The position numbers were made by a program, and so were the translations under genes. From Halorubrum hochsteinianum (lineage in GTDB: Archaea > Halobacteriota > Halobacteria > Halobacteriales > Haloferacaceae): 64,000 bases of DNA. Of this stretch, positions 1 to 64,000 are shown in pieces (position 1 is the stretch's first letter; the number at the start of each line of letters is the position of its first letter). The stretch spans positions 372,001 to 436,000 of the forward strand of contig NZ_CP098415.1 in the NCBI RefSeq assembly GCF_023702125.1, read 5' to 3'. Under the pieces are notes generated by a model. The model was not told the DNA's origin. It worked only from the letters and a program-made list of their open reading frames with translations, and ran no database searches.

Positions 1-130
1 GCGGTCGCGGGGCGGGACTCGAAGGGGCAGCCGCGAGGCGGTCGTAGGCGATGTAAGCACCGCAGGAGCGAACGGAGTGAGCGACGAGGAGCGCAACGAG
101 CGTACGCCCGCCTCGCGGCTGGGGCTTCGG
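1..130 (+). repeat. Dispersed three-hairpin element, copy 1 (truncated by window edge)
   Basis: This is the 3' part of an element also found at 16456-16717 and 53335-53570. Arms 20-46 and 103-129 can pair over 27 nt. The helix is CGAAG/CTTCG, then a symmetric GGG/GGG internal loop, then CAGCCGCGAGGCGG/CCGCCTCGCGGCTG, then one mismatch (T42 x C107), then CGTA/TACG. The 56-nt apical part (47-102) is almost identical to that of copy 3. Degenerate repeats of the 3' arm follow at 181-196 and 232-247. The function is unknown. Copy 1 lies beyond the 3' end of the permease gene encoded on the other strand. Confidence 0.85.
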
Positions 131-281
131 CCGTCTCTGTCACAAAGTTGCTCCCGACAAAAACAGGCACGTACAGCCGAGCGGCTAGGGCTTCGGTCGT
201 CTCAGTCACACCGTCAGTTTCGTCGTAGCAAGCGGCTGGGGCTTCGACCGAGTGTAGCGCCGCGTCTCGAAACCGATCCGG

Positions 282-1385
282 TCAGAACTCGTCGAGCCGT
301 CGCTGCCCGTCCGGGATCTCGGGGCCGGGGTCCGGCTCCACGCCGAGCAGGCGCAACAGCGCGGTGTCCGCGAACGTCAGCGCCAACACGAGGATGATCG
401 GCGCGAGGAACAGGCCGTGGAAGCCGAACACGACCGGCCCGAAGATGTACGCGAGCATGAGCAGGCCGACGTGGGTCGTCTCGCCGCTGAAGTACGGCCG
501 GAGGACGATGTCGGGGATGGTGTCGACGACGACGATCGCGACCGCGAGGAACCCGGCGACGTACGCGAGCAGCGCGACCTCGCCGTCGAGCGCGACCGGG
601 ATCGACATCGCCGCCGCGATCGGGACGTAGACGATCTTCATCCCGATCACGGGGATGAGGCTTGCGACCCCCGTGAGCGCGCCGGCCAGCGTCGGGTACG
701 GGATCTCGACCGCCGCCGGCGCGGCCGCGTTGTACCCGAGGTAGGTGACGACCGCGATGATCGAGATGGCGATGACGTTGAGGAGGTTCCCGTACAGCAC
801 CGCCTCCAGCTCGTCGTCCGCCGTTTCGAGGTACTCGCGGACGATCGCGTCGTCGTCGAAGGTGAGCAGCCAGTCGTGGAACTTCGAGCCGTCGATGAGC
901 AGGTAGTACGTGACGACGACGGTGATGAGCAGGTTCAGAGCGAGCCCGGAGGCCGTGCTCGCCAACAGCGACGCCTGTTCGGAGACGAGGTCGATGAGGG
1001 GGTCGAACTGCCCCGACCGGTACGCTGAGATTAGCTCGTCCATCGTCGGGTTCGACAGCTCCGCGAGGTCACCGATCACCGAGTCCTCCGCGCCGATGGT
1101 ATCGGCCACCGGGTACTCGTCGATGAACTGCCGCGCTTCGAGAATGAGCAACACCAGCGTGTAGCTCACCAGCCCGATGAGCGGCACGCCGATGACCGAC
1201 AGCGACACCACCGCGCGGACCCGGGGCGGCAGCCGGAAGCGTTCGATCCGGTGGTAGAAGCGCCGCGTCGAGTAGTAGAGGAAGACGGCGACGGTGAGCG
1301 GGGCGACGAACCGGTAGGCCACGAAGCCGGCGACGAGCGCGACCGCGAGGCCGAAGAGGGCGACGACGAACCGCTTTTCCTCCAT
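282..1385 (-). CDS. AI-2E family (PerM/TqsA-type) membrane transporter
   Basis: A 367-aa polytopic membrane protein. There are two hydrophobic segments near the N-terminus, a soluble middle part of about 100 residues, then several C-terminal membrane segments. These include a Gly/Pro-rich stretch around GALTGVASLIPVIG that is typical of the AI-2E/PerM family (PF01594). Members are secondary transporters of small molecules; the substrate here cannot be read from the sequence. The start is set at the ATG giving MEEKRF, because the upstream alternative adds a basic segment unlike haloarchaeal protein. The tail is acidic and soluble. It is divergent from the NYN-domain gene and lies next to hairpin-element copy 1. 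Confidence 0.85.
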   Translation of the reverse strand: MEEKRFVVALFGLAVALVAGFVAYRFVAPLTVAVFLYYSTRRFYHRIERFRLPPRVRAVVSLSVIGVPLIGLVSYTLVLLILEARQFIDEYPVADTIGAEDSVIGDLAELSNPTMDELISAYRSGQFDPLIDLVSEQASLLASTASGLALNLLITVVVTYYLLIDGSKFHDWLLTFDDDAIVREYLETADDELEAVLYGNLLNVIAISIIAVVTYLGYNAAAPAAVEIPYPTLAGALTGVASLIPVIGMKIVYVPIAAAMSIPVALDGEVALLAYVAGFLAVAIVVVDTIPDIVLRPYFSGETTHVGLLMLAYIFGPVVFGFHGLFLAPIILVLALTFADTALLRLLGVEPDPGPEIPDGQRRLDEF

Positions 1386-1502
1386 GGGCCACGGTCGCCA
1401 GCGCCCGACATAAACCATGGTGGTCGGTTCGGGGACCGCGGGACCGAGCGCGCCGTCGCGGCGATCCCAAAGCCCCTAACGGCGGGGAGTGAAGGGGGAC
1501 GC

Positions 1503-2000
1503 ATGAGCGACATTCACCCGGACCAGCGCGTCGCGGTGCTGGCGGACTCGCAGAACCTGTACCACTCGGCACAGAGCGTTTACTCCCGTAAAATCGACTA
1601 CTCCGGCCTGCTCGAAGGGGCCGTCGCCGACCGGTCGCTCGTCCGCGCCATCGCGTACGTGATCCGCGCCGACTCCCCGGAGGAGGAGAGCTTCTTCGAG
1701 GCGCTCCGCGACATCGGCTTCGAGACGAAGATCAAGGAGATCAAGACGTTCGCCGACGGCTCGAAGAAGGCCGACTGGGACCTCGGGATGAGCCTCGACG
1801 CCGTCTCCTTGGCGAGCCACGTCGACACCGTCGTCCTCTGTACCGGCGACGGGGACTTCGCGCGGCTCTGCTCGCACCTCCGCCACGAGGGCGTCCGCGT
1901 CGAGGCGATGGGGTTCGGCAACTCCGCCGCCGACGAGCTGATCGAGGCTGCCGACGACTTCGTCGACCTCACCGAGGACGAGGAGACGTTCCTGCTGTAA
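1503..2000 (+). CDS. NYN domain (LabA/DUF88-like) protein
   Basis: A 165-aa protein. It has the PIN-like NYN fold signature: an N-terminal strand ending in Asp (VAVLADSQNLY, D15), a central WDLGMSLDA segment, and the acidic TGDGDF motif before the C-terminal helix. NYN proteins are Mg-dependent RNase-like enzymes, and archaeal members are generally assumed to act on RNA. The ATG at 1503 was preferred to an in-frame upstream start because homology-like sequence begins there. The last 20 bp, including the stop, are imperfectly repeated directly after the gene (1981-2000 and 2001-2020, 17 of 20 identical). Target unknown. Confidence 0.85.
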   Translation: MSDIHPDQRVAVLADSQNLYHSAQSVYSRKIDYSGLLEGAVADRSLVRAIAYVIRADSPEEESFFEALRDIGFETKIKEIKTFADGSKKADWDLGMSLDAVSLASHVDTVVLCTGDGDFARLCSHLRHEGVRVEAMGFGNSAADELIEAADDFVDLTEDEETFLL

Positions 2001-2072
2001 CGGAGACGTTCCCGCTGTAGTCGGTCGCGCGCTCGGGGGATTTCGCCCCCCATCGACGCTACCTCCCGTCGA

Positions 2073-3341
2073 CTACTCGTCGCCGAGCAGCGCCGCAACC
2101 GCGTCCGCGACCGTCGCCGCGGCCGCCTCCACCTCTCGCACCCGGACGTACTCCCGCTCCGCGTGCGCGACCGCCCCGGAATCGTCCGCGAGGTCGCCGG
2201 GACCGAACACGACCGTCGGGGCGGGCGCGAAGTACGACGCCTCAGTGGCCGCGCCGAACGGGCGAGCGTCGCCGCCGCGGTCGGCGGGAAGGCCGACCGC
2301 GTCGACCGCGTTCCGCGCCCCGGCGGCGACCGCCTCGACGAGTTCGTGGTCCGGGTCCGTCGCGAACGCCGCCAGGAACGGCGACTCGCGGTCGGTGAGC
2401 GCGACGGCGGCGTCGACGCCGTCGCGGTCGCCGGCGGCGTCGGCGAGCGACTCCCGGACCGCCTCCGCGAGCGACGACCGGAACCCCTCGGCGCTCTCCG
2501 GTGGGACGCTCCGCCGGTCGACCGTGATCGCACAGTCCGCCGGGACCTGATTCGTCGCCGTTCCCCCCTCGACGACCGTGGGCGTGAGCTTCGGCGGGCC
2601 GAGCTGCGGGTGTGCGTCGGCCCCGTCGTCGAACGTCCGGACCGCGGCGAGCGCGTCCTCCGCGGCCGCGACCGCGTTCGCGCCGGCGAACTCCGCGGCG
2701 TGCGCGGCGGTCCCCGACAGCTCGACTGTCGCCTGAAACCGCCCCTTCGCGGCGGTACACGCGTCGAGTCCGGTCGGCTCTCCGACTAAGAACAGGTCGC
2801 CGTCGAGCCGGTCGTCGGTCCCCGGGAGCCGCCCGGTCAGCGCCGCCGCGCCGAGCGACAGCGCCTCCTCGTCGGGCGTGAGCGCGAGCGTGAGGCGGCC
2901 GCGTTCGGGCTCGGCGGCAAGGAATCCGGACAGGAGCGCCGCGAGGGGCCCCTTCGCGTCGCAGGCCCCGCGTCCGCGGATCACGTCCGCCGCGCCCGGT
3001 TCGTCCGACGCGTCCGACTCGCTCGGCGCGGCCCCACCGCGCTCGTCGGCGCGCGCCTCTCCCCGCTCGAACGGGACGTGCGGGGCCACCGTGTCGAGGT
3101 GCGTGTTCAACACGAGATGCGGACCGGCCTCGGGGGCCGGCGACCGCTTCTCCGCGAGGACGCAGCCGTCCGCGACGACCTCGGGGTCGGCGTCGCGGCG
3201 GTCGAGCGTCTCGACGACGAAATCGCGCATCTCCTCGACCGACTCGTGGGAGGGGATCCGAACCGCGTCTTCGAGGAACGAGACCGGGTCAAATTCGGGC
3301 CCGATGTCCGAGTCGAAGTCGGAACCGCTCTCCCCGCTCAT
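2073..3341 (-). CDS. dapE: M20 family hydrolase, probable succinyl-diaminopimelate desuccinylase (DapE-like)
   Basis: A 422-aa zinc-dependent M20 peptidase-family protein. Metal-site motifs are visible: NTHLDTV with a His ligand, RGACDAKG with the bridging Asp, TPDEEAL with the general-base and metal Glu, and VGEPTG. A dimerisation-domain insertion follows. As the last gene of the dap operon it most likely removes succinate from N-succinyl-LL-diaminopimelate. Its ATG overlaps the dapF stop in an ATGA, so translation is probably coupled. The N-terminus and the loop around residues 97-115 are Asp/Glu/Ser-rich, as is usual in halophiles. M20 enzymes are hard to tell apart, so the substrate rests on context. 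Confidence 0.82.
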   Translation of the reverse strand: MSGESGSDFDSDIGPEFDPVSFLEDAVRIPSHESVEEMRDFVVETLDRRDADPEVVADGCVLAEKRSPAPEAGPHLVLNTHLDTVAPHVPFERGEARADERGGAAPSESDASDEPGAADVIRGRGACDAKGPLAALLSGFLAAEPERGRLTLALTPDEEALSLGAAALTGRLPGTDDRLDGDLFLVGEPTGLDACTAAKGRFQATVELSGTAAHAAEFAGANAVAAAEDALAAVRTFDDGADAHPQLGPPKLTPTVVEGGTATNQVPADCAITVDRRSVPPESAEGFRSSLAEAVRESLADAAGDRDGVDAAVALTDRESPFLAAFATDPDHELVEAVAAGARNAVDAVGLPADRGGDARPFGAATEASYFAPAPTVVFGPGDLADDSGAVAHAEREYVRVREVEAAAATVADAVAALLGDE

Positions 3342-4288
3342 CGCGGATCGGCCGGGAGCGTCCCCGAGAACTCGTGGGCGACCGGCCCGGTGAGGGTCGC
3401 GTGGCCCGCGTCGGGGACGGTGATCTCCAGTTCCCCGCCCGGCGGGCGGCTCACCGCGGCGTCGCCGTCGATCAGCCCGAGCCGGCGGGCGGCCGCGACG
3501 ACCGCGACCGCGCCGGTGCCACAGGAGCGCGTCTCGCCCTCGACGCCGCGCTCGAAGGTGCGCTGGTCGAGGACCGCGGCCCCGTCGCCGCTCCCGTCGT
3601 CGACGACGGCGGCGAGGTTCACGTTCGCGCCCTCCGGGAAGACGTCGGCGCGCCGGACCGGCGGCGCGACCGCGTCGAGGTCGACCGCGCCGATCCCCTC
3701 GGGGTCGTCGCGGCCGCCGTCGACGAACGCGACCGCGTGCGGGACGCCGGTGTTGACGGCGGTGACGGTCAGTCCCGCGACCGGTTCGTCGACCAGCGGC
3801 TCGTCCGCGAGCGCGCCCTCGCGAGCGACCGGGACGCGGCGCGGGTCGAACGTCGGTTCGCCCATCTCGATGGTGGCCGCGGTTCCGTCGGCGGTCACCG
3901 TCGCGCGCCGGGTGCCGGCCTGCGTGTCGATCATGAACTCGCGGTCGCCCGTCCGGTCGTGGGCCCACCGCGCGACGACGCGGGCCCCGTTGCCGCACAT
4001 CGTCGCGGTCGAGCCGTCCGGCTGGACCAGCGTCATCACGACGCGCGTCGGGTCGAACCGCTCCTCGATGCTGAGGAAGAGGACGCCGTCGGCACCGCGC
4101 CGCCCGGCGTCGTCCTCGTCGCCCTCGCTCCCGGTCTCGAAGTCCGCACCGTCGACGCCCGTCTCGCGGTCGCAGTGCGCGCGAGCGAACGCCGCGCGGT
4201 CGCCGACGTCCTCGGCGGCCGCGTCGACCACGAGGAAGTCGTTGCCCGTGCCGTGGTACTTCTCGAACGGGACGGCGTGGACGCTCAT
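3338..4288 (-). CDS. dapF: Diaminopimelate epimerase
   Basis: A 316-aa cofactor-independent epimerase converting LL- to meso-diaminopimelate. Both catalytic cysteines are in their family motifs: C98 in MCGNGAR and C256 in SCGTGA. The N-terminal KYHGTGNDF signature is present. An acidic insertion of about 20 residues around 48-67 is a halophile-type addition. The gene overlaps its neighbours by 4 nt on both sides (ATGA), between lysA upstream and dapE downstream. The function follows directly from the motifs and the operon. Confidence 0.95.
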   Translation of the reverse strand: MSVHAVPFEKYHGTGNDFLVVDAAAEDVGDRAAFARAHCDRETGVDGADFETGSEGDEDDAGRRGADGVLFLSIEERFDPTRVVMTLVQPDGSTATMCGNGARVVARWAHDRTGDREFMIDTQAGTRRATVTADGTAATIEMGEPTFDPRRVPVAREGALADEPLVDEPVAGLTVTAVNTGVPHAVAFVDGGRDDPEGIGAVDLDAVAPPVRRADVFPEGANVNLAAVVDDGSGDGAAVLDQRTFERGVEGETRSCGTGAVAVVAAARRLGLIDGDAAVSRPPGGELEITVPDAGHATLTGPVAHEFSGTLPADPR

Positions 4289-5700
4289 CGCTCCGCCCCC
4301 GGTCCGTCGCGGTCGGTGGTCGCCGGTCCGTCGCGGTCGGTGGTCGCCGGTCCGTCGCGGTCGGTGGCCGCCTCCCGCTCGACGACCGTCAGGTCGCCGA
4401 GCGTCTCCCGGCGGCGGGCGGTCGTCGCGGTACCGTCGTCGAGCGCGACCTCCGCCGGCCGCGGTCGTGAGTTGTATTGGCTCGCCATCTCGTATCCGTA
4501 CGCGCCCGCGACCCCGACCGCGAGGAGGTCCCCCCGGACCGGGTCGGCGAGCGCTCGGTTCCTACAGAGCGCATCGCCGGTCTCACAGATAGGTCCGGCG
4601 ACCGTGACAGGGGTTGCCTCCCGCTCGGCGGGGGCGGGCGCGGCGGTCCCGTCTCCGCCCTCGCCCCCGTCGCGGTCTCGCCCGCCGCCGAGGTTGCGGA
4701 TCGGGTGGTACGCGTCGTACATCGCCGGCCGAAGGAGGTCCGTCATCCCGGCGTCGACGCCGACGACCGTCTCGTCGGGGGTCGGCTTCACGGTGTTCAC
4801 CCGCGTCAGCAGCACGCCGGCGTCGGCGACGACGTAGCGACCCGGCTCGACCGCGAGGTCGACGCCCGCGGGCAGCGGGGCGACCGCCTCGCGCGTCGCC
4901 TCGGCGACCGCCGACAGGTCGAGCGGCGGGGCGGCCTCCTCGTAGGGGACCCCGAAGCCGCCGCCGACGTCGACGTACTCCAGATCGATGGGGTCGGCGT
5001 CGCGGTCGCTGGGGTCGATCAGGTCCCGCGCCAGCTCGCCCATCCGCGCGACCAGTTCGCGGTGGCTGTCCAGCTGGTCGGGATCGATGCCGGAGCCGGC
5101 GTGCGCGTGGATCCCGACCACGTCGAACCGCTCGGCCGCCTCCCGGGCGACCGCCGCGGCGCGGTCGTGCGGGACCCCGAACTTCGCGGCCCCGCCGGTG
5201 GTGACCTTCTCGTGGTGGCCCGCGCCGACGCCGGGGTTCACCCGGACGCAGACCCGGCCGTCGTACCCGCGCTCGGCGAGGCGGTCGAGGGTGTCGACCG
5301 CGCCGGCGGTGACCGTCAGGTCGGGGTTCGCCTCGGCGACCTCGGCGACGTAGTCGAGGTCGCGGGCGGGCGGGTTGACCGCGGTGTAGTGGAGCCGAGA
5401 GCCGTCGAAGCCGGCCGCGAGCGCGCGGTCGACCTCGCCCGCCGAGGCGCACTCCGCGTCGAGTCCGGCGTCGCGGACCGCTTCGAGCACGGCCCGGCCG
5501 GTGTGGGCCTTGACCGCGTACCGCACGTCGGCGTCCGGGAACGCCGCGAGCAGGCGCTCGCAGTTCTCGCGGACCCGGTCGAGGTCCTGTACGTAGAGGG
5601 GAGTTCCGTGTTCGGTCGCGAGGTCGCGCAGGCGGGCGGCGTCCCAGTCGCTCACGCGCCGGACCGGGGGGTTCTCTCCGACCGGTTCGGTCCCGCTCAT
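4285..5700 (-). CDS. lysA: Diaminopimelate decarboxylase
   Basis: A 471-aa PLP enzyme of fold type III that decarboxylates meso-diaminopimelate to L-lysine. K64 in YAVKAH is the Schiff-base lysine. HAHAGSGI, DVGGGFGVPY, EPGRYVV and the CETGD motif that supplies the active-site Cys are all present. The C-terminus ends in an eight-residue unit (TDRDGPAT) repeated about three times, encoded by the 24-bp tandem repeat at 4301-4372. That tail lies outside the catalytic fold. The start is the ATG overlapping the dapD stop. The gene sits unusually in the middle of the operon, before dapF and dapE. Confidence 0.95.
   Translation of the reverse strand: MSGTEPVGENPPVRRVSDWDAARLRDLATEHGTPLYVQDLDRVRENCERLLAAFPDADVRYAVKAHTGRAVLEAVRDAGLDAECASAGEVDRALAAGFDGSRLHYTAVNPPARDLDYVAEVAEANPDLTVTAGAVDTLDRLAERGYDGRVCVRVNPGVGAGHHEKVTTGGAAKFGVPHDRAAAVAREAAERFDVVGIHAHAGSGIDPDQLDSHRELVARMGELARDLIDPSDRDADPIDLEYVDVGGGFGVPYEEAAPPLDLSAVAEATREAVAPLPAGVDLAVEPGRYVVADAGVLLTRVNTVKPTPDETVVGVDAGMTDLLRPAMYDAYHPIRNLGGGRDRDGGEGGDGTAAPAPAEREATPVTVAGPICETGDALCRNRALADPVRGDLLAVGVAGAYGYEMASQYNSRPRPAEVALDDGTATTARRRETLGDLTVVEREAATDRDGPATTDRDGPATTDRDGPGAER
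4301..4372. repeat. 24-bp tandem repeat, 3 copies, at the 3' end of lysA
   Basis: Units at 4301-4324, 4325-4348 and 4349-4372. The first two are identical and the third differs by one base. The period is a multiple of three, so the repeat keeps the lysA frame and adds a low-complexity acidic tail. Confidence 0.95.
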
Positions 5701-6536
5701 TCGCGGAGCGCGTCCTCCCGTCGCGTCGCCTCCAGCGTCTCCTCCTCGACGTGGGTCGCGACGACCGCGGGCTTGTACGCGCCGCCCTCGAAGAGGTCGT
5801 GGTCGCCGACGGACGACTCCACCATCCGCGTGAACGCCCGGCGGTCGGCCGGGAGGTGACCGTAGATCACTTCCTCTTCGACGAGGTCGTAGACGGGGAT
5901 CCGGGGAGTCAGCAGGGTGTTCTCTCCCACGATCGAATTCTCGCCGACGCGGAACCCCGAGGTGACCCGACAGCCCGCGCCCAGCGAGACGCCGTCCTCG
6001 ATCACGACCGGCGCGTCCTCGACCGGTTCGAGGACCCCGCCGATCAGCGTGTTCGCGCCGAGCTTCACGCTCTCGCCGAGCTGCGCGCAGGAGCCGACCG
6101 TGTCACAGGAGTCGACAAGGGTGCCGTCGCCGACGTACGCGCCCATGTTGACGAACGAGGGGCTCATCATGATACAGTCGCTCCCGAGGTACGCGCCGCG
6201 CCGGATCGTCGTGCCGTCGGGCGTGTTCCGCGTGCCGCGCTCGCCGAGGTCCGCGGTGTCGCGCAGCGGGAGCACGTCGTGGTAGGTGACGCCGCCGTAC
6301 TCGCGCGCCTCCGTCTCGCGCAGACCGAAGTTGAGCAGGATGCCCCGCTTGACCCACTCGTTGGCCTCCCACGAGGTCACGTCGTCGCCGGTCTTCTCGG
6401 CGGCGCGGACCTCGCCGGCCTCCAGGGCGGCGAGGAACTCGTCGATCACGGCCGCGTCCGCGTCGGTGGCGTCGGCGGCGGTCAGCCCGTCCTGATAGCG
6501 GTTCCAGAGGTCGGATACGTCGGCTTCGAGGCTCAT
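5697..6536 (-). CDS. dapD: 2,3,4,5-tetrahydropyridine-2,6-dicarboxylate N-succinyltransferase
   Basis: A 279-aa protein. After an N-terminal helical part it carries left-handed beta-helix hexapeptide repeats (roughly residues 100-230: RRGAYLG, NMGAYVG, VSLGAG, NSIVGENT). It transfers succinate from succinyl-CoA to tetrahydrodipicolinate, marking the succinylase branch of lysine synthesis. The ATG at 6536 gives the expected length. A TATA-like box 25-34 nt upstream (6561-6570) suggests a separate internal promoter, unlike the ATGA-coupled genes around it. The gene overlaps lysA by 4 nt. Confidence 0.93.
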   Translation of the reverse strand: MSLEADVSDLWNRYQDGLTAADATDADAAVIDEFLAALEAGEVRAAEKTGDDVTSWEANEWVKRGILLNFGLRETEAREYGGVTYHDVLPLRDTADLGERGTRNTPDGTTIRRGAYLGSDCIMMSPSFVNMGAYVGDGTLVDSCDTVGSCAQLGESVKLGANTLIGGVLEPVEDAPVVIEDGVSLGAGCRVTSGFRVGENSIVGENTLLTPRIPVYDLVEEEVIYGHLPADRRAFTRMVESSVGDHDLFEGGAYKPAVVATHVEEETLEATRREDALRE

Positions 6537-6560
6537 TGGATGACGTTTAGATGAGTGATG

Positions 6561-6570
6561 GTATTTATTC
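6561..6570 (-). promoter_or_regulatory. TATA-like box for dapD
   Basis: The minus strand reads GAATAAATAC, 25-34 nt before the dapD ATG, in the only real gap (53 bp) inside the dap operon. It predicts a leaderless or very short-leader transcript for dapD-lysA-dapF-dapE. Confidence 0.55.
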
Positions 6571-6589
6571 GTCGATGTCCGTATGCGTG

Positions 6590-7378
6590 TCAGGCATCTC
6601 CGTCCGCGTCCAGCACCTCGCCGAACCCGTACCAGCCCGGGTCGCGGCCGGCGAGCCACGCGGCGGCGTCGAGCGCGCCCTCGGCGAACACGCCGCGGTC
6701 GCCGGCGCGGTGGGTCAGTTCGAGCGTCTCGCGGTTCCCGGCCAGCAGGACCTCGTGTTCGCCGGTCACGTCGCCCGCGCGCCGGGCGTGGACGCCGACC
6801 TCGCCCGGACTCCGGGGGGCGTCGCCCTCGCGGCCGTGGACGCGCTCGTCGAGGTCCCCGCGCACGTCCTCCACGTCGCCGAGGATCGATTTCGCGGTGC
6901 CGGAGGGGGCGTCCCGCTTCCCGTTGTGGTGGGTCTCCGTCAGCTCCACGTCGTAGCCGGGCAGCGCCGCGGCCGCCTCCCGGACCGCCCGGCGGAGCGC
7001 GGCCACGCCGCGGGCGAAGTTCGACGCCTTGAGCACCGGGACCGCGTCGCTCGCGGCCCGCAGCGAGTCGAGCTGCGCGTCGGCGAAGCCGGTCGTCCCC
7101 GTCACGAGCGGGACGCCCGCGTCGGCGCAGGCCTCGGCGTACGCGACCGCCGAGGCCGGGCCGGTGAAGTCGACGAGGACATCCGGCTCCTCGCTGGCGA
7201 GCAGGTCGTCGAGGTCGTCGGCGGGCTCGACCGCGACCCCCGCGACCGGGTCGACCGGGCTGCGGTTGACCGCGAACGCGACCGCGACGCCCTCGCGGTC
7301 GGCGGCGGCGGAGAGCACCTCGCGGCCCATGCGGCCGCCCGCGCCGGTGACGGCGACGGAGAGGGGGTCGGCGCTCAT
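6590..7378 (-). CDS. dapB: 4-hydroxy-tetrahydrodipicolinate reductase
   Basis: A 262-aa NAD(P)H-dependent reductase acting on the DapA product. The dinucleotide-binding motif GAGGRMGR is at residues 12-19. VDFTGP and GTTGF line the cofactor pocket. The ETHHNGKRDAPSGTA motif carries the catalytic His and Lys. The ATG overlaps the dapA stop (ATGA). The short C-terminus ends in acidic residues. Confidence 0.95.
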   Translation of the reverse strand: MSADPLSVAVTGAGGRMGREVLSAAADREGVAVAFAVNRSPVDPVAGVAVEPADDLDDLLASEEPDVLVDFTGPASAVAYAEACADAGVPLVTGTTGFADAQLDSLRAASDAVPVLKASNFARGVAALRRAVREAAAALPGYDVELTETHHNGKRDAPSGTAKSILGDVEDVRGDLDERVHGREGDAPRSPGEVGVHARRAGDVTGEHEVLLAGNRETLELTHRAGDRGVFAEGALDAAAWLAGRDPGWYGFGEVLDADGDA

Positions 7379-8373
7379 TCGGCACCCCGCGTCGCGGCCG
7401 TCAGGCGCTCCCGGTCGACGGACCCGGGCGCGCTCGCGTCGTACGCGGCCAGCAGTTCGCGGAGCGACTCGCGTCGGCCCTCGGAGAGCCGAGAGAGCGG
7501 CGGGCGGACGTGCGGACCGCCGCGCCCGCGGAGGTACATCGCCTCCTTCACCGGGATCGGGTTCGTCTCGGCGAACAGCTCGCGGACGAGCGGCGACAGC
7601 TCGTGGTGGAGCGCCCGCGCGCGGTCGTAGTCGCCCGAGAGCGCCGCCCCGACCATCGCGCAGGTGCGCTCCGGCTCGACGTTGGCGACGACGCTTATCG
7701 TGCCCGCACCGCCGACGGAGAGGACCGGCAGCGTGAGCCCGTCGTCGCCCGACAGCACCGCGAACGCCTCGTCGCGGGTGCGCTCGATCACCTCGCTGAT
7801 GAGGTTCAGGTCGCCGGAAGCCGCCTTGTACCCCCGGATATTCGGATGTCCGGCCAGCTCGACGGTGACGTCGACCGGGATCGACTGGCCCGTGCGGCTC
7901 GGGACGTTGTACACGATCTGCGGGAGGTCGACCGCGTCGGCGATCGTCCGGTAGTGTTCGAGGAAGCCGGCCGGCTCGGGCTTGTTGTAGTACGGCGAGA
8001 TGAGGAGGAGCCCGTCAGCGCCCGCGTCGGCCGCGCGCTCGGACAGCGAGAGCGCCTCGGCGGTGTTGTTCGAGCCGGTCCCGGCGATCACGGGGATGTC
8101 GTCGACGGCGTCGCGGACCGTCTCGATCACCGCGACGTGTTCGTCGTGGGTCATCGTCGCCGACTCGCCGGTCGAGCCGACGGGGACGACCCCGTCGACG
8201 CCGGCGCGTTCGAGGTAGCGGGCGTTCTCCGCGAGCTGTTCGTGGTCGACCGCGTTCCCGTCGGTGAACGGGGTCGTCATCGCCGGGTAGACGCCCTCGA
8301 AGGGCGGGTCCGTCGGGTCGCTGTTCGTCTCGTCCTGCGTCGCGTAGGGTGTCGTGGTGGTCGTGTCTGTCAT
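7375..8373 (-). CDS. dapA: 4-hydroxy-tetrahydrodipicolinate synthase
   Basis: A 332-aa TIM-barrel aldolase condensing pyruvate with aspartate semialdehyde. Schiff-base Lys K183 is in GYKAAS and Y155 in VYNVPSRTG. GSTGES near residue 67 binds the substrate carboxylate. The start is placed at 8373, because a longer reading adds an Arg-rich stretch unlike halophilic protein. First gene of the dap operon. The best TATA box is about 190 nt upstream, leaving a leader of roughly 170 nt that contains a possible Lys-Lys peptide (8465-8539). The residues that would mediate lysine feedback cannot be judged by eye. Confidence 0.93.
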   Translation of the reverse strand: MTDTTTTTPYATQDETNSDPTDPPFEGVYPAMTTPFTDGNAVDHEQLAENARYLERAGVDGVVPVGSTGESATMTHDEHVAVIETVRDAVDDIPVIAGTGSNNTAEALSLSERAADAGADGLLLISPYYNKPEPAGFLEHYRTIADAVDLPQIVYNVPSRTGQSIPVDVTVELAGHPNIRGYKAASGDLNLISEVIERTRDEAFAVLSGDDGLTLPVLSVGGAGTISVVANVEPERTCAMVGAALSGDYDRARALHHELSPLVRELFAETNPIPVKEAMYLRGRGGPHVRPPLSRLSEGRRESLRELLAAYDASAPGSVDRERLTAATRGAE

Positions 8374-8464
8374 GGGTGCTGCCGCGAGTCCGGGTCGGTG
8401 AGCGGACCTGTGCGCGCGCCGAGGGTCGTCCGGGACGGGGTCGCCACTCCCGCCGGCGGACGGC

Positions 8465-8539
8465 TCACGCGCGTTTTTTCGAGAAGAGCCGCGTCGCTGG
8501 TGGCGTCGGCGAGCCGGGCGCGAACGCGGGTCGAGACAC
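8465..8539 (-). CDS. Possible 24-aa leader peptide with adjacent Lys codons upstream of dapA
   Basis: On the minus strand a GTG at 8537-8539 opens a 24-codon frame. Its last residues read FSKKRA, with two AAA codons, and it ends in TGA at 8465-8467. The GTG lies only a few nt from the start site expected from the TATA box at 8564-8571. The stop codon lies inside a possible stem (8398-8403 with 8463-8468) that encloses a second stem (8427-8432 with 8457-8462). A Lys-coding leader before a lysine operon resembles attenuation leaders, but the frame is short and the region is GC-rich, so chance is possible. Confidence 0.3.
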   Translation of the reverse strand: MSRPAFAPGSPTPPATRLFSKKRA

Positions 8540-8563
8540 ACCGACCTATCGAACGGTCTCGCG

Positions 8564-8571
8564 CTTATAGG
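8564..8571 (-). promoter_or_regulatory. TATA-like box, probable dap operon promoter
   Basis: The minus strand reads CCTATAAG. Transcription would begin near 8540, about 170 nt before the dapA ATG and beside the GTG of the possible leader peptide. No better TATA candidate is closer to dapA. Confidence 0.55.
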
Positions 8572-8655
8572 TTGTGTCTCGGGTCGAAACTGCCGCGGCG
8601 GTCGCGGAGTCGCATCGCCGGACCCACCCGTTCAGGCACCGAGCAAGTCTCCGGT

Positions 8656-9339
8656 TCAGGCCCCGAGTAGGTCCGCCAGCTCGTGGAGCGTCTCCACGGT
8701 CGCGTCCGGGTCGCCGGCGAACGGCTCCCACGGCGTCGACTTCCGGTCGACCCACGCGGCCTGCATCCCGGCGTGGCGCGCGCCCAGCACGTCGAACCAG
8801 CCGGCGGTGGCGTGGACTACCTCGTCGATGGGGGTGCCAGTTCGGGCCGCGCCGTGGCGGTACAGCCCGGCGGCGGGCTTGAACGTCTCCACCTCGTCGG
8901 CGCTGATCGCGTCTTCGATCAGGTCGCCGATGTCGGCGTGCTCGACCATCGACGCCAGCATCTCCGGGTCGCCGTTCGAGAGGACGTAGCAGTCGTAGCC
9001 GGCGTCGCGCAGCCGACCGATGGCGTCGCGCACGTCGTCGAACACCTCCAGCTCGTGGTACACCGCGAGGATCTCGTCGCGCTCCGCGTCGGGGAGGTCG
9101 ACGCCGTGCGCCGCCAGCGCGTACGTCAGCGCGTCCCGGTTCATCTCGTAGAACGGCTGGTAGGCGTCGACCGCGTTCGCGACGAACGTGTACGCCAGCG
9201 ACCGCGACCGCCACAGCCGCGACACCGGTTCGGGGTCGGCGACGCGGTCCGCGAGCGCCGCCTCGGCGGCGTCCACGTCCACGAGCGTGCTGTACGAGTC
9301 GAACGTCACCGTCGAGACCCGGTCGGCGTCGAGCGCCAT
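8656..9339 (-). CDS. HAD-superfamily hydrolase, haloacid dehalogenase type II-like
   Basis: A 227-aa HAD protein. Motif I is FDSYSTLVD with nucleophile D14; the family usually has G where this has the second S. Motif II is YVLSNGD, motif III is around the Lys in ETFKP, and motif IV is in the C-terminal half (HATAGWFDVLGARHAG). The layout matches 2-haloacid dehalogenase-like enzymes, but many of these are general phosphatases, so dehalogenation is not shown. The start at 9339 directly precedes the HAD motif I strand. It lies upstream of the dap operon with a 282-bp gap. Confidence 0.82.
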   Translation of the reverse strand: MALDADRVSTVTFDSYSTLVDVDAAEAALADRVADPEPVSRLWRSRSLAYTFVANAVDAYQPFYEMNRDALTYALAAHGVDLPDAERDEILAVYHELEVFDDVRDAIGRLRDAGYDCYVLSNGDPEMLASMVEHADIGDLIEDAISADEVETFKPAAGLYRHGAARTGTPIDEVVHATAGWFDVLGARHAGMQAAWVDRKSTPWEPFAGDPDATVETLHELADLLGA

Positions 9340-9423
9340 GCGCGGACCCACAGTCGGCGGCGGGATAAGCGGCCGGGGCACCGGCGACGCCTCGGACCCC
9401 CGCGTCGCCGGCCCGCGGCTCGC

Positions 9424-9432
9424 ACATTTATC
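9424..9432 (+). promoter_or_regulatory. TATA-like box for HD-domain gene
   Basis: CATTTATCC lies 26-34 nt before the ATG at 9458, supporting that start and a leaderless transcript. Confidence 0.5.
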
Positions 9433-9457
9433 CCCGCCGGGCAACTCTGGGGGACGC

Positions 9458-10369
9458 ATGAGCGACCCTGCCGACGACGTCCCCGATCCGACCGCGGACG
9501 ACGCCCCCGATCCGACCGACGACGACGCGTCGGCCGCCCGCGAGGACATCGACGCGGACGCCGACGCCGACCGCCACGAGTACGACCCGGACGCCGACCA
9601 CGCGTTCCCGGACGACCGGCTCAACGAGGTCCTCGCCCGGATCGAGACCGACGAGGAGATCGTCGCCTACCTGGAGGCGCAGAACGTCAACCCGGTCGCC
9701 CGGAAGGGGTACAACGACCACGGCGCGAAACACGTCGAGATCGTCCGCGACCGCGCGCTCCGCCTCTACGACCTGCTCAAGTCCGGCGGCGTCGAGTTCA
9801 ACGGCGCGCGCCAGCAGGGGTTGGCCGAGGCGGACGAGCCGGTGATCGTCGCGCTGGCGGCGACGCTCCACGACATCGGCCACGTCGTCCACCGCCACGA
9901 CCACCCGTACTACTCGATCCCGCTGGCGGCGGACCTGCTCGACGATCTGCTCCCCTCGTTCTACGACGTGCCCGATCGAGTGCGCGTGAAGGCCGAGGTG
10001 CTCCACGCGATCTTGTGCCACCACACCGAGGAGAAGCCGCTCACGCTGGAGGCCGGCGTCGTGCGGATCGCGGACGGGCTGGACATGGAGCGCGGCCGCT
10101 CGCGGGTCCCCTACGAGGAGGGGGGCCGCGGGATCAACACGGTCTCCTCGCAGGCGATCGAGCGCGTCTCGCTCCGCGAGGGGGACGAGACGCCGGTTCA
10201 GGTCGTGATACGCATGAACAACGCGGCCGGCGTCTATCAGGTCGACTCGCTGTTGAAGGCGAAGATCGAGGGGTCGCTGCTCGAAGACCGGATCCGGACC
10301 GTCGCGATCAACACGCACAGCGACGGGGTCGACGGTAACGGGACCATCGTCGACCGGATCGAGCTCTGA
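9458..10369 (+). CDS. HD domain phosphohydrolase
   Basis: A 303-aa metal-dependent HD hydrolase. The H...HD...D signature is visible: HGAKHVEIV, LHDIGHVVHRHDHP, and ADGLDMERGR. An Asp-rich, probably disordered N-terminus of about 45 residues precedes the domain. Family members hydrolyse nucleotides or phosphoesters; no substrate can be assigned. It converges with the aldehyde-dehydrogenase-like gene. Confidence 0.85.
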   Translation: MSDPADDVPDPTADDAPDPTDDDASAAREDIDADADADRHEYDPDADHAFPDDRLNEVLARIETDEEIVAYLEAQNVNPVARKGYNDHGAKHVEIVRDRALRLYDLLKSGGVEFNGARQQGLAEADEPVIVALAATLHDIGHVVHRHDHPYYSIPLAADLLDDLLPSFYDVPDRVRVKAEVLHAILCHHTEEKPLTLEAGVVRIADGLDMERGRSRVPYEEGGRGINTVSSQAIERVSLREGDETPVQVVIRMNNAAGVYQVDSLLKAKIEGSLLEDRIRTVAINTHSDGVDGNGTIVDRIEL

Positions 10370-10401
10370 GCACTCGCCCGCCGAGAGGGTCGGGGGGCGA
10401 C

Positions 10402-11973
10402 TCAGGGGCCGCGGAGCGTCTCGCCCGCGCCGTTCCGATGATCGGCCTCGTCGGCGACGGCCGTCGCGGCGACCGTCGTCGTCCGCGCGAGGCGGTCGGG
10501 AGTGAGGCCGCCGCACAGCTGGCTCCCCTCCGCGGTGCCGCCCCCGAGCAGGGGCGCGGCGTCGAACCCGTTCGACCGCGCGCCCGACGCCGCGATCCCG
10601 GGCTGGTTGACCACGAGACGGCCGGGGGCGAGCCGCTCCGCGACGCGGCGGGCGCGGCGCTGTTGGGTGGTGTGGACCGCCGCCGCGTGGGGCTCGCCGA
10701 TCTCGGCCGCGAGCGCGGTCGCGGCGTCGAACCCGTCGCGACCGTGGAGGGCGACCGCCGGGATCCCGGGCAGCGTCGCGAGCGGGTCGTCGGCACCCTC
10801 CGGCTCGACGACGAGGAACGCCGCCCGCCGGGCCGCGCTCGGGAGGTCGAGCGCGGCCGCCAGCCAGCGCGGCGAGTTCCCGCGCGGGTCCGACTCGGCG
10901 TCGACGCCGGTGGCGTCGTCCCCGCCTTCGCTCGGCCCGTCGAGCAGCGCCCGGAGGCGGTCGCGGTCGGCGGCGTCGAGGACGTACCCGCCCTCGTCTT
11001 CGAGCGCGGAACGGAGCGGGCCCACCGCCGGAGACACCGTGACGACCGCGGCGTCGCCCGCGGGGTGCGCGCCGAAGTCGTACGTCGCCCCGACTGCCAC
11101 CCGCGTCGCCACGGCCTCGGCCGGGACCGACCCGTCGGCGACGGCGACGACCCCGTCCGCGCCGGCCGCGACGTTCGGCGTCCCGCAGCGCTGTCCCGCG
11201 GCGATCGTCGCCTCGGAGCCGGCGGCGACCGCGAAGTCCGCGCGCTCGAACAGCGCGTCCGTCGCCGGCTTCGAGGCCGGCGCGGGCAGCATCGACACCG
11301 CGCCGGTCGGCGCGCCGGCCTCGGCGAGCGCTCGGCGGACAGTCTCGACGACGACGTCGCAGGTCTCCACGGTCGACGGCGAGGGCGCGAAGACGACCGC
11401 GTTCCGCGCCGCTAGCCCGTACAGGGAGAGGACGGCGGGCACCACGACCGGGTGCGTCGCCGGGACCGACGCGCCGACGACGCCGAGCGGCCCGGCGACG
11501 GTCACCGTGCCCGCCGCGCCGTCGCGGTCGACCACCCCCGCGGTCGGCGCGCCCCTGAGCGACCGGCGCGCGGCGTCGAGCGCGCTCGCGATCTTCTCGG
11601 CCTTCGTCCCCGGATGCCCTCGCCCCGTCTCGTTGGCCGCCGACCGCGCGAGCCGACTGACCGTCTCCCCGTCCGCCAGCCGCTCGCCGACCGCCCGGAC
11701 GAGTCCGTCGACGTCGTCGGGGTCCCACGCGGCCAGGTCGTCCGCCGCCGCCCGCGCCGCCGCGACGGCCCGCTCCGTGCGAGCCGTCGGGTTCTGGGCA
11801 GGCGCTGCGGATCGCTCGGCGGCGGCGGACGCCGAGGCGTCGCCGTCCCCCCCGGAGCGCTCGCCGTTCGAGCCGACGCCGTCGGCGGGTCCCGGGCGAT
11901 CGGGGGCGTCCGTCCCGTCGCGCTCGTTCGTCGCTCCCGTCGCGTCGCCGTCCTCCGTGCGGTTCCCGGTCAT
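10402..11973 (-). CDS. Aldehyde-dehydrogenase-family protein lacking the catalytic Cys
   Basis: A 523-aa protein. The first 60 or so residues are acidic and low-complexity. The rest follows the CoA-acylating aldehyde dehydrogenase (EutE/AdhE-N) layout: GPLGVVGASVPATHPV for the cofactor site, GTPNVAAGADG, and a VNQPGIAASG...LLGGGTAEG C-terminus. At the position of the catalytic Cys (family pattern DNGxxCASEQ) this protein has DFGAHPAGDA, so the Cys is Pro (codon at 11062-11064, residue 304). It should not form the usual thioester. It may be a binding or regulatory pseudoenzyme, or use other chemistry. Its promoter faces that of the ATPase gene at 12091. Confidence 0.75.
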   Translation of the reverse strand: MTGNRTEDGDATGATNERDGTDAPDRPGPADGVGSNGERSGGDGDASASAAAERSAAPAQNPTARTERAVAAARAAADDLAAWDPDDVDGLVRAVGERLADGETVSRLARSAANETGRGHPGTKAEKIASALDAARRSLRGAPTAGVVDRDGAAGTVTVAGPLGVVGASVPATHPVVVPAVLSLYGLAARNAVVFAPSPSTVETCDVVVETVRRALAEAGAPTGAVSMLPAPASKPATDALFERADFAVAAGSEATIAAGQRCGTPNVAAGADGVVAVADGSVPAEAVATRVAVGATYDFGAHPAGDAAVVTVSPAVGPLRSALEDEGGYVLDAADRDRLRALLDGPSEGGDDATGVDAESDPRGNSPRWLAAALDLPSAARRAAFLVVEPEGADDPLATLPGIPAVALHGRDGFDAATALAAEIGEPHAAAVHTTQQRRARRVAERLAPGRLVVNQPGIAASGARSNGFDAAPLLGGGTAEGSQLCGGLTPDRLARTTTVAATAVADEADHRNGAGETLRGP

Positions 11974-11996
11974 GCCTCCGACTGCGACGCGATCCG

Positions 11997-12004
11997 CCTT
12001 ATTC
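11997..12004 (-). promoter_or_regulatory. TATA-like box for the aldehyde-dehydrogenase-like gene
   Basis: The minus strand reads GAATAAGG, 24-31 nt before the ATG at 11973. It is part of a 117-bp divergent promoter region. Confidence 0.5.
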
Positions 12005-12059
12005 TCACCCCGTGAAACAGTGGGTCACCCCGTGCGAGGAGCCGTCAACGAGGAAACAG

Positions 12060-12065
12060 TTATAT
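12060..12065 (+). promoter_or_regulatory. TATA box for the wHTH-ATPase-TPR gene
   Basis: TTATAT, centred about 28 nt before the ATG at 12091, predicts a leaderless transcript and supports that start. Confidence 0.6.
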
Positions 12066-12090
12066 CGGTGGATGCGGTGCGAGCGGACGT

Positions 12091-15000
12091 ATGACAGAGC
12101 CGTCGGAACTCGTGGGCGTCGTGGAGCGCCGCCTCGACTTCCTCGAACGGCTCGCGGCGGAGCCGCTGCGGAAACACGAACTCGTCGACGCGCTGGGCCA
12201 CTCCCGGTCGACGGTGAACCGCGCGGTGGACGAACTGGAGGCGGCGGGGCTCGTCGCCGGCGAGACGGACGGCTACCGGACGACGCTGCCCGGCCGACTG
12301 CTGGCGGACGAGTATCGGGGGTTCCTCACGGTCGCCGACGACCTCGCGGCCGCGGGCGACGTGCTCGACCCGCTCGGCGCGGACGCGGGCGTCTCCCCCG
12401 CGATCCTCCGGGACGCGGAGACGTACCGGGCCGCGGCCCCGGACCCGTACCGACCGCTGGAGGTCCTCGACGACGCCCTCGCCGACGCCGACGCGGTCGC
12501 CGCCGCCCTCCCGGCGTTCCCCTACCCCCGGATCGCGGAGCGGCTCCGTCGGACCGCGGTCGGCGGCGGGACCGTCGACCTCGCGCTGGCGGAGCGGGCG
12601 TACCGGCACGCGGCCGACCGGTTCCCGGACGACCTCGGCGCGGTCGCGCGCCGCGGGGGGTGTCGGATCGCGTCGGTCGACGCCTTCGACGTCGGGCTGG
12701 TCGCGGCCGACGGCGTCGCGCTCCTCCTCGTCTTCGACGGCGACGGCACGCTTCACGGCGCGGCGTCGTCGACGGACCCGGAGGCGCTCGCGTGGGCGGA
12801 GACGAGGGTGCGCGACCTGATCGGCCGGGGGCGGGACGGCGGCGAGGCGCTCGTGGCGATGGACCGCGGCGCAGCGCCCGCGACCGACGACAGGTCGGCG
12901 GCGGGTGACCCCGCCGAGTCCGACGCCCCGGGAGGCGACGCCCCAGAGGCCTCGACGGGCGGAAACGGCGACGGCGGCGCGCTCTTCGGTCCGGCGGACC
13001 CGGGCGAGCGGGGGCGGGACGCGCTCTCGGCGCAGGGGTTCCACGCGGTCGACGAGGATCGCCTCGCCGGGGACCCGGACCCGCGCGGGCCGCTCCGCGC
13101 GACGGCGTCGTTCCCGGAGGTCGACGCGGGGCACGTCCTCAACAGGACCGCGGCCCGCGACGGCGGGCGGCGCTCGATCGCCGGACTGCTCGTCGACGGC
13201 CTCGCCGAGGGGACCGACCACGCGCTCGTCGGGCCGCCGGGGAGCGGGAAGAGCACCGTCTGCCGGAGCGTCGCGGTCGAGTGGTACCGGTCGGGCCGCG
13301 GCCCGGTGACGTACCGCGCGAGCGGCGGCGGCGAGGCGTTCACCGCGACGGAGCGACTGCGGGAGCGCGTCGCCGGCGGCGACGGCCACCACCTGGTCGT
13401 CGTCGAGGACGCCGTGGATCCGGGGGCCGCGGAGGCGGTCGGGGTCGCTCGCGAACTGGCCGACCGCGACGACGTCTCCTTCCTGTTCGACGCCCGCGAG
13501 GAGCCGTACGACGACCCCGACGGCCTCCCGCTCTCGCCCGCGGACCTCCGCTACCGGCGGCGGATCGAGACCGTTCGGGTCCCGCGGCTCGACGAGCGCG
13601 AGGTCGAGCGGTTCGTCCGCCACGTCGCCGAGCGCACCGGGTCCGCCCCGGCGGCCGACCCGGGATCGCTGCTCGCCGACGTGCGCCGCGCCGACGACGA
13701 GCGCGTCGGCGAACTGCTGTGTCTCGTCCACCGCCTCGTCCGCGCGGCCGACGGCGAGACGGGGACCGGCGTCGAGGGAGGTGTGCGGGACGCCGCCGAC
13801 GGCGCGACGCGCGACGGCGCGGACGGACCGGCGCAGAACTCCCCCGACGAGGACGACGCGGGACCGACCTCCGGGCTGGAGACCGCGGTCGCGGAGGCGG
13901 TCCGCGAGGTCGAGAGCCGCCCCCCGCCGACCGCGGACGTGGCGGTGCTGGTGAACCTCCTCAACGTCGCCGGCGTGAGCGACGTTCGGACGCTGGCGTA
14001 CGCGCTCGTCGACTGCCCGGAGCGAGGCGTCTCGCGCGAGGACGGCGGCGGTCCGTCGCCGACGGTCGAGGGGGTCCGCCGGGCGCTCGACAGGCTCACC
14101 GGAACGGCCCTCGTGGGGTCCGGCGACGGGGGGTACCGCACCGTCCACGACGAGTGGTCGGTGCTGTTCTTAGAGCGGCTGGTGGAGCGGGAGCCGGAGC
14201 CGGTCGCCGCGCGGCGGGTCGGACGGACCGTCTCGCGGGTCCTCGCGCTCGCCGACGACCCGGCGCGTCGCGCCCGGGTCCGGCGGGCGGTCGGAGGCGA
14301 CGCGCCGACGGTGGATCGGATCGGACGCGACCCGGGCGCGTGGGCGGCGGAGACGGTCCGAGCGGTGTACGGCGTCGGCCGGCGCTACCCGCGGCTCGCG
14401 GCGCTGTACGGCCGCGTCCGCTACGCGTGGATCGACCTGCCGGACGCGTGCCCGGACGACCTGCGCGACCGCCCGCCGGAGTGGGTGTCGCGGATGTACG
14501 TCGACGCCGGCGACCTCGACGGCGCGACCGAGGCGCTCGACGCGTGGCGACCGGTCGACGACGCGGGGGAGGCGGAGCGCCAGCGCGAGTACGGCAACGT
14601 GGCGCGCCGCCGCGGCGAGTACGACGCGGCGCGGGAGCGGTTCGAACGGGCAGAGGAGCTGTTCGCGGCCGCCGGCGACCGAGAGGGACTCGCGGCGGCC
14701 GTCAGGGGACGGGCGCAGGCGGCGCACTTCGACGGCGACTACGAGACCGCCTACGAGGCGGCGTCGCGGGCGTACGCCATCGCCGCCGAGGCGGAAGACC
14801 CTATCGGGATGGCGAAGGCGCTGATGGACGCCGGCAACGCGCTCGACGCGCTCGACGGGACGGACGCGGTCCTCGACCACTACCGCGTCGCCGGCGACCT
14901 GTTCCGGGCGCACGACGCCACCCACGGCGAGGCGAACGTCCGGACGAACCTCGCGGTCGCGCTGCGGCGGCGCGGCGACCTCGACGCCGCGAAGCGAACG

Positions 15001-15864
15001 GCGAGCCGCGCGCTCGACGGCTACCGGACGGTCGGCGACAGACACCGCGAGGCCATCTGCCTTTTGAACCTCGCGGCGGTCGCCGAGCAGCGCGGCGCGG
15101 TCGGCGAGGCGGTCGCCCACGCGTCGGAGGCCCGCGCGGTCGCCGAGGAAGTCGGGTCGGAGATGTACGAGGCGTTCGCGCTGAGCCACCTCGGCAGCGC
15201 GGCGTACGTCGGCGGCGACCTCGACCGGGCGGAGCGGTTCCTGACGGACGCGCTCGACCGCCTCGACGCGCTCGACGCCGACGCGCGGTGCGCGATGGTG
15301 ACCGCGATGCTCGTGGAGGTCGCGGTCGACCGCGGCGACCTCTCGGCGGCCGAGCGCCGGCTGGAACGGACCGCGTCGCTGCTCGACGACCACGCCGGCC
15401 ACAAGCGACTCGCCGAGACGGACCGGGTCCGCGGACGGCTGGCGCTCGCCCGCGGCGACCCCGACGCCGCGACGGCGGCGCTGCGGTCCGCGGTCGACGC
15501 CGCGAGGGAGGGGGGGTTCACGCAGGTCGAGGCCGAGGCGCTCGCGTCGCTCGGAGCAGCGGCCGCCGCGCGCGGCGACGCCGACGCGGCCGCCGACCGG
15601 CTGACCGCGGCCCTCGACCTCGGTCGGCGGGTCGAGGGCGCGGTCGCCGTCGTTACCGCGGCCGACCGGCTCGCGGAGTTGCTGACCGGTGAGTCCGACG
15701 AATCGGCCGGAGTCGACCCCGAGGCGCTGGGCGAGGCGCTCCGAGCGTCGCCGCCCAACGCGGTTTCCGCGGAATCAGCCGCTGATCCGGCCGCGTACCA
15801 GGAGATCGCCGACCGCTGGCGCGTCGACGGCGGGGTCGAGGCGAGGTATCCCGCGCTCGGCTGA
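12091..15864 (+). CDS. wHTH - FilR1-like - P-loop ATPase - TPR regulator (STAND-like)
   Basis: A 1257-aa multidomain protein. Residues 1-70 are a winged helix (LRKHELVDALGHSRSTVNRAV...), followed to about 245 by a region resembling the ligand domain of FilR1-type archaeal regulators. After an acidic linker comes a P-loop NTPase. Walker A GPPGSGKST is at 381-389, and the Walker B strand LVVVED is near 435-440. An arginine-rich helical region follows. Residues 795-1200 form tandem TPR-like helical pairs with recurring Gly/Asp turns (RGEYDAARERFERAEEL, RGDLDAAKRTASRAL). The order recalls MalT/STAND switches, but with the DNA-binding domain N-terminal. It is probably an ATP-dependent sensor-regulator; ligand and targets are unknown. 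Confidence 0.8.
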   Translation: MTEPSELVGVVERRLDFLERLAAEPLRKHELVDALGHSRSTVNRAVDELEAAGLVAGETDGYRTTLPGRLLADEYRGFLTVADDLAAAGDVLDPLGADAGVSPAILRDAETYRAAAPDPYRPLEVLDDALADADAVAAALPAFPYPRIAERLRRTAVGGGTVDLALAERAYRHAADRFPDDLGAVARRGGCRIASVDAFDVGLVAADGVALLLVFDGDGTLHGAASSTDPEALAWAETRVRDLIGRGRDGGEALVAMDRGAAPATDDRSAAGDPAESDAPGGDAPEASTGGNGDGGALFGPADPGERGRDALSAQGFHAVDEDRLAGDPDPRGPLRATASFPEVDAGHVLNRTAARDGGRRSIAGLLVDGLAEGTDHALVGPPGSGKSTVCRSVAVEWYRSGRGPVTYRASGGGEAFTATERLRERVAGGDGHHLVVVEDAVDPGAAEAVGVARELADRDDVSFLFDAREEPYDDPDGLPLSPADLRYRRRIETVRVPRLDEREVERFVRHVAERTGSAPAADPGSLLADVRRADDERVGELLCLVHRLVRAADGETGTGVEGGVRDAADGATRDGADGPAQNSPDEDDAGPTSGLETAVAEAVREVESRPPPTADVAVLVNLLNVAGVSDVRTLAYALVDCPERGVSREDGGGPSPTVEGVRRALDRLTGTALVGSGDGGYRTVHDEWSVLFLERLVEREPEPVAARRVGRTVSRVLALADDPARRARVRRAVGGDAPTVDRIGRDPGAWAAETVRAVYGVGRRYPRLAALYGRVRYAWIDLPDACPDDLRDRPPEWVSRMYVDAGDLDGATEALDAWRPVDDAGEAERQREYGNVARRRGEYDAARERFERAEELFAAAGDREGLAAAVRGRAQAAHFDGDYETAYEAASRAYAIAAEAEDPIGMAKALMDAGNALDALDGTDAVLDHYRVAGDLFRAHDATHGEANVRTNLAVALRRRGDLDAAKRTASRALDGYRTVGDRHREAICLLNLAAVAEQRGAVGEAVAHASEARAVAEEVGSEMYEAFALSHLGSAAYVGGDLDRAERFLTDALDRLDALDADARCAMVTAMLVEVAVDRGDLSAAERRLERTASLLDDHAGHKRLAETDRVRGRLALARGDPDAATAALRSAVDAAREGGFTQVEAEALASLGAAAAARGDADAAADRLTAALDLGRRVEGAVAVVTAADRLAELLTGESDESAGVDPEALGEALRASPPNAVSAESAADPAAYQEIADRWRVDGGVEARYPALG

Positions 15865-15933
15865 CGCGCCGGCGCAGCCCCCGCCGCCGGGCGGTGTCGC
15901 AACCGCTTTGGGCGCGCGGTCGGTATCGCGGGC

Positions 15934-16443
15934 ATGACCGACGCCGAGACGATCGCGGACCTGCGGACCGCCGCCGACTACCAGTTCGGGGCCGGCGCGG
16001 GCGAGGCCCTGTTCCCGCCGGACGACCTACTCACCGTGCGCCGGTCGAGCGGCGGTCGCCCCCGACAGGTGATCGACGGCGACGTCGACGACACGCCCGG
16101 CAGCAGCGAGGGCGACCGCCTCGTCTCGTACGGCACCGACGGGCGGTTCACCCTCGGGCTCGCGGGCGGGCAACGCCTCCACGCCGCGTTCGCCGCCCCG
16201 CGACACCGGATGGTCGTCGGCGAGGAGAGCGAGCCGTTCGTGCGCGAGGGGCGAAACACGTTCGCGAAGTTCGTGACCGCGGCCGACGACGGGATCCGCC
16301 CCGGCGACGAGGTGCTCGTCGTCGACGAGACGGACGCGATATTCGGTGTCGGCCGCGCCGAACTCTCGGGCAGAGAGGCCGAACAGCTCGGCTCCGGCGT
16401 CGCCGTGAAGACGCGCGACGGGAACCCCGCGGACGACGACTGA
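15934..16443 (+). CDS. PUA domain-containing protein
   Basis: A 169-aa protein. Its C-terminal half has the PUA layout: FVREGRNTFAKFV, then IRPGDEVLVVDE, then GVGRAELSG. This matches the RNA-binding PUA of archaeosine tRNA-guanine transglycosylases and related archaeal proteins. The N-terminal half (LRTAADYQFG...LFPPDD) also occurs in small stand-alone archaeal PUA proteins. It likely binds structured RNA; no catalytic motif is seen. It lies 69 bp after the TPR-ATPase gene, and a hairpin element follows it. Confidence 0.75.
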   Translation: MTDAETIADLRTAADYQFGAGAGEALFPPDDLLTVRRSSGGRPRQVIDGDVDDTPGSSEGDRLVSYGTDGRFTLGLAGGQRLHAAFAAPRHRMVVGEESEPFVREGRNTFAKFVTAADDGIRPGDEVLVVDETDAIFGVGRAELSGREAEQLGSGVAVKTRDGNPADDD

Positions 16444-16455
16444 CACTGTTATTCC

Positions 16456-16717
16456 GCGGTGGCGCGCGCCTCCGAGCGGTCGCCCCCGGCGGCCGCGAGG
16501 AGCGCGTGCGAGGGAGTCGCTGGCCCCGGAGCGAAGCGGAGGGTGCCAGCGACGAGGCTGGGGAGGCGTGAGGTGCGGGGCTGTTGCTGGGCGGGACTCG
16601 AAGGGGCAGCCGCGAGGCGGGCAGAGGCGACGTAAGGACCGCAACGAGGGAGCGACAGCGACTGAGTGAGGACCGCAGCGAGCGTCTGTCCGCCTCGCGG
16701 CTGGGGCTTCGGCGGTC
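16456..16717 (+). repeat. Dispersed three-hairpin element, copy 2
   Basis: A 262-bp element between convergent genes. Hairpin 1 pairs 16462-16469 with 16502-16509 (one G-T). Hairpin 2 pairs GTCGCTGGC (16516-16524) with GCCAGCGAC (16545-16553) perfectly. Hairpin 3 pairs 16599-16625 with 16685-16711: CGAAG/CTTCG, GGG/GGG internal loop, a 14-bp stem, then GCAGA/TCTGT. Compared with copies 1 and 3 the outer stem bases differ but pairing is kept. The function is unknown. Confidence 0.88.
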
Positions 16718-16803
16718 GTGTTCTCGGCAGCAACTGCGTGTAGCCGGGTGGCCGAGATGCCGGTCCACCCTGTCACCGACCACGACGATACGCTCGAACC
16801 CGC

Positions 16804-17814
16804 TTATAAGAACGCCGCCACGCCGAGCGCCTCGATCAGCGGCACGCCCGCGACGACCGACCCGATCAGGTAACCGCCGATCGCGCCGCCATTTAAGAGG
16901 GGGAGCCCCGCGTGCGGGCGTCCCTTTATCACCCACCGCATGAGGACGAGCAGGCCCGCGAGGGTGCCGACCATCGCGAGCAGCGCGGGGAGGTTCACCC
17001 CGAGGAGCGGGACCGCGAGGTCCGGGGCCGACGAGAACGTCGCCGCGCTCGCGATCAGCACGGTCGGGATGACGGCGTCGCCGAGCCCGATGAAGAAGGC
17101 GTCGCGGTCGCCGGGTTCGGCCGGCTCCGCGGGGTCTCCCCCCTCGTTTACATCGCCCTCGGCGTCCGAAGCGCCCTCAACGTCCCCGTCCGATCCCCCG
17201 TCGTCGCCGACTCCGGCGGCCTCGTCGCTCGCGGTCTCGCCGTCGAGCAGCGAGTACGACAGCGACAGCGGGATCACCAGCACGACGGGGATGTTGAGGT
17301 CCATGATCCCCTCGGCGAGCGACAGCATGTGCTCGGTGCCGTACACCGAGATGGCGTCGTAGACGGCGAGCACGGCGAGCAGCAGCAGCGCGGGCAGCAG
17401 CCCGAAGGAGATACCGAACAGCCCGGCCGCGCCCGCCCCCATCAGCACGCCCGCGGTGTCTATCACGTACCACTCCGGGTGAACGAGCAGGCCGGCCCCG
17501 ACCGCGAGCGCCGGCACCGCGGCCGCGAGCGGCGGGACGAGCGCCGAGAAGACGTACCACGAGAGGTACGCGGAGACGCCGACGATCAGCAGGCGGATCG
17601 CCCCGTCGAGGTCGTAGCGGAACGCCGCGAGCATCAGCCCGGTCATCGCGACGATGGCGGCGACGTACACGAGACTGTTCGCGGGGTTGTCGGGGTTCTC
17701 GACCGCCTGGTAGCCGCTCTCGGCGAACTCCGGGACCAGCGCCAGCGCGCCCAGTTGGACGGCGAGGAACAGCCCGACCACGAAGGCGACGCCGCGGTAC
17801 TCGCGGGGGAACAT
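16804..17814 (-). CDS. Presenilin/SPP-family intramembrane aspartyl protease
   Basis: A 336-aa multi-spanning protein. The two catalytic Asp motifs are visible: YD at residues 152-153 in the VYDAISVYGT helix, and GLGD with D246. A Pro-Leu motif (GLPLLN) stands where presenilins have PAL. Residues 192-238, between the catalytic helices, form a long Asp/Glu/Gly-rich cytoplasmic loop, much more acidic than the equivalent loop in methanogen homologues. ATG 17814 (MFPREYRG) is preferred over an upstream start that would add a basic segment. Substrates are unknown; the family cleaves membrane-spanning peptides. Confidence 0.85.
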   Translation of the reverse strand: MFPREYRGVAFVVGLFLAVQLGALALVPEFAESGYQAVENPDNPANSLVYVAAIVAMTGLMLAAFRYDLDGAIRLLIVGVSAYLSWYVFSALVPPLAAAVPALAVGAGLLVHPEWYVIDTAGVLMGAGAAGLFGISFGLLPALLLLAVLAVYDAISVYGTEHMLSLAEGIMDLNIPVVLVIPLSLSYSLLDGETASDEAAGVGDDGGSDGDVEGASDAEGDVNEGGDPAEPAEPGDRDAFFIGLGDAVIPTVLIASAATFSSAPDLAVPLLGVNLPALLAMVGTLAGLLVLMRWVIKGRPHAGLPLLNGGAIGGYLIGSVVAGVPLIEALGVAAFL

Positions 17815-18557
17815 TCGACCGCCGGTTCGGCGGCCGGGGGCTTCGTCCTTGCGCTTCCGGGCCGCGAACGGCGAGACCGTCGGCTCCCGGTCGGAGGCAC
17901 GGCGCGACAGAAACGGGTCCGGGCTCGGTGTGGGAGCGGGTGGGCCCGAACCCAAGCCGGCGGACGACGGACGGTGGAAGCGAGTGGCCGACCGGCCCGC
18001 CCCGGAGGGGATGGGGCCGGTCGGATTCGTCCGCGGCGTTTACTCTCTCCGGCGACTGACGTAAGAACGTACCGCTCAAATTATCGATTCGGATACTCGC
18101 GTCGCGGCGGCGGGATCCCGGCCGCGCCGTCCCCGAACGAACTCGCACAGTCGCGAGGGAACGAGCGATAGCGGTGGCGACCGCCGGCGGACGGACCCGG
18201 CGAAGCGCGGACGGATACGAGGTGCGGAGAGGCGCGGGACGCGGAACGAGCCGAAGCGGGGAACGAGCCGAAGCGGGGAACGCGACCGGAGACGGAACTG
18301 AACGGGAAGTGGCAGAACTGAACGGGAGGCGGCGGAAAGGGGTGGACGAAAGGCGAACGGAGAGGTGGTGGGAGGCGGGCGGACGGGCGGCGGCCGGACA
18401 GCGGACCCCCAGGCTGTCGTCGGCGACGCCGCCCGGGTGGTCGGGACGGGCGCGCGGATTGTCAGCGCCGAACTCCAACGAGAAAAGCGTCGGACTTCGG
18501 CATCCGATCGTACGTGCCTCAGGGGTATAAATATGTGAGATCCGGTCGCGGACCGAT
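17815..18557. other. 743-bp intergenic region without a convincing gene
   Basis: It lies between the presenilin-like gene start and the end of the nitrilase gene. It holds a perfect 17-bp tandem repeat (18244-18260 and 18261-18277) and a spaced near-identical 15-bp repeat (18295-18309 and 18315-18329). There is a short AT-richer patch near 18076-18092 and a TATA-like stretch near 18528-18537. No tRNA, SRP RNA or RNase P RNA was recognised. Reading frames here are Arg/Pro-rich and look non-coding. Confidence 0.6.
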
Positions 18558-19364
18558 TCACCGACGGTCCCGGAGCGCCGGGAACTCCTCGCGGACCGCG
18601 GCGACCCGCTCGGGGTCCACCGTCGCGGCGACGACCCCGGGGTCGTCGCCGACCGACGCGAGCGCGGTCCCCCACGGGTCGTACACCGCGCTCCGGCCGC
18701 AGAGGGCGTCGTCGCCGAACTCGCCGCTCCCGTTGACGGCGGCGACGTACGCGAGGTTCTCGATGGCCCGCGCGCGGCCGAGCGTCCGCCAGTGTTCGAT
18801 CCGCGGGTAGGGCCACGCGCTCGGCACCAGCACGCACTCGACGCCCGCGTCGACCATCGCGCGGAACTGCTCCGGGAACCGGAGGTCGTAGCAGGTCGTC
18901 ACGCCGACCGTGACGCCCGCGACCTCCGTCACCGGCGTCCGCTCGCCGGGGACCATCCGGTCAGTCTCCTCGGAGCCGTACCCGAACAGGTGCCGCTTCC
19001 GGTAGACGAGGCGACGCTCGCCGTCGGCGTCGAACAGCACCGCGGCGTTCGCGAGGCCGGACTCCGCCGGCACGTCGATCCCGTCCGCCGCCGACGCCGA
19101 CAGGTCCTCGACGACCGTCCCCGCGAGCACCGCCACGTCGTGGTCGTCGGCCGCGGCGGCGAACCGGGCGAGGCGGTCGCCCGCGAGGCTCTCGGCGGCC
19201 CGGCCGTACGAGTCGAACGCGAAGTAGCCCACGTCGAACAGTTCGGGGAGGACGACGAGGTCGGCTCCCTCGTCGGCGGCCGCCGCGACCCGGTCGAGCG
19301 CGCGGTCGACGTTCTCCGCGACCGCGCCCCCCTCGACTTCCAACTGGACGCCGGCGAGCCTCAT
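18558..19364 (-). CDS. Nitrilase-superfamily carbon-nitrogen hydrolase
   Basis: A 268-aa protein with the complete Glu-Lys-Cys triad: LPELFDVGYF, YRKRHLFGYG and TTCYDLRFPE. The RRIEHWRTLGRARAIEN-type helix after the Cys is also typical. These enzymes hydrolyse amides or nitriles, and Nit2-like omega-amidase activity is common in this clade, but the substrate is not determined here. Its ATG overlaps the SRPBCC stop by 4 nt, so the two genes are co-transcribed. Confidence 0.87.
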   Translation of the reverse strand: MRLAGVQLEVEGGAVAENVDRALDRVAAAADEGADLVVLPELFDVGYFAFDSYGRAAESLAGDRLARFAAAADDHDVAVLAGTVVEDLSASAADGIDVPAESGLANAAVLFDADGERRLVYRKRHLFGYGSEETDRMVPGERTPVTEVAGVTVGVTTCYDLRFPEQFRAMVDAGVECVLVPSAWPYPRIEHWRTLGRARAIENLAYVAAVNGSGEFGDDALCGRSAVYDPWGTALASVGDDPGVVAATVDPERVAAVREEFPALRDRR

Positions 19365-19792
19365 GCCGGCGAGGCCAGCGAGGCCCGGAGCGCGTCTTCG
19401 AGGTTGTCCAGTTCGGCGTCGAAGTTCCGCTTGAAGAACGACTCGACGCCCGGGAGCCGCCCGTCGACCACGAACTCGTTGGCGAGGCGACAGCCGCCGT
19501 CGTCGGTCTCGGTGATCTCGTGTTCGCCGGTGACTCGGAACGCGCGGGACTTCCCGACGAACTTCACCCGGTTGGGGGCGTCGCGCTCGACCTCCTCCGT
19601 CTCCACGTCGATGGTCGAGCGGATCATCGGTATCGGCAGCGCGACGTGCCAGGTCGCGCTCCCGTCGTCGTGGACCTCGAAGGAGTCGACCACGCTGATC
19701 GCGCCCGCGCGCTGCTCCGCGTCCGAGATGAACGCCCACACGTCGGCCGGCGGCGCGTCGAACTCGAACGTCCGCGAGACTCGAACGGTCAT
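19361..19792 (-). CDS. SRPBCC family (CoxG-like) protein
   Basis: A 143-aa single-domain START/Bet v1-like protein. The N-terminus VSRTFEFDAPPADVWAFISD and the C-terminal amphipathic helix (FKRNFDAELDNLEDALRA) are characteristic. Such proteins bind hydrophobic ligands or assist carbon monoxide dehydrogenase assembly; no CODH genes are nearby, so the role is open. A TATA-like box (19816-19825) stands 24-33 nt upstream. First gene of a two-gene unit with the nitrilase. Confidence 0.8.
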   Translation of the reverse strand: MTVRVSRTFEFDAPPADVWAFISDAEQRAGAISVVDSFEVHDDGSATWHVALPIPMIRSTIDVETEEVERDAPNRVKFVGKSRAFRVTGEHEITETDDGGCRLANEFVVDGRLPGVESFFKRNFDAELDNLEDALRASLASPA

Positions 19793-19815
19793 ACGATCCC
19801 GTTTGGGGCTACGGG

Positions 19816-19825
19816 GGTTAAAAAT
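19816..19825 (-). promoter_or_regulatory. TATA-like box for the SRPBCC-nitrilase unit
   Basis: The minus strand reads ATTTTTAACC, 24-33 nt before the ATG at 19792. Confidence 0.55.
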
Positions 19826-19870
19826 GCGCGTCGGCGGAGTCGGGGGCGGAGAACGCGGCGGGGCGGGCTC

Positions 19871-20098
19871 TCACCCGTCCGGCGTCACGCGCCAGGTCGT
19901 CGACTTGGCGCGGCCCCACTTCTCGATGTCGACATCGTCCGACTTCTCGGCGAGACGGGGGAGCCGCGATCCCACCTGCTTGGCGGTGAGACCGATCGCG
20001 TCGGCGATCGTCTTCGAGCGAACGTACCGCTCGCCACGGGTGACGCTGTCCGTGAGGTACGCGAGGATCCGCTGTTCCTCCTCGGTGTACTCGCTCAT
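19871..20098 (-). CDS. Small winged-helix protein (haloarchaeal, probably DUF7123)
   Basis: A 75-aa protein read as one winged helix: EEEQRILAYLTDSV as helix 1, SKTIADAIGLTAKQVGSRLPRLAE as the helix-turn-helix, and KSTTWRVTPDG as the wing. It may be a DNA-binding regulator or a small RNA-polymerase-associated factor. A TATA-like stretch (CTCTTAACGG, 20121-20130) precedes it by 23-32 nt. The family name is from memory and should be confirmed. Confidence 0.75.
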   Translation of the reverse strand: MSEYTEEEQRILAYLTDSVTRGERYVRSKTIADAIGLTAKQVGSRLPRLAEKSDDVDIEKWGRAKSTTWRVTPDG

Positions 20099-20213
20099 TG
20101 ACGGATATACGGGTCTGACGCTCTTAACGGTTTCTCGTTTTCCGGAGCGGACGCCGACGACGCCGCGGAGAGAGACCGATCCGGCGGCCGGCGGAGACGG
20201 CGCGGAGAGCCGG

Positions 20214-20396
20214 TCAGTCGAACAGTTGAACCGCGCCGACGGCGAGCGTCGCGAAGACGAACGCGCCCGCGAATCCCCACGCCTTTCCGAGCTGTCCCGG
20301 GTACGCCAGCATCACCGCGGCACCGACGACCGCGATGGCACCGAGCGCCAGCGCGACGCCGACCTCCTTGTCCGATTCGATGGAACCCTCGCTCAT
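20214..20396 (-). CDS. Small membrane protein, two predicted TM helices
   Basis: A 60-aa protein. After an acidic N-terminus (MSEGSIESDKEVG) it has two hydrophobic segments, ALALGAIAVVGAAVMLAY and AWGFAGAFVFATLAVGAVQLF. It resembles small conserved haloarchaeal membrane proteins (possibly DUF7525), but no function is known. The in-frame upstream start is rejected because it adds basic residues. Confidence 0.65.
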   Translation of the reverse strand: MSEGSIESDKEVGVALALGAIAVVGAAVMLAYPGQLGKAWGFAGAFVFATLAVGAVQLFD

Positions 20397-20518
20397 ACGA
20401 ACCGCTTCGCGGGGGACCACTTAGTTCATGCGAACCGAGCGGCGCGGCCGGCGGCAGAGGCTCGGCGGCGGACGGTCGTCGAGAAGAAGTCGCCCTCGGG
20501 GGCGACGGCCCGCGCGCC

Positions 20519-21550
20519 TCAGATGATCTCGACGTGTTCGGACGCCTCGTTGAGCGCGAGGTTCGCCGCGATCTCGGCGTTCCGCATGGCGTACTCCGCG
20601 GTGTGCTGGAGGCTGACCAGCACCTCGCGGGTCATCAGCAGCGTCTCGTTGTCCAGGTCGTTCGGGAGCTCGTCGAGGATCTCCTGTTCGCGGTCTTCGA
20701 GCCGCGAGAACAGGTCGCGGCATTCGACGGTGAGGTCGTAGTCGCGCTCGACGACGGCCCGGACCGCGAGCGCGGTCAGGTCGTCGACCTGATCGGTGAA
20801 CTCGCGGATCTGGCGCATCGTCGCGCTGTCGACGTCGAGCGTGTGCCCGTCGGCCTCCATCACGATCTCGGCGATGTCCTCCGCGTTGTCGGCGGTGAGT
20901 TCGAGGTTCTTCGCGACGGAGCGGTACCCGATCAGCGGGAAGCCCTCCTCCAGACCAACCGCGCGGGCGAGGTTCGGGTTCTGGTAGGCGGTGAAGATGA
21001 GCCGGAGCAGGAGGACGAATATCTTGTTCGCCTGCCGCTCGCGGTTGAGCGCGCGCTGCGCGAGGTCGGGGTTGCCGTGCGCGAGCGCCTTCACGGCCTC
21101 GCCGCGCATCGTCGAGCCGGTGTTCTCTAACCGTTCGAGCAGGTTGTCGAGGGTGAAGTCTTCGGGGTCGACCGAACAGCGGATCGAGATGTCCTCCGGC
21201 GTCTCCTCGATGACGCCGAGGCCCATCAGTTGCGTCTCGGCTTTGTACACCGCGTTGATGTGCTCGCTGTCGAGGGTCCCCTCGCTGCGGACGTGGATCA
21301 CGCGCCGGCCGAGCACGTACTGCGCGACGATGGCGCGTTCGAGCGAGCGCGCGTCGAGGCCGTCGGCGTTGATCACCGCCTCCGACTCCTCGCTGCTCAC
21401 CGACTCGGGTAACACCGTGAGCGTCCCTTTGCCTCCCATCCGCAGCGACACCTCGTCGCCTTTGTTCACGCCGTGTTCCTGCGCCCACTCGGCCGGGAGC
21501 GTCATCGCCAGCGTCGACGGCCCCAACCGTTGGACCTTCCGCGTTTCCAT
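20519..21550 (-). CDS. AbrB/SpoVT-PhoU domain phosphate-uptake regulator-like protein
   Basis: A 343-aa protein. Residues 1-45 form a swapped-hairpin AbrB-type DNA-binding domain (RKVQRLGPSTLAMTLPAEWA...GDEVSL). The rest is two PhoU-like three-helix bundles with acidic metal-binding motifs (ADNAEDIAEIVMEADG). Haloarchaea carry several such proteins; they are thought to link phosphate status to transcription. No pst genes are adjacent. A TATA-like sequence (21573-21581) lies 23-31 nt upstream. It is divergent from the cheY-like gene. Confidence 0.82.
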   Translation of the reverse strand: METRKVQRLGPSTLAMTLPAEWAQEHGVNKGDEVSLRMGGKGTLTVLPESVSSEESEAVINADGLDARSLERAIVAQYVLGRRVIHVRSEGTLDSEHINAVYKAETQLMGLGVIEETPEDISIRCSVDPEDFTLDNLLERLENTGSTMRGEAVKALAHGNPDLAQRALNRERQANKIFVLLLRLIFTAYQNPNLARAVGLEEGFPLIGYRSVAKNLELTADNAEDIAEIVMEADGHTLDVDSATMRQIREFTDQVDDLTALAVRAVVERDYDLTVECRDLFSRLEDREQEILDELPNDLDNETLLMTREVLVSLQHTAEYAMRNAEIAANLALNEASEHVEII

Positions 21551-21572
21551 GCGCGACCGTATCGCGGGATAG

Positions 21573-21581
21573 ACCTTAACG
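21573..21581 (-). promoter_or_regulatory. TATA-like box for the AbrB-PhoU gene
   Basis: The minus strand reads CGTTAAGGT, 23-31 nt before the ATG at 21550. Confidence 0.5.
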
Positions 21582-21690
21582 TTGTTCCCATGTTCATTAT
21601 ACGCTTCCCCGGATATACAAGGAAAATTCCCGATCGGCGTTCCTCGCGTGGCCGCGCGACCGACCGCGGCGGCGAGCGATACGTCTCGGC

Positions 21691-21766
21691 GACGGACGGC
21701 TCGCGGAGGGACGGACGACTCGCAGGGGGACGGACGGCTCGCGGGGGGACGGACGGCTCGCGTGGC
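21691..21766. repeat. 19-bp tandem repeat, 4 copies, in the divergent promoter region
   Basis: Units begin at 21691, 21710, 21729 and 21748 and share GACGGACGGCTCGCGG with single-base differences. The array ends about 46 nt before the cheY-like ATG, just upstream of its TATA-like box. Confidence 0.9.
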
Positions 21767-21812
21767 GGCGAACGATCCGCGCGCTTATGTCGGTCAGGCG
21801 GGGATAACAGGT

Positions 21813-22172
21813 ATGACCGAGCGGGTACTCGTCGTCGACGACTCCTCCTTCCAGCGAACCGTCGTCCGGGATGCGCTGGCGGACCGGTTCGAGGTCGTCG
21901 GCGAGGCGGAAAACGGGGCAGAGGCGGTCGAACTCTTCGAGGCGTACGAGCCAGACGCGGTGTCGATGGACGTCGTGATGCCGGAGATGACCGGTATCGA
22001 GGCCACGGCCGCGATCAAGGACCGCTGGCCGGACGCGGTGATCGTGATGTGCACGAGCGTCGACCAGCAGGAGAAGATGATGGAGGCGGTGAAGGCGGGT
22101 GCCGACGGCTACGTGACGAAGCCCGTCGACGCGGAGGAGTTGGTCGGCGAGTTCGAGAGCCACCTCGGATAG
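21813..22172 (+). CDS. CheY-like single-domain response regulator
   Basis: A 119-aa receiver domain. Acidic pocket D9/D10, phospho-acceptor D53 in SMDVVMPEMTG, T81 and K103 (TKP) are all in place, so it should be phosphorylatable. No output domain is present. Chemotaxis genes are not nearby, so it may be CheY itself or an orphan relay. The ATG at 21813 follows a TATA-like CGCTTATG about 24-31 nt upstream. The 19-bp tandem array lies just beyond. Confidence 0.9.
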   Translation: MTERVLVVDDSSFQRTVVRDALADRFEVVGEAENGAEAVELFEAYEPDAVSMDVVMPEMTGIEATAAIKDRWPDAVIVMCTSVDQQEKMMEAVKAGADGYVTKPVDAEELVGEFESHLG

Positions 22173-22233
22173 CTCTGTAGTCGCACCGCGTCGCGGGGTT
22201 CCGACGGGACCGAACGACCGGTGAATCGTCGAG

Positions 22234-22614
22234 TCAGGCCGGATCGAACGACCGGAGAATCGTCGCGAGCGCGCTCGCCAACTCCTCGAACCGGTCGATC
22301 TCCATCGAGTCGGTCGTCAGCCACACGCCGTGGCCGCCGGCGATCACCCGCGTGAGGTAGCCGTTCTCGAACACGCGCACGGTGAACCGGTAGTCGCCCA
22401 GCTGCGTGTCCGCGTACAGCGACTGCGCGCGGAACCCCTGTCGCTCGTTCTCCGCGAAGCCGACCAGGTCCGCGGTCCGGCTCAGGTCGCTGCGGAGGTA
22501 CAGCTGTTCGACGTCGTCTTCGGTGAAGTACGTGAGGCTCCGGAGCTCGTCGCCCGTCGCGGTGCGGGCCGCGCTGAGGAGCTCGTCGGTCCGTTCGGTC
22601 GGTGGATGTGACAT
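22234..22614 (-). CDS. Conserved haloarchaeal protein (possibly DUF7522)
   Basis: A 126-aa acidic alpha/beta protein with no catalytic motif that I recognise. The N-terminal pattern DELRSLTYFTEDDVEQLYLRSDL resembles a small haloarchaeal family of unknown function often found near signalling genes. Its 3' end is imperfectly duplicated just after the stop: 22241-22265 inside the gene against 22207-22231 outside, 23 of 25 identical. Confidence 0.7.
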   Translation of the reverse strand: MSHPPTERTDELLSAARTATGDELRSLTYFTEDDVEQLYLRSDLSRTADLVGFAENERQGFRAQSLYADTQLGDYRFTVRVFENGYLTRVIAGGHGVWLTTDSMEIDRFEELASALATILRSFDPA

Positions 22615-22744
22615 ACGACCACGATCAATGCTCACACACATGAGCGTGTGGGTGGCCGGGCCGGAGCCGATGGCGGTGGTCGGGCGGGGTCCGCGACGGC
22701 CGAGAGGGACAGAGTTTAGCGACTGCCGGGTGATCGCTCGTCTG

Positions 22745-23779
22745 ATGAGCGAGTACGACGACGTCTGCGTCCTGTTGCCGACGATGAACGAGGCCGAGAC
22801 GGTCGCACGCGTCGTCACGGACTTCCGCGACGCCGGCTTCGATCGGCTCCTCGTGATCGACGGCGGCTCGGCGGACGAGACCCGGTCGATCGCCCGGGAG
22901 GCCGGCGCGCGCGTCGTCGAGCAGTCGGGGCGCGGGAAGGGGCAGGCCGTCAGGGAGGCGGTCCGGGACCACGTGGACGCGTCGTACGTGCTGATGGCCG
23001 ACGCCGACGCCACCTACGACGCCGGGGACGCGGCGGCGATGCTCGACCCCCTCCTCGACGGCGACGCCGACCACGTCATCGGGAACCGGTTCGCCGACAT
23101 GCGGCCGGGGGCGATGACGCGGCTGAACCGGATCGGGAACCGCCTGATCAACCTCGCGTTTCGGGCGATCCACCGCGAGAACTACCGCGACATCCTCTCG
23201 GGATACCGCGCGTTCACCCGCGAGTCGTTCGAGCGACTCCACCTCACCGCGGACGGGTTCGGCATCGAGACCGAGATGGCCGTCGAGTGCGTGAAGAACC
23301 GCCTCTCGGTGTCGGTGGTGCCGGTCACGTACCGGGAGCGTCCCGGCGGCTCGGCGACGAACCTCCACCCGATTCGGGACGGCGGCGTGATCTTCCTGGA
23401 GCTGTACCGCAAGGCGAAGACGAACAACCCCCTGTTCTACTTCGGGAGCGCCGGGGTGGCGTCGACCGCGGCGGGGATCCTGTTGGCGGCGTTCGTGCTG
23501 TACCGGTACCTCGCGTTCGGGATCAGCCACGAGGTGATCGCCGTCGGCGCGGTCGGGGCGACGATCCTCGGGATCCAGCTGCTCGTCTTCGGCGTCCTCG
23601 CCGATATGATCCACTCGCTCCACGTGGAGCAGATCGAGCGGTACGAACGGGCGGTCGACGACCGGGCGGCCCGGCGTCCGTCGGAGGTCGAGGAACGCGA
23701 CGCCGCCGAGGGCCGCGGCCCCGATGCCCGCGGCGGGGAGTCCGCGCGCCGCGAGGGGCCGGGCGACGCACGCGACTGA
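22745..23779 (+). CDS. aglJ: AglJ-like glycosyltransferase (GT2, dolichol phosphate sugar synthase type)
   Basis: A 344-aa protein. The GT-A domain carries VLLPTMNEAETV, VIDGGSADET and a MADADATYD metal-binding motif. ILSGYRAFTRESFERL and GIETEMAVE are typical of dolichol-phosphate sugar synthases. Two C-terminal membrane helices (about 240-300) and a soluble acidic tail follow. In Haloferax volcanii, AglJ loads the first hexose of the N-glycan onto dolichol phosphate; this assignment is by resemblance. A GAGTTTAGC box 25-33 nt upstream supports the start. No other agl genes are in the window. Confidence 0.72.
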   Translation: MSEYDDVCVLLPTMNEAETVARVVTDFRDAGFDRLLVIDGGSADETRSIAREAGARVVEQSGRGKGQAVREAVRDHVDASYVLMADADATYDAGDAAAMLDPLLDGDADHVIGNRFADMRPGAMTRLNRIGNRLINLAFRAIHRENYRDILSGYRAFTRESFERLHLTADGFGIETEMAVECVKNRLSVSVVPVTYRERPGGSATNLHPIRDGGVIFLELYRKAKTNNPLFYFGSAGVASTAAGILLAAFVLYRYLAFGISHEVIAVGAVGATILGIQLLVFGVLADMIHSLHVEQIERYERAVDDRAARRPSEVEERDAAEGRGPDARGGESARREGPGDARD

Positions 23780-23866
23780 CCGACGGTAGGGTCCCGGCGG
23801 CCGACGGTCTGCGGGCGGTGCGTCCGGGATACCATCGCTTTTGTCGCTCCGGGGACTTCCTCGGGT

Positions 23867-24916
23867 ATGAGCTCCCGTGGCACGTCGTTTCGAGACAGGA
23901 TCCGCGAACCGGAGTACACCGGGGAGAACCGCTGCGTTCCGTGTACCGTGCTGAACGTGGCGCTCGCCGCGGCGCTGACCGTGGCGTCAGCGGCCTTCGG
24001 CCCGGTGGCCGCGGCGGCCGTGCTGGTCGCGTCGCTGGGGAGCATCTACTACCGAGGCTACCTGGTCCCCGGCACGCCGGAACTCACGAAGCGGTACCTC
24101 CCCGACCGCGTGCTCCGCCTGTTCGGGAAGGCCCCCGAGGGCCCCCGAGACGGGTGGGAGGAGGCCGGGCGGTCCGGCGAGGTGACGGTGACCACGTTCG
24201 AGGCGGACCAGAGCGCCGACGGCGTGACCGAGGTCGACGCCGGGTCCGCCGCCGAAGTTTCCGACGGGTCCGCGGACGAGGCCGAGGACCGATCCGCGGA
24301 ACAGACCGAGGAGTCGCCCGCGGACGACGAACCGGAGTTCGAGACGGTGGAACGGATCCGCGACCAGCGCGAGAACGCCGTGGATCCGACCGAGCTCCTG
24401 CTCGACATCGGCGTCGTCGAACCGACGGAGGACGGCGCGGACCTCGTCTTCGAGGAGGAGTTCGCCGATGCGGTCGAGTCGCGCGTCTCGTCGCTCGAAC
24501 GGGCGGACGTGCGGGCGGAGACGCTCGCCGAAATGTTCGGCGTGAGCCCGGACGACGTCGCCTTCGAGGACCGGGAGTACCCCGCGGTGACGGTCTTACG
24601 GCGCGTTCGGAAGTGGCCCGGCGACGGCGCGTACCTCGCGGACGTGGCGGCGCACCTCGCGCTCGTCGAGCGCACCGACCGGTGGCTCGACGTGCCGGCC
24701 GAACAGCGGCTCTCCATCCTCCAGTCGCTCCGGTCGTTCCTCTCCTCGTGTCCGGTCTGCGGCGGCGAGGTCGCCGCGACCGCGGACACCGTCGAGTCCT
24801 GCTGTATGGCCCACGAGGTGATCGCGATCCGGTGTGAGGGCTGCGGCGAACACGTCCTCGAACTCGAACCGGAGAAGATCGCGACGCCGGGCGAGGACAC
24901 CGGGATCACGCCGTAG
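23867..24916 (+). CDS. Haloarchaeal membrane protein with C-terminal zinc ribbon
   Basis: A 349-aa protein of unknown function. It has an N-terminal CVPC pair, two hydrophobic helices (about 27-65), a long acidic linker, a helical domain, and a C-terminal ribbon CPVCGG...CCMAH...CEGCG that could bind zinc. The ribbon suggests nucleic-acid or protein contacts on the cytoplasmic side. It converges with the peptide transporter permease gene. Confidence 0.7.
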   Translation: MSSRGTSFRDRIREPEYTGENRCVPCTVLNVALAAALTVASAAFGPVAAAAVLVASLGSIYYRGYLVPGTPELTKRYLPDRVLRLFGKAPEGPRDGWEEAGRSGEVTVTTFEADQSADGVTEVDAGSAAEVSDGSADEAEDRSAEQTEESPADDEPEFETVERIRDQRENAVDPTELLLDIGVVEPTEDGADLVFEEEFADAVESRVSSLERADVRAETLAEMFGVSPDDVAFEDREYPAVTVLRRVRKWPGDGAYLADVAAHLALVERTDRWLDVPAEQRLSILQSLRSFLSSCPVCGGEVAATADTVESCCMAHEVIAIRCEGCGEHVLELEPEKIATPGEDTGITP

Positions 24917-24934
24917 GCCGTCCCGAGCGACCCA

Positions 24935-25876
24935 TTATCCCATCTCGACCCGCGGGTCGAGGTACCCGTACGCCATGTCCTGAACGACGTTCCCGACCAC
25001 GCCGACGCCGATGACGACGACGGTCCCGCCGAGCAACACCGGGAGGTCTCGGGCGGCGACCGCCCGCAGGAGCAGGAGTCCGAACCCCTCGATGCCGAAC
25101 AGGGCCTCGATCACGAACGTCGAGAGCACGAGCAGCCCCAGCGCCTCGGTGAACAGCATCGAGAAGAACGGGATCGCGGCGTTCCGCAGGACGTGGGCGG
25201 CGACGCGGTACCCGGACGCGCCCTTGGCCCTGACGAGCGAGACGAACTCCGCCGCGGCGTACTCCCGCGAGTGGGCGCGGGAGTAGCTGACGTAGCCGCC
25301 GAGCAGCGCGGCGAACGCCAGTCCGATCGGGAGCAGGTGGTCGAAGACGAACGGCGGCGGGTCCAGCCGGCCGTCGACGGTGAACGAGAAGGCCATTCCG
25401 CCGAGCCAGAAGCCCGGGAGCGCGAAGAGGAGGTACGCCGCCGCGACGCCGGCGGACCCGACGCGGCGCTCCGGGTACAGCGCGGCGACCGTCCCTATCG
25501 AGACCCCGCAGACGACGGCCAGAGCGAGGGCCGGAACGACGTACGCGGCCGTCCGGGCCGCCGCGTCCATCACGAGCGGGAACACCGGTTCGCCGGAGGC
25601 GAGGGAACTCCCCCAGTCGAGCGTGACCATGTTCCCGAGCCAGTCGGCGTACACCTCTATCAGCGGCCTGTCGAGTCCGCGCGCGGCGAAGTACTCCGCT
25701 CTGATCGCCGCGAGCGCCTCGGGGTCGCTCTCGCCGCCGTACCTAGCGAGCCCGATCTGACCGGACAACACCCAGTCCTCGGTGAGCGTGAACAGCGCGA
25801 ATATCGTCGTGAGGACGACCCACGAGGTCGCGAGCCCCATCGCCGCCCGCTTCGCGAGGATCCGGAGGGGGTTCAC
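24935..25876 (-). CDS. dppB: Peptide/nickel ABC transporter permease, DppB type (transporter A)
   Basis: A 313-aa inner-membrane permease of the BPD_transp_1 family with about six membrane segments. The EAA-loop region (EFVSLVRAKGASGYRVAAHVLRNAAIPF) contacts the ATPases. The C-terminus DPRVEMG is standard for DppB. Unlike the usual operon, it is divergent from its presumed partners dppC, dppD and dppF (26130-29769), with 253 bp between. No substrate-binding protein gene is attached. Confidence 0.87.
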   Translation of the reverse strand: MNPLRILAKRAAMGLATSWVVLTTIFALFTLTEDWVLSGQIGLARYGGESDPEALAAIRAEYFAARGLDRPLIEVYADWLGNMVTLDWGSSLASGEPVFPLVMDAAARTAAYVVPALALAVVCGVSIGTVAALYPERRVGSAGVAAAYLLFALPGFWLGGMAFSFTVDGRLDPPPFVFDHLLPIGLAFAALLGGYVSYSRAHSREYAAAEFVSLVRAKGASGYRVAAHVLRNAAIPFFSMLFTEALGLLVLSTFVIEALFGIEGFGLLLLRAVAARDLPVLLGGTVVVIGVGVVGNVVQDMAYGYLDPRVEMG

Positions 25877-26129
25877 GAGATCCCACCCCCGTTCGACGCT
25901 CGCGTCGTCGGACGAGGGGTCCGTGGGAGACCGGAGGGCGACGAGGGCTTTGGGAACGGTTCGGAGGGCACGTTTGCGGACACCACGACCGGGAGGACAT
26001 TAAATCACGTGCGTACCCGCCGCGCCCGTCGTCGGTCCGCCGCGGCCGACGGACGAGGCGCGGGGCGGGACCGCGGATCGGTGAGGTGGTTTTAACCGCC
26101 GTCCGTCGATACTACGGGCAACCCTCCAC
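25877..26129. promoter_or_regulatory. Divergent promoter region of transporter A
   Basis: It holds GGTTTTAACC (26088-26097), 33-42 nt before the dppC start on the plus strand, and CATTAAATC (about 25999-26007), a TATA-like candidate for dppB on the minus strand with a leader near 100 nt. No operator was recognised. Confidence 0.45.
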
Positions 26130-27341
26130 ATGCCGCCGACAGAAGACGAGCCGCGGTTCGAAGGCCTCGATTGGGACGAGATTCAGCGCTCGAAGCGGAC
26201 CGTCACCGCCGAGCGAGCCGTGCTGGCGACCGGCGCGACCCTCCTCGCGCTCGGCGTCGCGTATCAGGCGTCGTCGCCGGGGCTGTACCTCGTCGGGGAC
26301 TGGCGGCCGGTCGCGCTCGACTGGGTGTTCCTCCTCGCCGCGACGGTGCTCGCGGCGTACGGCGTCGTCCCGCTGGCGAAGCGGCTCCGACGGCGACCCG
26401 TCTCGCTCCGCGACCTCGTTCGGCGGCGGCCCGGTGTGGCCCTCTCGGGCGCGTTCGTCGCCGGCCTCCTCGCCGTCGGTCTCGTCGGCCCGGCTCTGGG
26501 CGGGTCGCCCCCGCTCCGGTTCCAACACGCGTTCCACCCGCCCGTCGGGTTCGCCAGCACCGTTCCGCCGCAGGAGTGTCTCGGCGTCGAGACGGGCGGC
26601 GCGTTCGATCGGGTGTGTCACGGGTCGTGGGCGTACCCGCTCGGCACGAACAAGCGCGGCCACCCGCTCGGGTTCCTGCTCGTCGAGGGCGCTCGGACCG
26701 CGGCGTACGTGACCGTCATCTCGGCCGCGTTCATCGTCCCGCTCGCCGCGGCGGTCGGCGTCGTCGCCGGGGTCCGCGGCGGCGTCGTCGACGACCTGCT
26801 GTCGTCGTACGTCGACGTTCAGCTGTGCATTCCCGCGCTGCTCCTGTACTTCGTCGGCTACGCCTACTACGGTCCCTCGCTGCTCCTGCTGCTCGCGACG
26901 TTCGGACTGCTGAGCTGGGGCGGGATCGCCCGACTGGTCCGCAGCGAAGTGATCCAGCGCCGCGAGGAGGGGTACGTGCTGGTCGCGCGGAGCCTCGGGG
27001 CGTCGGGCGCGTACGTCGCCCGACGGCACATCCTCCCGAACAGCACGAACACGCTCGTCCCGGCGACGTTTCAGCTGCTCGCGCTGTTCGTCCTCGTCGA
27101 GGCGGGCGTCGCCTTCCTCGGGTTCCACGAGATCGGCACCTACTCGTGGGGGTCGACGATCAGCGAGTCGATCAACGCCGCGGTCGCCGGACAGCTACAG
27201 GAGCACGCCGACCAGCCGGCGTACAAGATCTGGTGGGTGTCGTCGCTTCCGGCCGCCGCGCTGACGGCGACGCTCGTCGCGTTCAAGACGCTGGGAGACG
27301 GCGTCCGGGACGCCCTTGACCCCCGAGGTGACCGCTCGTGA
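26130..27341 (+). CDS. dppC: Peptide/nickel ABC transporter permease, DppC type (transporter A)
   Basis: A 403-aa permease, about 100 residues longer than bacterial DppC. Extra N-terminal hydrophobic segments precede an extracytoplasmic region with two cysteines (QECLGVETGG and DRVCHGSW). YPLGTNKRGH is the family's signature before the core. The EAA loop (EEGYVLVARSLGASGAYVARRHILPN) is intact. It forms an operon with dppD (GTGA overlap) and dppF. The Cys pair also occurs in the DppC at 40882, so transporters A and C are likely close paralogues. Confidence 0.87.
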   Translation: MPPTEDEPRFEGLDWDEIQRSKRTVTAERAVLATGATLLALGVAYQASSPGLYLVGDWRPVALDWVFLLAATVLAAYGVVPLAKRLRRRPVSLRDLVRRRPGVALSGAFVAGLLAVGLVGPALGGSPPLRFQHAFHPPVGFASTVPPQECLGVETGGAFDRVCHGSWAYPLGTNKRGHPLGFLLVEGARTAAYVTVISAAFIVPLAAAVGVVAGVRGGVVDDLLSSYVDVQLCIPALLLYFVGYAYYGPSLLLLLATFGLLSWGGIARLVRSEVIQRREEGYVLVARSLGASGAYVARRHILPNSTNTLVPATFQLLALFVLVEAGVAFLGFHEIGTYSWGSTISESINAAVAGQLQEHADQPAYKIWWVSSLPAAALTATLVAFKTLGDGVRDALDPRGDRS

Positions 27342-28453
27342 CGCCGCGCCGCGACGGGAGCAACGGGAGCCCGCTCCTCTCCGTGCGCGACCTTCGGACC
27401 CGGATCCGGACCGACGACGGGTGGCACCACGCGGTCGACGGGGTGAGCTTCGACGTCGAGCGCGGCGAGACGGTGTGTCTGGTCGGCGAGTCCGGCAGCG
27501 GCAAGAGCGTCACGTGCGAGTCGCTCACCGGTCTCGTCCCGCAGCCGCCGGCCGAGGTGTCGTCCGACGGGGTCGCGTTCGACGGGGAGTCGGTCGCCGA
27601 CCGGTCGGAGGCGGAGTTGCGGTCGATCCGCGGGCGGCGGATCGCGCACGTGTTCCAGAACCCGCAGAGCGCGCTCGACCCGGTGTACACCGTCGGGAAG
27701 CAGGTGACGGAGCCGATACGGATCCACGAGGACGTGAGCCGGTCGGGCGCGCGGGACCGCGCCGTCGACCTGCTGCGGCGGGTCGGCATCCCGCGGGCGG
27801 CCGAGCGGCTCGACAGCTACCCGCACGAGTTCTCCGGCGGGATGCGACAGCGGATCGCCATCGCGGTCGCGCTGTCGGGGGACCCGGACCTGCTGATCGC
27901 CGACGAGCCGACGACCGCGGTCGACGTCACGGTCCAGGCGCGGCTGCTCGACCTGTTCCGGTCGATCGTCGGCGACGGGACGAGCGTGCTGCTCGTGACC
28001 CACGACCTGCGGGTCGTCGCCGCCGTCGCCGACCGCGTGCTGGTGATGTACGGCGGCACGATAGTCGAGCGCGGCCCGGTCGGGGCGGTGTTCGACGCTC
28101 CCTCGCACCCGTACACGCAGGCGCTGTTCGACAGCTACGGGACGGGCGACCGGGCCGCCGTCGCGGAGCGGACCGCCCGCGGCGGGATCCCGACCGACGG
28201 CTGCCGGTTCCGCGCGGAGTGCCCGCACGCGGTCGAGGAGTGCGCCGGCGGCGCGCAGCCGGCGTTCCACGCGGTCGGCGACTCGCCCGACCACGCGGCG
28301 TCGTGCGTTCACTACGGCCCGGAGGGAGACCCGTCGGCGATCCGCGAGAACGCGACCTCGCCGGTCGAGAGCCGAGCGGAGCGGGAGTCGCGGCGGTCGG
28401 CCGTCGACCGGTCGGCGACCTCGGCCCCGGAGACGGAGGGCGAGCGGCGATGA
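27338..28453 (+). CDS. dppD: Peptide ABC transporter ATPase, DppD type (transporter A)
   Basis: A 371-aa ABC ATPase. Walker A GESGSGKS, signature FSGGMRQR, Walker B LLIADEPT and the His switch TH are intact. The C-terminal oligopeptide-transporter domain carries its cysteine cluster (GCRFRAECPHAVEEC). The start is a GTG that overlaps the dppC stop (GTGA). It pairs with DppF to energise transporter A. Confidence 0.9.
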   Translation: MTPRRDGSNGSPLLSVRDLRTRIRTDDGWHHAVDGVSFDVERGETVCLVGESGSGKSVTCESLTGLVPQPPAEVSSDGVAFDGESVADRSEAELRSIRGRRIAHVFQNPQSALDPVYTVGKQVTEPIRIHEDVSRSGARDRAVDLLRRVGIPRAAERLDSYPHEFSGGMRQRIAIAVALSGDPDLLIADEPTTAVDVTVQARLLDLFRSIVGDGTSVLLVTHDLRVVAAVADRVLVMYGGTIVERGPVGAVFDAPSHPYTQALFDSYGTGDRAAVAERTARGGIPTDGCRFRAECPHAVEECAGGAQPAFHAVGDSPDHAASCVHYGPEGDPSAIRENATSPVESRAERESRRSAVDRSATSAPETEGERR

Positions 28454-29769
28454 GCGGCGAGCCGATCTGCTCGGTCCGGGGGGTAGAGAAGCACTACCCG
28501 ATCACCCGCGGGCTGCTCCGGCGCGAGGTCGGCCGGGTCCGCGCCGTCGACGGAGTGAGCTTCGACGTCGAGCGCGGCGAGGCCCTCGGGATCGTCGGGG
28601 AGTCGGGGAGCGGCAAGACGACGACGGCCCACGCGCTCTTGGGACTGGAGGAGCCGACGGCCGGCGAGGTCCGCTTCGAGGGCGACCCGGTCTCGGAGCT
28701 GACCGGGGCGGACCGACAGGATTTCCGCCGGCGCACGCAGCTTATCGTTCAGGACCCGAACGACGCGCTCGACCCGCGGATGACGGTCGGCGAGGCGGTG
28801 GCGGAACCCCTCAAGATCCACGGGCTCGACGACGCCGAGCGGCGGCGCGCGGTCGTCGCCGACATCCTCGAACGCGTCGGGCTGTCCGCGGACGACCTGA
28901 ACCGATACCCGCACGAGTTCTCCGGCGGCGAGAAACAGCGGATCTCGATCGCGCGGGCGCTCGTCGTCAGCCCCGACCTCATCGTCGCAGACGAGCCGAC
29001 GAGCGCGCTCGACGCCCGAGTGCGGTCCGAGATACTCGACCTCTTGGACCGGGTCCGGCGCGAGTTCGACATCGCCCTCCTCTTTATCAGCCACGACCTC
29101 GACGTCGTCCGTCGGAACTGTGACCGGGTGGCGGTGATGTACCTCGGCGAGATCGTCGAGCGCGGCGCGACCGAGAGCGTGCTGGCGGACCCGGCCCACC
29201 CCTACACGCGGGTGTTGCTCTCCTCCGTCCCCTCCCTCGACCCGACAGACCGAGCGCTCGATCGGCCGCTGACCGACACCGTCCCGGACCCGAGCGACCC
29301 GCCGTCGGGGTGCCGGTTCCACCCCCGGTGTCCGGACGTGATCCCCCCGGCGGACCTCTCGGTGCCCGCGGAGACGTGGCGAGCGATCGCCGAGTTCAGG
29401 TTCTCCGTTCAGGCGGGAGAGCTCCCGGAGGACGCGGTGGGAGACCCCGGAACGGACGATCCCGGGGGCGACGCCGAGGACCCCGCGGCGGCGGTCCGGG
29501 AGGCCGTCGGTCTCGGGGCCGAGCTCCCCGACCCCGACGCGGAGGCCGCGGTCGACGACGCGGCCCGGAGGCTCGCGGACGGCGACGTCGACGCCGCCGA
29601 CGAAGCGCTGGCGGCGGCCTTCCCGAGCGTCTGCGAGCGCGAGACGCCGGCAGCCGTCGAGCGGCCGACCGTGGACGAAGGAGAACGGCGGAAATCCGGA
29701 AGCGTCAGCTGTCTCCGGCACGGCCGAGAGAGCGCAGGAGCGGTCCGGTCGGACGGAAACGGCGATTAG
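28450..29769 (+). CDS. dppF: Peptide ABC transporter ATPase, DppF type (transporter A)
   Basis: A 439-aa ABC ATPase. Walker A GESGSGKTT, signature FSGGEKQR and Walker B LIVADEPTSALD are present. The C-terminal domain starts normally (GCRFHPRCPDVI), but an acidic helical insertion of about 100 residues separates it from the last cysteines (SVCERE...SCLRHG). The same insertion is seen in the other two F-type ATPases of this window. The ATG overlaps the dppD stop. It overlaps the following convergent gene by 4 nt. Confidence 0.9.
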   Translation: MSGEPICSVRGVEKHYPITRGLLRREVGRVRAVDGVSFDVERGEALGIVGESGSGKTTTAHALLGLEEPTAGEVRFEGDPVSELTGADRQDFRRRTQLIVQDPNDALDPRMTVGEAVAEPLKIHGLDDAERRRAVVADILERVGLSADDLNRYPHEFSGGEKQRISIARALVVSPDLIVADEPTSALDARVRSEILDLLDRVRREFDIALLFISHDLDVVRRNCDRVAVMYLGEIVERGATESVLADPAHPYTRVLLSSVPSLDPTDRALDRPLTDTVPDPSDPPSGCRFHPRCPDVIPPADLSVPAETWRAIAEFRFSVQAGELPEDAVGDPGTDDPGGDAEDPAAAVREAVGLGAELPDPDAEAAVDDAARRLADGDVDAADEALAAAFPSVCERETPAAVERPTVDEGERRKSGSVSCLRHGRESAGAVRSDGNGD

Positions 29770-30305
29770 CGGACGATCCGCACCGTCGTCTCGTCCGTCA
29801 GACCGCGCTCCTCGGCGTCCGTCGCGTTGATCGCGGCACCGATGGTGTAGCTTCCGACGCCCGCCGGCTCCCACTCGCTGTCGGAGACCCTGAACAGCTG
29901 GTCCCACCGCTTCCGGAACTCCTTGCGTTCGCCGCGGTCGAACGAGAGCGTCCCCTCCTCGTCCGGCGGGTCTCGGATCGGGACCTCGGCGGCCTCGACG
30001 TTGCCGTCGACGGTCCACTCCCAGAGGAGCGGGGAGACGGTCGGGACCGATATCGGCACCGGCAGGCGGTTGCGGAGGGTCACGCGGAACGGGACCGGTT
30101 CGCCGACCTCGTACTCGTCGTCGTCCGTCTCCACGGACACCGAGATCGGGAGGTGCCGGAAGCGCCGGGGGATCAGGAGGTCGCTCAGCGTCGACGACGG
30201 GACCGACCGGAGCGCCTGAAGCTTGGTCTGTCGCTCCTTCTCCGACGGCGCGTGAGCCTCCTCGTCGTCGCGGTGGAGGGCGTTCGACTCGTAGATCCGA
30301 CGCAT
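29766..30305 (-). CDS. Haloarchaeal protein with Ig-like/BsuPI-like beta domain
   Basis: A 179-aa protein with no signal peptide. From residue 50 on it reads as a beta-sandwich (VSVETDDDEYEVGEPVPFRVTLRNRLPVPISV...), resembling BsuPI-type proteinase-inhibitor folds and a haloarchaeal family (possibly DUF7974). The function is unknown. It lies between transporters A and B and converges with dppF of A. Confidence 0.65.
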   Translation of the reverse strand: MRRIYESNALHRDDEEAHAPSEKERQTKLQALRSVPSSTLSDLLIPRRFRHLPISVSVETDDDEYEVGEPVPFRVTLRNRLPVPISVPTVSPLLWEWTVDGNVEAAEVPIRDPPDEEGTLSFDRGERKEFRKRWDQLFRVSDSEWEPAGVGSYTIGAAINATDAEERGLTDETTVRIVR

Positions 30306-30391
30306 TGGCAGCGTTACGGGGAGCGATGGATAAAGAGTTACGCAGGAGGGCGCTCGGCGCGGCCGAGTCCGAGCGGGGGTCGCGGTCTCGG

Positions 30392-31720
30392 CTACGCCGC
30401 GTTACCGAAGGTCTCCCGCTCGGAGTCGAACCGGTCGTCGAACCGGAGACACGAGATGTGGTGGTCGTCGCTCACCGCGTACGCGCCCGGCTCGTGCGTC
30501 GAGCAGGGCGTGGTGAACGCGTCTTCCAGGGTCGTCGCCGCCGCCGACAGCTCCTCGTCGGCGAGCAGGTCGATCGCCTCCGAGACCGCGGCCTCCGCGT
30601 CGTCGTCGGAGAGCCGATCCGGGAGGTCGAACTCGGTGCGGACCATCCGGCCGAACTCCTCGCGCGACGCGTCCGTCGGGTCGAGCCGCGACCCCTCGGT
30701 GTCGCTCTCGAGCTCCGCCGTCACCGACCCGACCGAGTCCGCCTCCCGCGTCCGGAGCTTCAGGTCCATGACCGACCGCCACGCCTCCTGCGGGAGGTCG
30801 TAGTCGGCGTCGCGGATCACCTTCGGACACCGGGTGTGGAACCGGCAGCCCGACGGCGGGTCGAGCGGGGACGGAACGGTCCCCGACAGGAAGATCTGCT
30901 CGCCCTCCCACAGCGGGTCCGGTTCGGGGATCGCCGAGAGGAGCGCCTCCGAGTAGGGGTGGTAAGGTGGCTCGAACACCTCTTCCGTCGGCGCGATCTC
31001 CGCGATCTCGCCGAGGTACATCACCGCGATCCGGTCGGAGATGTGTTCGACGACGCTGAGGTCGTGCGCGATGAACACGTACGAGAGGCCGAACTCCTCC
31101 TGTAGGTTCTCCATGAGGTTGAGGATCTGCGCCTGAACGCTCACGTCGAGCGCGGACACCGGCTCGTCGCAGACGATCACCTCCGGGTCGACGGCGAGCG
31201 CGCGGGCGATCCCGATCCGCTGGCGCTGGCCCCCGGAGAACTCGTGCGGGTAGCGGTTCGCGTGGCTCGGGTTCAGGCCGACCGTTTCGAGCAGTTCGTA
31301 GATCCGCTCTTTCCGCTCCTCGCCGCTCGCGATGTCGTGGATGTCGAGCGGCTCGCCGATGATGTCGCCCACAGTCATCCGCGGGTTCAGGCTGGAGAAC
31401 GGGTCCTGGAAGATGTACTGGACGTCCTTCCGGAGGTTGCGGAGGTCGGAGCTGGACAGCTCCGTGATGTCCTCGCCCTTGTAGTAGACGGAGCCGCCCG
31501 TCGGTTCGACCAGCCGGAGCATGCTCCGGCCGAGCGTCGTCTTCCCGCACCCGGACTCGCCGACGACGCCGAGCGTCTCGCCCTCGTGGAGTTCGAGGTC
31601 GACGCCGTCGACCGCCTTCACCCACTGCGACCGGCCGAGGAGCTTGTCGACGAACCCGCCGGTCGAGTCGTAGTACTTCTCTAGCCCCTCGACGCGGAGG
31701 ATCGGCTCGGCGCTACTCAT
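30392..31720 (-). CDS. dppF: Peptide ABC transporter ATPase, OppF/DppF type (transporter B)
   Basis: A 442-aa ABC ATPase. Walker [10 protein letters not shown], signature FSGGQRQR and Walker [13 protein letters not shown] are intact. An N-terminal insertion ([18 protein letters not shown]) precedes the core. The C-terminal Cys domain is split by an acidic insertion of about 110 residues between RCPKVI and SCLRFD. ATG 31720 is chosen over a GTG three codons earlier; it overlaps the upstream stop by 8 nt. Last gene of transporter B. Confidence 0.9.
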
Positions 31721-32789
31721 CGCGATCACCCTCTACGTACCCCGCGGCCGCGCCGTCCGCCGGCCCGGTCGTCTCGACGGAGTACGTGAGCCCCTGCGAG
31801 AGCCCCTCCGTGTACTCGAGACAAGCTGCGGCGTGTTCCGTGTCGAGCGTCGCCTCCGCCCCCGACTCCACGTCGGTGAGCGGCGGCTCCTTGCGCGTGC
31901 ACTTCTCCTCGGCGAACGGACAGCGCGGGTGGAAGCTACACCCGGAGGGGAGCTCGACGAGGTCGGGCATCACGCCCGGGATCGTCTGGAGCCGCTCCCG
32001 CTTGTCGTTGACGCGGGGGATCGAGCTCATGAGCCCGACCGTGTACGGGTGTTTCGGGTCGTAGTACAGCTCCTCGACGGGAGCCTTCTCGACGGGTTTC
32101 CCGGCGTACATCACCATGACGCGGTCGCACACCTCGGCGATGACGCCGAGGTCGTGGGTGATGAGCTGGATCGCCGTGTCGAACTCGTCGGCCAGCTCCC
32201 TGAGCTCGTCTAAGATCTGCGCCTCGATGGTCACGTCGAGCGCGGTCGTCGGCTCGTCCGCGACGATCAGGTCGGGGTCACACGAGAGGGCCATCGCGAT
32301 GATCGCCCGCTGTTGCATCCCGCCGGAGAACTCGTGCGGGTAGTCGGAGAACCGCTCTTCGGCCTCCGGGATGCCGACGCGGTCGAGCAGCTGGATCGTT
32401 CGCGCCTTCGCCTCCTCGGACGAGTAGTCGAGGTGGTGTTCGATCGCCTCCGCGATCTGGCCGCCCACCGTGTACACCGGATTGAGCGCCGTCTGCGCGT
32501 CCTGGAAGATCATCGAGATCTCGTCGCCGCGGATCGAGCGGATCTCCGACTCGGACATCTCCAGCAAGTTCTCGCCTTTGAACAGGATCTCGCCGCTCTC
32601 GATCTGGCCCGGACTGTCGATCAGCCGCAGCACGGAGAGCGCCGTGACGCTTTTGCCCGCGCCGCTCTCGCCGACCACGCCGAACTTCTCGCCGCGCTCG
32701 ATGCGGTACGAGAGGTCGTCGACGGCGGTCACCACGCCCTCTTGGGTGTAGAAGCGGACGGTGAGGTCCTTCACTTCCAGCAGCGCCAT
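31713..32789 (-). CDS. dppD: Peptide ABC transporter ATPase, OppD/DppD type (transporter B)
   Basis: A 358-aa ABC ATPase with Walker A GESGAGKS, signature FSGGMQQR, Walker B LIVADEPT, and a compact C-terminal cysteine domain (GCSFHPRCPFAEEKC...CLEY). Its ATG overlaps the dppC stop by one base. It lacks the long C-terminal insertion seen in the F-type partner, as do the other D-type subunits here. Confidence 0.9.
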   Translation of the reverse strand: MALLEVKDLTVRFYTQEGVVTAVDDLSYRIERGEKFGVVGESGAGKSVTALSVLRLIDSPGQIESGEILFKGENLLEMSESEIRSIRGDEISMIFQDAQTALNPVYTVGGQIAEAIEHHLDYSSEEAKARTIQLLDRVGIPEAEERFSDYPHEFSGGMQQRAIIAMALSCDPDLIVADEPTTALDVTIEAQILDELRELADEFDTAIQLITHDLGVIAEVCDRVMVMYAGKPVEKAPVEELYYDPKHPYTVGLMSSIPRVNDKRERLQTIPGVMPDLVELPSGCSFHPRCPFAEEKCTRKEPPLTDVESGAEATLDTEHAAACLEYTEGLSQGLTYSVETTGPADGAAAGYVEGDRDE

Positions 32790-33841
32790 CAGTCCTCACC
32801 CCCGCGGCCGACACCGGTCTGCTGTGCGTCCAGTGCGTCGTTGATACCGTCGCCGATCATGTTCATTGACATCACGAAGATGAAGATCGCCCCACCGGGG
32901 TACACGGTCGCCCACCAGGGGATCTGACCGCCGGGCCCCTGAATGAGCGTCGACCGCGTGGCGTTCAGCATGGTGCCCCACTCGGCCGAACTGGGGTCTA
33001 ACCCGAGTCCGAGGAAGCCGAGCGCGGCGACGCCGATGACGACGCTCCCGATGTTGAGCGACGCCAGCACGATGAGCGGCGGCATCGCGTTGGGAGCGAT
33101 GTGTCTGAAGACGACCGAGCGGTCGCGCGCGCCGAGCGCCTTCGCCGCCATCACGTACTCGTTCTCCTTGATCTTCAGCACTTCCCCTCTCACCAGACGG
33201 CCGTACCCGGCCCAGCCGAAGAGGCTGAACGCTAAGACGAGCTGCCAGTAGCCGCCGCCGAGGATGGCGACGATGATGAGCGCCAGGATGAGCCCGGGGA
33301 ACGCGAAGATGGTGTCGACGATCCGCATCATCAGCTCGTCGACGTTGCCGCCGTAGTAGCCGGAGATGGAGCCGTAGATCAGCCCGAACGACGCCGTGAG
33401 TCCGACGACGATGAACCCGATCGAGAGGCTGTACCGGCCGCCGACGAGGAGCCGCGAGAACAGGTCGCGGCCGGAGCCGTCGACGCCCATCGGGTACTGC
33501 CACGACGGCGGGTCGTACACCTCGACGCTCGGGTCGACGCCCAGATACAGGATCGTCGTCGGGTCGTACGGAGCCAGCGAGAACGGCTGGACGACGACGC
33601 CGAACATCTCGATGGGACGCGCGAAGAACGCGGCCAGCGCCATCAGGACGACGATGACGAGCGCGCCCATCGCGGAGCGGTTCCGCTTGAACTTCCGGAA
33701 GCCGCGCCGCCAGCGGCCGACGGTTTCGCCGCTCGATTCGTCGGTCCAGTCGGACATCGGCTCTCGGTCTCTGACGCGGTCCGAATCGAATCCCGAGATG
33801 CGGATCCGGCCGCGTTCGTCGTGAGTTTGTCGGTCAGTCAT
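32789..33841 (-). CDS. dppC: Peptide ABC transporter permease, DppC type (transporter B)
   Basis: A 350-aa permease of usual DppC architecture. There is a charged N-terminus with a RKFKRNRSAMGALV segment, then MGVDGSGRDLFSRLLVGGRYSL, then the EAA loop ENEYVMAAKALGARDRSVVFRHIAPN. It lacks the extra Cys-containing region of the DppC proteins of transporters A and C, so B belongs to another subfamily. ATG 33841 overlaps the dppB stop by 8 nt. Confidence 0.9.
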   Translation of the reverse strand: MTDRQTHDERGRIRISGFDSDRVRDREPMSDWTDESSGETVGRWRRGFRKFKRNRSAMGALVIVVLMALAAFFARPIEMFGVVVQPFSLAPYDPTTILYLGVDPSVEVYDPPSWQYPMGVDGSGRDLFSRLLVGGRYSLSIGFIVVGLTASFGLIYGSISGYYGGNVDELMMRIVDTIFAFPGLILALIIVAILGGGYWQLVLAFSLFGWAGYGRLVRGEVLKIKENEYVMAAKALGARDRSVVFRHIAPNAMPPLIVLASLNIGSVVIGVAALGFLGLGLDPSSAEWGTMLNATRSTLIQGPGGQIPWWATVYPGGAIFIFVMSMNMIGDGINDALDAQQTGVGRGGED

Positions 33842-34790
33842 ATCGGATCCTCGGGTCAAGCGCCGCGTACACGATGTCGGCGACGAGGTTCGCGAGAATG
33901 ACGAAGAACCCGGTAAAGAGGGTGATCGCCATGACGACGTTGATCTCTCGCTGGTTGATGGCGTCGATGAACTCCCGTCCGAGCCCCGGCCAGTTGAACA
34001 CGACCTCCACGACGACCGAGCCGGCCACGATAGAGGCCGTGAGCGTCGCCGCGAGCGTGACGACCGAGATCAGGGAGTTCCGCAGCACGTGTTTGAGAAT
34101 CACCGTGCGCTCGGGGAGCCCCTTCGCGCGGGCGGCGGTGACGTACTCCTTGTTCAGTTCCTCCGTCATCGACGTCCGCATCACGCGCATGATGCTCGCC
34201 GCCGAGGCGGTCCCGATGGTGATCCCCGGGAGGATGAGATACCGCAGCATCTCCGGGGAGATGAGCGACGATCTCGACGGCGCTAACACCGGGAAGAGAC
34301 CCAGATACAGCGAGAATATCAGGATCAACATCAGGCCGAGCCAGAAGTTCGGGATCGAGATCCCGGACAGCGCGAGGAAGCGGCTGACGGTGTCGCCGAG
34401 CTGGTCTTTGTTGACCGCCGCGTAGACTCCCGCCGGGATGGCGATGATGAGCGCGAACGCCCAGCCGAAGAGACCGAGCGCGATGGTCTCGGGGAGCCGC
34501 CGCCACACGATGTCGGAGACCTCGCGCCCCGTCTGGAGCTCCTGTCCGAAGTCGCCGACGAGCACGTTCGAGATCCAGTCCAGGTACTGCTCCCAGACGG
34601 GGCCCGAGAGCCCCCAGCGTTCGCGGAGCGCGGCCTCTTCGGCCGCCGTCACGTCCGGGTTCAACGCGACGAGTTGGGTGACCGGGTCGCCGGGAGTCAG
34701 GTGGAACATCCCGAAGGTGATCACCGACACCCCGAACATGATCGGGATTATTGATAGCGTTCGCTTCAGTATGAAACGTTGGAGACTCAT
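33834..34790 (-). CDS. dppB: Peptide ABC transporter permease, DppB type (transporter B)
   Basis: A 318-aa permease with the N-terminal RFILKRTLSIIPIMFGVSVITF helix, a periplasmic loop with HLTPGDP, the EAA loop (NKEYVTAARAKGLPERTVILKHVLRN), and the DPRIRYD terminus. It lies 85 bp downstream of the binding-protein gene and is translationally coupled to dppC. Confidence 0.92.
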   Translation of the reverse strand: MSLQRFILKRTLSIIPIMFGVSVITFGMFHLTPGDPVTQLVALNPDVTAAEEAALRERWGLSGPVWEQYLDWISNVLVGDFGQELQTGREVSDIVWRRLPETIALGLFGWAFALIIAIPAGVYAAVNKDQLGDTVSRFLALSGISIPNFWLGLMLILIFSLYLGLFPVLAPSRSSLISPEMLRYLILPGITIGTASAASIMRVMRTSMTEELNKEYVTAARAKGLPERTVILKHVLRNSLISVVTLAATLTASIVAGSVVVEVVFNWPGLGREFIDAINQREINVVMAITLFTGFFVILANLVADIVYAALDPRIRYD

Positions 34791-34875
34791 CGTTGCGTGG
34801 TTACCGTGGTGGGTTCAGCTGTCAGTAGATGTAATGCGGTCATTCGTGTGGTCGAAACGGGGTGTTCGCGGAGCG

Positions 34876-36858
34876 TCAGTTGTCCGCGGCGACCTGTTCA
34901 AGCAGCTCTTCGGCGCGCTCAACGTTGTACTCGTTCATCGGTCGGAGCTCCTCCTCCAGAGCCTCGGCGTCGGCGGTCCCGCTCCCCTGCGCCAACTGCG
35001 GGATCGGAGTCCAAGCCGGTCGACCGTAGCCGCTGAACACGTTCTCGACGATCCGCTCGCGGGGGATCAGGTGATTGATCGCCTGCCGGAGGCGGGCGTC
35101 GTCGAACGGCGCGACGTTGACCGGGTACTGGATATACTCGTAGCCGCCCGTCTCGACGCTGTAGACGAGGAACTCCTCCGAGGAGTCGAAGTCGTCGAGC
35201 GTCGACGTGTTGATTCCGTACGTGGAGTCGATCTCGCCGTTCTGAAGCGCTCCGGACCGGGTGGAGTCGTCGGGGACGATCTCGACCTCGAACCCGTCGA
35301 TGACCGGTCCGTCGGGGAAGTCGCTGGAGCCGTCGAACCAGCTGAACGCCTCGCTGACGCCCTTCTGTTCGGTCCAGTAGTTGTCGAACTTCGTGACCTC
35401 GTAGTACTGGGCGTCCTCGAACTCGGAGAACTCGTAGGGGCCCGTCCCGATCGGGGTGTTACCCTCGCGCGGGTCGATGTTGCCCTTCTCGACCTCCTCG
35501 ATCTGCGTGGCGTTGAGGATGAGCGGCGAGGGGAGCTCGCGCTCGGCCTCGGCGTCGGCGACCTGCGCGTACAGGTCGACCGTGTACTCGTCGACCTGGA
35601 CCGCGGTCAAAAGCGAGTCGAACGTCTGTGCGGAGATGTCCGAGTTCTCGACGTACTCGAAGGTCGCGACCACGTCCTCCGCGGTGAGTTCGTCGCCGTT
35701 GTGGAACTCGACCCCCTCCTGGAGGTTGTACCGGTACTGCATCCCGTAGGTGCCGTCCTCGACCGCCTCGGCGGCGTCGTCGGGGAGCAGGACACGGACC
35801 TCGTCGTCTTCGGCGGGGTTGTCTTCCGGGTGCGGGACGACGACCTGCTCGTCCGTGTCGATCGCGCCCTCCTCGGTGGTGCCGACCGTCGACATGTAGT
35901 CCGCGTACGCGGTCCGGTCGATGTCCTGCGTGTCGCGGAGTTCGTAGCTCTCGGCGAGCCACGGGTAGACGTTACCCTGCGCGTCGTTTGCGGTCAGCCC
36001 CTCGTAGATGAACCCCTGCGCCAGCGTCGAGGTCGTGTCGGTGCTGTGCGGGGGGTCGAAGGACTCGATGTTCGCGCCCACCGCGAGCGACAGCGTGCCG
36101 CCCTCGGAGAGGTCCGAGAGGTCGGAGTCGCCCGCGGCGTTCTCGCGGTCGACCCACATGATCTGCTCGTCCTGCGGCGCGAACATGTTGTAGCTGTACA
36201 TCCCCTCCTGGAAGGGCCACATCTCGAATCCGTGGAGGTCCGTGTTCGAGACGGAGGTGGCGAGGTTGAAGTGGGTGATCGAGCTGTACCGCTCGTCCGC
36301 GAGGTAGTTCCAGACCTCGTCGTACCGCTCCGCGCGGAGTTCGGCGTCTTCGGCGACCTCGACGCCGTACCGAGCGGAGTCCATCAGGTCGTCCAGTTCG
36401 GAGTCGTTGATCCCGTTGAGGTTACAACACTGACCGACGTTGTCGGAGTGGTGGAGGGCGTTACAGAAGCTACCGGGGTTGAACGTTCCGGAGAGGCCGA
36501 TACACGGAACGTACCCGTTGTTCTGGTATTCGGGGTCGAGGACGCGACCGACGTACGTGTTCCACTCGTACGTCTCGACGGTCGTGTTGAAGTAGCCGGT
36601 CTGCTCCATCGACTCGGCGATGAGCTCGACCATCTGAAGCCGGTCGCTGTTGTCGGCGTTGACTTCGAGCTGAACGTCGAGGGGGAAAAGCTCTCCATCG
36701 CCGCCGTCGCCGCCGTCACCGCCGTCGCCGCCGTCGCCGCCGTCGGATTGGCCGCCACACCCGGCCAGGCTGGCTGCGCCAGCCGCCCCGATGGTGGCGA
36801 TAACGTTACGTCGATTGATGTTTTGGTTGGAATCGGATGCGTTGTGCCGACTTGGCAT
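34876..36858 (-). CDS. Circularly permuted SBP_bac_5 peptide-binding lipoprotein (transporter B)
   Basis: A 660-aa lipoprotein. It has twin Arg 16-17, lipobox LAGC with C34 and a Gly/Asp linker to about 56. Residues 58-226 match what is normally the C-terminal part of the family: LDVQLEVNADN, VELIAESMEQTG, ETYEWNTYVGRV, and HFNLATSVSNTDLHGFEMWP. Only after a linker (227-252) does the normal N-terminal start appear: GGTLSLAVGANIESFDPPHS at 253, then IYEGLTANDAQGNVYPWLAESYE, EGVEFHNGDELTAEDVV, TPIGTGPYEF and FDDARLRQAINHLI. The protein stops at ERAEELLEQVAADN, exactly where the C-terminal part would usually continue. Both halves look complete, so this is an apparent natural circular permutation. 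It presumably delivers peptides to transporter B. Confidence 0.88.
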   Translation of the reverse strand: MPSRHNASDSNQNINRRNVIATIGAAGAASLAGCGGQSDGGDGGDGGDGGDGGDGELFPLDVQLEVNADNSDRLQMVELIAESMEQTGYFNTTVETYEWNTYVGRVLDPEYQNNGYVPCIGLSGTFNPGSFCNALHHSDNVGQCCNLNGINDSELDDLMDSARYGVEVAEDAELRAERYDEVWNYLADERYSSITHFNLATSVSNTDLHGFEMWPFQEGMYSYNMFAPQDEQIMWVDRENAAGDSDLSDLSEGGTLSLAVGANIESFDPPHSTDTTSTLAQGFIYEGLTANDAQGNVYPWLAESYELRDTQDIDRTAYADYMSTVGTTEEGAIDTDEQVVVPHPEDNPAEDDEVRVLLPDDAAEAVEDGTYGMQYRYNLQEGVEFHNGDELTAEDVVATFEYVENSDISAQTFDSLLTAVQVDEYTVDLYAQVADAEAERELPSPLILNATQIEEVEKGNIDPREGNTPIGTGPYEFSEFEDAQYYEVTKFDNYWTEQKGVSEAFSWFDGSSDFPDGPVIDGFEVEIVPDDSTRSGALQNGEIDSTYGINTSTLDDFDSSEEFLVYSVETGGYEYIQYPVNVAPFDDARLRQAINHLIPRERIVENVFSGYGRPAWTPIPQLAQGSGTADAEALEEELRPMNEYNVERAEELLEQVAADN

Positions 36859-36880
36859 ACCACATCGTACAACCGATTAC

Positions 36881-36890
36881 TATAATATGT
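36881..36890 (-). promoter_or_regulatory. TATA box for the permuted binding-protein operon
   Basis: The minus strand reads ACATATTATA, 23-32 nt before the ATG at 36858, predicting a leaderless operon mRNA. Confidence 0.6.
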
Positions 36891-37267
36891 TACGATACGC
36901 CGAGAGAGTACGTTTAGAACGCATTATTGGCTGATTTTTGATTTATTCGAGCTTTTTAAGTACAAAATACAAATATTTGTGACTACAGAGCAACAATAAA
37001 GTATGAATAATCATTATAAAACACGGGTTCGTCCGGTCTCGGAGAGCGTGACCCCCGGAATTGATCGCTACCGATCCGCGGATATGACAGTTCTCCGAGC
37101 AGATCCAGAAATCGTGTCAAATACAGATTATACGTGTCCGGAGCCGTAGGCGACCCCTGTCGGTCCCGAGTCAGCGCTCGAGACGGTGTTCGGCCGGACT
37201 CAAAAAGGGGCAAAAGATTCCGCATGACGGCGGAACCCCACGTCCGGTCACGACATGTGAGCCGACG
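36891..37267. other. AT-rich intergenic segment next to an IS element
   Basis: Nucleotides about 36900-37015 are strikingly AT-rich for this chromosome, with runs such as TTTTTGATTTATT. The rest, to 37267, is ordinary. One minus-strand open frame crosses the IS end but shows no family features. I see no gene here; it may be remnant foreign DNA or the original promoter region of transporter C. Confidence 0.5.
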
Positions 37268-37957
37268 GTGTTCAGATAAGGTTTGAAAGTGAGGCGGTGC
37301 GTTTTCAAAGTGTTCTATGCCAGAAAACGACCGCCTCAGCGGCTGTTTAGACGAGATCAACTTAGAGTTTGTGGAGCGAGAAGCAACACCGAAGCTGTTG
37401 ATGAAGCTCAGTATTCAGCTCCATTTGTCTGGACTATCGCTTTCGAATACTGTTTCGTTTCTTGAGGTATTCGGTGTTGATCGAGTTCGATCGACCGTTC
37501 ATAACTGGGTTCACAAAGCCGACCTACAGCCGGAATCGGATCGGAACCCGAATCACGTCGCGGTTGATGAGACCGTGATTCAACTCGATACTGAGCAATA
37601 TTGGCTGTACGCTGCTGTCGATCCCGAATCAAATGATCTGCTACACACACGGCTTGAACCGACGAGAAATAACGCGATCGCAGATCGGTTTTTCGCGGAA
37701 CTCCGCGAAAAACACGACGTAGATGACGCGATCTTTCTCGTTGATGGTGCGGCTCCACTTCAGCGAGCCTGTCGTAAACACGGCCTCGATTTCAGATACG
37801 AACGACATGGAAATCGGAACAGCGTCGAACGTGTCTTTCGTGAGGTAAAACGCAGAACTACCAGTTTCTCAAACTGTTTCAGCAACGCCGAAGCAGAAAC
37901 AGCAAACGAGTGGCTCAGATCCTTTGCCTTCGCATGGAATCAGCTTATCTGAACACT
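37268..37957 (+). mobile_element. IS6-family insertion sequence (690 bp)
   Basis: Bounded by perfect 13-bp terminal inverted repeats: GTGTTCAGATAAG at 37268-37280 and its complement at 37945-37957. It encloses one transposase. A 9-bp direct repeat TGTGAGCCG flanks it (37256-37264, 37962-37970) but is 3-4 nt away from the ends, so it is not a clean target duplication. The element ends 50 bp before the broken binding-protein gene of transporter C. Confidence 0.88.
37317..37952 (+). CDS. IS6-family DDE transposase
   Basis: A 211-aa transposase with D84 (VAVDETV), D143 (LVDGAAPLQ) and E171 (NSVERVFREVKRRT) as the likely DDE triad. An N-terminal helix-turn-helix region (LSLSNTVSFLEVFGV) binds DNA. 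Length and order fit the compact haloarchaeal IS6 subgroup. Codon use is less GC-rich than in neighbouring genes. The frame is intact, so the element could be active. Confidence 0.9.
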   Translation: MPENDRLSGCLDEINLEFVEREATPKLLMKLSIQLHLSGLSLSNTVSFLEVFGVDRVRSTVHNWVHKADLQPESDRNPNHVAVDETVIQLDTEQYWLYAAVDPESNDLLHTRLEPTRNNAIADRFFAELREKHDVDDAIFLVDGAAPLQRACRKHGLDFRYERHGNRNSVERVFREVKRRTTSFSNCFSNAEAETANEWLRSFAFAWNQLI

Positions 37958-38007
37958 ACCTGTGAGCCGGGCTGAGCTTTTTTGTATGCTCATTCATACC
38001 ATCTGGT

Positions 38008-39853
38008 ATGTCACGTCGAGACATGAATGGTAGTGACGATTCCCCACACGTCGGTCGGCGGCAATGGCTCTCCGCGCTCGGTCTCGCCGGGGCGGTAACG
38101 CTCGCGGGCTGTTCCGGCGACGGCGGCGGCGGCCTCTTTCTCGACGCTCAATCCGATATATAACAGCGAGGATGGAGCTGGGGACGCGATCGCTCGCGCC
38201 CTCGATCTGGGCTACGTGTTCGACGAGAACAACGAGTACGTCCCGCTCCTCTACGACATGTCCACCGAGGACGGCGAGGTGTGGACCTTCGACGTCCGCG
38301 AGGGACTCGAGTTCAGCGACCCGTACGGCGAGGTGACCGCGAGCGACTTCGTCTATCTCATTCAGGAGATACACCAGAGCAGTTGGGCGAGTTCGGTGAA
38401 TTCGACGAACTGGACCGGCGTCGAGGTCGAAGAGACGGGCGAGTACGAGTTCCAGGCCACGCTTGAGACGCCGCAGCTCCTCTGGCCCGAGAGCTTCGAT
38501 CCGCTGCTGTACCCGATCCCGCAGGAGCTGCTCGAACCGTACGTCGAGGAGGAAGACACCGAGGGGCTCCGGCAGGACGAGGAGCTGCTCGAACTCCAGT
38601 TCTCGGGGAATCTCGGCCCGTACGTCCTCGACGAGTGGCAGCGGGACGGCGGGACCCGGTACAGCCGCAACGACGACTACTACCTCCAGGACGCGGACGA
38701 CCTCCCGGATGTCTTCAACGAGGCCCCGTACTTCGAGGCCGCGGAGATCCGGGTGATCGGCGAGCAGGCCTCTCGGCTCGGTGCGCTGGAGACCGGCGAG
38801 GTCGACTCGGCCGCAATCCCGCCCAACCAGGTCGAGTCGTACCGGAACAACGACGAGATCTACGTCAACCGGATCCCGCAGCCGTACAACGAGAAGATCT
38901 CGGTCAACATGCGGGACAACGGGTGGACGACCGGCCCGGGCAACATGTTCCGACACGTCCCGTTCCGGCAGGCGATGGCCGCCGCCATTGACAAGGAGGG
39001 ACTGATCGAGGGCGTGTTCCGCGACTTCGCCCAGACGCACTTCACCTGGCAGCCGCGGTTCAGTAACTTCTACCCGCCGGAGGAGGACATCCCGCAGTTC
39101 GGCGTCGGCGACAGCTACGGGAGCGAGGTGGCCCGCGGGCTGGCCGAGGACGCGTTCGCGGAGTCCGAGTACGACTACCGGTTCGACGGCGAGACGATGG
39201 TCGACCCCGACGGGAATCAGGTCCAACTCAGCCTCTACCACAGCGCCGGGCAGAACACCGAGCAGCTGATGGCTGACTTCATCGCCTAGGAGCTCGGCGA
39301 CAACCTCGGCATGGACGTGACCGTCGAGGCCATCGACGGGACCCGGTTCAACAACGAGTACTGGCAGCAGACCGACTATCCAACCCCCGAGACGAACGAG
39401 GAGGGCGAGGTCACCAACGTGCCGGACGAACTCGTCGACACGGTGAACGGCGAGGAGGTTGAGTGGACCCAGCCCACCGCGACCAACCCCGGTCCGCGAA
39501 ACATTACGTCCAATCAGGAGTGGGACATGGAGGTCGTGTTCGGGCTGAACACGTACCCGCGGAACCCGCTCACCAACAGCGTCTTCTTCGAGGGCGCGAA
39601 TCCGCTGTACAACCCGGTCGGCTACTACCCCGGGTTCGACGCCGAGCAGCTGTTCCAGAACGCGCGAGAGGCGACCACTCAGGAGGAGCTGGCCGACGCG
39701 CTCATCGAGCTGTTCGCCAACCTCGCCGAGGAGCAGCCGTACATCATGCTCGCGTTCCCCGACGACACCGTCGGCTACCGCGAGGGGCTCGAAGGGCCCA
39801 TCGAGAACTTCTCCAACGGCTGGAACCTCCCGGCCTGGAGATACGGGGAGTAG
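38008..39853 (+). pseudogene. Broken SBP_bac_5 binding-protein gene (transporter C)
   Basis: The gene starts with a Tat lipoprotein signal (GRRQWLSALGLAGAVTLAGC). A frameshift in the GGC-repeat linker (about 38120-38145) moves the reading frame from the signal peptide to the body: STLNPIYNSEDGAGDAIAR... at 38140 onward. A TAG at 39287-39289 then interrupts FIA-ELGDNLGMDV, consistent with a CAG-to-TAG change. The remainder continues in frame to 39853. Domain order is normal (N-part then C-part), in contrast to the permuted protein of transporter B. As written, no secreted full-length protein can be made. Confidence 0.88.
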
Positions 39854-39892
39854 GTTCCTTCCTCGCCACCACACGTTCTTCACGATATCAAC

Positions 39893-40867
39893 ATGGGATT
39901 TGGAAGGTACGTAACCGCTCGCGTTCTCTGAGCAGGAGTCGTATCGCTCGTCATCACGACGATCACGTTTCTGCTGCTGTCGGCCGCGCCGAACCCGGAC
40001 GTACAGCAGGCCACCACGCAGGCCGCGCTCCAAGGCGGCGACCCGGCGGCGGCCGCGGAGCGGGCGAGGGAGCTCCGGGGGCTCGACGAACCGCTCTACG
40101 TCAGGTACTTCGATTTCATCCAAGGCGTGTACACCCTCGACTGGGGCTGGTCGAGCAGTCGGAGCCAGCCGGTCCTGGAGGCCGTCGTCGGCGCGCTGTA
40201 CTACACCGCGCAGTACTCGATCCCGTGGACGGTCCTCACGGTGATCCTCGGGCCGCTCGTCGGCGTGTACTCCGCGGCGAACATGTACAGTTGGCGGGAC
40301 CACGCGGCGACCGGATTCGCCTTCTTCGGCTACGCCATCCCGAACTTCTTCTTCGGGATCATCCTGCTGTTGGTCTTCGGGGTGTGGCTGGAGGTGATTC
40401 CGGTCGTCTACAACACGGACGTCGCGGTGTTCAGCGTCGAGAACGCGGTCCAGCTGACGATACCGGTGTTCGTGTTGGTCACCGGCTCGATCGGCGCGCT
40501 CATGCGCGTCTCCCGGAACGAGTCCGCGGAGTTCCAGAACTCCGACTTCATGAAGACCGCGAAGGCGAAGGGAGTCTCGCCGCTCCGGGCGTACGCGTAC
40601 CACGTCATGCGCCCGACGCTCGTCCCGGTCTCGACGACGCTCGTCGGACAGCTCCTCGCGCTGTTCTTGGGCTCGTCGCTGCTCGTCGAGGTCGTCTTCG
40701 GCATCCCGGGGCTCGGCCGGCTGACCTTCGAGGCACTGCTCTCACAGGACACCAACCTCGTGTTGGGGACGACCCTGTTCTTCACGTTCGTCGCGGTTGT
40801 GGGGAACCTCATCGAGGACCTCGTGTTCACCGTACTCGACCCGCGTATCAGCTATGATGACAGGTAA
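39893..40867 (+). pseudogene. dppB: DppB-type permease gene with early nonsense codon (transporter C)
   Basis: It starts MGFGRYVTARVL and then meets TGA at 39929-39931 (codon 13). The frame continues as a normal permease (AGVVSLVITTITFLLL...LDEPLYVRYFDFIQG...DWGWSSSRSQPV...) to DPRISYDDR. The family usually has Trp here, so TGG-to-TGA is likely. An internal GTG at 40127 would lose the first helix and loop. Unless the stop is a sequencing error, the permease is inactive. Confidence 0.85.
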
Positions 40868-40881
40868 CTCAACGGAGAACG

Positions 40882-42066
40882 ATGGCGACTGAAAGCCCGG
40901 AACAGTTCGACCAAGTCGACTGGAACGACCTCTCGCGGTCGGGACGCTTCGATCTGTCGATCAACTCGATCGGGATGCTGGTGACGGCGCTCCCGCTCGC
41001 CCTGCTCGGCGTGTACGACTGGCGCTTCGTCGGCGACCGGACGGCGACCTTCGAGTTCGTCGGTCTCGATCGGACGCTGGAGACGGTCGACTTCTTGTTC
41101 ATCTTCACGCTGCTCTTGGCGTTCTGGTACCTCGTCTTGCCGCTGTACCAGAACCCGCGGCGGACGCGGTACTACTGGAAGGAGTTCAAGCGCAACCGCC
41201 CGGCGGTCGTGAGCCTTGGGTGGCTCGGAATCGTGTTCGTCGGCGGAATCGTCGGGCCGCTCGTGATGAGCGCGCCGCAACAGGAACTGCTCATCGCCTA
41301 CCAGCCGCCCGTGTTCACGTCCGTCGTCGACACGACGCCGGCGACCTGCGTCGGCGAGGTGATAAACGGGCGCTGTCACGGGACTTGGCAGCACCCGCTC
41401 GGCACGACGAACGCCGGCCGAGACGTGTTCACGATGATCGTCTACGGGATGACGATCAGCATGCAGATCGCCTTCATCACGACGACCATCGTCTCGACGA
41501 TCGGCATCGCGTTCGGCACGCTGAGCGCGTACGCCGGCGGCTGGGTGGACGAGATGATGATGCGGTTCACCGACATCATCCTCTCGTTCCCGACGTTCCT
41601 GATGTTTCTACTCATCCTGTACGTCTACGGCGCGGGGCTCGGCATGTTCATCGTGGTCTTCTCCCTGTTCGGGTGGGGCGGGACCGCCCGGTACGTGCGG
41701 AGCAAGTCGCTGTCGATCTCGGAGGAGGAGTTCATCAAGTCCAGCCGCATCAGCGGCGCGAGCACGTATCAGGTCATCCGCGGCCACGTGGTCCCGAACG
41801 TCGCGAGCAGCATCATCACGCAGCTCACACTGCTCATTCCCGGATTCCTGCTGTTCGAAGCGCAACTCGCGTTCCTCGGCATCGGCGACTCGACGATCCC
41901 GTCGTGGGGACAGCTCATCTCGGCCGGTCGGAGCGACCTCTCCTTTGCCCCGTGGATCGTGTTAGCGCCCGGTATCGTGCTGTTCCTGACCATCCTCGCG
42001 TTCAACTTCCTCGGCGACGCACTCCTGGACGCGTTGAACCCCGAAGCCGAGGCGGAGAACGCATAA
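40882..42066 (+). CDS. dppC: Peptide ABC transporter permease, DppC type (transporter C)
   Basis: A 394-aa permease, intact. Like the DppC of transporter A it has extra N-terminal hydrophobic segments, a KEFKRNRPAVVSLG segment, and an extracytoplasmic Cys pair (TCVGEVINGRCHGTW) before HPLGTTNAGRD. The EAA loop (EEFIKSSRISGASTYQVIRGHVVPN) is intact. The stop overlaps the dppD ATG by one base. Confidence 0.88.
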   Translation: MATESPEQFDQVDWNDLSRSGRFDLSINSIGMLVTALPLALLGVYDWRFVGDRTATFEFVGLDRTLETVDFLFIFTLLLAFWYLVLPLYQNPRRTRYYWKEFKRNRPAVVSLGWLGIVFVGGIVGPLVMSAPQQELLIAYQPPVFTSVVDTTPATCVGEVINGRCHGTWQHPLGTTNAGRDVFTMIVYGMTISMQIAFITTTIVSTIGIAFGTLSAYAGGWVDEMMMRFTDIILSFPTFLMFLLILYVYGAGLGMFIVVFSLFGWGGTARYVRSKSLSISEEEFIKSSRISGASTYQVIRGHVVPNVASSIITQLTLLIPGFLLFEAQLAFLGIGDSTIPSWGQLISAGRSDLSFAPWIVLAPGIVLFLTILAFNFLGDALLDALNPEAEAENA

Positions 42067-43130
42067 TGCCAAGCGATCACCTACTCGAGGTCGAAGACCT
42101 CACGACGACGTTCGGCACCGACGAGGGAACGCTCACCGCGGTCGACGGGGTCGACTTCGACGTCGACACCGGCGAGACCGTCTGTATCGTCGGCGAATCG
42201 GGGTCCGGCAAGACGGTCGCGACCGAGTCGATAACGCGGCTCATCAAGACCCCACCGGGACAGATCGAGGGAACCGTCCGGTACAAGGGCCGGGACCTGC
42301 TGACGATGCCCGAGCCGGAGCTCCGAAACGTCCGCGGGAACGAGATCGCACACATCTTCCAGAACCCGCAGGAGGCGATGAACCACTGCTACTCCGTCGG
42401 GTGGCAGATCACCGAGGCGCTCCAGATCCACCAGGACGTCTCGGACGAGGAGGCCCGGGCGAAGGCGGTCGATCTCATGGACCGGGTCGGCATCGCGAAC
42501 GCGAGCGCGCGCTTCGACGACTACCCGCACGAGTTCTCCGGCGGCCAGAAACAGCGCGTGATGATCGCGATGGCGCTCGTCGGCGACCCCGACCTGCTCA
42601 TCGCCGACGAGCCGACGACCGCGCTCGACGTGACGGTCCAGGCGCAGATCCTGCGACTCCTCGACGACCTCCAAGAGGAGTTCGACATGGGCGTGCTGTT
42701 CGTGACCCACGACCTCGGCGTCGTCGCGGAGATCGCCGACCGGATCGTCGTGATGTACGCCGGGAAGGTGATGGAGCGGGGCGGCGTCCTCGACATCTTC
42801 GATCACCCCGCGCACCCGTACACCCAACAGCTGTTGGAGTGTCTCCCGGAGTTCGGCGGGACGACGGCGGGCGGGATCCCCGGAACGCTTCCCGACCCGC
42901 ACGACTCACCGGACGGGTGCCGCTTCGCGCCGCGCTGCGGATACGCCGAGGAGGCGTGTCGCACCGGCGAACAGCCGGATGAGATCGAGGTCAGTCCGGG
43001 CCAGCGGGTCTCCTGCGTCCACTACGGGCCGGGGATGGACCCCTCCGTCGTGCGGAACGACAACTTCGAGCCCGTCGGGGGCGACGGGGCGGCCGACGGC
43101 GAGAGCGGGGTGAGTCGCGCCGATGACTGA
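42066..43130 (+). CDS. dppD: Peptide ABC transporter ATPase, DppD type (transporter C)
   Basis: A 354-aa ABC ATPase with Walker A GESGSGKT, signature FSGGQKQR, Walker B LLIADEPT, the H-switch, and a compact cysteine domain (GCRFAPRCGYAEEAC...SCVHYG). Intact although two upstream genes of its operon are broken. It overlaps the F subunit by 8 nt. Confidence 0.9.
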   Translation: MPSDHLLEVEDLTTTFGTDEGTLTAVDGVDFDVDTGETVCIVGESGSGKTVATESITRLIKTPPGQIEGTVRYKGRDLLTMPEPELRNVRGNEIAHIFQNPQEAMNHCYSVGWQITEALQIHQDVSDEEARAKAVDLMDRVGIANASARFDDYPHEFSGGQKQRVMIAMALVGDPDLLIADEPTTALDVTVQAQILRLLDDLQEEFDMGVLFVTHDLGVVAEIADRIVVMYAGKVMERGGVLDIFDHPAHPYTQQLLECLPEFGGTTAGGIPGTLPDPHDSPDGCRFAPRCGYAEEACRTGEQPDEIEVSPGQRVSCVHYGPGMDPSVVRNDNFEPVGGDGAADGESGVSRADD

Positions 43131-44457
43131 GCCGCTGCTCTCGGTCCGAGACCTGAAGAAGCACTACCCGATCCGGAAGGGGATATTCAATCGCCAGGTC
43201 GGCGCTGCCCGCGCCGTCGACGGGATCAGCTTCGACATCGAGCGCGGCGAGACGCTGGGGCTCGTCGGCGAGTCCGGCTGCGGGAAGTCGACCGCGGCGA
43301 GTTCGGTGATCCGGCTGGAGGAGCCGACCGCGGGAGAGGTCGTGTTCAACGGGAACGGCCGGGAGAACGCGACCCGCGACCCCGACGGGACGCACCCCAA
43401 CGACGTGACGCAGTTCGACGACGAGGAGCTGAAGGCGTTCCGCCGCGGCGCGCAGATGGTCTTTCAGGACCCGTCGTCGAGCTTCGACCCGCGGATGTCG
43501 GTCGGGAACGCGGTCGGCGAACTGCTCAAGATCCACGGGATGAGCGACCGCCACCGACGCCGGGCGATCGTCGAGGACCTACTCGAACGCGTCGGCCTCT
43601 CCGCGGACGACTTCGACCGGTACCCGCACGAGTTCTCCGGCGGCCAGAAACAGCGGATCGCGCTCGCCCGGGCGCTCGTGTTGAACCCGGACCTCATCAT
43701 CGCCGACGAGCCGGTGAGCGCCCTCGACGTCTCCATTCAGGCGGAGATCCTCTCGCTGATCGACGACCTCCAAGACGAGTTCGGACTCTCGCTGCTTTTC
43801 ATCAGCCACGACATGTCCGTCATCCGCCAGATCTGCGACCGCGTGGCGGTGATGTACCTCGGCGAGATCGTCGAGATCGGGCCGGTGGAAGAGATCTTCA
43901 CCGACCCGCAACACCCCTACACGGAGGCGTTGCTGTCGTCGATCCCGACGCCGGATCCGCGCGCGAGCGTCGGCGGCATCGAACTGAAGGGGACCGTTCC
44001 CAGTCCGACGAACCCGCCGAGCGGCTGCCGGTTCCACACGCGGTGTCACAGGGTGATACAGCCGGACGGCGTCGACGTCGATCAGGACGACTGGCGGGGG
44101 CTGTTGAACTTCCGAGAGAGCGTCGCGACAGGCCGGGTCGACATCGAGCAGGTCCGAGAGAGCCTGACAGCCGGCGGCGAGGAGCCCACGGACCGTGCGA
44201 TTCAGGCCGAGATCCGAGAGGAGTTCGACGTCGGCGACCCGATCGGTGACGAGGACCTCGAAGAGGCGTTCGAGGAGTCGGTCCGGCTCCTCTTGGACGG
44301 GAACGCCGAACGCGCCGGAGAGTTCCTCGAAGAGCGGGTCACGACGCCGTGCGCCCAGACCGTCCCCGAGCGAACGGTCCACTCTCCCGACCACGAGTCC
44401 GCGTGCCTCCGGCACGAGGGCAGGGCGTCCGCGGAGCCGAACCCCGCGGACGACTGA
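43123..44457 (+). CDS. dppF: Peptide ABC transporter ATPase, DppF type (transporter C)
   Basis: A 444-aa ABC ATPase. Walker A GESGCGKS, signature FSGGQKQR and Walker [13 protein letters not shown] are intact. After RCHRVI an acidic helical insertion of about 110 residues precedes the terminal cysteines (TPCAQ...SACLRHEG), as in the other F-type subunits here. Probably still functional as a protein, perhaps serving another permease pair. Confidence 0.9.
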   Translation: MTEPLLSVRDLKKHYPIRKGIFNRQVGAARAVDGISFDIERGETLGLVGESGCGKSTAASSVIRLEEPTAGEVVFNGNGRENATRDPDGTHPNDVTQFDDEELKAFRRGAQMVFQDPSSSFDPRMSVGNAVGELLKIHGMSDRHRRRAIVEDLLERVGLSADDFDRYPHEFSGGQKQRIALARALVLNPDLIIADEPVSALDVSIQAEILSLIDDLQDEFGLSLLFISHDMSVIRQICDRVAVMYLGEIVEIGPVEEIFTDPQHPYTEALLSSIPTPDPRASVGGIELKGTVPSPTNPPSGCRFHTRCHRVIQPDGVDVDQDDWRGLLNFRESVATGRVDIEQVRESLTAGGEEPTDRAIQAEIREEFDVGDPIGDEDLEEAFEESVRLLLDGNAERAGEFLEERVTTPCAQTVPERTVHSPDHESACLRHEGRASAEPNPADD

Positions 44458-44481
44458 CCCGCGTCCGGGGCGAATTCCCCG

Positions 44482-45243
44482 CTACTCCGTCGTCGACGCG
44501 AACGCCGCCGGGTCGATTCGCCGCGGCTCCGGCACGTCCGCGTCGCTCGGAGCCACCGCCACGTCGCCCCGGGAGTCGCCGGTCCCGTCGCCCGCCTCCT
44601 CTCCCGGTTCGGGCGGGGCGAGGACCGCGGTCCCGCCGACGGAGAGCGGGGCGAGGAGGCCGGCCGCGAGGGCCGGCGGGTCGGAGAACGGGCGGCGGAG
44701 GACGACCCGCGTCCCCGCGTCCATCTCCCCCCTCTCGACGGCGGTCTCCGCGATCGAACACAGGTCGCCGTGCGTGAACTCTCGGGGCGGTCCGACGACG
44801 GCGACGTCGGCGGGGGCGACGTCGCTCGGCGGCATCCCCGGGTTCTCGCTCCACAGCTCCTGCTCCCAGTGGGTGGTGTCGGGAAGGTCCGGCGGCCCCC
44901 CGAACGCGGCGAGGTTCGTCCCGGGTTCGGGGTCGAGACCGGCCGCGGTCGCGACCGGCGCGAGGACGACGCGGTCGCCGGCCTCGACCCCGGCGGCCGG
45001 GTCGAACCGCACCGGCGCGCCGACGGCCGCGGCACCGAGGAACGCGAGCGTGGTGTGAAACCCCGGCGTCGGGTCGACGGCGACGGTCGCGCCCGCGCGG
45101 ACTCCGAGGTATCGGAGCACGTTCGCCGCCTTGTACCCGTTCGTGATCAGGTCGTGGTGGGTCCGCTCCCGCCCGTCCGGCGTGACGAGCGCCGCGTCGC
45201 CGGTGCGGCGGTCGCGCGCGAGTAGGTCGCCGACGAGTTCCAT
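44482..45243 (-). CDS. Truncated AMP-binding (ANL)-like protein
   Basis: A 253-aa protein. The N-terminal part resembles the first third of acyl-CoA/acetyl-CoA synthetases: LVTPDGRERTHHDLITNGYKAANVLRYLGVRAGATVAV followed by TTLAFLGAAAVGAPV. The Thr/Ser/Gly-rich AMP-binding core and the catalytic C-terminal domain are absent; VVGPPREFTHGDL stands near where the core should be. It may be a binding or regulatory remnant of an ANL enzyme. It is downstream of the cupin gene on the same strand. Confidence 0.65.
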   Translation of the reverse strand: MELVGDLLARDRRTGDAALVTPDGRERTHHDLITNGYKAANVLRYLGVRAGATVAVDPTPGFHTTLAFLGAAAVGAPVRFDPAAGVEAGDRVVLAPVATAAGLDPEPGTNLAAFGGPPDLPDTTHWEQELWSENPGMPPSDVAPADVAVVGPPREFTHGDLCSIAETAVERGEMDAGTRVVLRRPFSDPPALAAGLLAPLSVGGTAVLAPPEPGEEAGDGTGDSRGDVAVAPSDADVPEPRRIDPAAFASTTE

Positions 45244-45331
45244 GCGCGAACCTCGGAGCGCGCGGCCCTTAACGCTGCGGCGTCGCCCGATGACGTTCGG
45301 GGGCGGCCCCGCGGAACGCCGTCGCCGCGGG

Positions 45332-45652
45332 TCAGGGAGCGCCGGCGACGACCATCTTCGAGCCGTCCGCGGAGAAGGCCAGGTCGCGGGTGGATCCCGG
45401 GTCGACGCGCACCGCGTCACCGGGGCCGAGGTCGACGGGGTCGCCGTCGACGGTGAGCGTCGCCTCGCCGTGGAGCAGCAGGTACACCTCCTCGTGGTCG
45501 ATGTCCCCGTGGTCGTGTTCCATTCCCTCCCACCCGTCGTCGCCCTCGACGACGGTCACGCCGAGGTTCTCGCAGTCGAGCGCCTCGCGGAGGAAGTACA
45601 TCCCGGGAGCGCGCGGTTCGACGTCGTCGTAGGCCGTCGTGTCGTAGCCCAT
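45332..45652 (-). CDS. Small cupin protein
   Basis: A 106-aa single cupin barrel. Motif 1 is HDHGDIDHEEVYLLLHGEATL with His and Glu metal ligands. Motif 2 is PGDAVRVDPGSTRDL, where the usual His is replaced. The start is ATG 45652 (MGYDTTAY). Substrate unknown. Confidence 0.8.
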   Translation of the reverse strand: MGYDTTAYDDVEPRAPGMYFLREALDCENLGVTVVEGDDGWEGMEHDHGDIDHEEVYLLLHGEATLTVDGDPVDLGPGDAVRVDPGSTRDLAFSADGSKMVVAGAP

Positions 45653-45728
45653 GGTCGTGCGAAGCGCGCGCACCGACGAAAAGCTACGGGCCGGCGAAGG
45701 TTCCCGAACCGGTACGGCGGCGGGACCG

Positions 45729-46898
45729 TCAGAAGGAGCTCTTCAGCTTCTCGAAGAAGCCGCCGCCGACGTCGATGTCCTCGCCGCCGGCCTCGGCGAA
45801 CGCCTCCAGCGCCTCGCGCTGTTCGTCGTTGAGCGACTCGGGGACGACGACCGCGACCTGAACGTAGAGGTCGCCACGCCCGCGGCGGCGGAGCCGGGGC
45901 ATCCCCTTCCCCTGGAGCCGGAACGTCTCGCCGCTCTGCGTGCCGGCCGGAACGTCCATCTCGACGGTGCCGTCGACCGTCTCCACCTCGACGGTGTCGC
46001 CGAAGACGGCCTGCGGGAACGAGACCGCCTCGTTGACGCGGAGGTCGTCGCCGTCGCGCTCGAACCGCTCGCCGACGTCGACGTCGACCTCGATCAGCAG
46101 GTCGCCCTTCGGCCCGCCGTTCTCGCCGGGTGCGCCCTCGCGCTCCATCCGGAGGCTCTGCCCCGAGCGGATTCCCGCCGGGATCTCGACCGAGAGCGTG
46201 GCCTCCTCGCGGACGACGCCGTCGCCGCCGCAGTCGGCGCAGTCCTCGCTGTACAGTTCGCCCTCGCCCTCGCAGCGGGGACACGTCGAGGTCTGCTGGA
46301 CGCGCCCGAGCGGCGTCTGCTGGACCTGTTGGACCTGACCGCGCCCGTTACACTGCGGGCAGGTCTCCACGTCGGCGTCGGGCGGGTGGCCCGCGCCGTC
46401 GCAGATGGCGCACTCGGTCGGCCGGGTGAGCGTGACCTCCTTGGTCGCGCCCTCGAACGCCTCCTCCAGGTCAATCGTCAGGCCAGTCTTGAGGTCGCGG
46501 CCCTGCCGCGGCCGATTCCCGCCGCCTCCGCCGCCGCGGCCGCGACCACCACCGCCGCCGAAGAACTGGTTGAAGATGTCCTCGAACCCGCCAGCGCCGC
46601 CGGCACCGCCGGCACCCCCGAAGGGACCGCCGGCGCCGCCCGGGCCGCCGCCCCCGGTCGCGCCGCGCTTGTCGGCCTCGGTGAAGCGGTCGTGACCCAT
46701 CTGGTCGTACTGCTTCCGCTTCTGTTCGTCGGTGAGCACCTCCTTGGCCTTCTGGATCTTCTTGAACCGCTCCTCGGCGTTCTCGTCGTCGCTGACGTCG
46801 GGGTGGTGTTCGGCGGCCTGCTTGCGGTACGCCTTCTTTATCTCCTCCTCGCTGGCGTCCCGCGACACGCCGAGGACGTCGTAGAAATCTTCGCTCAT
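45729..46898 (-). CDS. dnaJ: Chaperone protein DnaJ
   Basis: A 389-aa Hsp40. J-domain HPD at residues 32-34, Gly/Phe-rich region about 80-125, then four CxxCxGxG-type zinc motifs ([32 protein letters not shown]) and the C-terminal substrate domain. It stimulates DnaK ATP hydrolysis. It lies 82 bp after dnaK with its own TATA-like TTAAACC about 40 nt upstream. Confidence 0.97.
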
Positions 46899-46980
46899 GC
46901 GTTGCGTTGGTTGAGTGATGTTGATCGCCCGGTCGGTTTAAGCGACGGGGTCGAAGCGTCGAAAATCGGGTCGCGAGGGG

Positions 46981-48897
46981 TTACTCCTCGTCGTCGTCCA
47001 CGTCTTCGAAGTCGGCGTCGACGTACTCCTCGTCGTCGGCGTCGGCACCGCCGGGGCCCGCCGCGCCGCCCGGGCCGCCGGCACCGCCCATGCCGCCCAT
47101 GCCGCCGGGGCCGGCCCCGCCAGCGCCGCCGGGACCGGCCTGCGCGGCCTGTCCCTCGTACATCTGCTTGCCGATCTCCTGGAGCTCCTCGGTGAGCGCC
47201 TCGGTGGCGGACTCGATCTCGTCGGTGTCGGCGTCCTCGTCTTCGAGGACCGCCTCGACGTCCTCGATGGCCGCCTCGATGTCCGCGACGAGCTCGTCGT
47301 CGTCGAGCTCCTCCTCGTTCTCTTCGAGTAGAGTCTCGGCGCGCTGGATCGTCGTCTCGGCCTCGTTGCGGGCCTCGATCCGCTCGCGGCGGGCCTCGTC
47401 CTCCTCGGCGTGCTTCTCCGCCTCCTCCTGCATCTCCTCGATCTCCTCGTCGGAGAGGCCGACGCCGCCCTCGATGGTGATCGACTCGGCGTTACCCGAG
47501 CCCTGATCCTCGGCCTCGACGTTGACGATGCCGTTCTCGTCGATGTTGAACGAGACCTCGATCTGCGGGGTTCCGGCGGGGGCCGGCGGGATGCCGGAGA
47601 GCTGGAACGCGCCGAGCAGCTCGTTCTCCTCGGCGATCTCGCGTTCGCCCTGGAAGACGCGGACGTTGACGGAGGTCTGGTTGTCCGCGGCCGTGGTGAA
47701 CACCTTCGACTCCTCGGTCGGGATGGTGGTGTTCTTCTCGATGAGCCGCTCGAAGAGCCCGCCCTTCACCTCGATGCCGAGCGAGAGCGGCGTCACGTCC
47801 AGCAGGACGATGTCGTCGACGTCGCCGGAGAGCACGCCGCCCTGGACCGCTGCGCCGAGCGCGACCGCCTCGTCGGGGTTGACGTTCTTCTTCGGCTCCT
47901 GCCCGACGAGCTCCTCGACCTTCTCCTGGACTTGCGGCATCCGGGTGGAGCCGCCGACGAGGATGACCTCGTCGATATCCGACTTCGAGTAGCCGGCGTC
48001 AGAGAGCGCCTGCTCCGTCGGCTCGACGGTGCGGTCGATGAGGTCCGAGGTGAGGTTCTCGAACGTCGCGCGGGTGACGGACTGTTCGAGGTGGACCGGC
48101 CCGCTGTCGGTCGCGGTGATGAAGGGGAGGTTGACCGTGGTCTCCTTCTTGTTCGACAGCTCGATCTTCGCCTCCTCGGCGGCGTCCTTCAGGCGCTGGA
48201 GCGCCTGCCGGTCGTCGCGGAGGTCGATCCCGTGGTCGTTCTGGAACTCGTCGGCGAGGTGGTCGATGAGCGCCTCGTCCCAGTCGTCGCCGCCGAGGTC
48301 GTTGTCCCCGTTCGTGGCGACGACCTCGTAGACGCCGCCGCCGAGATCGAGGACCGACACGTCGAACGTGCCGCCCCCGAGGTCGTACACGAGGACCGTC
48401 TGGTCGGACTCGTCGTCGAGGCCGTACGCCATGGAGGCGGCGGTCGGCTCGTTGACGATGCGCTCGACCTCGAAGCCGGCGATCTCGCCGGCGTCCTTGG
48501 TCGCCTGCCGCTGCTTGTCGTTGAAGTAGGCGGGAACCGTGATGACCGCCTTCTCGACATCGTCGCCGAGGTACTCCTCGGCGTCGCGTTTGATCTTCTG
48601 GAGGATCATCGCCGAGACCTGCTCCGGCGTGTACTCGTCGTCGCCGATCTCGACGGTGTAGCCGTCCTCGCCCATGTGCCGCTTGATCGACTGGATCGTG
48701 CGGTCGGGGTTCTGGACGGCCTGGTTCTTCGCGGGCTTGCCGACGAGGCGCTCGTCGTCGTCGGCGAACGCGACGACCGAGGGCGTCGTCCGGTCGCCCT
48801 CGGCGTTCGCGATGATCTCCGGCTCGTCGCCTTCCATCACCGCGAACGCGGAGTTGGTGGTACCGAGGTCGATACCGAGAATTTTGTTGCTCGCCAT
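46981..48897 (-). CDS. dnaK: Chaperone protein DnaK (Hsp70)
   Basis: A 638-aa Hsp70. [18 protein letters not shown] opens the actin-like ATPase, with [19 protein letters not shown] and LVGGSTRMP for nucleotide binding. The substrate domain and lid follow. A Gly/Ala/Met-rich linker leads to an acidic end ([10 protein letters not shown]). The start is ATG 48897, not the GTG three codons earlier. A TATA box (48924-48932) sits 27-35 nt upstream, with palindromes just beyond that may be heat-shock control sites. grpE is not adjacent. Confidence 0.97.
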
Positions 48898-48923
48898 CTT
48901 GGTCACAGATAGCGGCTTGTTTC

Positions 48924-48932
48924 GGTTAAAGG
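48924..48932 (-). promoter_or_regulatory. TATA box of dnaK
   Basis: The minus strand reads CCTTTAACC, 27-35 nt before the dnaK ATG, followed downstream by CGAAAC. Confidence 0.6.
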
Positions 48933-48942
48933 TTACTAGACG

Positions 48943-49010
48943 CCGCCATTTCGGCGGAAGAAAGAAACCGCTGCCGTCGTGCGGTTTCTCGATCGTGTGA
49001 GTCGCTCACA
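48943..49010 (-). promoter_or_regulatory. Three consecutive palindromes upstream of dnaK
   Basis: Palindromes are CCGCC-ATTTC-GGCGG (48943-48957), GAAACCGC-9 nt-GCGGTTTC (48964-48988) and TGTGAG-TCG-CTCACA (48996-49010). A second minus-strand TATA-like stretch, TGTATAAATACA, follows at 49015-49026. They could be operators, a structured leader from the distal promoter, or tpiA terminators. Confidence 0.5.
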
Positions 49011-49134
49011 TCGATGTATTTATACAGATCCGCAAACGCAGCGGCGTCCCGGCTCCGCTCGTGACCGCGGACCGGCCGGGGTTCGGGCTCCGGTCCGCGC
49101 CGGACTCGCGTCGGCCTCGCGCCGGGTCCGCGCC

Positions 49135-49779
49135 TCAGATCCCGCTGACGAGGTCTTCGAGGACGGACTCGGGGTCGTCGGCCTTCGCGACGCCGGAGGC
49201 GAGCAGGACGCCCGCGGCCCCGAGGTCGCCGGCGGTCGAGACGTCCTCGCCCGTCGAGACGCCGGCCCCGCAGAACACGTCGACCGCGGGGTCGACGGCC
49301 TCGGCGGCCGCGACCGCGTCCTCGACGATCCCGGGGTCGGCGGTGGCGACGGAGACGTCGCCGCCGATGAGTTCCGGCGGCTCGACGGCGACCGCGTCGG
49401 GACCGAGCGCGGCGGCGGCACCGACCTGCGCCGGGTTGTTCGCGCAGACGATCGTCTCGAGGTCGGCGCGCTCGGCCGCGCGGACCGAGCCGTCCACGTC
49501 CGCGAGCTTCAGGCGGTTCTCGGAGTGGTTGATCAGCGTCCCCGCCGCGCCGTTGTCGGCGACGGCCTCCGCGAGCGTCGACCCGGTGTGGGAGCCGTGC
49601 GCGTTCGGCGAGACGTGCTGCGCCCACGTCTCGACGCCGGTCTCCGCGACGCGCGCGACGTCCGCCGCCTGCGGCGAGACGGCGATCCGCGCGCCGGACG
49701 CCTCGGCCACGTCGCGGGCCGCGGTCGCCACTTCGATCGGATCGCACGGGTACGCCTTGAGGTTCACCAGAATGAACAT
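49135..49779 (-). CDS. tpiA: Triosephosphate isomerase
   Basis: A 214-aa archaeal-type short TIM. N6/K8 (VNLKAY), catalytic H85 (INHSENR) and catalytic E133 ([10 protein letters not shown]) are in place, as is the phosphate loop GAGVSTGED. It interconverts dihydroxyacetone phosphate and glyceraldehyde 3-phosphate. ATG 49779 is supported by a TATA-like box 23-31 nt upstream and the canonical N-terminus. Confidence 0.95.
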
Positions 49780-49801
49780 GCGCTCACTCGGTGGGCGCGG
49801 C

Positions 49802-49810
49802 GCAAATAGC
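49802..49810 (-). promoter_or_regulatory. TATA-like box for tpiA
   Basis: The minus strand reads GCTATTTGC, 23-31 nt before the tpiA ATG. Confidence 0.5.
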
Positions 49811-49927
49811 TTCATGCTTCGCGGCGCTCCCCTGATGACCCGCCGAGCGCTTCGGTCCCCGTCGAGCAGTTCGACGAACCGTCGGGGTCAGGAGGCCGGG
49901 GCGCACGGGGCCGAGTGCAGAAACGAC

Positions 49928-49935
49928 CTTATACC
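49928..49935 (+). promoter_or_regulatory. TATA box for the DICT-domain gene
   Basis: CTTATACC lies 25-32 nt before the ATG at 49960, deciding between that start and an in-frame start 45 bp earlier. Confidence 0.6.
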
Positions 49936-49959
49936 CCGCTGTTGTGGGTCCGACAAGAG

Positions 49960-50733
49960 ATGTCCCTCATCGAGCTCATCGCGGGCGTGGAGGCTCACGA
50001 GGCCACGCTGACCGTGTTCAACGCCGATCCGGCCGTTACGGACGAGCTTCGGGAGTACTTCGCCGACCGCAACGTCCGGATCGTCGACGACCAGACGGCC
50101 TCCGGCCCGGAGGAGTTCGCCGTGCTGGCGCGGGACGGCGAGTTCGTCACGGCGGTGACCGTCGACGACCTGCTGCCGCGCCCGGACGGGGACGGCAAAT
50201 CGGGTGACGATGCCGTCGGTCAGGAGGCCGACACAGGGACGACCGGACGCGTCGGAAAGCCGGTGTTGGACCACCTCGACGAGACGATGTTCACCTCCTA
50301 CACCCGCGAGGACATGGTCGCCGCGTCCCGCGAGATCGAGGACCGCGCCTGGCGGGTCGGAGACGGGGAGCTTCACGCCGGGTTCCAGACGCTCGACGTC
50401 CTCACCGGCGAGGCCGACACTTACGCCCTGCTCGGCGAGAAGGAGCGGCTCGACGTCCACGCCTACGCCGCGGACGAGGGGGACGCGCCGGACGTGGACC
50501 ACTACACCGTCCACGTCGGCGAGACCGCCGAGATCCGGGAGACGTGGTTCGTCGCGTACGACGGCGGCGGCTACGACGAGGCGAAGTGCGCGCTGCTGGC
50601 CGAGGAGCGCGCCCCCGGCGAGTTCTACGGGTTCTGGAGCTACGACCCCGAGACGGTCGACTACATCATCGACTACCTGACCGAGCGCTACGGCGGGTCC
50701 GAGCGGACCGACGACGGCGGAGCGACCGCGTGA
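49960..50733 (+). CDS. DICT sensory domain-containing protein
   Basis: A 257-aa protein beginning MSLIELIAGVEAHEATLTVFN, the DICT pattern (PF10069), through VTVDDLL. A second alpha/beta part follows (FTSYTREDMVAASREIEDRAWR...LHAGFQTLDVL). DICT domains are linked to light or redox sensing in archaea and cyanobacteria, but the ligand is unknown. The GTG of dsbB overlaps its stop, suggesting a redox connection. Confidence 0.78.
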   Translation: MSLIELIAGVEAHEATLTVFNADPAVTDELREYFADRNVRIVDDQTASGPEEFAVLARDGEFVTAVTVDDLLPRPDGDGKSGDDAVGQEADTGTTGRVGKPVLDHLDETMFTSYTREDMVAASREIEDRAWRVGDGELHAGFQTLDVLTGEADTYALLGEKERLDVHAYAADEGDAPDVDHYTVHVGETAEIRETWFVAYDGGGYDEAKCALLAEERAPGEFYGFWSYDPETVDYIIDYLTERYGGSERTDDGGATA

Positions 50734-51140
50734 CCGGCGGGCGCTCGGCGGCGACCGCGTGGCTGTCGGCCGCGACGGCCGTCGCGACGCTCGCGACCGC
50801 TGGGAGCCTCTGGTTCAGCCTCGGACTCGGGCTCACCCCCTGCGACCTCTGCTGGTACCAGCGGATCGCCATGTACCCGCTCGTCGTCGTCCTCGGCGTC
50901 GCGGCCGTCGAGGAGCGGCCGGCGGTCGCGCGGACCGCGCTGCCGCTCGTCGCGGTCGGGCTGGGCCTCGCCGTGTACCACTCGTACCTCCAGGCGACGC
51001 TGGCGGAGTGCACGGTCGGCGGCCCCTGCGCGACCGTGCTGTGGCGGAGTCCGCTGGTCGGACTCTCGATCCCGAACCTCTCGCTCGTCGCGTTCGGGGT
51101 GCTCGCGGTCCTGCTCGTCGGGATGCGTCGACGCGTCTGA
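50730..51140 (+). CDS. dsbB: DsbB-family disulfide oxidoreductase
   Basis: A 136-aa membrane protein with four hydrophobic segments. The quinone-linked CxxC (C38, C41 in PCDLCWYQR) and the second Cys pair (C94 and C100 in CTVGGPC) match DsbB, which reoxidises extracytoplasmic thiol oxidases. The start is GTG overlapping the DICT gene stop (GTGA). The partner DsbA-like protein is not in the window. Confidence 0.88.
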   Translation: MTGGRSAATAWLSAATAVATLATAGSLWFSLGLGLTPCDLCWYQRIAMYPLVVVLGVAAVEERPAVARTALPLVAVGLGLAVYHSYLQATLAECTVGGPCATVLWRSPLVGLSIPNLSLVAFGVLAVLLVGMRRRV

Positions 51141-51188
51141 CGGGCGGAACGGGCGAGAAAAGCGGGGAAGATTCGGGGCGCGGTCCGG

Positions 51189-51722
51189 TCAGTCCTTCCG
51201 CTTGACGACGTCGCCGAGGGTCATCGTCCCCGGGTCGTCGGTCTCCCAGTCGGCGTCGTCGGCGGACTGGCCCTCGACGAGCGAGACGTCGAGCGCGCGT
51301 TCGAGCTTCCGCTGGACCTCGTCGGTCGGGAGCGTGTCGCCGCGTTCGAGCTTGCGGATGAGGCTCGCCTTCTCGTTGAGCTGGTCGGCCAGCTCCTCCT
51401 GACTCAGTCCGCGCGACTCGCGCGCCTCGCGGATCACCTCGTCGTAGTCGGTGGCGATCTCGTCCATGTCGTCGAACATGTCGCGGGGGCGCGTCGAGCC
51501 GCCCGAGGAGCCGGAGCCGGAGGAGCCGGACGACCCGGACGACGAGGACGACTTCCCGGTGCTGGAGCTGGTGGAGTACTTGCCGCCGCCGGAGCTCGTC
51601 GACTCGTCGCGGACCTCGGTCCCGAAGTCCGTACACGAGCTACAAAGCTCCAGTTCGGCACCTTCGACCTTCGTCGTCGTCAGCGAGGCCTCCTCGGTGC
51701 CGCACATCTCACACTGGGGCAT
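51189..51722 (-). CDS. Multiprotein bridging factor 1 (MBF1) homologue
   Basis: A 177-aa protein. An N-terminal zinc ribbon (C4, C7, C27, C30), a Ser/Gly-rich linker (about 43-78), and an XRE-type HTH ([23 protein letters not shown]...) define archaeal MBF1, a transcription coactivator-like factor that also contacts ribosomes. A strong TATA box lies 23-31 nt before the ATG. Confidence 0.92.
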
Positions 51723-51744
51723 ACGCGACGCTAACGCTCCCGGT

Positions 51745-51753
51745 GGTATAAAG
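51745..51753 (-). promoter_or_regulatory. TATA box for the MBF1 gene
   Basis: The minus strand reads CTTTATACC, 23-31 nt before the ATG at 51722. Confidence 0.65.
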
Positions 51754-51786
51754 GGTGTGCCGCGACCTCGCGACGAGCCCCGGCCC

Positions 51787-51847
51787 CCGACGCCGCGTCG
51801 GCCACCGCCCCGACGCCGCGTCGGCCACCACCCCGACGTCGCGTCGG
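51787..51847. repeat. 23-bp tandem repeat, 3 copies, each holding a palindrome
   Basis: CCGACGCCGCGTCGG occurs at 51787-51801 and 51810-51824, and CCGACGTCGCGTCGG at 51833-51847. Each is an inverted repeat (CCGACG/CGTCGG). The array lies between the divergent MBF1 promoter and aroA. Confidence 0.9.
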
Positions 51848-51924
51848 CCCCCTCCCCTGACGCCCGGGGTCGCAATCGTGCCGCGGTCGGTACCGACTTG
51901 TCGCCGCGGGCGGCAGGGGGACGT

Positions 51925-53301
51925 ATGGACGTACACGTCACGCGCTCGGAGCTCCGAGGGACCGCCCGCGCGCCGCCGTCGAAGAGCTACACCCACCGCG
52001 CGCTGCTCGCGGCCGGCTACAGCGAGGGCGCGACCGTCGAGTCGCCGCTGATCTCCGCCGACACGCGGGCCACGGCACGCGCCGTGACCGGGTTCGGCGG
52101 CGCGGTCGGTGGGATCGGCGAGGACGACGACGGGAGTGACCCCGACGGCGACCTCGGCGACGCCGACGCGCTCGCGGTCGAGGGGTTCGGCGGCCGACCG
52201 GGGGTCCCGGAGGACGTGATCGACTGCGCGAACTCGGGGACGACGATGCGGCTCGTCACCGCCGCGGCCGCGCTCGCGGACGGCACCACCGTCCTCACCG
52301 GCGACGGGTCGCTCCGGTCCCGGCCGCAGGGCCCCCTCCTCGACGCGCTCGGGGACCTCGGCGTGCGCGCGGAGTCGACGCGGGCGAACGGGCGGGCCCC
52401 GCTGGTAGTCTCCGGGCCGCTCGCGGGGGGCGAGGTGGCGATCCCGGGCGACGTCTCCTCGCAGTACGTCACGGCGCTGCTGATGGCCGGGGCCGTCACC
52501 GACGAGGGGACCGAGGTCGACCTCACGACGGCGCTGAAGTCCGCCCCGTACGTCGACATCACGCTGGAACTGCTCGCGGACTTCGGCGTCGAGGCGACCC
52601 CCGTCGACGAGGCCGGCGACCCCCTCGACGGGGCGGCGGGAGCCGCCGGCTTCTCGGTCCCGGGCGGGCAGACCTACGAGCCGGCGGGCGGCAGCTACGC
52701 GGTCCCCGGCGACTTCTCGTCCATCTCGTACCTCCTCGGGGCGGGGGCCGTGGCGACCGCGGAGGGCGAGACGGTCCGGATCGAGGGCGCGCGACCGAGC
52801 GCGCAGGGCGACGCGGCGATCGTCGACATCGTCGAGGAGATGGGCGCGGCGGTCGACTGGGACCGCGAGGCGGGCGAGATCGCGGTCGAGCGCGCCGCCC
52901 TCTCCGGCGTCACCGTCGACGTGGGCGACACGCCGGACCTCCTCCCGACGATCGCCGCGCTCGGCGCGGTCGCCGACGGCGACACCCGGATCGAGAACTG
53001 CGAGCACGTCCGCTACAAGGAGACCGACCGCGTGTCCGCGATGGCCGAGGAACTAGAGAAACTCGGCGCGGAGACGACCGAGGAGGAGGACGTGCTCACG
53101 GTCCACGGCTCCGAGAGCGACCTCCGCGGGGCGACCGTCGACGGGCGGGCCGACCACCGGATCGTGATGGCGCTCGCGCTCGCGGCGCTCGCCGCCGAGG
53201 GGACGACGACGATCCGCGGTGCCGAACACGTCGACGTCTCGTTCCCCGGCTTCTTCGAGACGATGGGCGACCTCGGGATGGACGTGGAGCAAGCGGACTG
53301 A
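51925..53301 (+). CDS. aroA: 3-phosphoshikimate 1-carboxyvinyltransferase (EPSP synthase)
   Basis: A 458-aa two-domain enzyme of the shikimate pathway, joining phosphoenolpyruvate and shikimate 3-phosphate. [56 protein letters not shown] and RYKETDR mark the active site. An acidic loop of about 15 residues near 69-82 is halophile-specific. The final 22 bp with the stop codon are repeated directly after the gene. No other aro genes are adjacent. Confidence 0.95.
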
Positions 53302-53334
53302 GGACGTGGAGCAGGTGGACTGAGACGGGCACCA

Positions 53335-53570
53335 GCGGTGGCGCGTGCCTGCGAGGCCGCACTGCGGCCGAGCAGCACGCGCGAGGGAGTCGCGAGCGAA
53401 GCGAGCGACGAGGCTGGGGAGGCGTGAGGCTGCGGTGCCGTGCGGGGCGGGACTCGAAGGGGCAGCCGGGAGGCGGGCGCAGGCGACGTAAGCACCGCAG
53501 GAGCGAACGGAGTGAGCGACGAGGAGCGCACCGAGCGTGCGCCCGCCTCCCGGCTGGGGCTTCGGCGGTC
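53335..53570 (+). repeat. Dispersed three-hairpin element, copy 3
   Basis: A 236-bp element between aroA and the GET3-like gene. Hairpin 1 pairs 53341-53348 with 53375-53382 and encloses GGCCGC/GCGGCC. Hairpin 2 pairs 53389-53393 with 53405-53409. Hairpin 3 pairs 53455-53481 with 53538-53564, fully complementary except for the central GGG/GGG. The outer stem here is GCGCA/TGCGC and the inner stem carries G-C where copies 1 and 2 have C-G. Confidence 0.9.
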
Positions 53571-53686
53571 TCGACCGCGGTGTTGCTCGCGGATCCCTCG
53601 AAGTCATTTGCCGAAATACAGTTTCGGCTCGACATCGATTCGTACAGACCGACGGGTACAGGTGGCCCGCGCGACGACACGGGAAC

Positions 53687-54838
53687 ATGGACAACATCGA
53701 CGTCGAGCCGGTCGACCGCGTCGACGAGGGCGGCGAGGAGAGCGTCGACGCGACCGGAGACGACGAAGCGCTCACCGTGGACGAGGGGGTCGCCGACCTC
53801 CCCGCGGGCGTCGACGCGCCAGACTACGTGCTGTACGGCGGGAAGGGCGGCGTCGGCAAGACGACGATGGCGGCCGCGACGGGGCTGGCCTCGGCCGCCG
53901 GCGGCGTCCGCACGCTCGTCGTCTCCACCGACCCCGCGCACTCGCTGTCCGACACCTACGAGACCGAGATTCCCGCCGAACCGGCGCAGATCCGCGAGGA
54001 CGTGCCGCTGTACGCGGCCGAGATCGACCCCGACGCGGCGATGGAGGAGGGGATGTTCGGGGCCGACGCGGACCCTCTCGGCGGGCTGGGCGAGATGGGC
54101 GACGCGATGGGCGGCATGGGCGGCGAGGGGGCCGCGGACGAGCCCGGCGAGGGGCTCGGCGGCCTCCTCGGCGGGACGATGCCCGGCGCGGACGAGGCCG
54201 CGGCGATGCGACAGCTGCTGGAGTACCTCGACGACCCGCGGTTCGACCGCGTCGTCGTCGACACCGCACCGACCGGCCACACCCTCCGGCTGCTCCAGCT
54301 ACCGGAGATCATGGACTCGATGCTCGGCCGCGTGATGAAGCTCCGCCAGCGCTTCTCCGGCATGATGGACGGGATCAAGGGGATGTTCGGCGGGGGCGAC
54401 GACGAGCCGGACCCCTCGGCGGACCTCGAAGCGCTCCGCGAGCGCATCGAGCGCCTGCGGGCCGTTCTCCGCGACCCGACGAAGACCGACTTCCGCGTCG
54501 TGATGATCCCCGAGGAGATGAGCGTCGTCGAGTCCGAGCGGCTCGTCGCCCGCCTCGACGAGTTCGAGATTCCGGTGAACACGCTGGTCGTCAACCGCGT
54601 GATGGAGGGCGTCGGCGACGTGACCGGCGGGATCGGGACCGCGATCGACCCCGACTGGGTGGTCGAGCCGAACCCCGACAGCTGCGAGTTCTGCGCGCGG
54701 CGGTGGGAGGTCCAACAGAACGCGCTCCGCGAGGCGACAGACCTGTTCCGCGGCCGCGAAGTGAAGCGGGTCCCCCTGCTCGCGAACGAGGTGCGCGGGG
54801 AGGCCGCGCTGCGGGTGGTCGCCGCCTGCCTGAACTGA
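53687..54838 (+). CDS. GET3/ArsA-family ATPase
   Basis: A 383-aa deviant-Walker ATPase with GGKGGVGKTT (51-60), the switch DTAPTGHTLRLLQLP, and a CEFC zinc motif near the C-terminus. An insertion rich in Gly/Met (about 120-165, GEMGDAMGGMGG) replaces the client-binding helices. The CxxC, the Met-rich region and the single nucleotide site fit archaeal GET3-like tail-anchored protein targeting better than arsenite pumping. ATG 53687 gives an acidic halophile-type N-terminal extension. Confidence 0.9.
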   Translation: MDNIDVEPVDRVDEGGEESVDATGDDEALTVDEGVADLPAGVDAPDYVLYGGKGGVGKTTMAAATGLASAAGGVRTLVVSTDPAHSLSDTYETEIPAEPAQIREDVPLYAAEIDPDAAMEEGMFGADADPLGGLGEMGDAMGGMGGEGAADEPGEGLGGLLGGTMPGADEAAAMRQLLEYLDDPRFDRVVVDTAPTGHTLRLLQLPEIMDSMLGRVMKLRQRFSGMMDGIKGMFGGGDDEPDPSADLEALRERIERLRAVLRDPTKTDFRVVMIPEEMSVVESERLVARLDEFEIPVNTLVVNRVMEGVGDVTGGIGTAIDPDWVVEPNPDSCEFCARRWEVQQNALREATDLFRGREVKRVPLLANEVRGEAALRVVAACLN

Positions 54839-54858
54839 GCGGCGTCAGACGACCCGGG

Positions 54859-55521
54859 CTACTCCCCCGAGTTGGCGTCGGAGAACAGCCCCTCCCTGAC
54901 GTCGTCCGCGACGCCGGCGAGGTGCGCCTGTCCGAACACCGCGACGAGCAACGCGCCCACCGAGTTGTACGTGAGGTCGGCCACGGTGTCGTCGAGCCCG
55001 TGTTGCGCGAGCGGCATGTCGATCCCGGTCTCGTCGGCGACGATGTCGAGTCCGAACTCGAACAGCTCCCAGAAGACGCCGAACCCGAGCACCACCACGA
55101 AGATGAAGGCGAACGCGAATCGGGCGGGGATCCGGATCTCGTCGCTGTGGAGGTCGACGGCGCGGATCGCGGTGTAGCCCGCGCCGGCGACGAGCGACGC
55201 CGACAGCGCGTGCGTGAGGTGGTCCCACCAGCCGATCTGCGCGTAGAACCCCGCCGACCCGAGGGTGTGGAGGAACACCGCTGCCGTGATCCACACGCCG
55301 AGCCACGGGTCCAGCGGGATGTCGTAGTTCCGTTCGAGGATCGCCGGGATGAGCGTGACGAGGAGTCCGATCGTCCCGTTCGTTACCGCCTTCGTCCCGC
55401 CGCCCGGCAACCCCAGGCTCCCGCCGACGAGCCCGTAGACGACGATCCCGACGAGGAGCACCTGCATCGCCCGCGTGAGCCGTCGCTGCGTCCGCATCGA
55501 GGGGCGGGGGAGGATCCTCAT
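54859..55521 (-). CDS. YjdF/DUF2238-like membrane protein
   Basis: A 220-aa polytopic membrane protein. GWWDHLTHALSASLVAGAG and FGVFWELFEFGLD, each with His/Glu/Asp near membrane boundaries, are typical of the YjdF/DUF2238 family. DDTVADLTYNSVGAL follows. The function is unknown. It is coupled to the upstream membrane-protein gene by an ATGA overlap. Confidence 0.75.
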   Translation of the reverse strand: MRILPRPSMRTQRRLTRAMQVLLVGIVVYGLVGGSLGLPGGGTKAVTNGTIGLLVTLIPAILERNYDIPLDPWLGVWITAAVFLHTLGSAGFYAQIGWWDHLTHALSASLVAGAGYTAIRAVDLHSDEIRIPARFAFAFIFVVVLGFGVFWELFEFGLDIVADETGIDMPLAQHGLDDTVADLTYNSVGALLVAVFGQAHLAGVADDVREGLFSDANSGE

Positions 55522-56153
55522 CGGCGCACCACCCGCCGGATGGCGCGTCCCAGACGCCGCCCCCGGCGTCTGAAGTACGCGTCGAAGAGGATCCCGGCGG
55601 CGAGTCCGGCCAGCGTCACGTAGATCCACTCCATCATCAGCGCGTCGTTCGTCGTCAGGTAGTTCGTTCCGAGCAGCCGATCGGCGTTCCATCGCAGGAT
55701 CGTCCACGCGCCCGCCGTCGCCAGCGTCGTTAGCGTGACGAGCGCGACGGCGAACCAGTGGGTCACTTGGAGCGACGTGAACATGTGGAACTCGACGATG
55801 AGGACGAGCGCCAGGGCGGCGAGCGCGAGGTACGTCGCGAAGACGCCGAGCTCGCCGCCGAACAGCGCTCGCACGAGCGCCGGCAGCAGCGCGAGCCCGA
55901 GCAGTTCGGCCGGGAGCAACACCTTCCAGTCCCGCGCCGAGACGGCGGGGGCCGCGACGACCGCGACGAGGCCGACGACGAACACGAGCGACAGCAGGTC
56001 GGCGTCGAGGAGGCTCTCGACGAACACCCCGGCGAGCACCGCGACCATCGCCCACACGACGACCGCGTTGGTGCGGCCGTTTCGGAGGAGCCGAACTAAC
56101 CGGTCCTCGACGGTCTCGTCGCCCGCCCCTCCGTCGCGTTGCGTTCCGTCCAT
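55518..56153 (-). CDS. Polytopic membrane protein paired with YjdF-like protein
   Basis: A 211-aa membrane protein with about five hydrophobic segments. An amphipathic N-terminus (TVEDRLVRLLRNGR) and a basic C-terminus (FRRRGRRLGRAIRRVVRR) bracket them. Parts such as LVEFHMFTSLQVTHWFAVALVTL resemble the YjdF family, so the two genes may be distant duplicates. A TATA-like box (56176-56184) is 23-31 nt upstream. Confidence 0.65.
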   Translation of the reverse strand: MDGTQRDGGAGDETVEDRLVRLLRNGRTNAVVVWAMVAVLAGVFVESLLDADLLSLVFVVGLVAVVAAPAVSARDWKVLLPAELLGLALLPALVRALFGGELGVFATYLALAALALVLIVEFHMFTSLQVTHWFAVALVTLTTLATAGAWTILRWNADRLLGTNYLTTNDALMMEWIYVTLAGLAAGILFDAYFRRRGRRLGRAIRRVVRR

Positions 56154-56175
56154 ACGGGGCCTCAACGCCGAGGGC

Positions 56176-56184
56176 ACTAATAGG
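56176..56184 (-). promoter_or_regulatory. TATA-like box for the membrane-protein pair
   Basis: The minus strand reads CCTATTAGT, 23-31 nt before the ATG at 56153. Confidence 0.55.
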
Positions 56185-56264
56185 GGTTGCTCCGTCCGAC
56201 GGACGGCCCGAGACCGGACGGGCCGAACGGACGCCCTTTTACCCGCTACGCCCGTCCGATCGGT

Positions 56265-57053
56265 ATGAACTGCCGGCGGTGTGGCACCCCGATCGAGAAG
56301 CCGGGGGACTACTGTCTCACCTGTAACACCGCCAACGCCGACGCCGTCGTCGCCGAGTTCGAGAGCGACCGCGCGCACCTGACGATACTCGACGAGGACG
56401 CGGTCGTCGGCCAGACGACGGTCACCACGCGCCCGGAGGCGGGCGAGCGGCTGAGCGAGGTCCAACTCCGGAACTTCGCCGGCCGCGTCGCGGACGAAAT
56501 CCGCCGGAAGCGCCCCGAGACCGTCTACGCCGCCGGCGAGCGTGAACCCCTCCGCGAGACGCGCGCGCAGCTCCACCACGAGTTCTACCGCGTCCCGGAC
56601 GGCGGCGCGGGGGGTCGCCGAGAGGGCGCTGACGACGACAGCGACGACGACCGCGAGGACGTGAGCCCGGTCGTCGCGTGGGTCCTCGACCGGCGGGGCG
56701 ACCGCTCGCTGGCGGTGGTCGAGACGCCGCCGAGGGAGAAGATCGGGGGGTCCCACTCGACGCTGATCGGCGACCGCAAGGGCCGGAAGGCCGTCCAGAC
56801 CGTCGCGGAACACCCGCACGTCAAGAAGATCGTGCCGGGTCCCATCGACGCCGGCGGAACCGGGTCGCGGACGGGCCTCCGCGCGAAGGCGACGCGCGCC
56901 GGGACCAACGGGAACGTCCGACTCCTCCTGCGGGACGGCTCCAGCGTTCAGGAGAACCGGATCGTCACCACGGCGATGGACCGCGAGACCGGCGAGCGCG
57001 TCCGAGAAGACCTCAACGAGGCGCTCCGCGACGCGGAGCTTCAGGACCCGTAG
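56265..57053 (+). CDS. DUF2103-like predicted metal-binding protein
   Basis: A 262-aa protein starting with a zinc-finger-like CRRCGTPI...CLTCNT. A central alpha/beta region follows, then a conserved stretch HSTLIGDRKGRKAVQTVAEHPHVKKIVPGPI seen in archaeal DUF2103 proteins. Function unknown; the Cys4 knuckle and basic patches suggest nucleic-acid binding. A CCCTTTTACC box 22-31 nt upstream supports the start. Confidence 0.75.
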   Translation: MNCRRCGTPIEKPGDYCLTCNTANADAVVAEFESDRAHLTILDEDAVVGQTTVTTRPEAGERLSEVQLRNFAGRVADEIRRKRPETVYAAGEREPLRETRAQLHHEFYRVPDGGAGGRREGADDDSDDDREDVSPVVAWVLDRRGDRSLAVVETPPREKIGGSHSTLIGDRKGRKAVQTVAEHPHVKKIVPGPIDAGGTGSRTGLRAKATRAGTNGNVRLLLRDGSSVQENRIVTTAMDRETGERVREDLNEALRDAELQDP

Positions 57054-57200
57054 CCGGGGTCGCCGCGGCGACCGAGTCCCGACCGGCGTGTCCACATCCG
57101 TCCGTCGATGTCCCGATCTCCGGCGTACGGGCCGGAACCGACCGCTACCGACCGCCTCTCTGTCGCGAGGTTTTTCACGAAACCGGGCGTTGCGAGCGAC

Positions 57201-57899
57201 GTGAGTACCCTCGTCACGCTCGGCGCGGGCGTCGTCTTCGGACTGGCGCTCGCGGCCCCGCCCGGCCCGATGAACGCGGTGATCGCCGAGGAGTCGGTCC
57301 TCCGCGGCCGCGTCGCCGGGGTCAGGGCCGGACTCGGGGCCGCCACCGCCGACGCGATCTTCTTCGTCCTCGCGTACGTCGGCGTCGTCGCGGTCGTGGA
57401 GTCGTTCCCGCTGGTACAGGGCCTCATGGTCGCGGTCGGCGGCGTCCTGATGCTGTACTTCGCCGTCGGCGCGGCGCAGGGGGCCCGGGAGTCCTTCCGC
57501 CCGACGGAGGGCGAGGAACCGATCGTCGCGGAGGGAAAGGGGTTCCGCAAGGCGCTGGTGCTCGCCCTGACGAACCCGTATCAGGTGCTGTTCTGGCTGA
57601 CCATCGGCGTCGGCCTCCTCCGGCCCGGCGAACTCGACGTCCTCTCGCGGCTGCCGGTCGTCGGCGCGGACCTCGCCGGGACGCTCGTCGTCGCCACCGG
57701 GTCGCCCGCGCTCATCGTCGGCTTCTTCCTCGGCGTGTTGCTCTGGGTCACCGGGTTCCCGACCGGACTCGTCGCCGCTGAGCGCCGGATCGAGGCGTTC
57801 GCGCCGGTCGTCGCGGTCGGCTCGGCCGTCGTGCTCGCCGGGTTCGGCGTCTACTTCCTCTACGACGCGGCGACGACGCTCTCGGCGCTGGCCGTCTGA
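57201..57899 (+). CDS. LysE family translocator
   Basis: A 232-aa membrane exporter with six hydrophobic segments. AAPPGPMNAVIAEESVLRG and KALVLALTNPYQVLFWLTIG are the conserved LysE/RhtB motifs. Such proteins export amino acids; the substrate is not readable. A GTG start is chosen because GGTTTTTCAC lies 23-32 nt before it, and the longer frame adds a non-conserved, non-hydrophobic stretch. Confidence 0.85.
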   Translation: MSTLVTLGAGVVFGLALAAPPGPMNAVIAEESVLRGRVAGVRAGLGAATADAIFFVLAYVGVVAVVESFPLVQGLMVAVGGVLMLYFAVGAAQGARESFRPTEGEEPIVAEGKGFRKALVLALTNPYQVLFWLTIGVGLLRPGELDVLSRLPVVGADLAGTLVVATGSPALIVGFFLGVLLWVTGFPTGLVAAERRIEAFAPVVAVGSAVVLAGFGVYFLYDAATTLSALAV

Positions 57900-57985
57900 G
57901 CGGAGGGTGGGCGGGAGGGGACCGACGCCCGCGTCCGGCGACCGACATGGACAACGGCTTTGCCCCGTCGGCGCGACCGTCCCGT

Positions 57986-59038
57986 ATGTTCGAGAAGACG
58001 ACGTGGATCAAGCTCCCGCGGAACGTCCTCGTGGGACACGACGTCCTCAACGACCTCGGAGAGGCGGTCGGCGACCTCTATCTCACGGGTCGACCGCTGA
58101 TCGTGACCAGTCCGACGCCGAACGAAATCGCCGGCGACCGGGTGCGCGCGCAGTTCGACGACCCCGCGACCGCCGTCGTCGAGGAGGCCTCCTTCGCCGC
58201 CGTCGAGGAGCTGAAAGAGACCGCGGAGGCGGTCGACCCCGGCTACCTGATCGCCTTGGGCGGCGGGAAGCCGATCGACATCGCGAAGATGGCCGCCGAC
58301 CACCTCGACGTCGGCTTCGTCTCCGTCCCGACGGTCGCCTCCCACGACGGCATCGTCTCCGGGCGCTCGTCGATCCCCGAGGGCGACACGCGCCACTCGG
58401 TCGCCGCCGACCCGCCGCTCGCGGTCGTCGCGGACACGACGCTGATCGCGGACGCGCCGTGGCGGCTCACCACCGCGGGCTGTGCGGACATCATCTCCAA
58501 CTACACCGCCGTGAAGGACTGGCGGCTCGCCCGCCGGCTCCGGAACGTCGAGTACAGCGAGTACGCGGGCGCGCTCTCGGAGATGACCGCGGAGCTGCTC
58601 GTCGAGAACGCCGACATGATCCGGCCGGGGTTAGAGGAGTCGGCGTGGGTGGTAGTGAAGGCGCTCGTCTCCTCGGGCGTCGCGATGTCCATCGCCGGCT
58701 CCTCGCGGCCCGCCTCCGGCGCGGAACACCTCATATCCCACCAGCTCGACCGGATCGCGCCCGGAAAGGCGCTCCACGGCCACCAGGTCGGCGTCGCGTC
58801 GATCATGACCGAGTACCTCCACAGCGGCGAGAACGGCCGGTGGAACGCCATCCGCGACGCGCTCGCCGAGCTCGACGCGCCGACGACCGCGGCCGGACTC
58901 GGGATCGACGACGCGGAGCTGATCGCCGCCCTGACGAGCGCCCACGAGATCCGCGACCGGTACACCATCCTCCAGGGCGGGATCAACGAGGAGGCGGCGA
59001 TCGAGGTCGCGACCGCGACGGGCGTCATCGACGGCTGA
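57986..59038 (+). CDS. egsA: sn-glycerol-1-phosphate dehydrogenase
   Basis: A 350-aa NAD(P)- and zinc-dependent dehydrogenase making the archaeal lipid backbone. GGGKPIDIAKMAA binds the nucleotide. SHDGIVSGRSSI, EHLISHQLD and HGHQVGV supply substrate and zinc ligands. ATG 57986 (MFEKTTWIKLPRN) matches the family N-terminus; the earlier ATG at 57947 is rejected. Confidence 0.95.
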   Translation: MFEKTTWIKLPRNVLVGHDVLNDLGEAVGDLYLTGRPLIVTSPTPNEIAGDRVRAQFDDPATAVVEEASFAAVEELKETAEAVDPGYLIALGGGKPIDIAKMAADHLDVGFVSVPTVASHDGIVSGRSSIPEGDTRHSVAADPPLAVVADTTLIADAPWRLTTAGCADIISNYTAVKDWRLARRLRNVEYSEYAGALSEMTAELLVENADMIRPGLEESAWVVVKALVSSGVAMSIAGSSRPASGAEHLISHQLDRIAPGKALHGHQVGVASIMTEYLHSGENGRWNAIRDALAELDAPTTAAGLGIDDAELIAALTSAHEIRDRYTILQGGINEEAAIEVATATGVIDG

Positions 59039-59143
59039 ATCGCCTCCCGGTCGCCGCGGGCGAGACGGTCCCGGCGGACGCCGGATTCCGGCGACGGGGA
59101 CCGACCTCGAAAGGCCAATAACGCTGCCGAGAGTACGTCCGAT

Positions 59144-59803
59144 ATGTCCACCGTCAGCGTCCGCGACAGGGCCGCAGAACACCCCACCGCGATAACCGTC
59201 CTCCTCACCGTCGTCGGCTACGGGGCCGTCGGCGGCGTGTTCCTCGTCCCCGAGTTCCAAGCGCTGTTCCCGACGCTCACGCGGGGGACCGTCGACCTCC
59301 TCGCGCACGCCATCGCCGCCGTCAACACCGTCACCGTGATCTCCCTCTCGCTCGGCTGGTACTGGATCCGCAACGACGAGGTGAAGAAACACGCCGCGGC
59401 GATGACGACGTCGTTCGTCCTCATCCTCGTGTTCCTCGGCATGTACCTCCCGAAGGTCGCGGGCGGCGGCACCAAGGAGTTCGTGCTGGACTCGTCGTAC
59501 GCGTGGGTCCCGCTGTGGGACTGGGTGTACCCGGCGTACCTGGTCATGCTCGCGATCCACATCGTCCTCTCCGTGGTGTCGGTGCCGGTCGTCCTCTACG
59601 CCATCGTCCTCGGGCTCACCCACTCGGAGCGGGAACTGCGGAACGAGACACCCCACCGCCGCGTCGGCCGGATCGCCGCGAGCGCGTGGATCCTCTCGCT
59701 CGCGCTCGGGGTCGTCACGTACCTCCTGTTGAACCACCTGTACGACTCGACGTTCGCCGCCGCCGAGGCCGCGACGGTCCTCCTGCCCGCCGTTCCGGTC
59801 TGA
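59144..59803 (+). CDS. DUF420-like membrane protein
   Basis: A 219-aa membrane protein with about five or six hydrophobic segments. LAHAIAAVNTVTVISLSLGWYWIRN, KKHAAAMTTSFVLI and HIVLSVVSVPVVLYA carry the conserved His residues of the DUF420 family, whose bacterial members are tied to cytochrome oxidase assembly. No oxidase genes are adjacent. CCAATAACG lies 21-29 nt upstream. Confidence 0.8.
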   Translation: MSTVSVRDRAAEHPTAITVLLTVVGYGAVGGVFLVPEFQALFPTLTRGTVDLLAHAIAAVNTVTVISLSLGWYWIRNDEVKKHAAAMTTSFVLILVFLGMYLPKVAGGGTKEFVLDSSYAWVPLWDWVYPAYLVMLAIHIVLSVVSVPVVLYAIVLGLTHSERELRNETPHRRVGRIAASAWILSLALGVVTYLLLNHLYDSTFAAAEAATVLLPAVPV

Positions 59804-59897
59804 CGGCCGAGGGAGTTCTTCTCGCGTGCCGCGGGGCGGTCCCGGCCGCCCCCGCCGACACCGCAACGCTTGACCCGCGGGCGAGACACTCGTACCC

Positions 59898-61220
59898 ATG
59901 ACCGACTGGATCGGCGAGACGTTCACGAGCGACGCGGGTTGGAACCACCTCCTCGACTTGGTCGACCTCGACGACCGAATGGCCGGCTCGGCGGGCGAGC
60001 GCGAGGCGCTGGAGCTGACGCGGGACGCGTTCGCCGCCGCCGGGGCGCGGAACGCCGAGATCGAGGAGTTCGAGATCCAGGGCTGGGAGCGCGGCGACAG
60101 CGCGGTCCGGGACGCGGCGACCGGCGACCCGGTCGCGGTCGGCCCGAACGCCTGTATCGCGCTGCCGCGGAGCCCGAGCGCCGAGGCGACGGGGGAGTTC
60201 GTCGACCTCGCGCACGGCGTCCCAGAGGACTTCGAGGCCGACCTGACGGGGAAGGTCGTGATGGTCTCGTCGGACACCCCCGACTCCGTCGACCGGTTCA
60301 TCCACCGCCGCGAGAAGTACTACCGCGCCGTCGACGCGGGCGCGGCCGCCTTCGTCTTCGCCAACCACGTCGAGGGGACGCTCCCGCCGACCGGAAGCGT
60401 CGGGACCGCGGACGACCCCGTCGGCGACATCCCCGCCGTCGGCGTCTCGAAGGAGACGGGCGCGCGGCTCGCACGCCGGAACGAGGGCGACGAGCTGACC
60501 GTCGCGGTCGACTGCGAGACCCCCGCGGCGACGAGCGGGAATGCCGTCGCCGAACTCGGGCCCGACACCGACGAGCACCTGATCGTCTCCTCGCACGTCG
60601 ACGCCCACGACCTCGCGGAGGGCGCGATGGACAACGGCGCGGGCACGGCGACGATAGTCGAGGTCGCGCGGGCGCTCGCGGCCCGGGAAGACGAGCTCGA
60701 CCTGAAGGTCCGGTTCGCCGCGTTCGGGGCCGAGGAGGTCGGCCTCGTCGGCTCGTCGGCGGCCGCCGAGGCGGCCGACCGGGAGGCGGTCCGCGCCGTC
60801 GTCAACGTCGACAGCAACGTGTTCGGCCGGACGCTGCGGGTCGACCACCACGACTTCGACGCGCTCGCGGACGCCGCGGAGCGGGTGAGCGACCGCTTCG
60901 ATCACGCGATTTCGACCGGCGGAGAGCTGGTCCCCCACAGCGACCACTGGCCGTTCGTGAAGCGGGGGATCCCGGGGTACATGATCTCGGGCGAGACCGA
61001 GGGCCGCGGCCGCGGCTGGGGACACACCCACGCCGACACGCTCGACAAGCTGGAGTCGCGGAACCTCAGGGAGCAGGCGATCCTCCTGACGGAACTCGTC
61101 GTCGACCTCGCCGACGCCGACGCGTCGATCCCGCGCCGCGACACGGGCGAGATCGCCGCGGCGCTCGAAGACGAGGGGAAGGCGACCGGGATGAAGCTCA
61201 CCGGCGACTGGACGTTTTAG
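59898..61220 (+). CDS. M28 family metallopeptidase with PA domain
   Basis: A 440-aa zinc aminopeptidase-like protein with no signal peptide. A PA-type region (about 75-200, GKVVMVSS...AAAFVFANHVEG) is inserted before the catalytic core. Metal and catalytic residues are in SSHVDAHD, MDNGAGTA, GAEEVGLVGS, VNVDSNVF and the final His in GWGHTHADT. It probably removes N-terminal residues from peptides in the cytoplasm. Confidence 0.87.
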   Translation: MTDWIGETFTSDAGWNHLLDLVDLDDRMAGSAGEREALELTRDAFAAAGARNAEIEEFEIQGWERGDSAVRDAATGDPVAVGPNACIALPRSPSAEATGEFVDLAHGVPEDFEADLTGKVVMVSSDTPDSVDRFIHRREKYYRAVDAGAAAFVFANHVEGTLPPTGSVGTADDPVGDIPAVGVSKETGARLARRNEGDELTVAVDCETPAATSGNAVAELGPDTDEHLIVSSHVDAHDLAEGAMDNGAGTATIVEVARALAAREDELDLKVRFAAFGAEEVGLVGSSAAAEAADREAVRAVVNVDSNVFGRTLRVDHHDFDALADAAERVSDRFDHAISTGGELVPHSDHWPFVKRGIPGYMISGETEGRGRGWGHTHADTLDKLESRNLREQAILLTELVVDLADADASIPRRDTGEIAAALEDEGKATGMKLTGDWTF

Positions 61221-61299
61221 CGACCGAAGCGCGGAGGGCGGCGATCCGAGGGGGCGGGTCGAGAGGGCGGGCAGCCGACGGGGTCGAACGCCGACCTCG

Positions 61300-61743
61300 T
61301 CAGGCGACGACGAACTGGTTCCAGATCCCTTCGATGACGAAGAACAGCGCGTAGTACGACGACCACACCAGCACGACGAGCGAGGCGGCGATAGAGCTTT
61401 TCGGAGCCTCAATATCCATGTCGTTGCGCGCCTCGACGTTCCGGGCCTCGAGCTCGAAGAGGTCCGCGATGAACATCGCGAGCACGAGCACCGAGAGGAT
61501 CGTCCCGCTGACGGGCGAATCGAGGATGAACAGGAAACACAGGAGAACGAGTCCGACGTTGGTGAACACGTGGGGGTCGTACGCCTCCACGCTGTCGGCG
61601 TCCTGTCCCTGTTCGACGTGCCGCCTGTGTGCGAGGTGCCGCGTCGCGAGGTTCGCGACGGTCATCACGAAGATCGCGTACGGCAGCACCGGCCCGACGG
61701 CCGACAGCCAGCCGAGGGGAACGAGGAACTGCAGTGGGTCCAT
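61300..61743 (-). CDS. Small membrane protein of the cytochrome bc cluster (probably DUF7313)
   Basis: A 147-aa protein with four hydrophobic segments (FLVPLGWLSAVGPVLPYAIFV..., VFTNVGLVLLCFLFIL, ILSVLVLAMFIADLF, and SSIAASLVVLVWSSYYALFFV). It lies on the same strand and downstream of the cytochrome bc genes, where haloarchaea carry a set of small proteins of unknown role. The family number is from memory. ATG 61743 is chosen over upstream GTGs. Confidence 0.65.
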   Translation of the reverse strand: MDPLQFLVPLGWLSAVGPVLPYAIFVMTVANLATRHLAHRRHVEQGQDADSVEAYDPHVFTNVGLVLLCFLFILDSPVSGTILSVLVLAMFIADLFELEARNVEARNDMDIEAPKSSIAASLVVLVWSSYYALFFVIEGIWNQFVVA

Positions 61744-61842
61744 ATCCACCACTTCCGTTCACGACGTATTAGAGTGTTTCCGATCGCCGCGCCCGCGGGA
61801 CGGGAACGGTCGCCGCAAGGCCGGACCGGACCGCGTCGGCGC

Positions 61843-62595
61843 TCACCCGGTCTCAGCGGTCGGCGAGAGGAGATCGACGGTCGCCGCGGTCTCGACGCGG
61901 ACCGGTCGGTGCGGCTCGACGGTCCCGCGACGCGTCCCGTCGACGACCAGCGCGACCGGCTCTTCGCCGCGCTCGACGGTGACGCGGACGCCGTCCGTCA
62001 CGACCCACGTGTCGGGGCGGGTGGTGAACGGCGAGACGGGGACGACGGAGAGACCGCTCCCCGGCGACACCACCGGCCCGCCGGCCGCGGCCGCGTACCC
62101 GTCGCTGCCGAGCGGCGTGGCGACCGCGGCCCCGTCCGCGCGCACCGAGACCGACTCGCCGTCGGGGAACGCGAGCCCGTACTCCGAGATCCGCGCGGGC
62201 GTCGCCGTCACGAACGCGACGTCCGCCGCCGCGAGGCGACGCCGACCGTCCCCCGCGCCCTCGACCGCGAGAACCGGGTGGCCGACGCGCTCGAATCCCC
62301 CGATTGCGCCCTCGGATCCCTCAAGACCGTCGACGACGGCGTCGAGTCGGTCGGCCGCGAGGGCCGCGTCGACGGCGTGACGGCCGTCACCGACCGGGAG
62401 GATCGGGACCGGAGGCGCGTCCCCGCTCGCGACCGCTCGCGCCGCGTCCCGCAGCGCGGTCGCTCCGACGGCGACGATCGCGTCGCTCTCGGGGAGGTCG
62501 ACGAGGCGTGCGTCGGCGGCGGTCGCCGCCGTTCGCATCGCCGCCGCCGGCTCGCCGTCGCCGAGAACCGCGAGGCGGCGCGTCGGCTCACTCAT
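61843..62595 (-). CDS. NAD kinase-like protein with degenerate GGDGT motif
   Basis: A 250-aa protein. The C-terminal half has the NAD kinase pattern: VRADGAAVATPLGSDGYAAAAGGPVVSPGSG and then SVVPVSPF. The N-terminal GGDGT motif, which holds the catalytic Asp, is replaced by AVGATALRD. It may bind NAD or a dinucleotide without phosphorylating it. It is inserted among cytochrome bc genes, suggesting redox sensing, but this is inference. Confidence 0.72.
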   Translation of the reverse strand: MSEPTRRLAVLGDGEPAAAMRTAATAADARLVDLPESDAIVAVGATALRDAARAVASGDAPPVPILPVGDGRHAVDAALAADRLDAVVDGLEGSEGAIGGFERVGHPVLAVEGAGDGRRRLAAADVAFVTATPARISEYGLAFPDGESVSVRADGAAVATPLGSDGYAAAAGGPVVSPGSGLSVVPVSPFTTRPDTWVVTDGVRVTVERGEEPVALVVDGTRRGTVEPHRPVRVETAATVDLLSPTAETG

Positions 62596-62703
62596 GCGCG
62601 GTGGTGGGGCGAGCGGAGGTGAAAAGCTCCCGGTTCGTCGGCGGTCGCCGAGTCCGGGACGGACCCTCCGGAGGAACGGGAAGGAAGACGAGCGGTCGTG
62701 TGT

Positions 62704-62982
62704 TCAGTTCGCGGCCGCGTCGTCGTCGTTGAGGGAGGCGCGGAGCTGCCGGCTGACCGGGATCAGCACCCAGAACGTCAGCATACCGAGGATCATCAGC
62801 CAGAAGAACATGTCGCCCGCGAGCAGTCCGATCTCACCGTACGCCGTGTTCACGCCTTCCGCCGGGTTCACGAGCTGAACCACCTCGTAGTACGACGGCG
62901 TCCGGTACCAGCCGCCGAAGGTGATCCACCCGAGACCGCCGATCGCGAACAGGGCGAAGCCCTTCATGAACTCGTCTGCCAT
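62704..62982 (-). CDS. Small membrane protein of the cytochrome bc cluster (probably DUF7314)
   Basis: A 92-aa protein with two hydrophobic helices (KGFALFAIGGLGWITFGGWY and LLAGDMFFWLMILGMLTFWVLI). It lies 4 bp after the upstream small membrane protein gene, so it is co-transcribed with the bc genes. Likely an accessory subunit; no cofactor motif seen. Confidence 0.7.
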   Translation of the reverse strand: MADEFMKGFALFAIGGLGWITFGGWYRTPSYYEVVQLVNPAEGVNTAYGEIGLLAGDMFFWLMILGMLTFWVLIPVSRQLRASLNDDDAAAN

Positions 62983-62986
62983 TATC

Positions 62987-63418
62987 TCACGTTTCGTTGG
63001 CGTCGTCTTGAGACTTTCCCATCCCTTGTCCGCGGAACCGGGTTCCGAGGACGTACACGGCGGTTCCGAGGACGATGAACCCCACGCCGGTGATCGCCAG
63101 AATCGCCACGAGCACGTCCTCCGGCGGCAGGATCCCGGCGCTGTCGAGCAGGTAGACGATGGTCGTTCGGATGAAGCTGATCTGGAGCGTCGCGGCGTCG
63201 ATGAGCGTGAACCCGACGAAGTAGGTCACCACCGCGGCGAGCGTCGAGAAGACGGTCACCGCCTTGTACAGCCTGAACGGGACGACGATCTCGCGGCCGC
63301 TCGGTCCCTGCCGCGGACCGGTCGGCTCGTTGCGCGGGTCGGCGTCGTCGTCGCCGGCGATCGGATCGCCGGTCTCGTCGAACGCCTGCGTGGAGTCGCC
63401 GTCTGTTGAGGATGACAT
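62987..63418 (-). CDS. Small membrane protein of the cytochrome bc cluster (probably DUF7315)
   Basis: A 143-aa protein with a long acidic N-terminus (about 1-45) and two hydrophobic helices (KAVTVFSTLAAVVTYFVGFTLI and VAILAITGVGFIVLGTAVYVLG). It lies directly downstream of the cytochrome b C-terminal gene. Probable accessory subunit of the haloarchaeal bc-type complex. Confidence 0.7.
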   Translation of the reverse strand: MSSSTDGDSTQAFDETGDPIAGDDDADPRNEPTGPRQGPSGREIVVPFRLYKAVTVFSTLAAVVTYFVGFTLIDAATLQISFIRTTIVYLLDSAGILPPEDVLVAILAITGVGFIVLGTAVYVLGTRFRGQGMGKSQDDANET

Positions 63419-63499
63419 TGGTGACGCGGAGCGGCGGAAAGCGGGTGGGTGGCGGTCGGAACTGCGGTGCGAGCGGGAGTGGTGTGCGGTTCTCGGCCG

Positions 63500-64000
63500 T
63501 TACTTCGGCGGCCGGAGCATGTAGTACCGGCGGTTGAGGTCGTACATGTACCCCTCGCGCATCGTCTTCAGCACGGCGTAGGTAACGACGCCGCCGGCCA
63601 CCGGGAGCATGAACACGAGCGAGAACAGCAGCTCGAGCTGGACCGGGAAGAAGTTCTGGATGGCGAGCACGGCCAGCGTGATCGCCAGGATGACGCCGGC
63701 GACGCCGAGCGCGGCCCAGCCCGGCTCCTCGACGGGCCGCCGGGCGTTCCCCTTGTTGAGGAAGGGAACGAGCGTGATGACGCCGAAGATGGCCCCGTGG
63801 GCGATGAGCCCGAGCAGCTCGTTGGACATGACGATGTTCCCGCCGAGCACCGCGAGGTCGGGGTTGATCGGGTCGAGCTTCAGCAGGCCGAACGACCAGT
63901 AGAGGTACCAGTCGGGCAGGATGATCGCCGGCGTCGAGCCGGGGTTGGCCGGATCCCCGAAGTGCGACGGGAGGATCGAGGCCACGAGCAGGATGATCCC
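63500..64000 (-). CDS. Cytochrome b, C-terminal (PetD-like) domain, partial
   Basis: The reading frame runs out of the window, so the N-terminus is missing. ILPDWYLYWSFGLLK contains the PEWY-type quinol-oxidation motif, here PDWY, followed by membrane helices of the cytochrome b C-terminal domain (PF00032). The C-terminal tail is YDLNRRYYMLRPPK. It belongs to a cytochrome bc complex transferring electrons from menaquinol. Confidence 0.88.
   Translation of the reverse strand, partial: GIILLVASILPSHFGDPANPGSTPAIILPDWYLYWSFGLLKLDPINPDLAVLGGNIVMSNELLGLIAHGAIFGVITLVPFLNKGNARRPVEEPGWAALGVAGVILAITLAVLAIQNFFPVQLELLFSLVFMLPVAGGVVTYAVLKTMREGYMYDLNRRYYMLRPPK

Follow-up and report, generated by a model that had tools for sequence, protein, structure and literature searches.

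The window, a stretch of 64,000 nucleotides from Halorubrum hochsteinianum, carries a gene for a large multidomain protein and, divergent from it, a gene for a homologue of aldehyde dehydrogenases (ALDH) whose catalytic residue is replaced. The question raised by this locus is what kind of protein the larger gene encodes and why such an ALDH homologue should accompany it. The 1257-aa protein consists of four parts, an HVO_A0261-type winged helix, a FilR1_middle domain, a STAND ATPase core (NOD) and TPRs, which are encoded as follows.

12091..15864, plus strand: STAND regulator gene, 1257 aa, stop codon included (ORF, Pfam, orthologues)
12091..12333, plus strand: winged helix HVO_A0261_N, residues 1–81 (Pfam; helix-turn-helix and wing in the predicted model)
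12409..12840, plus strand: FilR1_middle, residues 107–250 (Pfam; predicted phospholipase-D-like fold without HKD motif)
12841..13014, plus strand: linker from the DNA-binding half to the NOD, residues 251–308 (mostly low confidence, pLDDT <50 at 260–308)
13015..14475, plus strand: STAND NOD (NBD, HD, WHD) and start of the arm, residues 309–795 (fold matches of the predicted structure)
13231..13257, plus strand: Walker A GPPGSGKST, residues 381–389 (core invariant in 38 homologues)
13393..13410, plus strand: Walker B LVVVED, residues 435–440 (acidic pair; conserved across 38 homologues)
14143..14151, plus strand: VHD, residues 685–687, an MHD-like motif in the winged-helix part of the NOD (His686 nearly invariant)
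14473..15690, plus strand: TPR sensor, residues 795–1200, about ten 40-residue repeats (Pfam and predicted structure)
15784..15825, plus strand: C-terminal tail DPAAYQEIADRWRV, residues 1232–1245 (kept only in cassette-borne STANDs)

The N-terminal part was recognised by two Pfam models, both above cut-off and in the order winged helix, then middle domain: HVO_A0261_N at residues 11–80 (E 7.8e-17) and FilR1_middle at residues 119–241 (E 9.2e-15). In the predicted structure, residues 107–250 matched NucT (6ehi) with Z 14.2 and rmsd 2.9 over 138 residues, and Nuc (1byr) and FAM83B were also found among the matches. Residues 4–248 matched TrmBL2 (5bqt_A) with Z 14.3, with an rmsd of 18.7 that arises because the two domains stand at another angle to each other. 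A nuclease role of the PLD-like domain was ruled out; since no HxK motif occurs anywhere in the protein, this domain is not a nuclease of known type. As modelled, residues 1–250 are a FilR1/TrmB-like regulator half fused to a STAND-TPR input, and a role of the protein as a regulator, not an enzyme, is supported. The earlier note had called the protein FilR1-like, which holds for the winged helix and the middle domain but not for FilR1 as a whole, whose terminal receiver domain is absent here; Pfam and NCBIfam scans found no receiver (REC) domain in the STAND protein. A search of the open-access literature gave no publication on the HVO_A0261 domain.

Conservation of the ATPase motifs was judged on an alignment of 38 diverse homologues. 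Besides the Walker motifs, FLFDAR (464–469), an Arg-bearing segment after the fourth strand, and VHDEW (685–689) were nearly invariant, and at the HD GxP position Gly540 is conserved at the helix start (GEL) and the Pro is absent. The Pfam model nSTAND_NTPase5 matched residues 378–471 with E 5.5e-6, which is under the Pfam cut-off in this protein, and it exceeded the curated cut-off in five relatives. AlphaFold2 models were obtained for residues 1–800 (pLDDT 83.9, pTM 0.60) and 335–1200 (pLDDT 85.1, pTM 0.77). Residues 300–800 of the predicted structure matched PH0952 (6mfv; Z 13.9, rmsd 4.5, 297 aligned), MalT (8bob_C; Z 13.4, 312 aligned) and Apaf-1 (3sfz; Z 13.7, 337 aligned), in alignments that take in the WHD. 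SAMD9 and Avs5 also ranked high among the NOD fold matches, and Clp ATPases reached a similar Z but with just 210–226 residues covered. From about residue 795 to 1200 the predicted structure forms regular 40-residue helical hairpins, and TPR_12 was found in five stretches (E 3.2e-20). This array matched domain III of MalT (1hz4) with Z 16.9 and rmsd 3.3 over 338 aligned residues, a score to be read in the light of TPR arrays generally scoring high here. Because a profile search of residues 1–800 against PDB sequences gave generic P-loop and wHTH matches only, STAND membership rests on the motifs, the nSTAND5 matches and the predicted fold. On this evidence the four-part ORF product is confirmed as real, with a predicted STAND NOD and a TPR sensor. 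An N-terminal DNA-binding domain, GPPGSGKST at 381–389 (its core kept in 38/38 homologues), a STAND-type ATPase and some 400 residues of C-terminal TPR-like repeats had all been read from the sequence earlier, and all of them held; both a STAND/AAA match around residues 381–640 and a TPR periodicity were found. Close pairs of STAND genes gave a dN/dS of 0.31–0.34.

An archaeal STAND regulator with a DNA-binding domain, NOD and TPRs is already known: PH0952 of Pyrococcus horikoshii (PDB 6MFV) runs from an ArsR-like DNA-binding domain through NOD and arm to a TPR sensor (PMC6468293). The present protein shares with it the N-terminal DNA-binding domain, the NOD and the TPR sensor, with the fold match extending over residues 300–800, but carries FilR1_middle (119–241) and some 50 residues of linker between the DNA-binding domain and the NOD, and profile search linked the two sequences via the TPRs only. 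We know of no ALDH partner of PH0952. AfsR of Streptomyces coelicolor is a SARP-NOD-TPR protein (PMC10936776); it likewise has an N-terminal DNA-binding effector, NOD and TPR sensor, with a TPR sequence match (8k60, E 2.5e-26), but it is bacterial, its DNA-binding domain is of the SARP type and a PLD-like domain is not among its parts. FilR1 of Methanosaeta harundinacea, which binds and activates its own promoter, has its receiver domain at the C-terminus (PMC3991700). Both proteins place the FilR1 middle domain behind an ArsR-related DNA-binding domain, but where FilR1 has its C-terminal, kinase-driven receiver, the protein described here has a STAND ATPase and TPRs as its input part. In TrmB and TrmBL2 (PDB 5BQT), too, the winged helix leads into a PLD-like domain; unlike in these, the ATPase and TPRs are present here, and the Pfam middle domain differs.

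The divergent gene and its active site are located as follows.

10402..11973, minus strand: ALDH-like pseudoenzyme gene, 523 aa, stop codon included, divergent, with a 117-bp gap to the STAND gene
11053..11082, minus strand: dead active site YDFGAHPAGD, residues 298–307, with Pro304 at the catalytic Cys position

Its product is a homologue of acylating aldehyde dehydrogenases, with 8cei as the best PDB match (E 1.2e-33); the best NCBIfam match, sulfoacetaldehyde dehydrogenase SauS, was far below cut-off. In the alignment with 8cei, the catalytic Cys of that protein (YDNGIICSSE) falls on Pro304 of YDFGAHPAGD, which is adjoined by an Ala, and Pro304 is invariant across the Halorubrum orthologues. 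The divergent ALDH homologue is a real gene, and its description in the earlier note as a pseudoenzyme partner is supported. The nearest relatives outside the cassette, which come from nine other haloarchaeal genomes and have no adjacent STAND gene within the surrounding stretches examined, keep the Cys in 11/11 cases. Other cysteines of the ALDH homologue are retained, Cys205 being invariant and Cys263 widely kept. Like the STAND protein, the ALDH homologue ends in a conserved, cassette-specific C-terminal tail. Close ALDH pairs gave a dN/dS of 0.29–0.39, which is indicative only, given the simple method and the GC-rich genome; one distant pair was left out owing to a bad frame or alignment.

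Both genes were present in 23/52 Halorubrum species genomes, adjacent and divergent every time, and neither was found in 28/52. In the remaining genome (G140) the ALDH is absent and the sole STAND gene is a distant paralogue of 36% identity, and in 0/52 genomes did the ALDH occur without any STAND gene. One carrier (G111) has an intact ALDH next to a STAND gene that is truncated at about residue 367 and lacks NOD and TPRs. Carriers have the cassette flanked by an HD-domain gene on one side and a TGT_C2-PUA gene on the other. This chromosomal location is conserved and its surroundings are housekeeping genes; in five non-carriers the two flanking genes adjoin at a distance of 0–205 bp. In the tree of the flanking genes carriers are intermixed with non-carriers, and parsimony required five presence/absence changes on the 27 tips. 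Since both genes took part together in these changes, the two genes of the cassette are gained or lost as a unit in Halorubrum. What is new at this locus is the FilR1/TrmB-like domain between the DNA-binding domain and the NOD together with the obligate pseudoenzyme partner in Halorubrum; of the new switch arrangement that had been suggested, the intervening domain stands, but N-terminal DNA binding ahead of STAND-TPR does not, as PH0952 and AfsR precede it. No publication describing a FilR1/TrmB-like STAND with a pseudo-ALDH was found in the open-access literature.

The intergenic region contains a near-palindrome flanked by two conserved promoter-like blocks.

12012..12028, strandless: near-palindromic candidate operator GTGAAACAGTGGGTCAC (genus form GTGRMACACTGTGTCAC), conserved in 21 sequences
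11998..12003, minus strand: putative TATA-like box (AATAAG in the minus-strand reading) for the ALDH gene, some 27 bp ahead of the start codon, in a conserved block
12060..12065, plus strand: putative TATA-like box (TTATAT) for the STAND gene, some 28 bp ahead of the start codon, in the conserved block GAAACAGTTAT

In haloarchaea, TATA-like boxes about 27–28 bp before start codons suggest leaderless transcripts. Across the 21 sequences, 10–14 of the 16 paired positions of the near-palindrome match, and in two species the palindromes are weak. With at most one mismatch, the genus form occurred once per genome and always at the cassette locus in 7/7 other carriers tested, and no such site was present in the 4/4 non-carrier genomes searched; the copy in the window has two mismatches to the genus form. 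The gene pair itself is the only recognisable target of the putative switch. The co-inheritance of the two genes and this shared candidate operator, neither of them mentioned in the earlier note, are the most informative features of the locus. Its place directly upstream of the ALDH promoter would, from the sequence, be suited to activation. The candidate operator could also belong to another regulator.

Apoptosomes, immune receptors of plants and animals and a number of bacterial regulators are built on STAND proteins, and to our knowledge no trigger is known for the archaeal STAND proteins. In Escherichia coli, MalT is held back by two proteins that are themselves enzymes, MalY and Aes (PMC10427625). 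The haloarchaeal protein resembles MalT in its NOD and TPR-type sensor (8bob_C, Z 13.4; 1hz4, Z 16.9) and its transcription role, and enzymes serve MalT as negative partners; the DNA-binding domain is C-terminal in MalT but N-terminal here. In contrast to the working enzymes MalY and Aes, the proposed partner here is, judged by its active-site motif, catalytically dead and is genetically inseparable from the switch. Because the pseudoenzyme is never inherited without a STAND gene (truncated in G111) and both proteins carry cassette-specific tails, it would, by this analogy, be best explained as a regulatory partner. We therefore propose, with belief and doubt about evenly balanced, a STAND transcription switch gated by a co-inherited pseudoenzyme and controlling both itself and the gene of its partner. 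In this switch, the winged helix would bind the near-palindrome at 12012–12028 and control both genes. The STAND protein, as in MalT, would rest in an autoinhibited, closed, ADP-bound form and open with ATP upon a signal, for which the TPRs would be the receiving part. The pseudo-ALDH, perhaps still able to bind NAD(H), acyl-CoA or an aldehyde, would contact the STAND protein and hold or release it in the manner of MalY and Aes, and ATP-bound oligomers would then bind the candidate operator. Activation would be the most likely effect on the ALDH gene because the candidate operator lies directly upstream of its promoter. A more specific version, offered tentatively, is that the dead ALDH may be a dedicated, genetically inseparable receptor or gatekeeper, which reads a metabolite in its old substrate or cofactor pocket and signals to the ATPase via the TPRs in a one-operator circuit for both genes. 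Several points count against the gatekeeper model: the ALDH persists in G111 without NOD and TPRs, the candidate operator may serve another regulator and deviates in the window and in two species, the pair is the only recognisable target, and STAND relatives in other genera have no ALDH beside them.

It is unlikely, if still to be reckoned with, that regulation runs one way only, the STAND protein sensing a small molecule itself and controlling the ALDH gene, and the ALDH serving metabolism, by non-canonical catalysis or by storing a ligand, with no contact to the regulator. Divergent pairs of regulator and target that share an operator are common, the candidate operator is positioned to control the ALDH promoter, and the retained Cys205 and Cys263 would fit a metabolic job. 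However, the nucleophile position is Pro in all orthologues and Cys in the non-cassette relatives, and the joint loss of both genes every time is stronger than usual for a regulator and its target.

An antiviral or conflict module, in which the STAND protein would sense an invader via its TPRs and the cassette would come and go like defence genes, appears improbable. The patchy presence at one site, the existence of haloarchaeal STAND-TPR relatives without the winged helix and the Avs5 fold match speak for it, but the N-terminus is a DNA-binding half instead of a membrane, protease or nuclease effector, the HKD motif is missing from the PLD-like domain, and the neighbours are housekeeping genes. 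For the STAND protein, PADLOC returned nothing beyond generic TPR and Csa3/CARF winged-helix matches, and for the relatives without a winged helix nothing beyond generic TPR, mads or C3a models. With no Avs family match in these results, no nuclease or toxin effector and a conserved position among housekeeping genes, the Avs or defence reading raised in the earlier note was not borne out. That the pseudo-ALDH is a remnant in decay, carried along by a useful STAND gene, is most improbable, for although its active site is lost and a few genomes (G126, G111) have a broken or split reading frame in one of the two genes, the ALDH is full-length in most of the 23 carrier species, the indicative dN/dS of close pairs is 0.29–0.39 and the dead motif and the C-terminal tail are invariant.

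With a co-inherited pseudoenzyme gating the switch, the locus would provide an archaeal STAND protein whose natural partner can be identified by genetics alone (two genes with one candidate operator, 23 carriers and 28 clean non-carriers), and this would make the trigger of an archaeal STAND directly testable. It would also mark one way for a metabolic enzyme to turn into a signalling part. Compared with FilR1, the protein shows that input parts are exchanged as modules on a common archaeal regulator frame, with a receiver domain in FilR1 and STAND-TPR here.

The closest named orthologues of the STAND protein all come from Halorubrum and are 77–93% identical, and the domain order is kept in them and in >25 relatives from other genera. 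Proteins of this order are mostly 1090–1310 aa long and belong to several families of Halobacteriales; in a sample of 196 genomes across the phylum, matches were confined to this order of archaea. The STAND relatives in other genera are without an ALDH partner, thus the partner role of the ALDH would be a Halorubrum innovation. Five of the ATPase-TPR relatives carry other N-termini, and stand-alone FilR1/TrmB-like regulators of about 265 aa occur throughout the haloarchaea.

In seven loci from genera other than Halorubrum (L044, L045, L050, L051, L171, L172 and L173), the gene for the archaeosine enzyme RaSEA lies directly upstream of the STAND gene, and purQ/purS are found close by in the same loci. 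The gene that follows the STAND gene in Halorubrum encodes a TGT_C2-PUA protein similar to the end of ArcS. The presence of RaSEA and ArcS-like genes in this neighbourhood possibly points to a link with tRNA modification, or else it may possibly be due to chance. In many Halorubrum genomes, the cassette, formed by the STAND gene and the divergent ALDH gene, is also adjoined at a conserved position by a protease gene, which in the window is:

16807-17955, PSH gene, presenilin-type intramembrane protease of 383 aa

In one clade of Halorubrum genomes lacking the cassette, its site between the HD-domain and PUA genes is occupied by approximately 1.4 kb of other sequence (loci L188, L189, L192 and L197). 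At L201 (genome G111), the NOD and TPRs of the STAND protein were removed by a natural deletion, while the wHTH-FilR1 half and the ALDH are still present. Near the STAND gene in two distinct loci, L046 and L047, there is an 80-aa ORF beginning with VHKLTPHTGLPESTTFV, the starts of which look identical; it is perhaps a piece of a mobile element.

The STAND-TPR proteins of L053, L058, L059, L060 and L061, which carry an N-terminus of another kind without the winged helix, are related to the STAND protein in the ATPase and may be conflict proteins.

Follow-up and report, generated by a model that had tools for sequence, protein, structure and literature searches.

Dispersed intergenic hairpins occurring in hundreds of copies are known from bacteria as REP sequences and BIMEs, which are associated with RAYT proteins and for which recognition as a single strand is the working model. 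Haloarchaea also contain the omega RNAs of IS200/IS605 TnpB elements, which are structured and about 200 nt long. Palindrome-associated transposable elements (PATEs) have been described in the haloarchaeon Haloquadratum walsbyi (PMC3119063). Three copies of an apparently undescribed repeat were identified in a 64,000-nt window (the whole stretch of DNA analysed) of the Halorubrum hochsteinianum chromosome. No prior description was found in the open-access literature searched or in Rfam; an older account may exist. It has the look of a long-established, functional component of the chromosome and not of a jumping gene. The family is highly abundant among the structured sequences of haloarchaeal chromosomes, occurs in most sampled genera of the class and carries clear selection on its fold. 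If functional, it would point to an archaeal structured RNA or single-strand-binding system that has gone unrecognised and that could be tested in haloarchaea amenable to genetics.

The element is about 230 bp long and has a sharp 5' border at YGCGGTGGCGCG. In 5' to 3' order it contains hairpin 1, the motif GCGCGAGGGAG, hairpin 2, the linear motif CGACGAGGCTGGGGAGGCGTGAGG, a GC-rich linker and hairpin 3 (Table 1). Hairpin 2 is very variable in length between copies, and hairpin 3 spans CTCGAAGGGGCAG to CTGGGGCTTCGG across the family, with a GGG/GGG internal loop and a tandem-GA apex. In copy 3 this apex consists of short pairs split by tandem GA mismatches and ends in a GGA loop. The sequence GGCGGGACTCGAAGGGGCAGCCG occurs exactly three times in the window, compared with 0 of 100 shuffles. 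Copy 3 is located between aroA (ending at 53301) and the following + strand gene, whereas copy 1 starts ahead of the window, at chromosomal (C1) position 371889. The first-pass annotation had reported three copies in the same orientation with a three-hairpin layout, and all three were recovered where it had placed them. The base changes it listed were also read correctly: the hairpin-3 outer pairs (GCGCA/TGCGC in copy 3, GCAGA/TCTGT in copy 2, CGTA/TACG with a T x C mismatch in copy 1), the hairpin-3 inner pair (C-G to G-C), the hairpin-1 pair (T-A to C-G) and the shortening of hairpin 2 from 9 bp (GTCGCTGGC/GCCAGCGAC) to 5 bp (GTCGC/GCGAC).

Table 1. Positions in the window of the three element copies and their parts
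Feature	Position	Strand	Details
Copy 1, 3' part of element	1..131	+	129.2 bits; 5' end cut off
Copy 1, tandem tail	115..250	+	GGCTGGGGCTTCGG-type cores at 116, 182 and 233, giving 66- and 51-bp units
Copy 2, complete element	16456..16713	+	217.6 bits, covariance model
Copy 2, hairpin 2	16516..16553	+	
Copy 2, hairpin-3 arms	16599..16628 and 16682..16711	+	
Copy 3, complete element	53335..53566	+	BLAST, profile and covariance-model match (53340-53566, 196.3 bits)
Copy 3, hairpin 1	53341..53382	+	outer arms GCGCGTGC/GCACGCGC, inner arms GGCCGC/GCGGCC
Copy 3, hairpin 2	53389..53409	+	GTCGC/GCGAC, apex GCGAAGC at 53396-53402
Copy 3, linear motif	53406..53429	+	CGACGAGGCTGGGGAGGCGTGAGG, nearly invariant
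Copy 3, hairpin 3	53454..53565	+	outer arms 53455-53484 and 53535-53564

Short tandem units, overlooked by the earlier annotation, follow many copies on the 3' side. Such a tail of 1-6 units was present in 47 of the 99 copies examined. Within most loci neighbouring units do not differ (median identity 1.0), whereas units from different loci are about 55% alike. With few exceptions they measure 51, 54, 57, 63, 66, 69 or 72 bp, and the length is a multiple of three for 52 of the 54 unique own units and for 24 of the 25 from other species (76 of 79 together). A coding tail was rejected, as stops interrupt each frame in some of the units and a TAA stands in the reverse frame of many 57-bp units; the main element shows no 3-periodicity and was likewise rejected as coding. 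Spurious long reading frames cross the element on both strands (window 53013-54280), several of them overlapping aroA and the next gene. Five such frames gave no Pfam matches, and frames of this kind could be mis-annotated as proteins.

A 22-base pattern of the family matched the genome 112 times (56 forward, 56 reverse), compared with 0 matches for the reversed-pattern control. An iterated profile search found about 125 elements in C1:1-2856000, the 2.856 Mb of chromosome covered, which corresponds to about one element per 22 kb. This stretch holds 109 of the 112 pattern matches and three more are listed later in C1, so the 101-kb second contig contains no elements. The first 100 kb of the chromosome (C1 1-100000) is also free of the element. 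By a simple gene finder of our own, 114 of 124 elements are free of predicted genes. Solo 5' parts are present in this genome, and in its list of matches the two halves of split copies are no more than a few hundred bases apart.

Selection on the folded form, proposed in the first-pass annotation, is strongly supported by covariation in 62 own copies at 58 pairs and by same-site pairs. Pairing is kept in 97.3% of cases, compared with 84.3 +/- 0.4% in shuffled alignments and 27-45% in slid controls. Both the structure and the alignment were derived from the same 62 sequences, which somewhat favours the structure; the shuffles and loci from other species serve as checks. Many copies lacking an excess of compensatory changes had been named as the outcome that would speak against the idea, and the copies showed the opposite. 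Two-sided changes were found in 436 cells, involving 31 pairs, compared with 125.6 cells after shuffling, and the covariation score was 0.364 compared with 0.135. They affect 10 of the 16 pairs of the hairpin-1 helix and all 4 pairs of the hairpin-2 helix.

The changes also reveal which strand folds. A marked excess of G.T over A.C mispairs is not expected of a double-stranded palindrome or cruciform. In the full alignment (leaving out the short 122-139 helix with its common G.U pairs) there are 68 G.T and 18 A.C mispairs. A loose regex set of hairpin-3 arms gave 95 and 81, but this set is contaminated by tail-unit arms (pair scores 16-20), and the full alignment is therefore preferred. Helices that changed from G-C to A-T retained their purine orientation, with G.T intermediates. 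The mispair excess and the kept orientation together indicate that the + strand folds and is under selection as a single strand. With RNA and DNA parameters alike, the minimum free energy (MFE) is lower for the + strand in 62 of 62 copies; the two strands have nearly the same z-scores, so that part of this difference is due to composition.

The reading that we prefer, tentatively and at somewhat less than even confidence, is that of an ancient intergenic family of the REP/PATE kind, selected in place for a hairpin array on single-stranded DNA that is read by a dedicated protein. The + strand, when exposed in replication or repair, would fold into three hairpins rich in G.A motifs. A dedicated putative protein would recognise the array as RAYT proteins recognise REP hairpins, and selection on the fold would hold the copies at mostly fixed chromosomal sites. 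The sites, the fold, the folding strand, the age and the spread are shown by the data; reading of the folded strand by a protein, and the strand being DNA, are inferred as the likeliest mode of action. RNA would be expected to prefer GNRA or UNCG tetraloops. The hairpin-3 apex loops comprise 41 GNA triloops, 9 GNYA tetraloops and 2 GNRA tetraloops in own copies, and 23, 4 and 0, respectively, in other species; GCGAAGC is present in hairpin 2 of 31 of the 62 copies. In DNA, G-C stems capped by a GNA or GNNA loop reach exceptional stability, GCGAAGC for example having a Tm of 78 °C (PMC4686876). The hairpin-3 loop types follow the DNA mini-hairpin rule (GNA, GNNA) and not the GNRA of RNA, which modestly favours single-stranded DNA over RNA. 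Against this stand the less regular loops of hairpin 1, the stability of the + strand under RNA parameters as well, and the lack of a partner protein: no protein with the Y1 transposase domain (PF01797) was found in this genome, with positive controls. Exposure of one strand regardless of orientation is also left unaccounted for by the single-stranded DNA reading.

A structured RNA, transcribed from a TATA-like box of its own or by read-through, with hairpins that are bound by an RNA-binding protein or influence how RNA is processed or how stable it is, is possible but on the whole unlikely. RNA is the commonest route to single-strandedness for a chromosomal locus, and the covariation is that of one strand with tolerance of G.U, as expected of an RNA and equally of folded single-stranded DNA; the conserved unpaired motifs also fit. 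Since the + strand is favoured under RNA parameters too and the strand z-scores are alike, energy does not settle between DNA and RNA. Many copies are preceded by an AT-rich stretch with TTTATAA-like boxes 9-26 nt upstream at near-fixed spacing. Upstream AT content is 46-52% compared with 32% in intergenic DNA, and TATA-like boxes occur in 15-28% compared with 1.3%. The enrichment of the boxes, more than tenfold over intergenic DNA, is independent of the orientation of the upstream gene, and boxes also occur within many tail units. However, the box lies at about -20 from GGCGCG, and the usual archaeal spacing would place the transcription start inside the 5' arm of hairpin 1. Some copies directly abut the upstream stop codon (locus L188), GNRA is avoided in apex tetraloops, Rfam gave no match above the gathering score and there is no orientation preference.

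The element is widely distributed. It occurs in each of the 52 genus members analysed and, by BLAST, in 134 of 170 genomes of the family. The covariance model found it in 150 of 194 genomes of the class Halobacteria, covering 55 of 65 genera, with rough E-values, distant matches often comprising hairpin 3 only, and a haloarchaeal GC content that could aid weak matches. In the phylum search 32 genomes matched, all 32 from the order of the window's own species. By eye, the GGGACTGAAAGGGGC / GGGGGCTTTC frame is retained in a Haloglomus locus (L268) whose inner arms differ entirely, and hairpins 1-2 are retained with the linear motif CGACGAGGCTGGGGAGGCGTGAGG in a locus of Halorussus halobius (L270). 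The latter (L270 5540-5880) carries them as an inverted pair without hairpin 3; the module of hairpins 1-2 and hairpin 3 can be separate.

Comparison of orthologous intergenic regions, suggested earlier as a way to detect presence or absence with target duplications, gave the former and no clean instance of the latter. The same site is occupied in this genome for 12 of 15 loci of other species with alignable flanks, and empty for three; these loci were chosen by similarity to a window copy. The 3' site of aroA was located in other genomes by means of the aroA protein: 11 other Halorubrum-type loci carry the element there, whereas elsewhere it is missing or displaced. These same-site copies are 72-88% identical (leaving out the identical pair L189/L214, apparently one strain), compared with a paralog average of 79%. 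In ten same-site pairs there were 99 two-sided changes and 20 one-sided changes that kept pairing, and 21 one-sided changes that broke it. Chimeric helices whose 5' and 3' arms are taken from different orthologs would have 17% of their pairs broken, compared with 2.6% in nature. Sites are thus shared and same-site copies are no closer than random paralogs, which points to long in-place selection on folding and not to recent spread.

The same-site divergence is compatible with saturation under a pairing constraint and also with exchange between copies; the pattern of linkage favours constraint. In a Mantel comparison, distances of hairpins 1, 2 and 3 showed no clear correlation. Within hairpin 3 the arms are linked to each other (r = 0.81 for the middle helix and 0.48 for the outer arms), whereas the apex is almost uncorrelated with its adjacent arms (r = 0.08 and 0.02). 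The copies therefore hold almost no duplication history, and only linkage by base pairing. Recent duplication bursts were rejected on the lack of correlation between hairpins. Gene conversion alone was also rejected, since it would not leave the middle arms of hairpin 3 linked across an unlinked apex. A related but rather doubtful reading would have a class-wide haloarchaeal element acting as single-stranded DNA, a vertically inherited mini-hairpin array (GNA/GNNA loops, G.A-rich stems) with a putative non-Y1 reader, a tail stepping by three bases and no mobile partner.

A non-autonomous mobile element of the PATE/MITE kind, moved as single-stranded DNA and needing its fold for transposition now or formerly, is quite unlikely. 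More than 100 dispersed copies, the sharp 5' border, the single-strand hairpins and the precedent of PATEs in Haloquadratum (PMC3119063) all agree with it, as do the three sites that are filled in another species and empty here, at one of which (L188) the element begins right after the conserved stop codon of the upstream gene. Yet the junctions of these three sites are not clean on both sides, and no empty site with a target duplication and precise on both sides was seen. Own aligned copies are mutually 67-88% identical, with hairpins that lack a duplication history, and most sites are common to species. No reverse transcriptase or IS200/IS605 partner was found in this genome, which also lacks the Y1 transposase; a search for IS91 (PF04986) gave nothing either but, having had no positive control, carries no weight. 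A longer autonomous version is missing from the own-genome matches, and a 1.2-kb insert at L188 was rejected for this role because its frame is unrelated. This stretch of another Halorubrum (L188 1750-2714) lies beside the element, is missing from the genome under study and contains a low-GC frame ending in GEAHHLGVGRR that is TraB-like by eye. Five plasmid records contain the element, whereas viral contigs gave no match to one exact 22-base pattern. A currently active mobile element is not supported: near-identical aligned copies are lacking, sites are mostly shared, and the element is absent from the second contig.

A functionless passive palindrome, in which arm complementarity is maintained by template switching during replication, is improbable. 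Template switching can yield a two-sided change in one step, as the 99 two-sided and 20 one-sided kept changes in same-site copies would suggest. It would not be expected to leave mismatched loops (GGG/GGG, tandem GA) and unpaired motifs conserved instead of corrected away, and the G.T over A.C bias, the nearly complete transition orientation of G-C to A-T changes and the retention of the element across the class also argue against it. Improbable to much the same degree, and slightly the least probable, is a role in the 3'-UTR, as a terminator of transcription or in forming mRNA 3' ends, as proposed in the first-pass annotation, which the intergenic location and a mild convergent excess (34 of 124 elements, 27%, compared with 20% of intergenic length) would fit and which is not supported because a gene-orientation bias is absent: upstream and downstream gene orientations relative to the element are balanced (++33, --35, +-34, -+22; n = 124), and the upstream gene shares the strand of the element in 67 cases and lies opposite to it in 57. 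These two readings fit worst. Of the earlier interpretation, selection on the fold stands, whereas the 3'-UTR or terminator role and a currently active mobile element are not supported.

The preferred reading of a folded single-stranded DNA array borrows from several known systems. Omega RNA is tied to TnpB, whereas three of the four TnpB genes of this genome are on the element-free second contig and no listed element lies near the chromosomal one (C1 1290309). The clustering of an attC-like integron array was not found, the elements being dispersed single sites. REP sequences are 20-40 nt long, whereas the present element has three hairpins in about 230 nt; RAYT is the Y1 HUH partner of REP and this genome has no Y1 HUH protein, so REP/RAYT serves as a working analogy. 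The SMRs/MITEs of haloarchaea are likewise short, non-coding and present in many copies, but their copies are highly identical and bear terminal inverted repeats (PMC3119063), neither of which applies here. The start YGCGGTGGCGCG and the end CTGGGGCTTCGG do not form an inverted repeat, and no autonomous version or duplication was seen. PATEs, by their description, are set apart by IS605-type-related ends and strain-specific insertions without target duplication (PMC3119063), whereas for the present element no link to IS605 was seen, its sites are mostly shared and its copies hold no duplication history. PATEs are nevertheless the nearest described class, although membership is not claimed. Like them, the element is short, non-coding, multi-copy and haloarchaeal, with palindromes near its ends and without terminal inverted repeats (PMC3119063). 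At about 230 bp it is too short for a transposase, its frames have no family match, and its 5' and 3' ends are occupied by hairpins 1 and 3, respectively.
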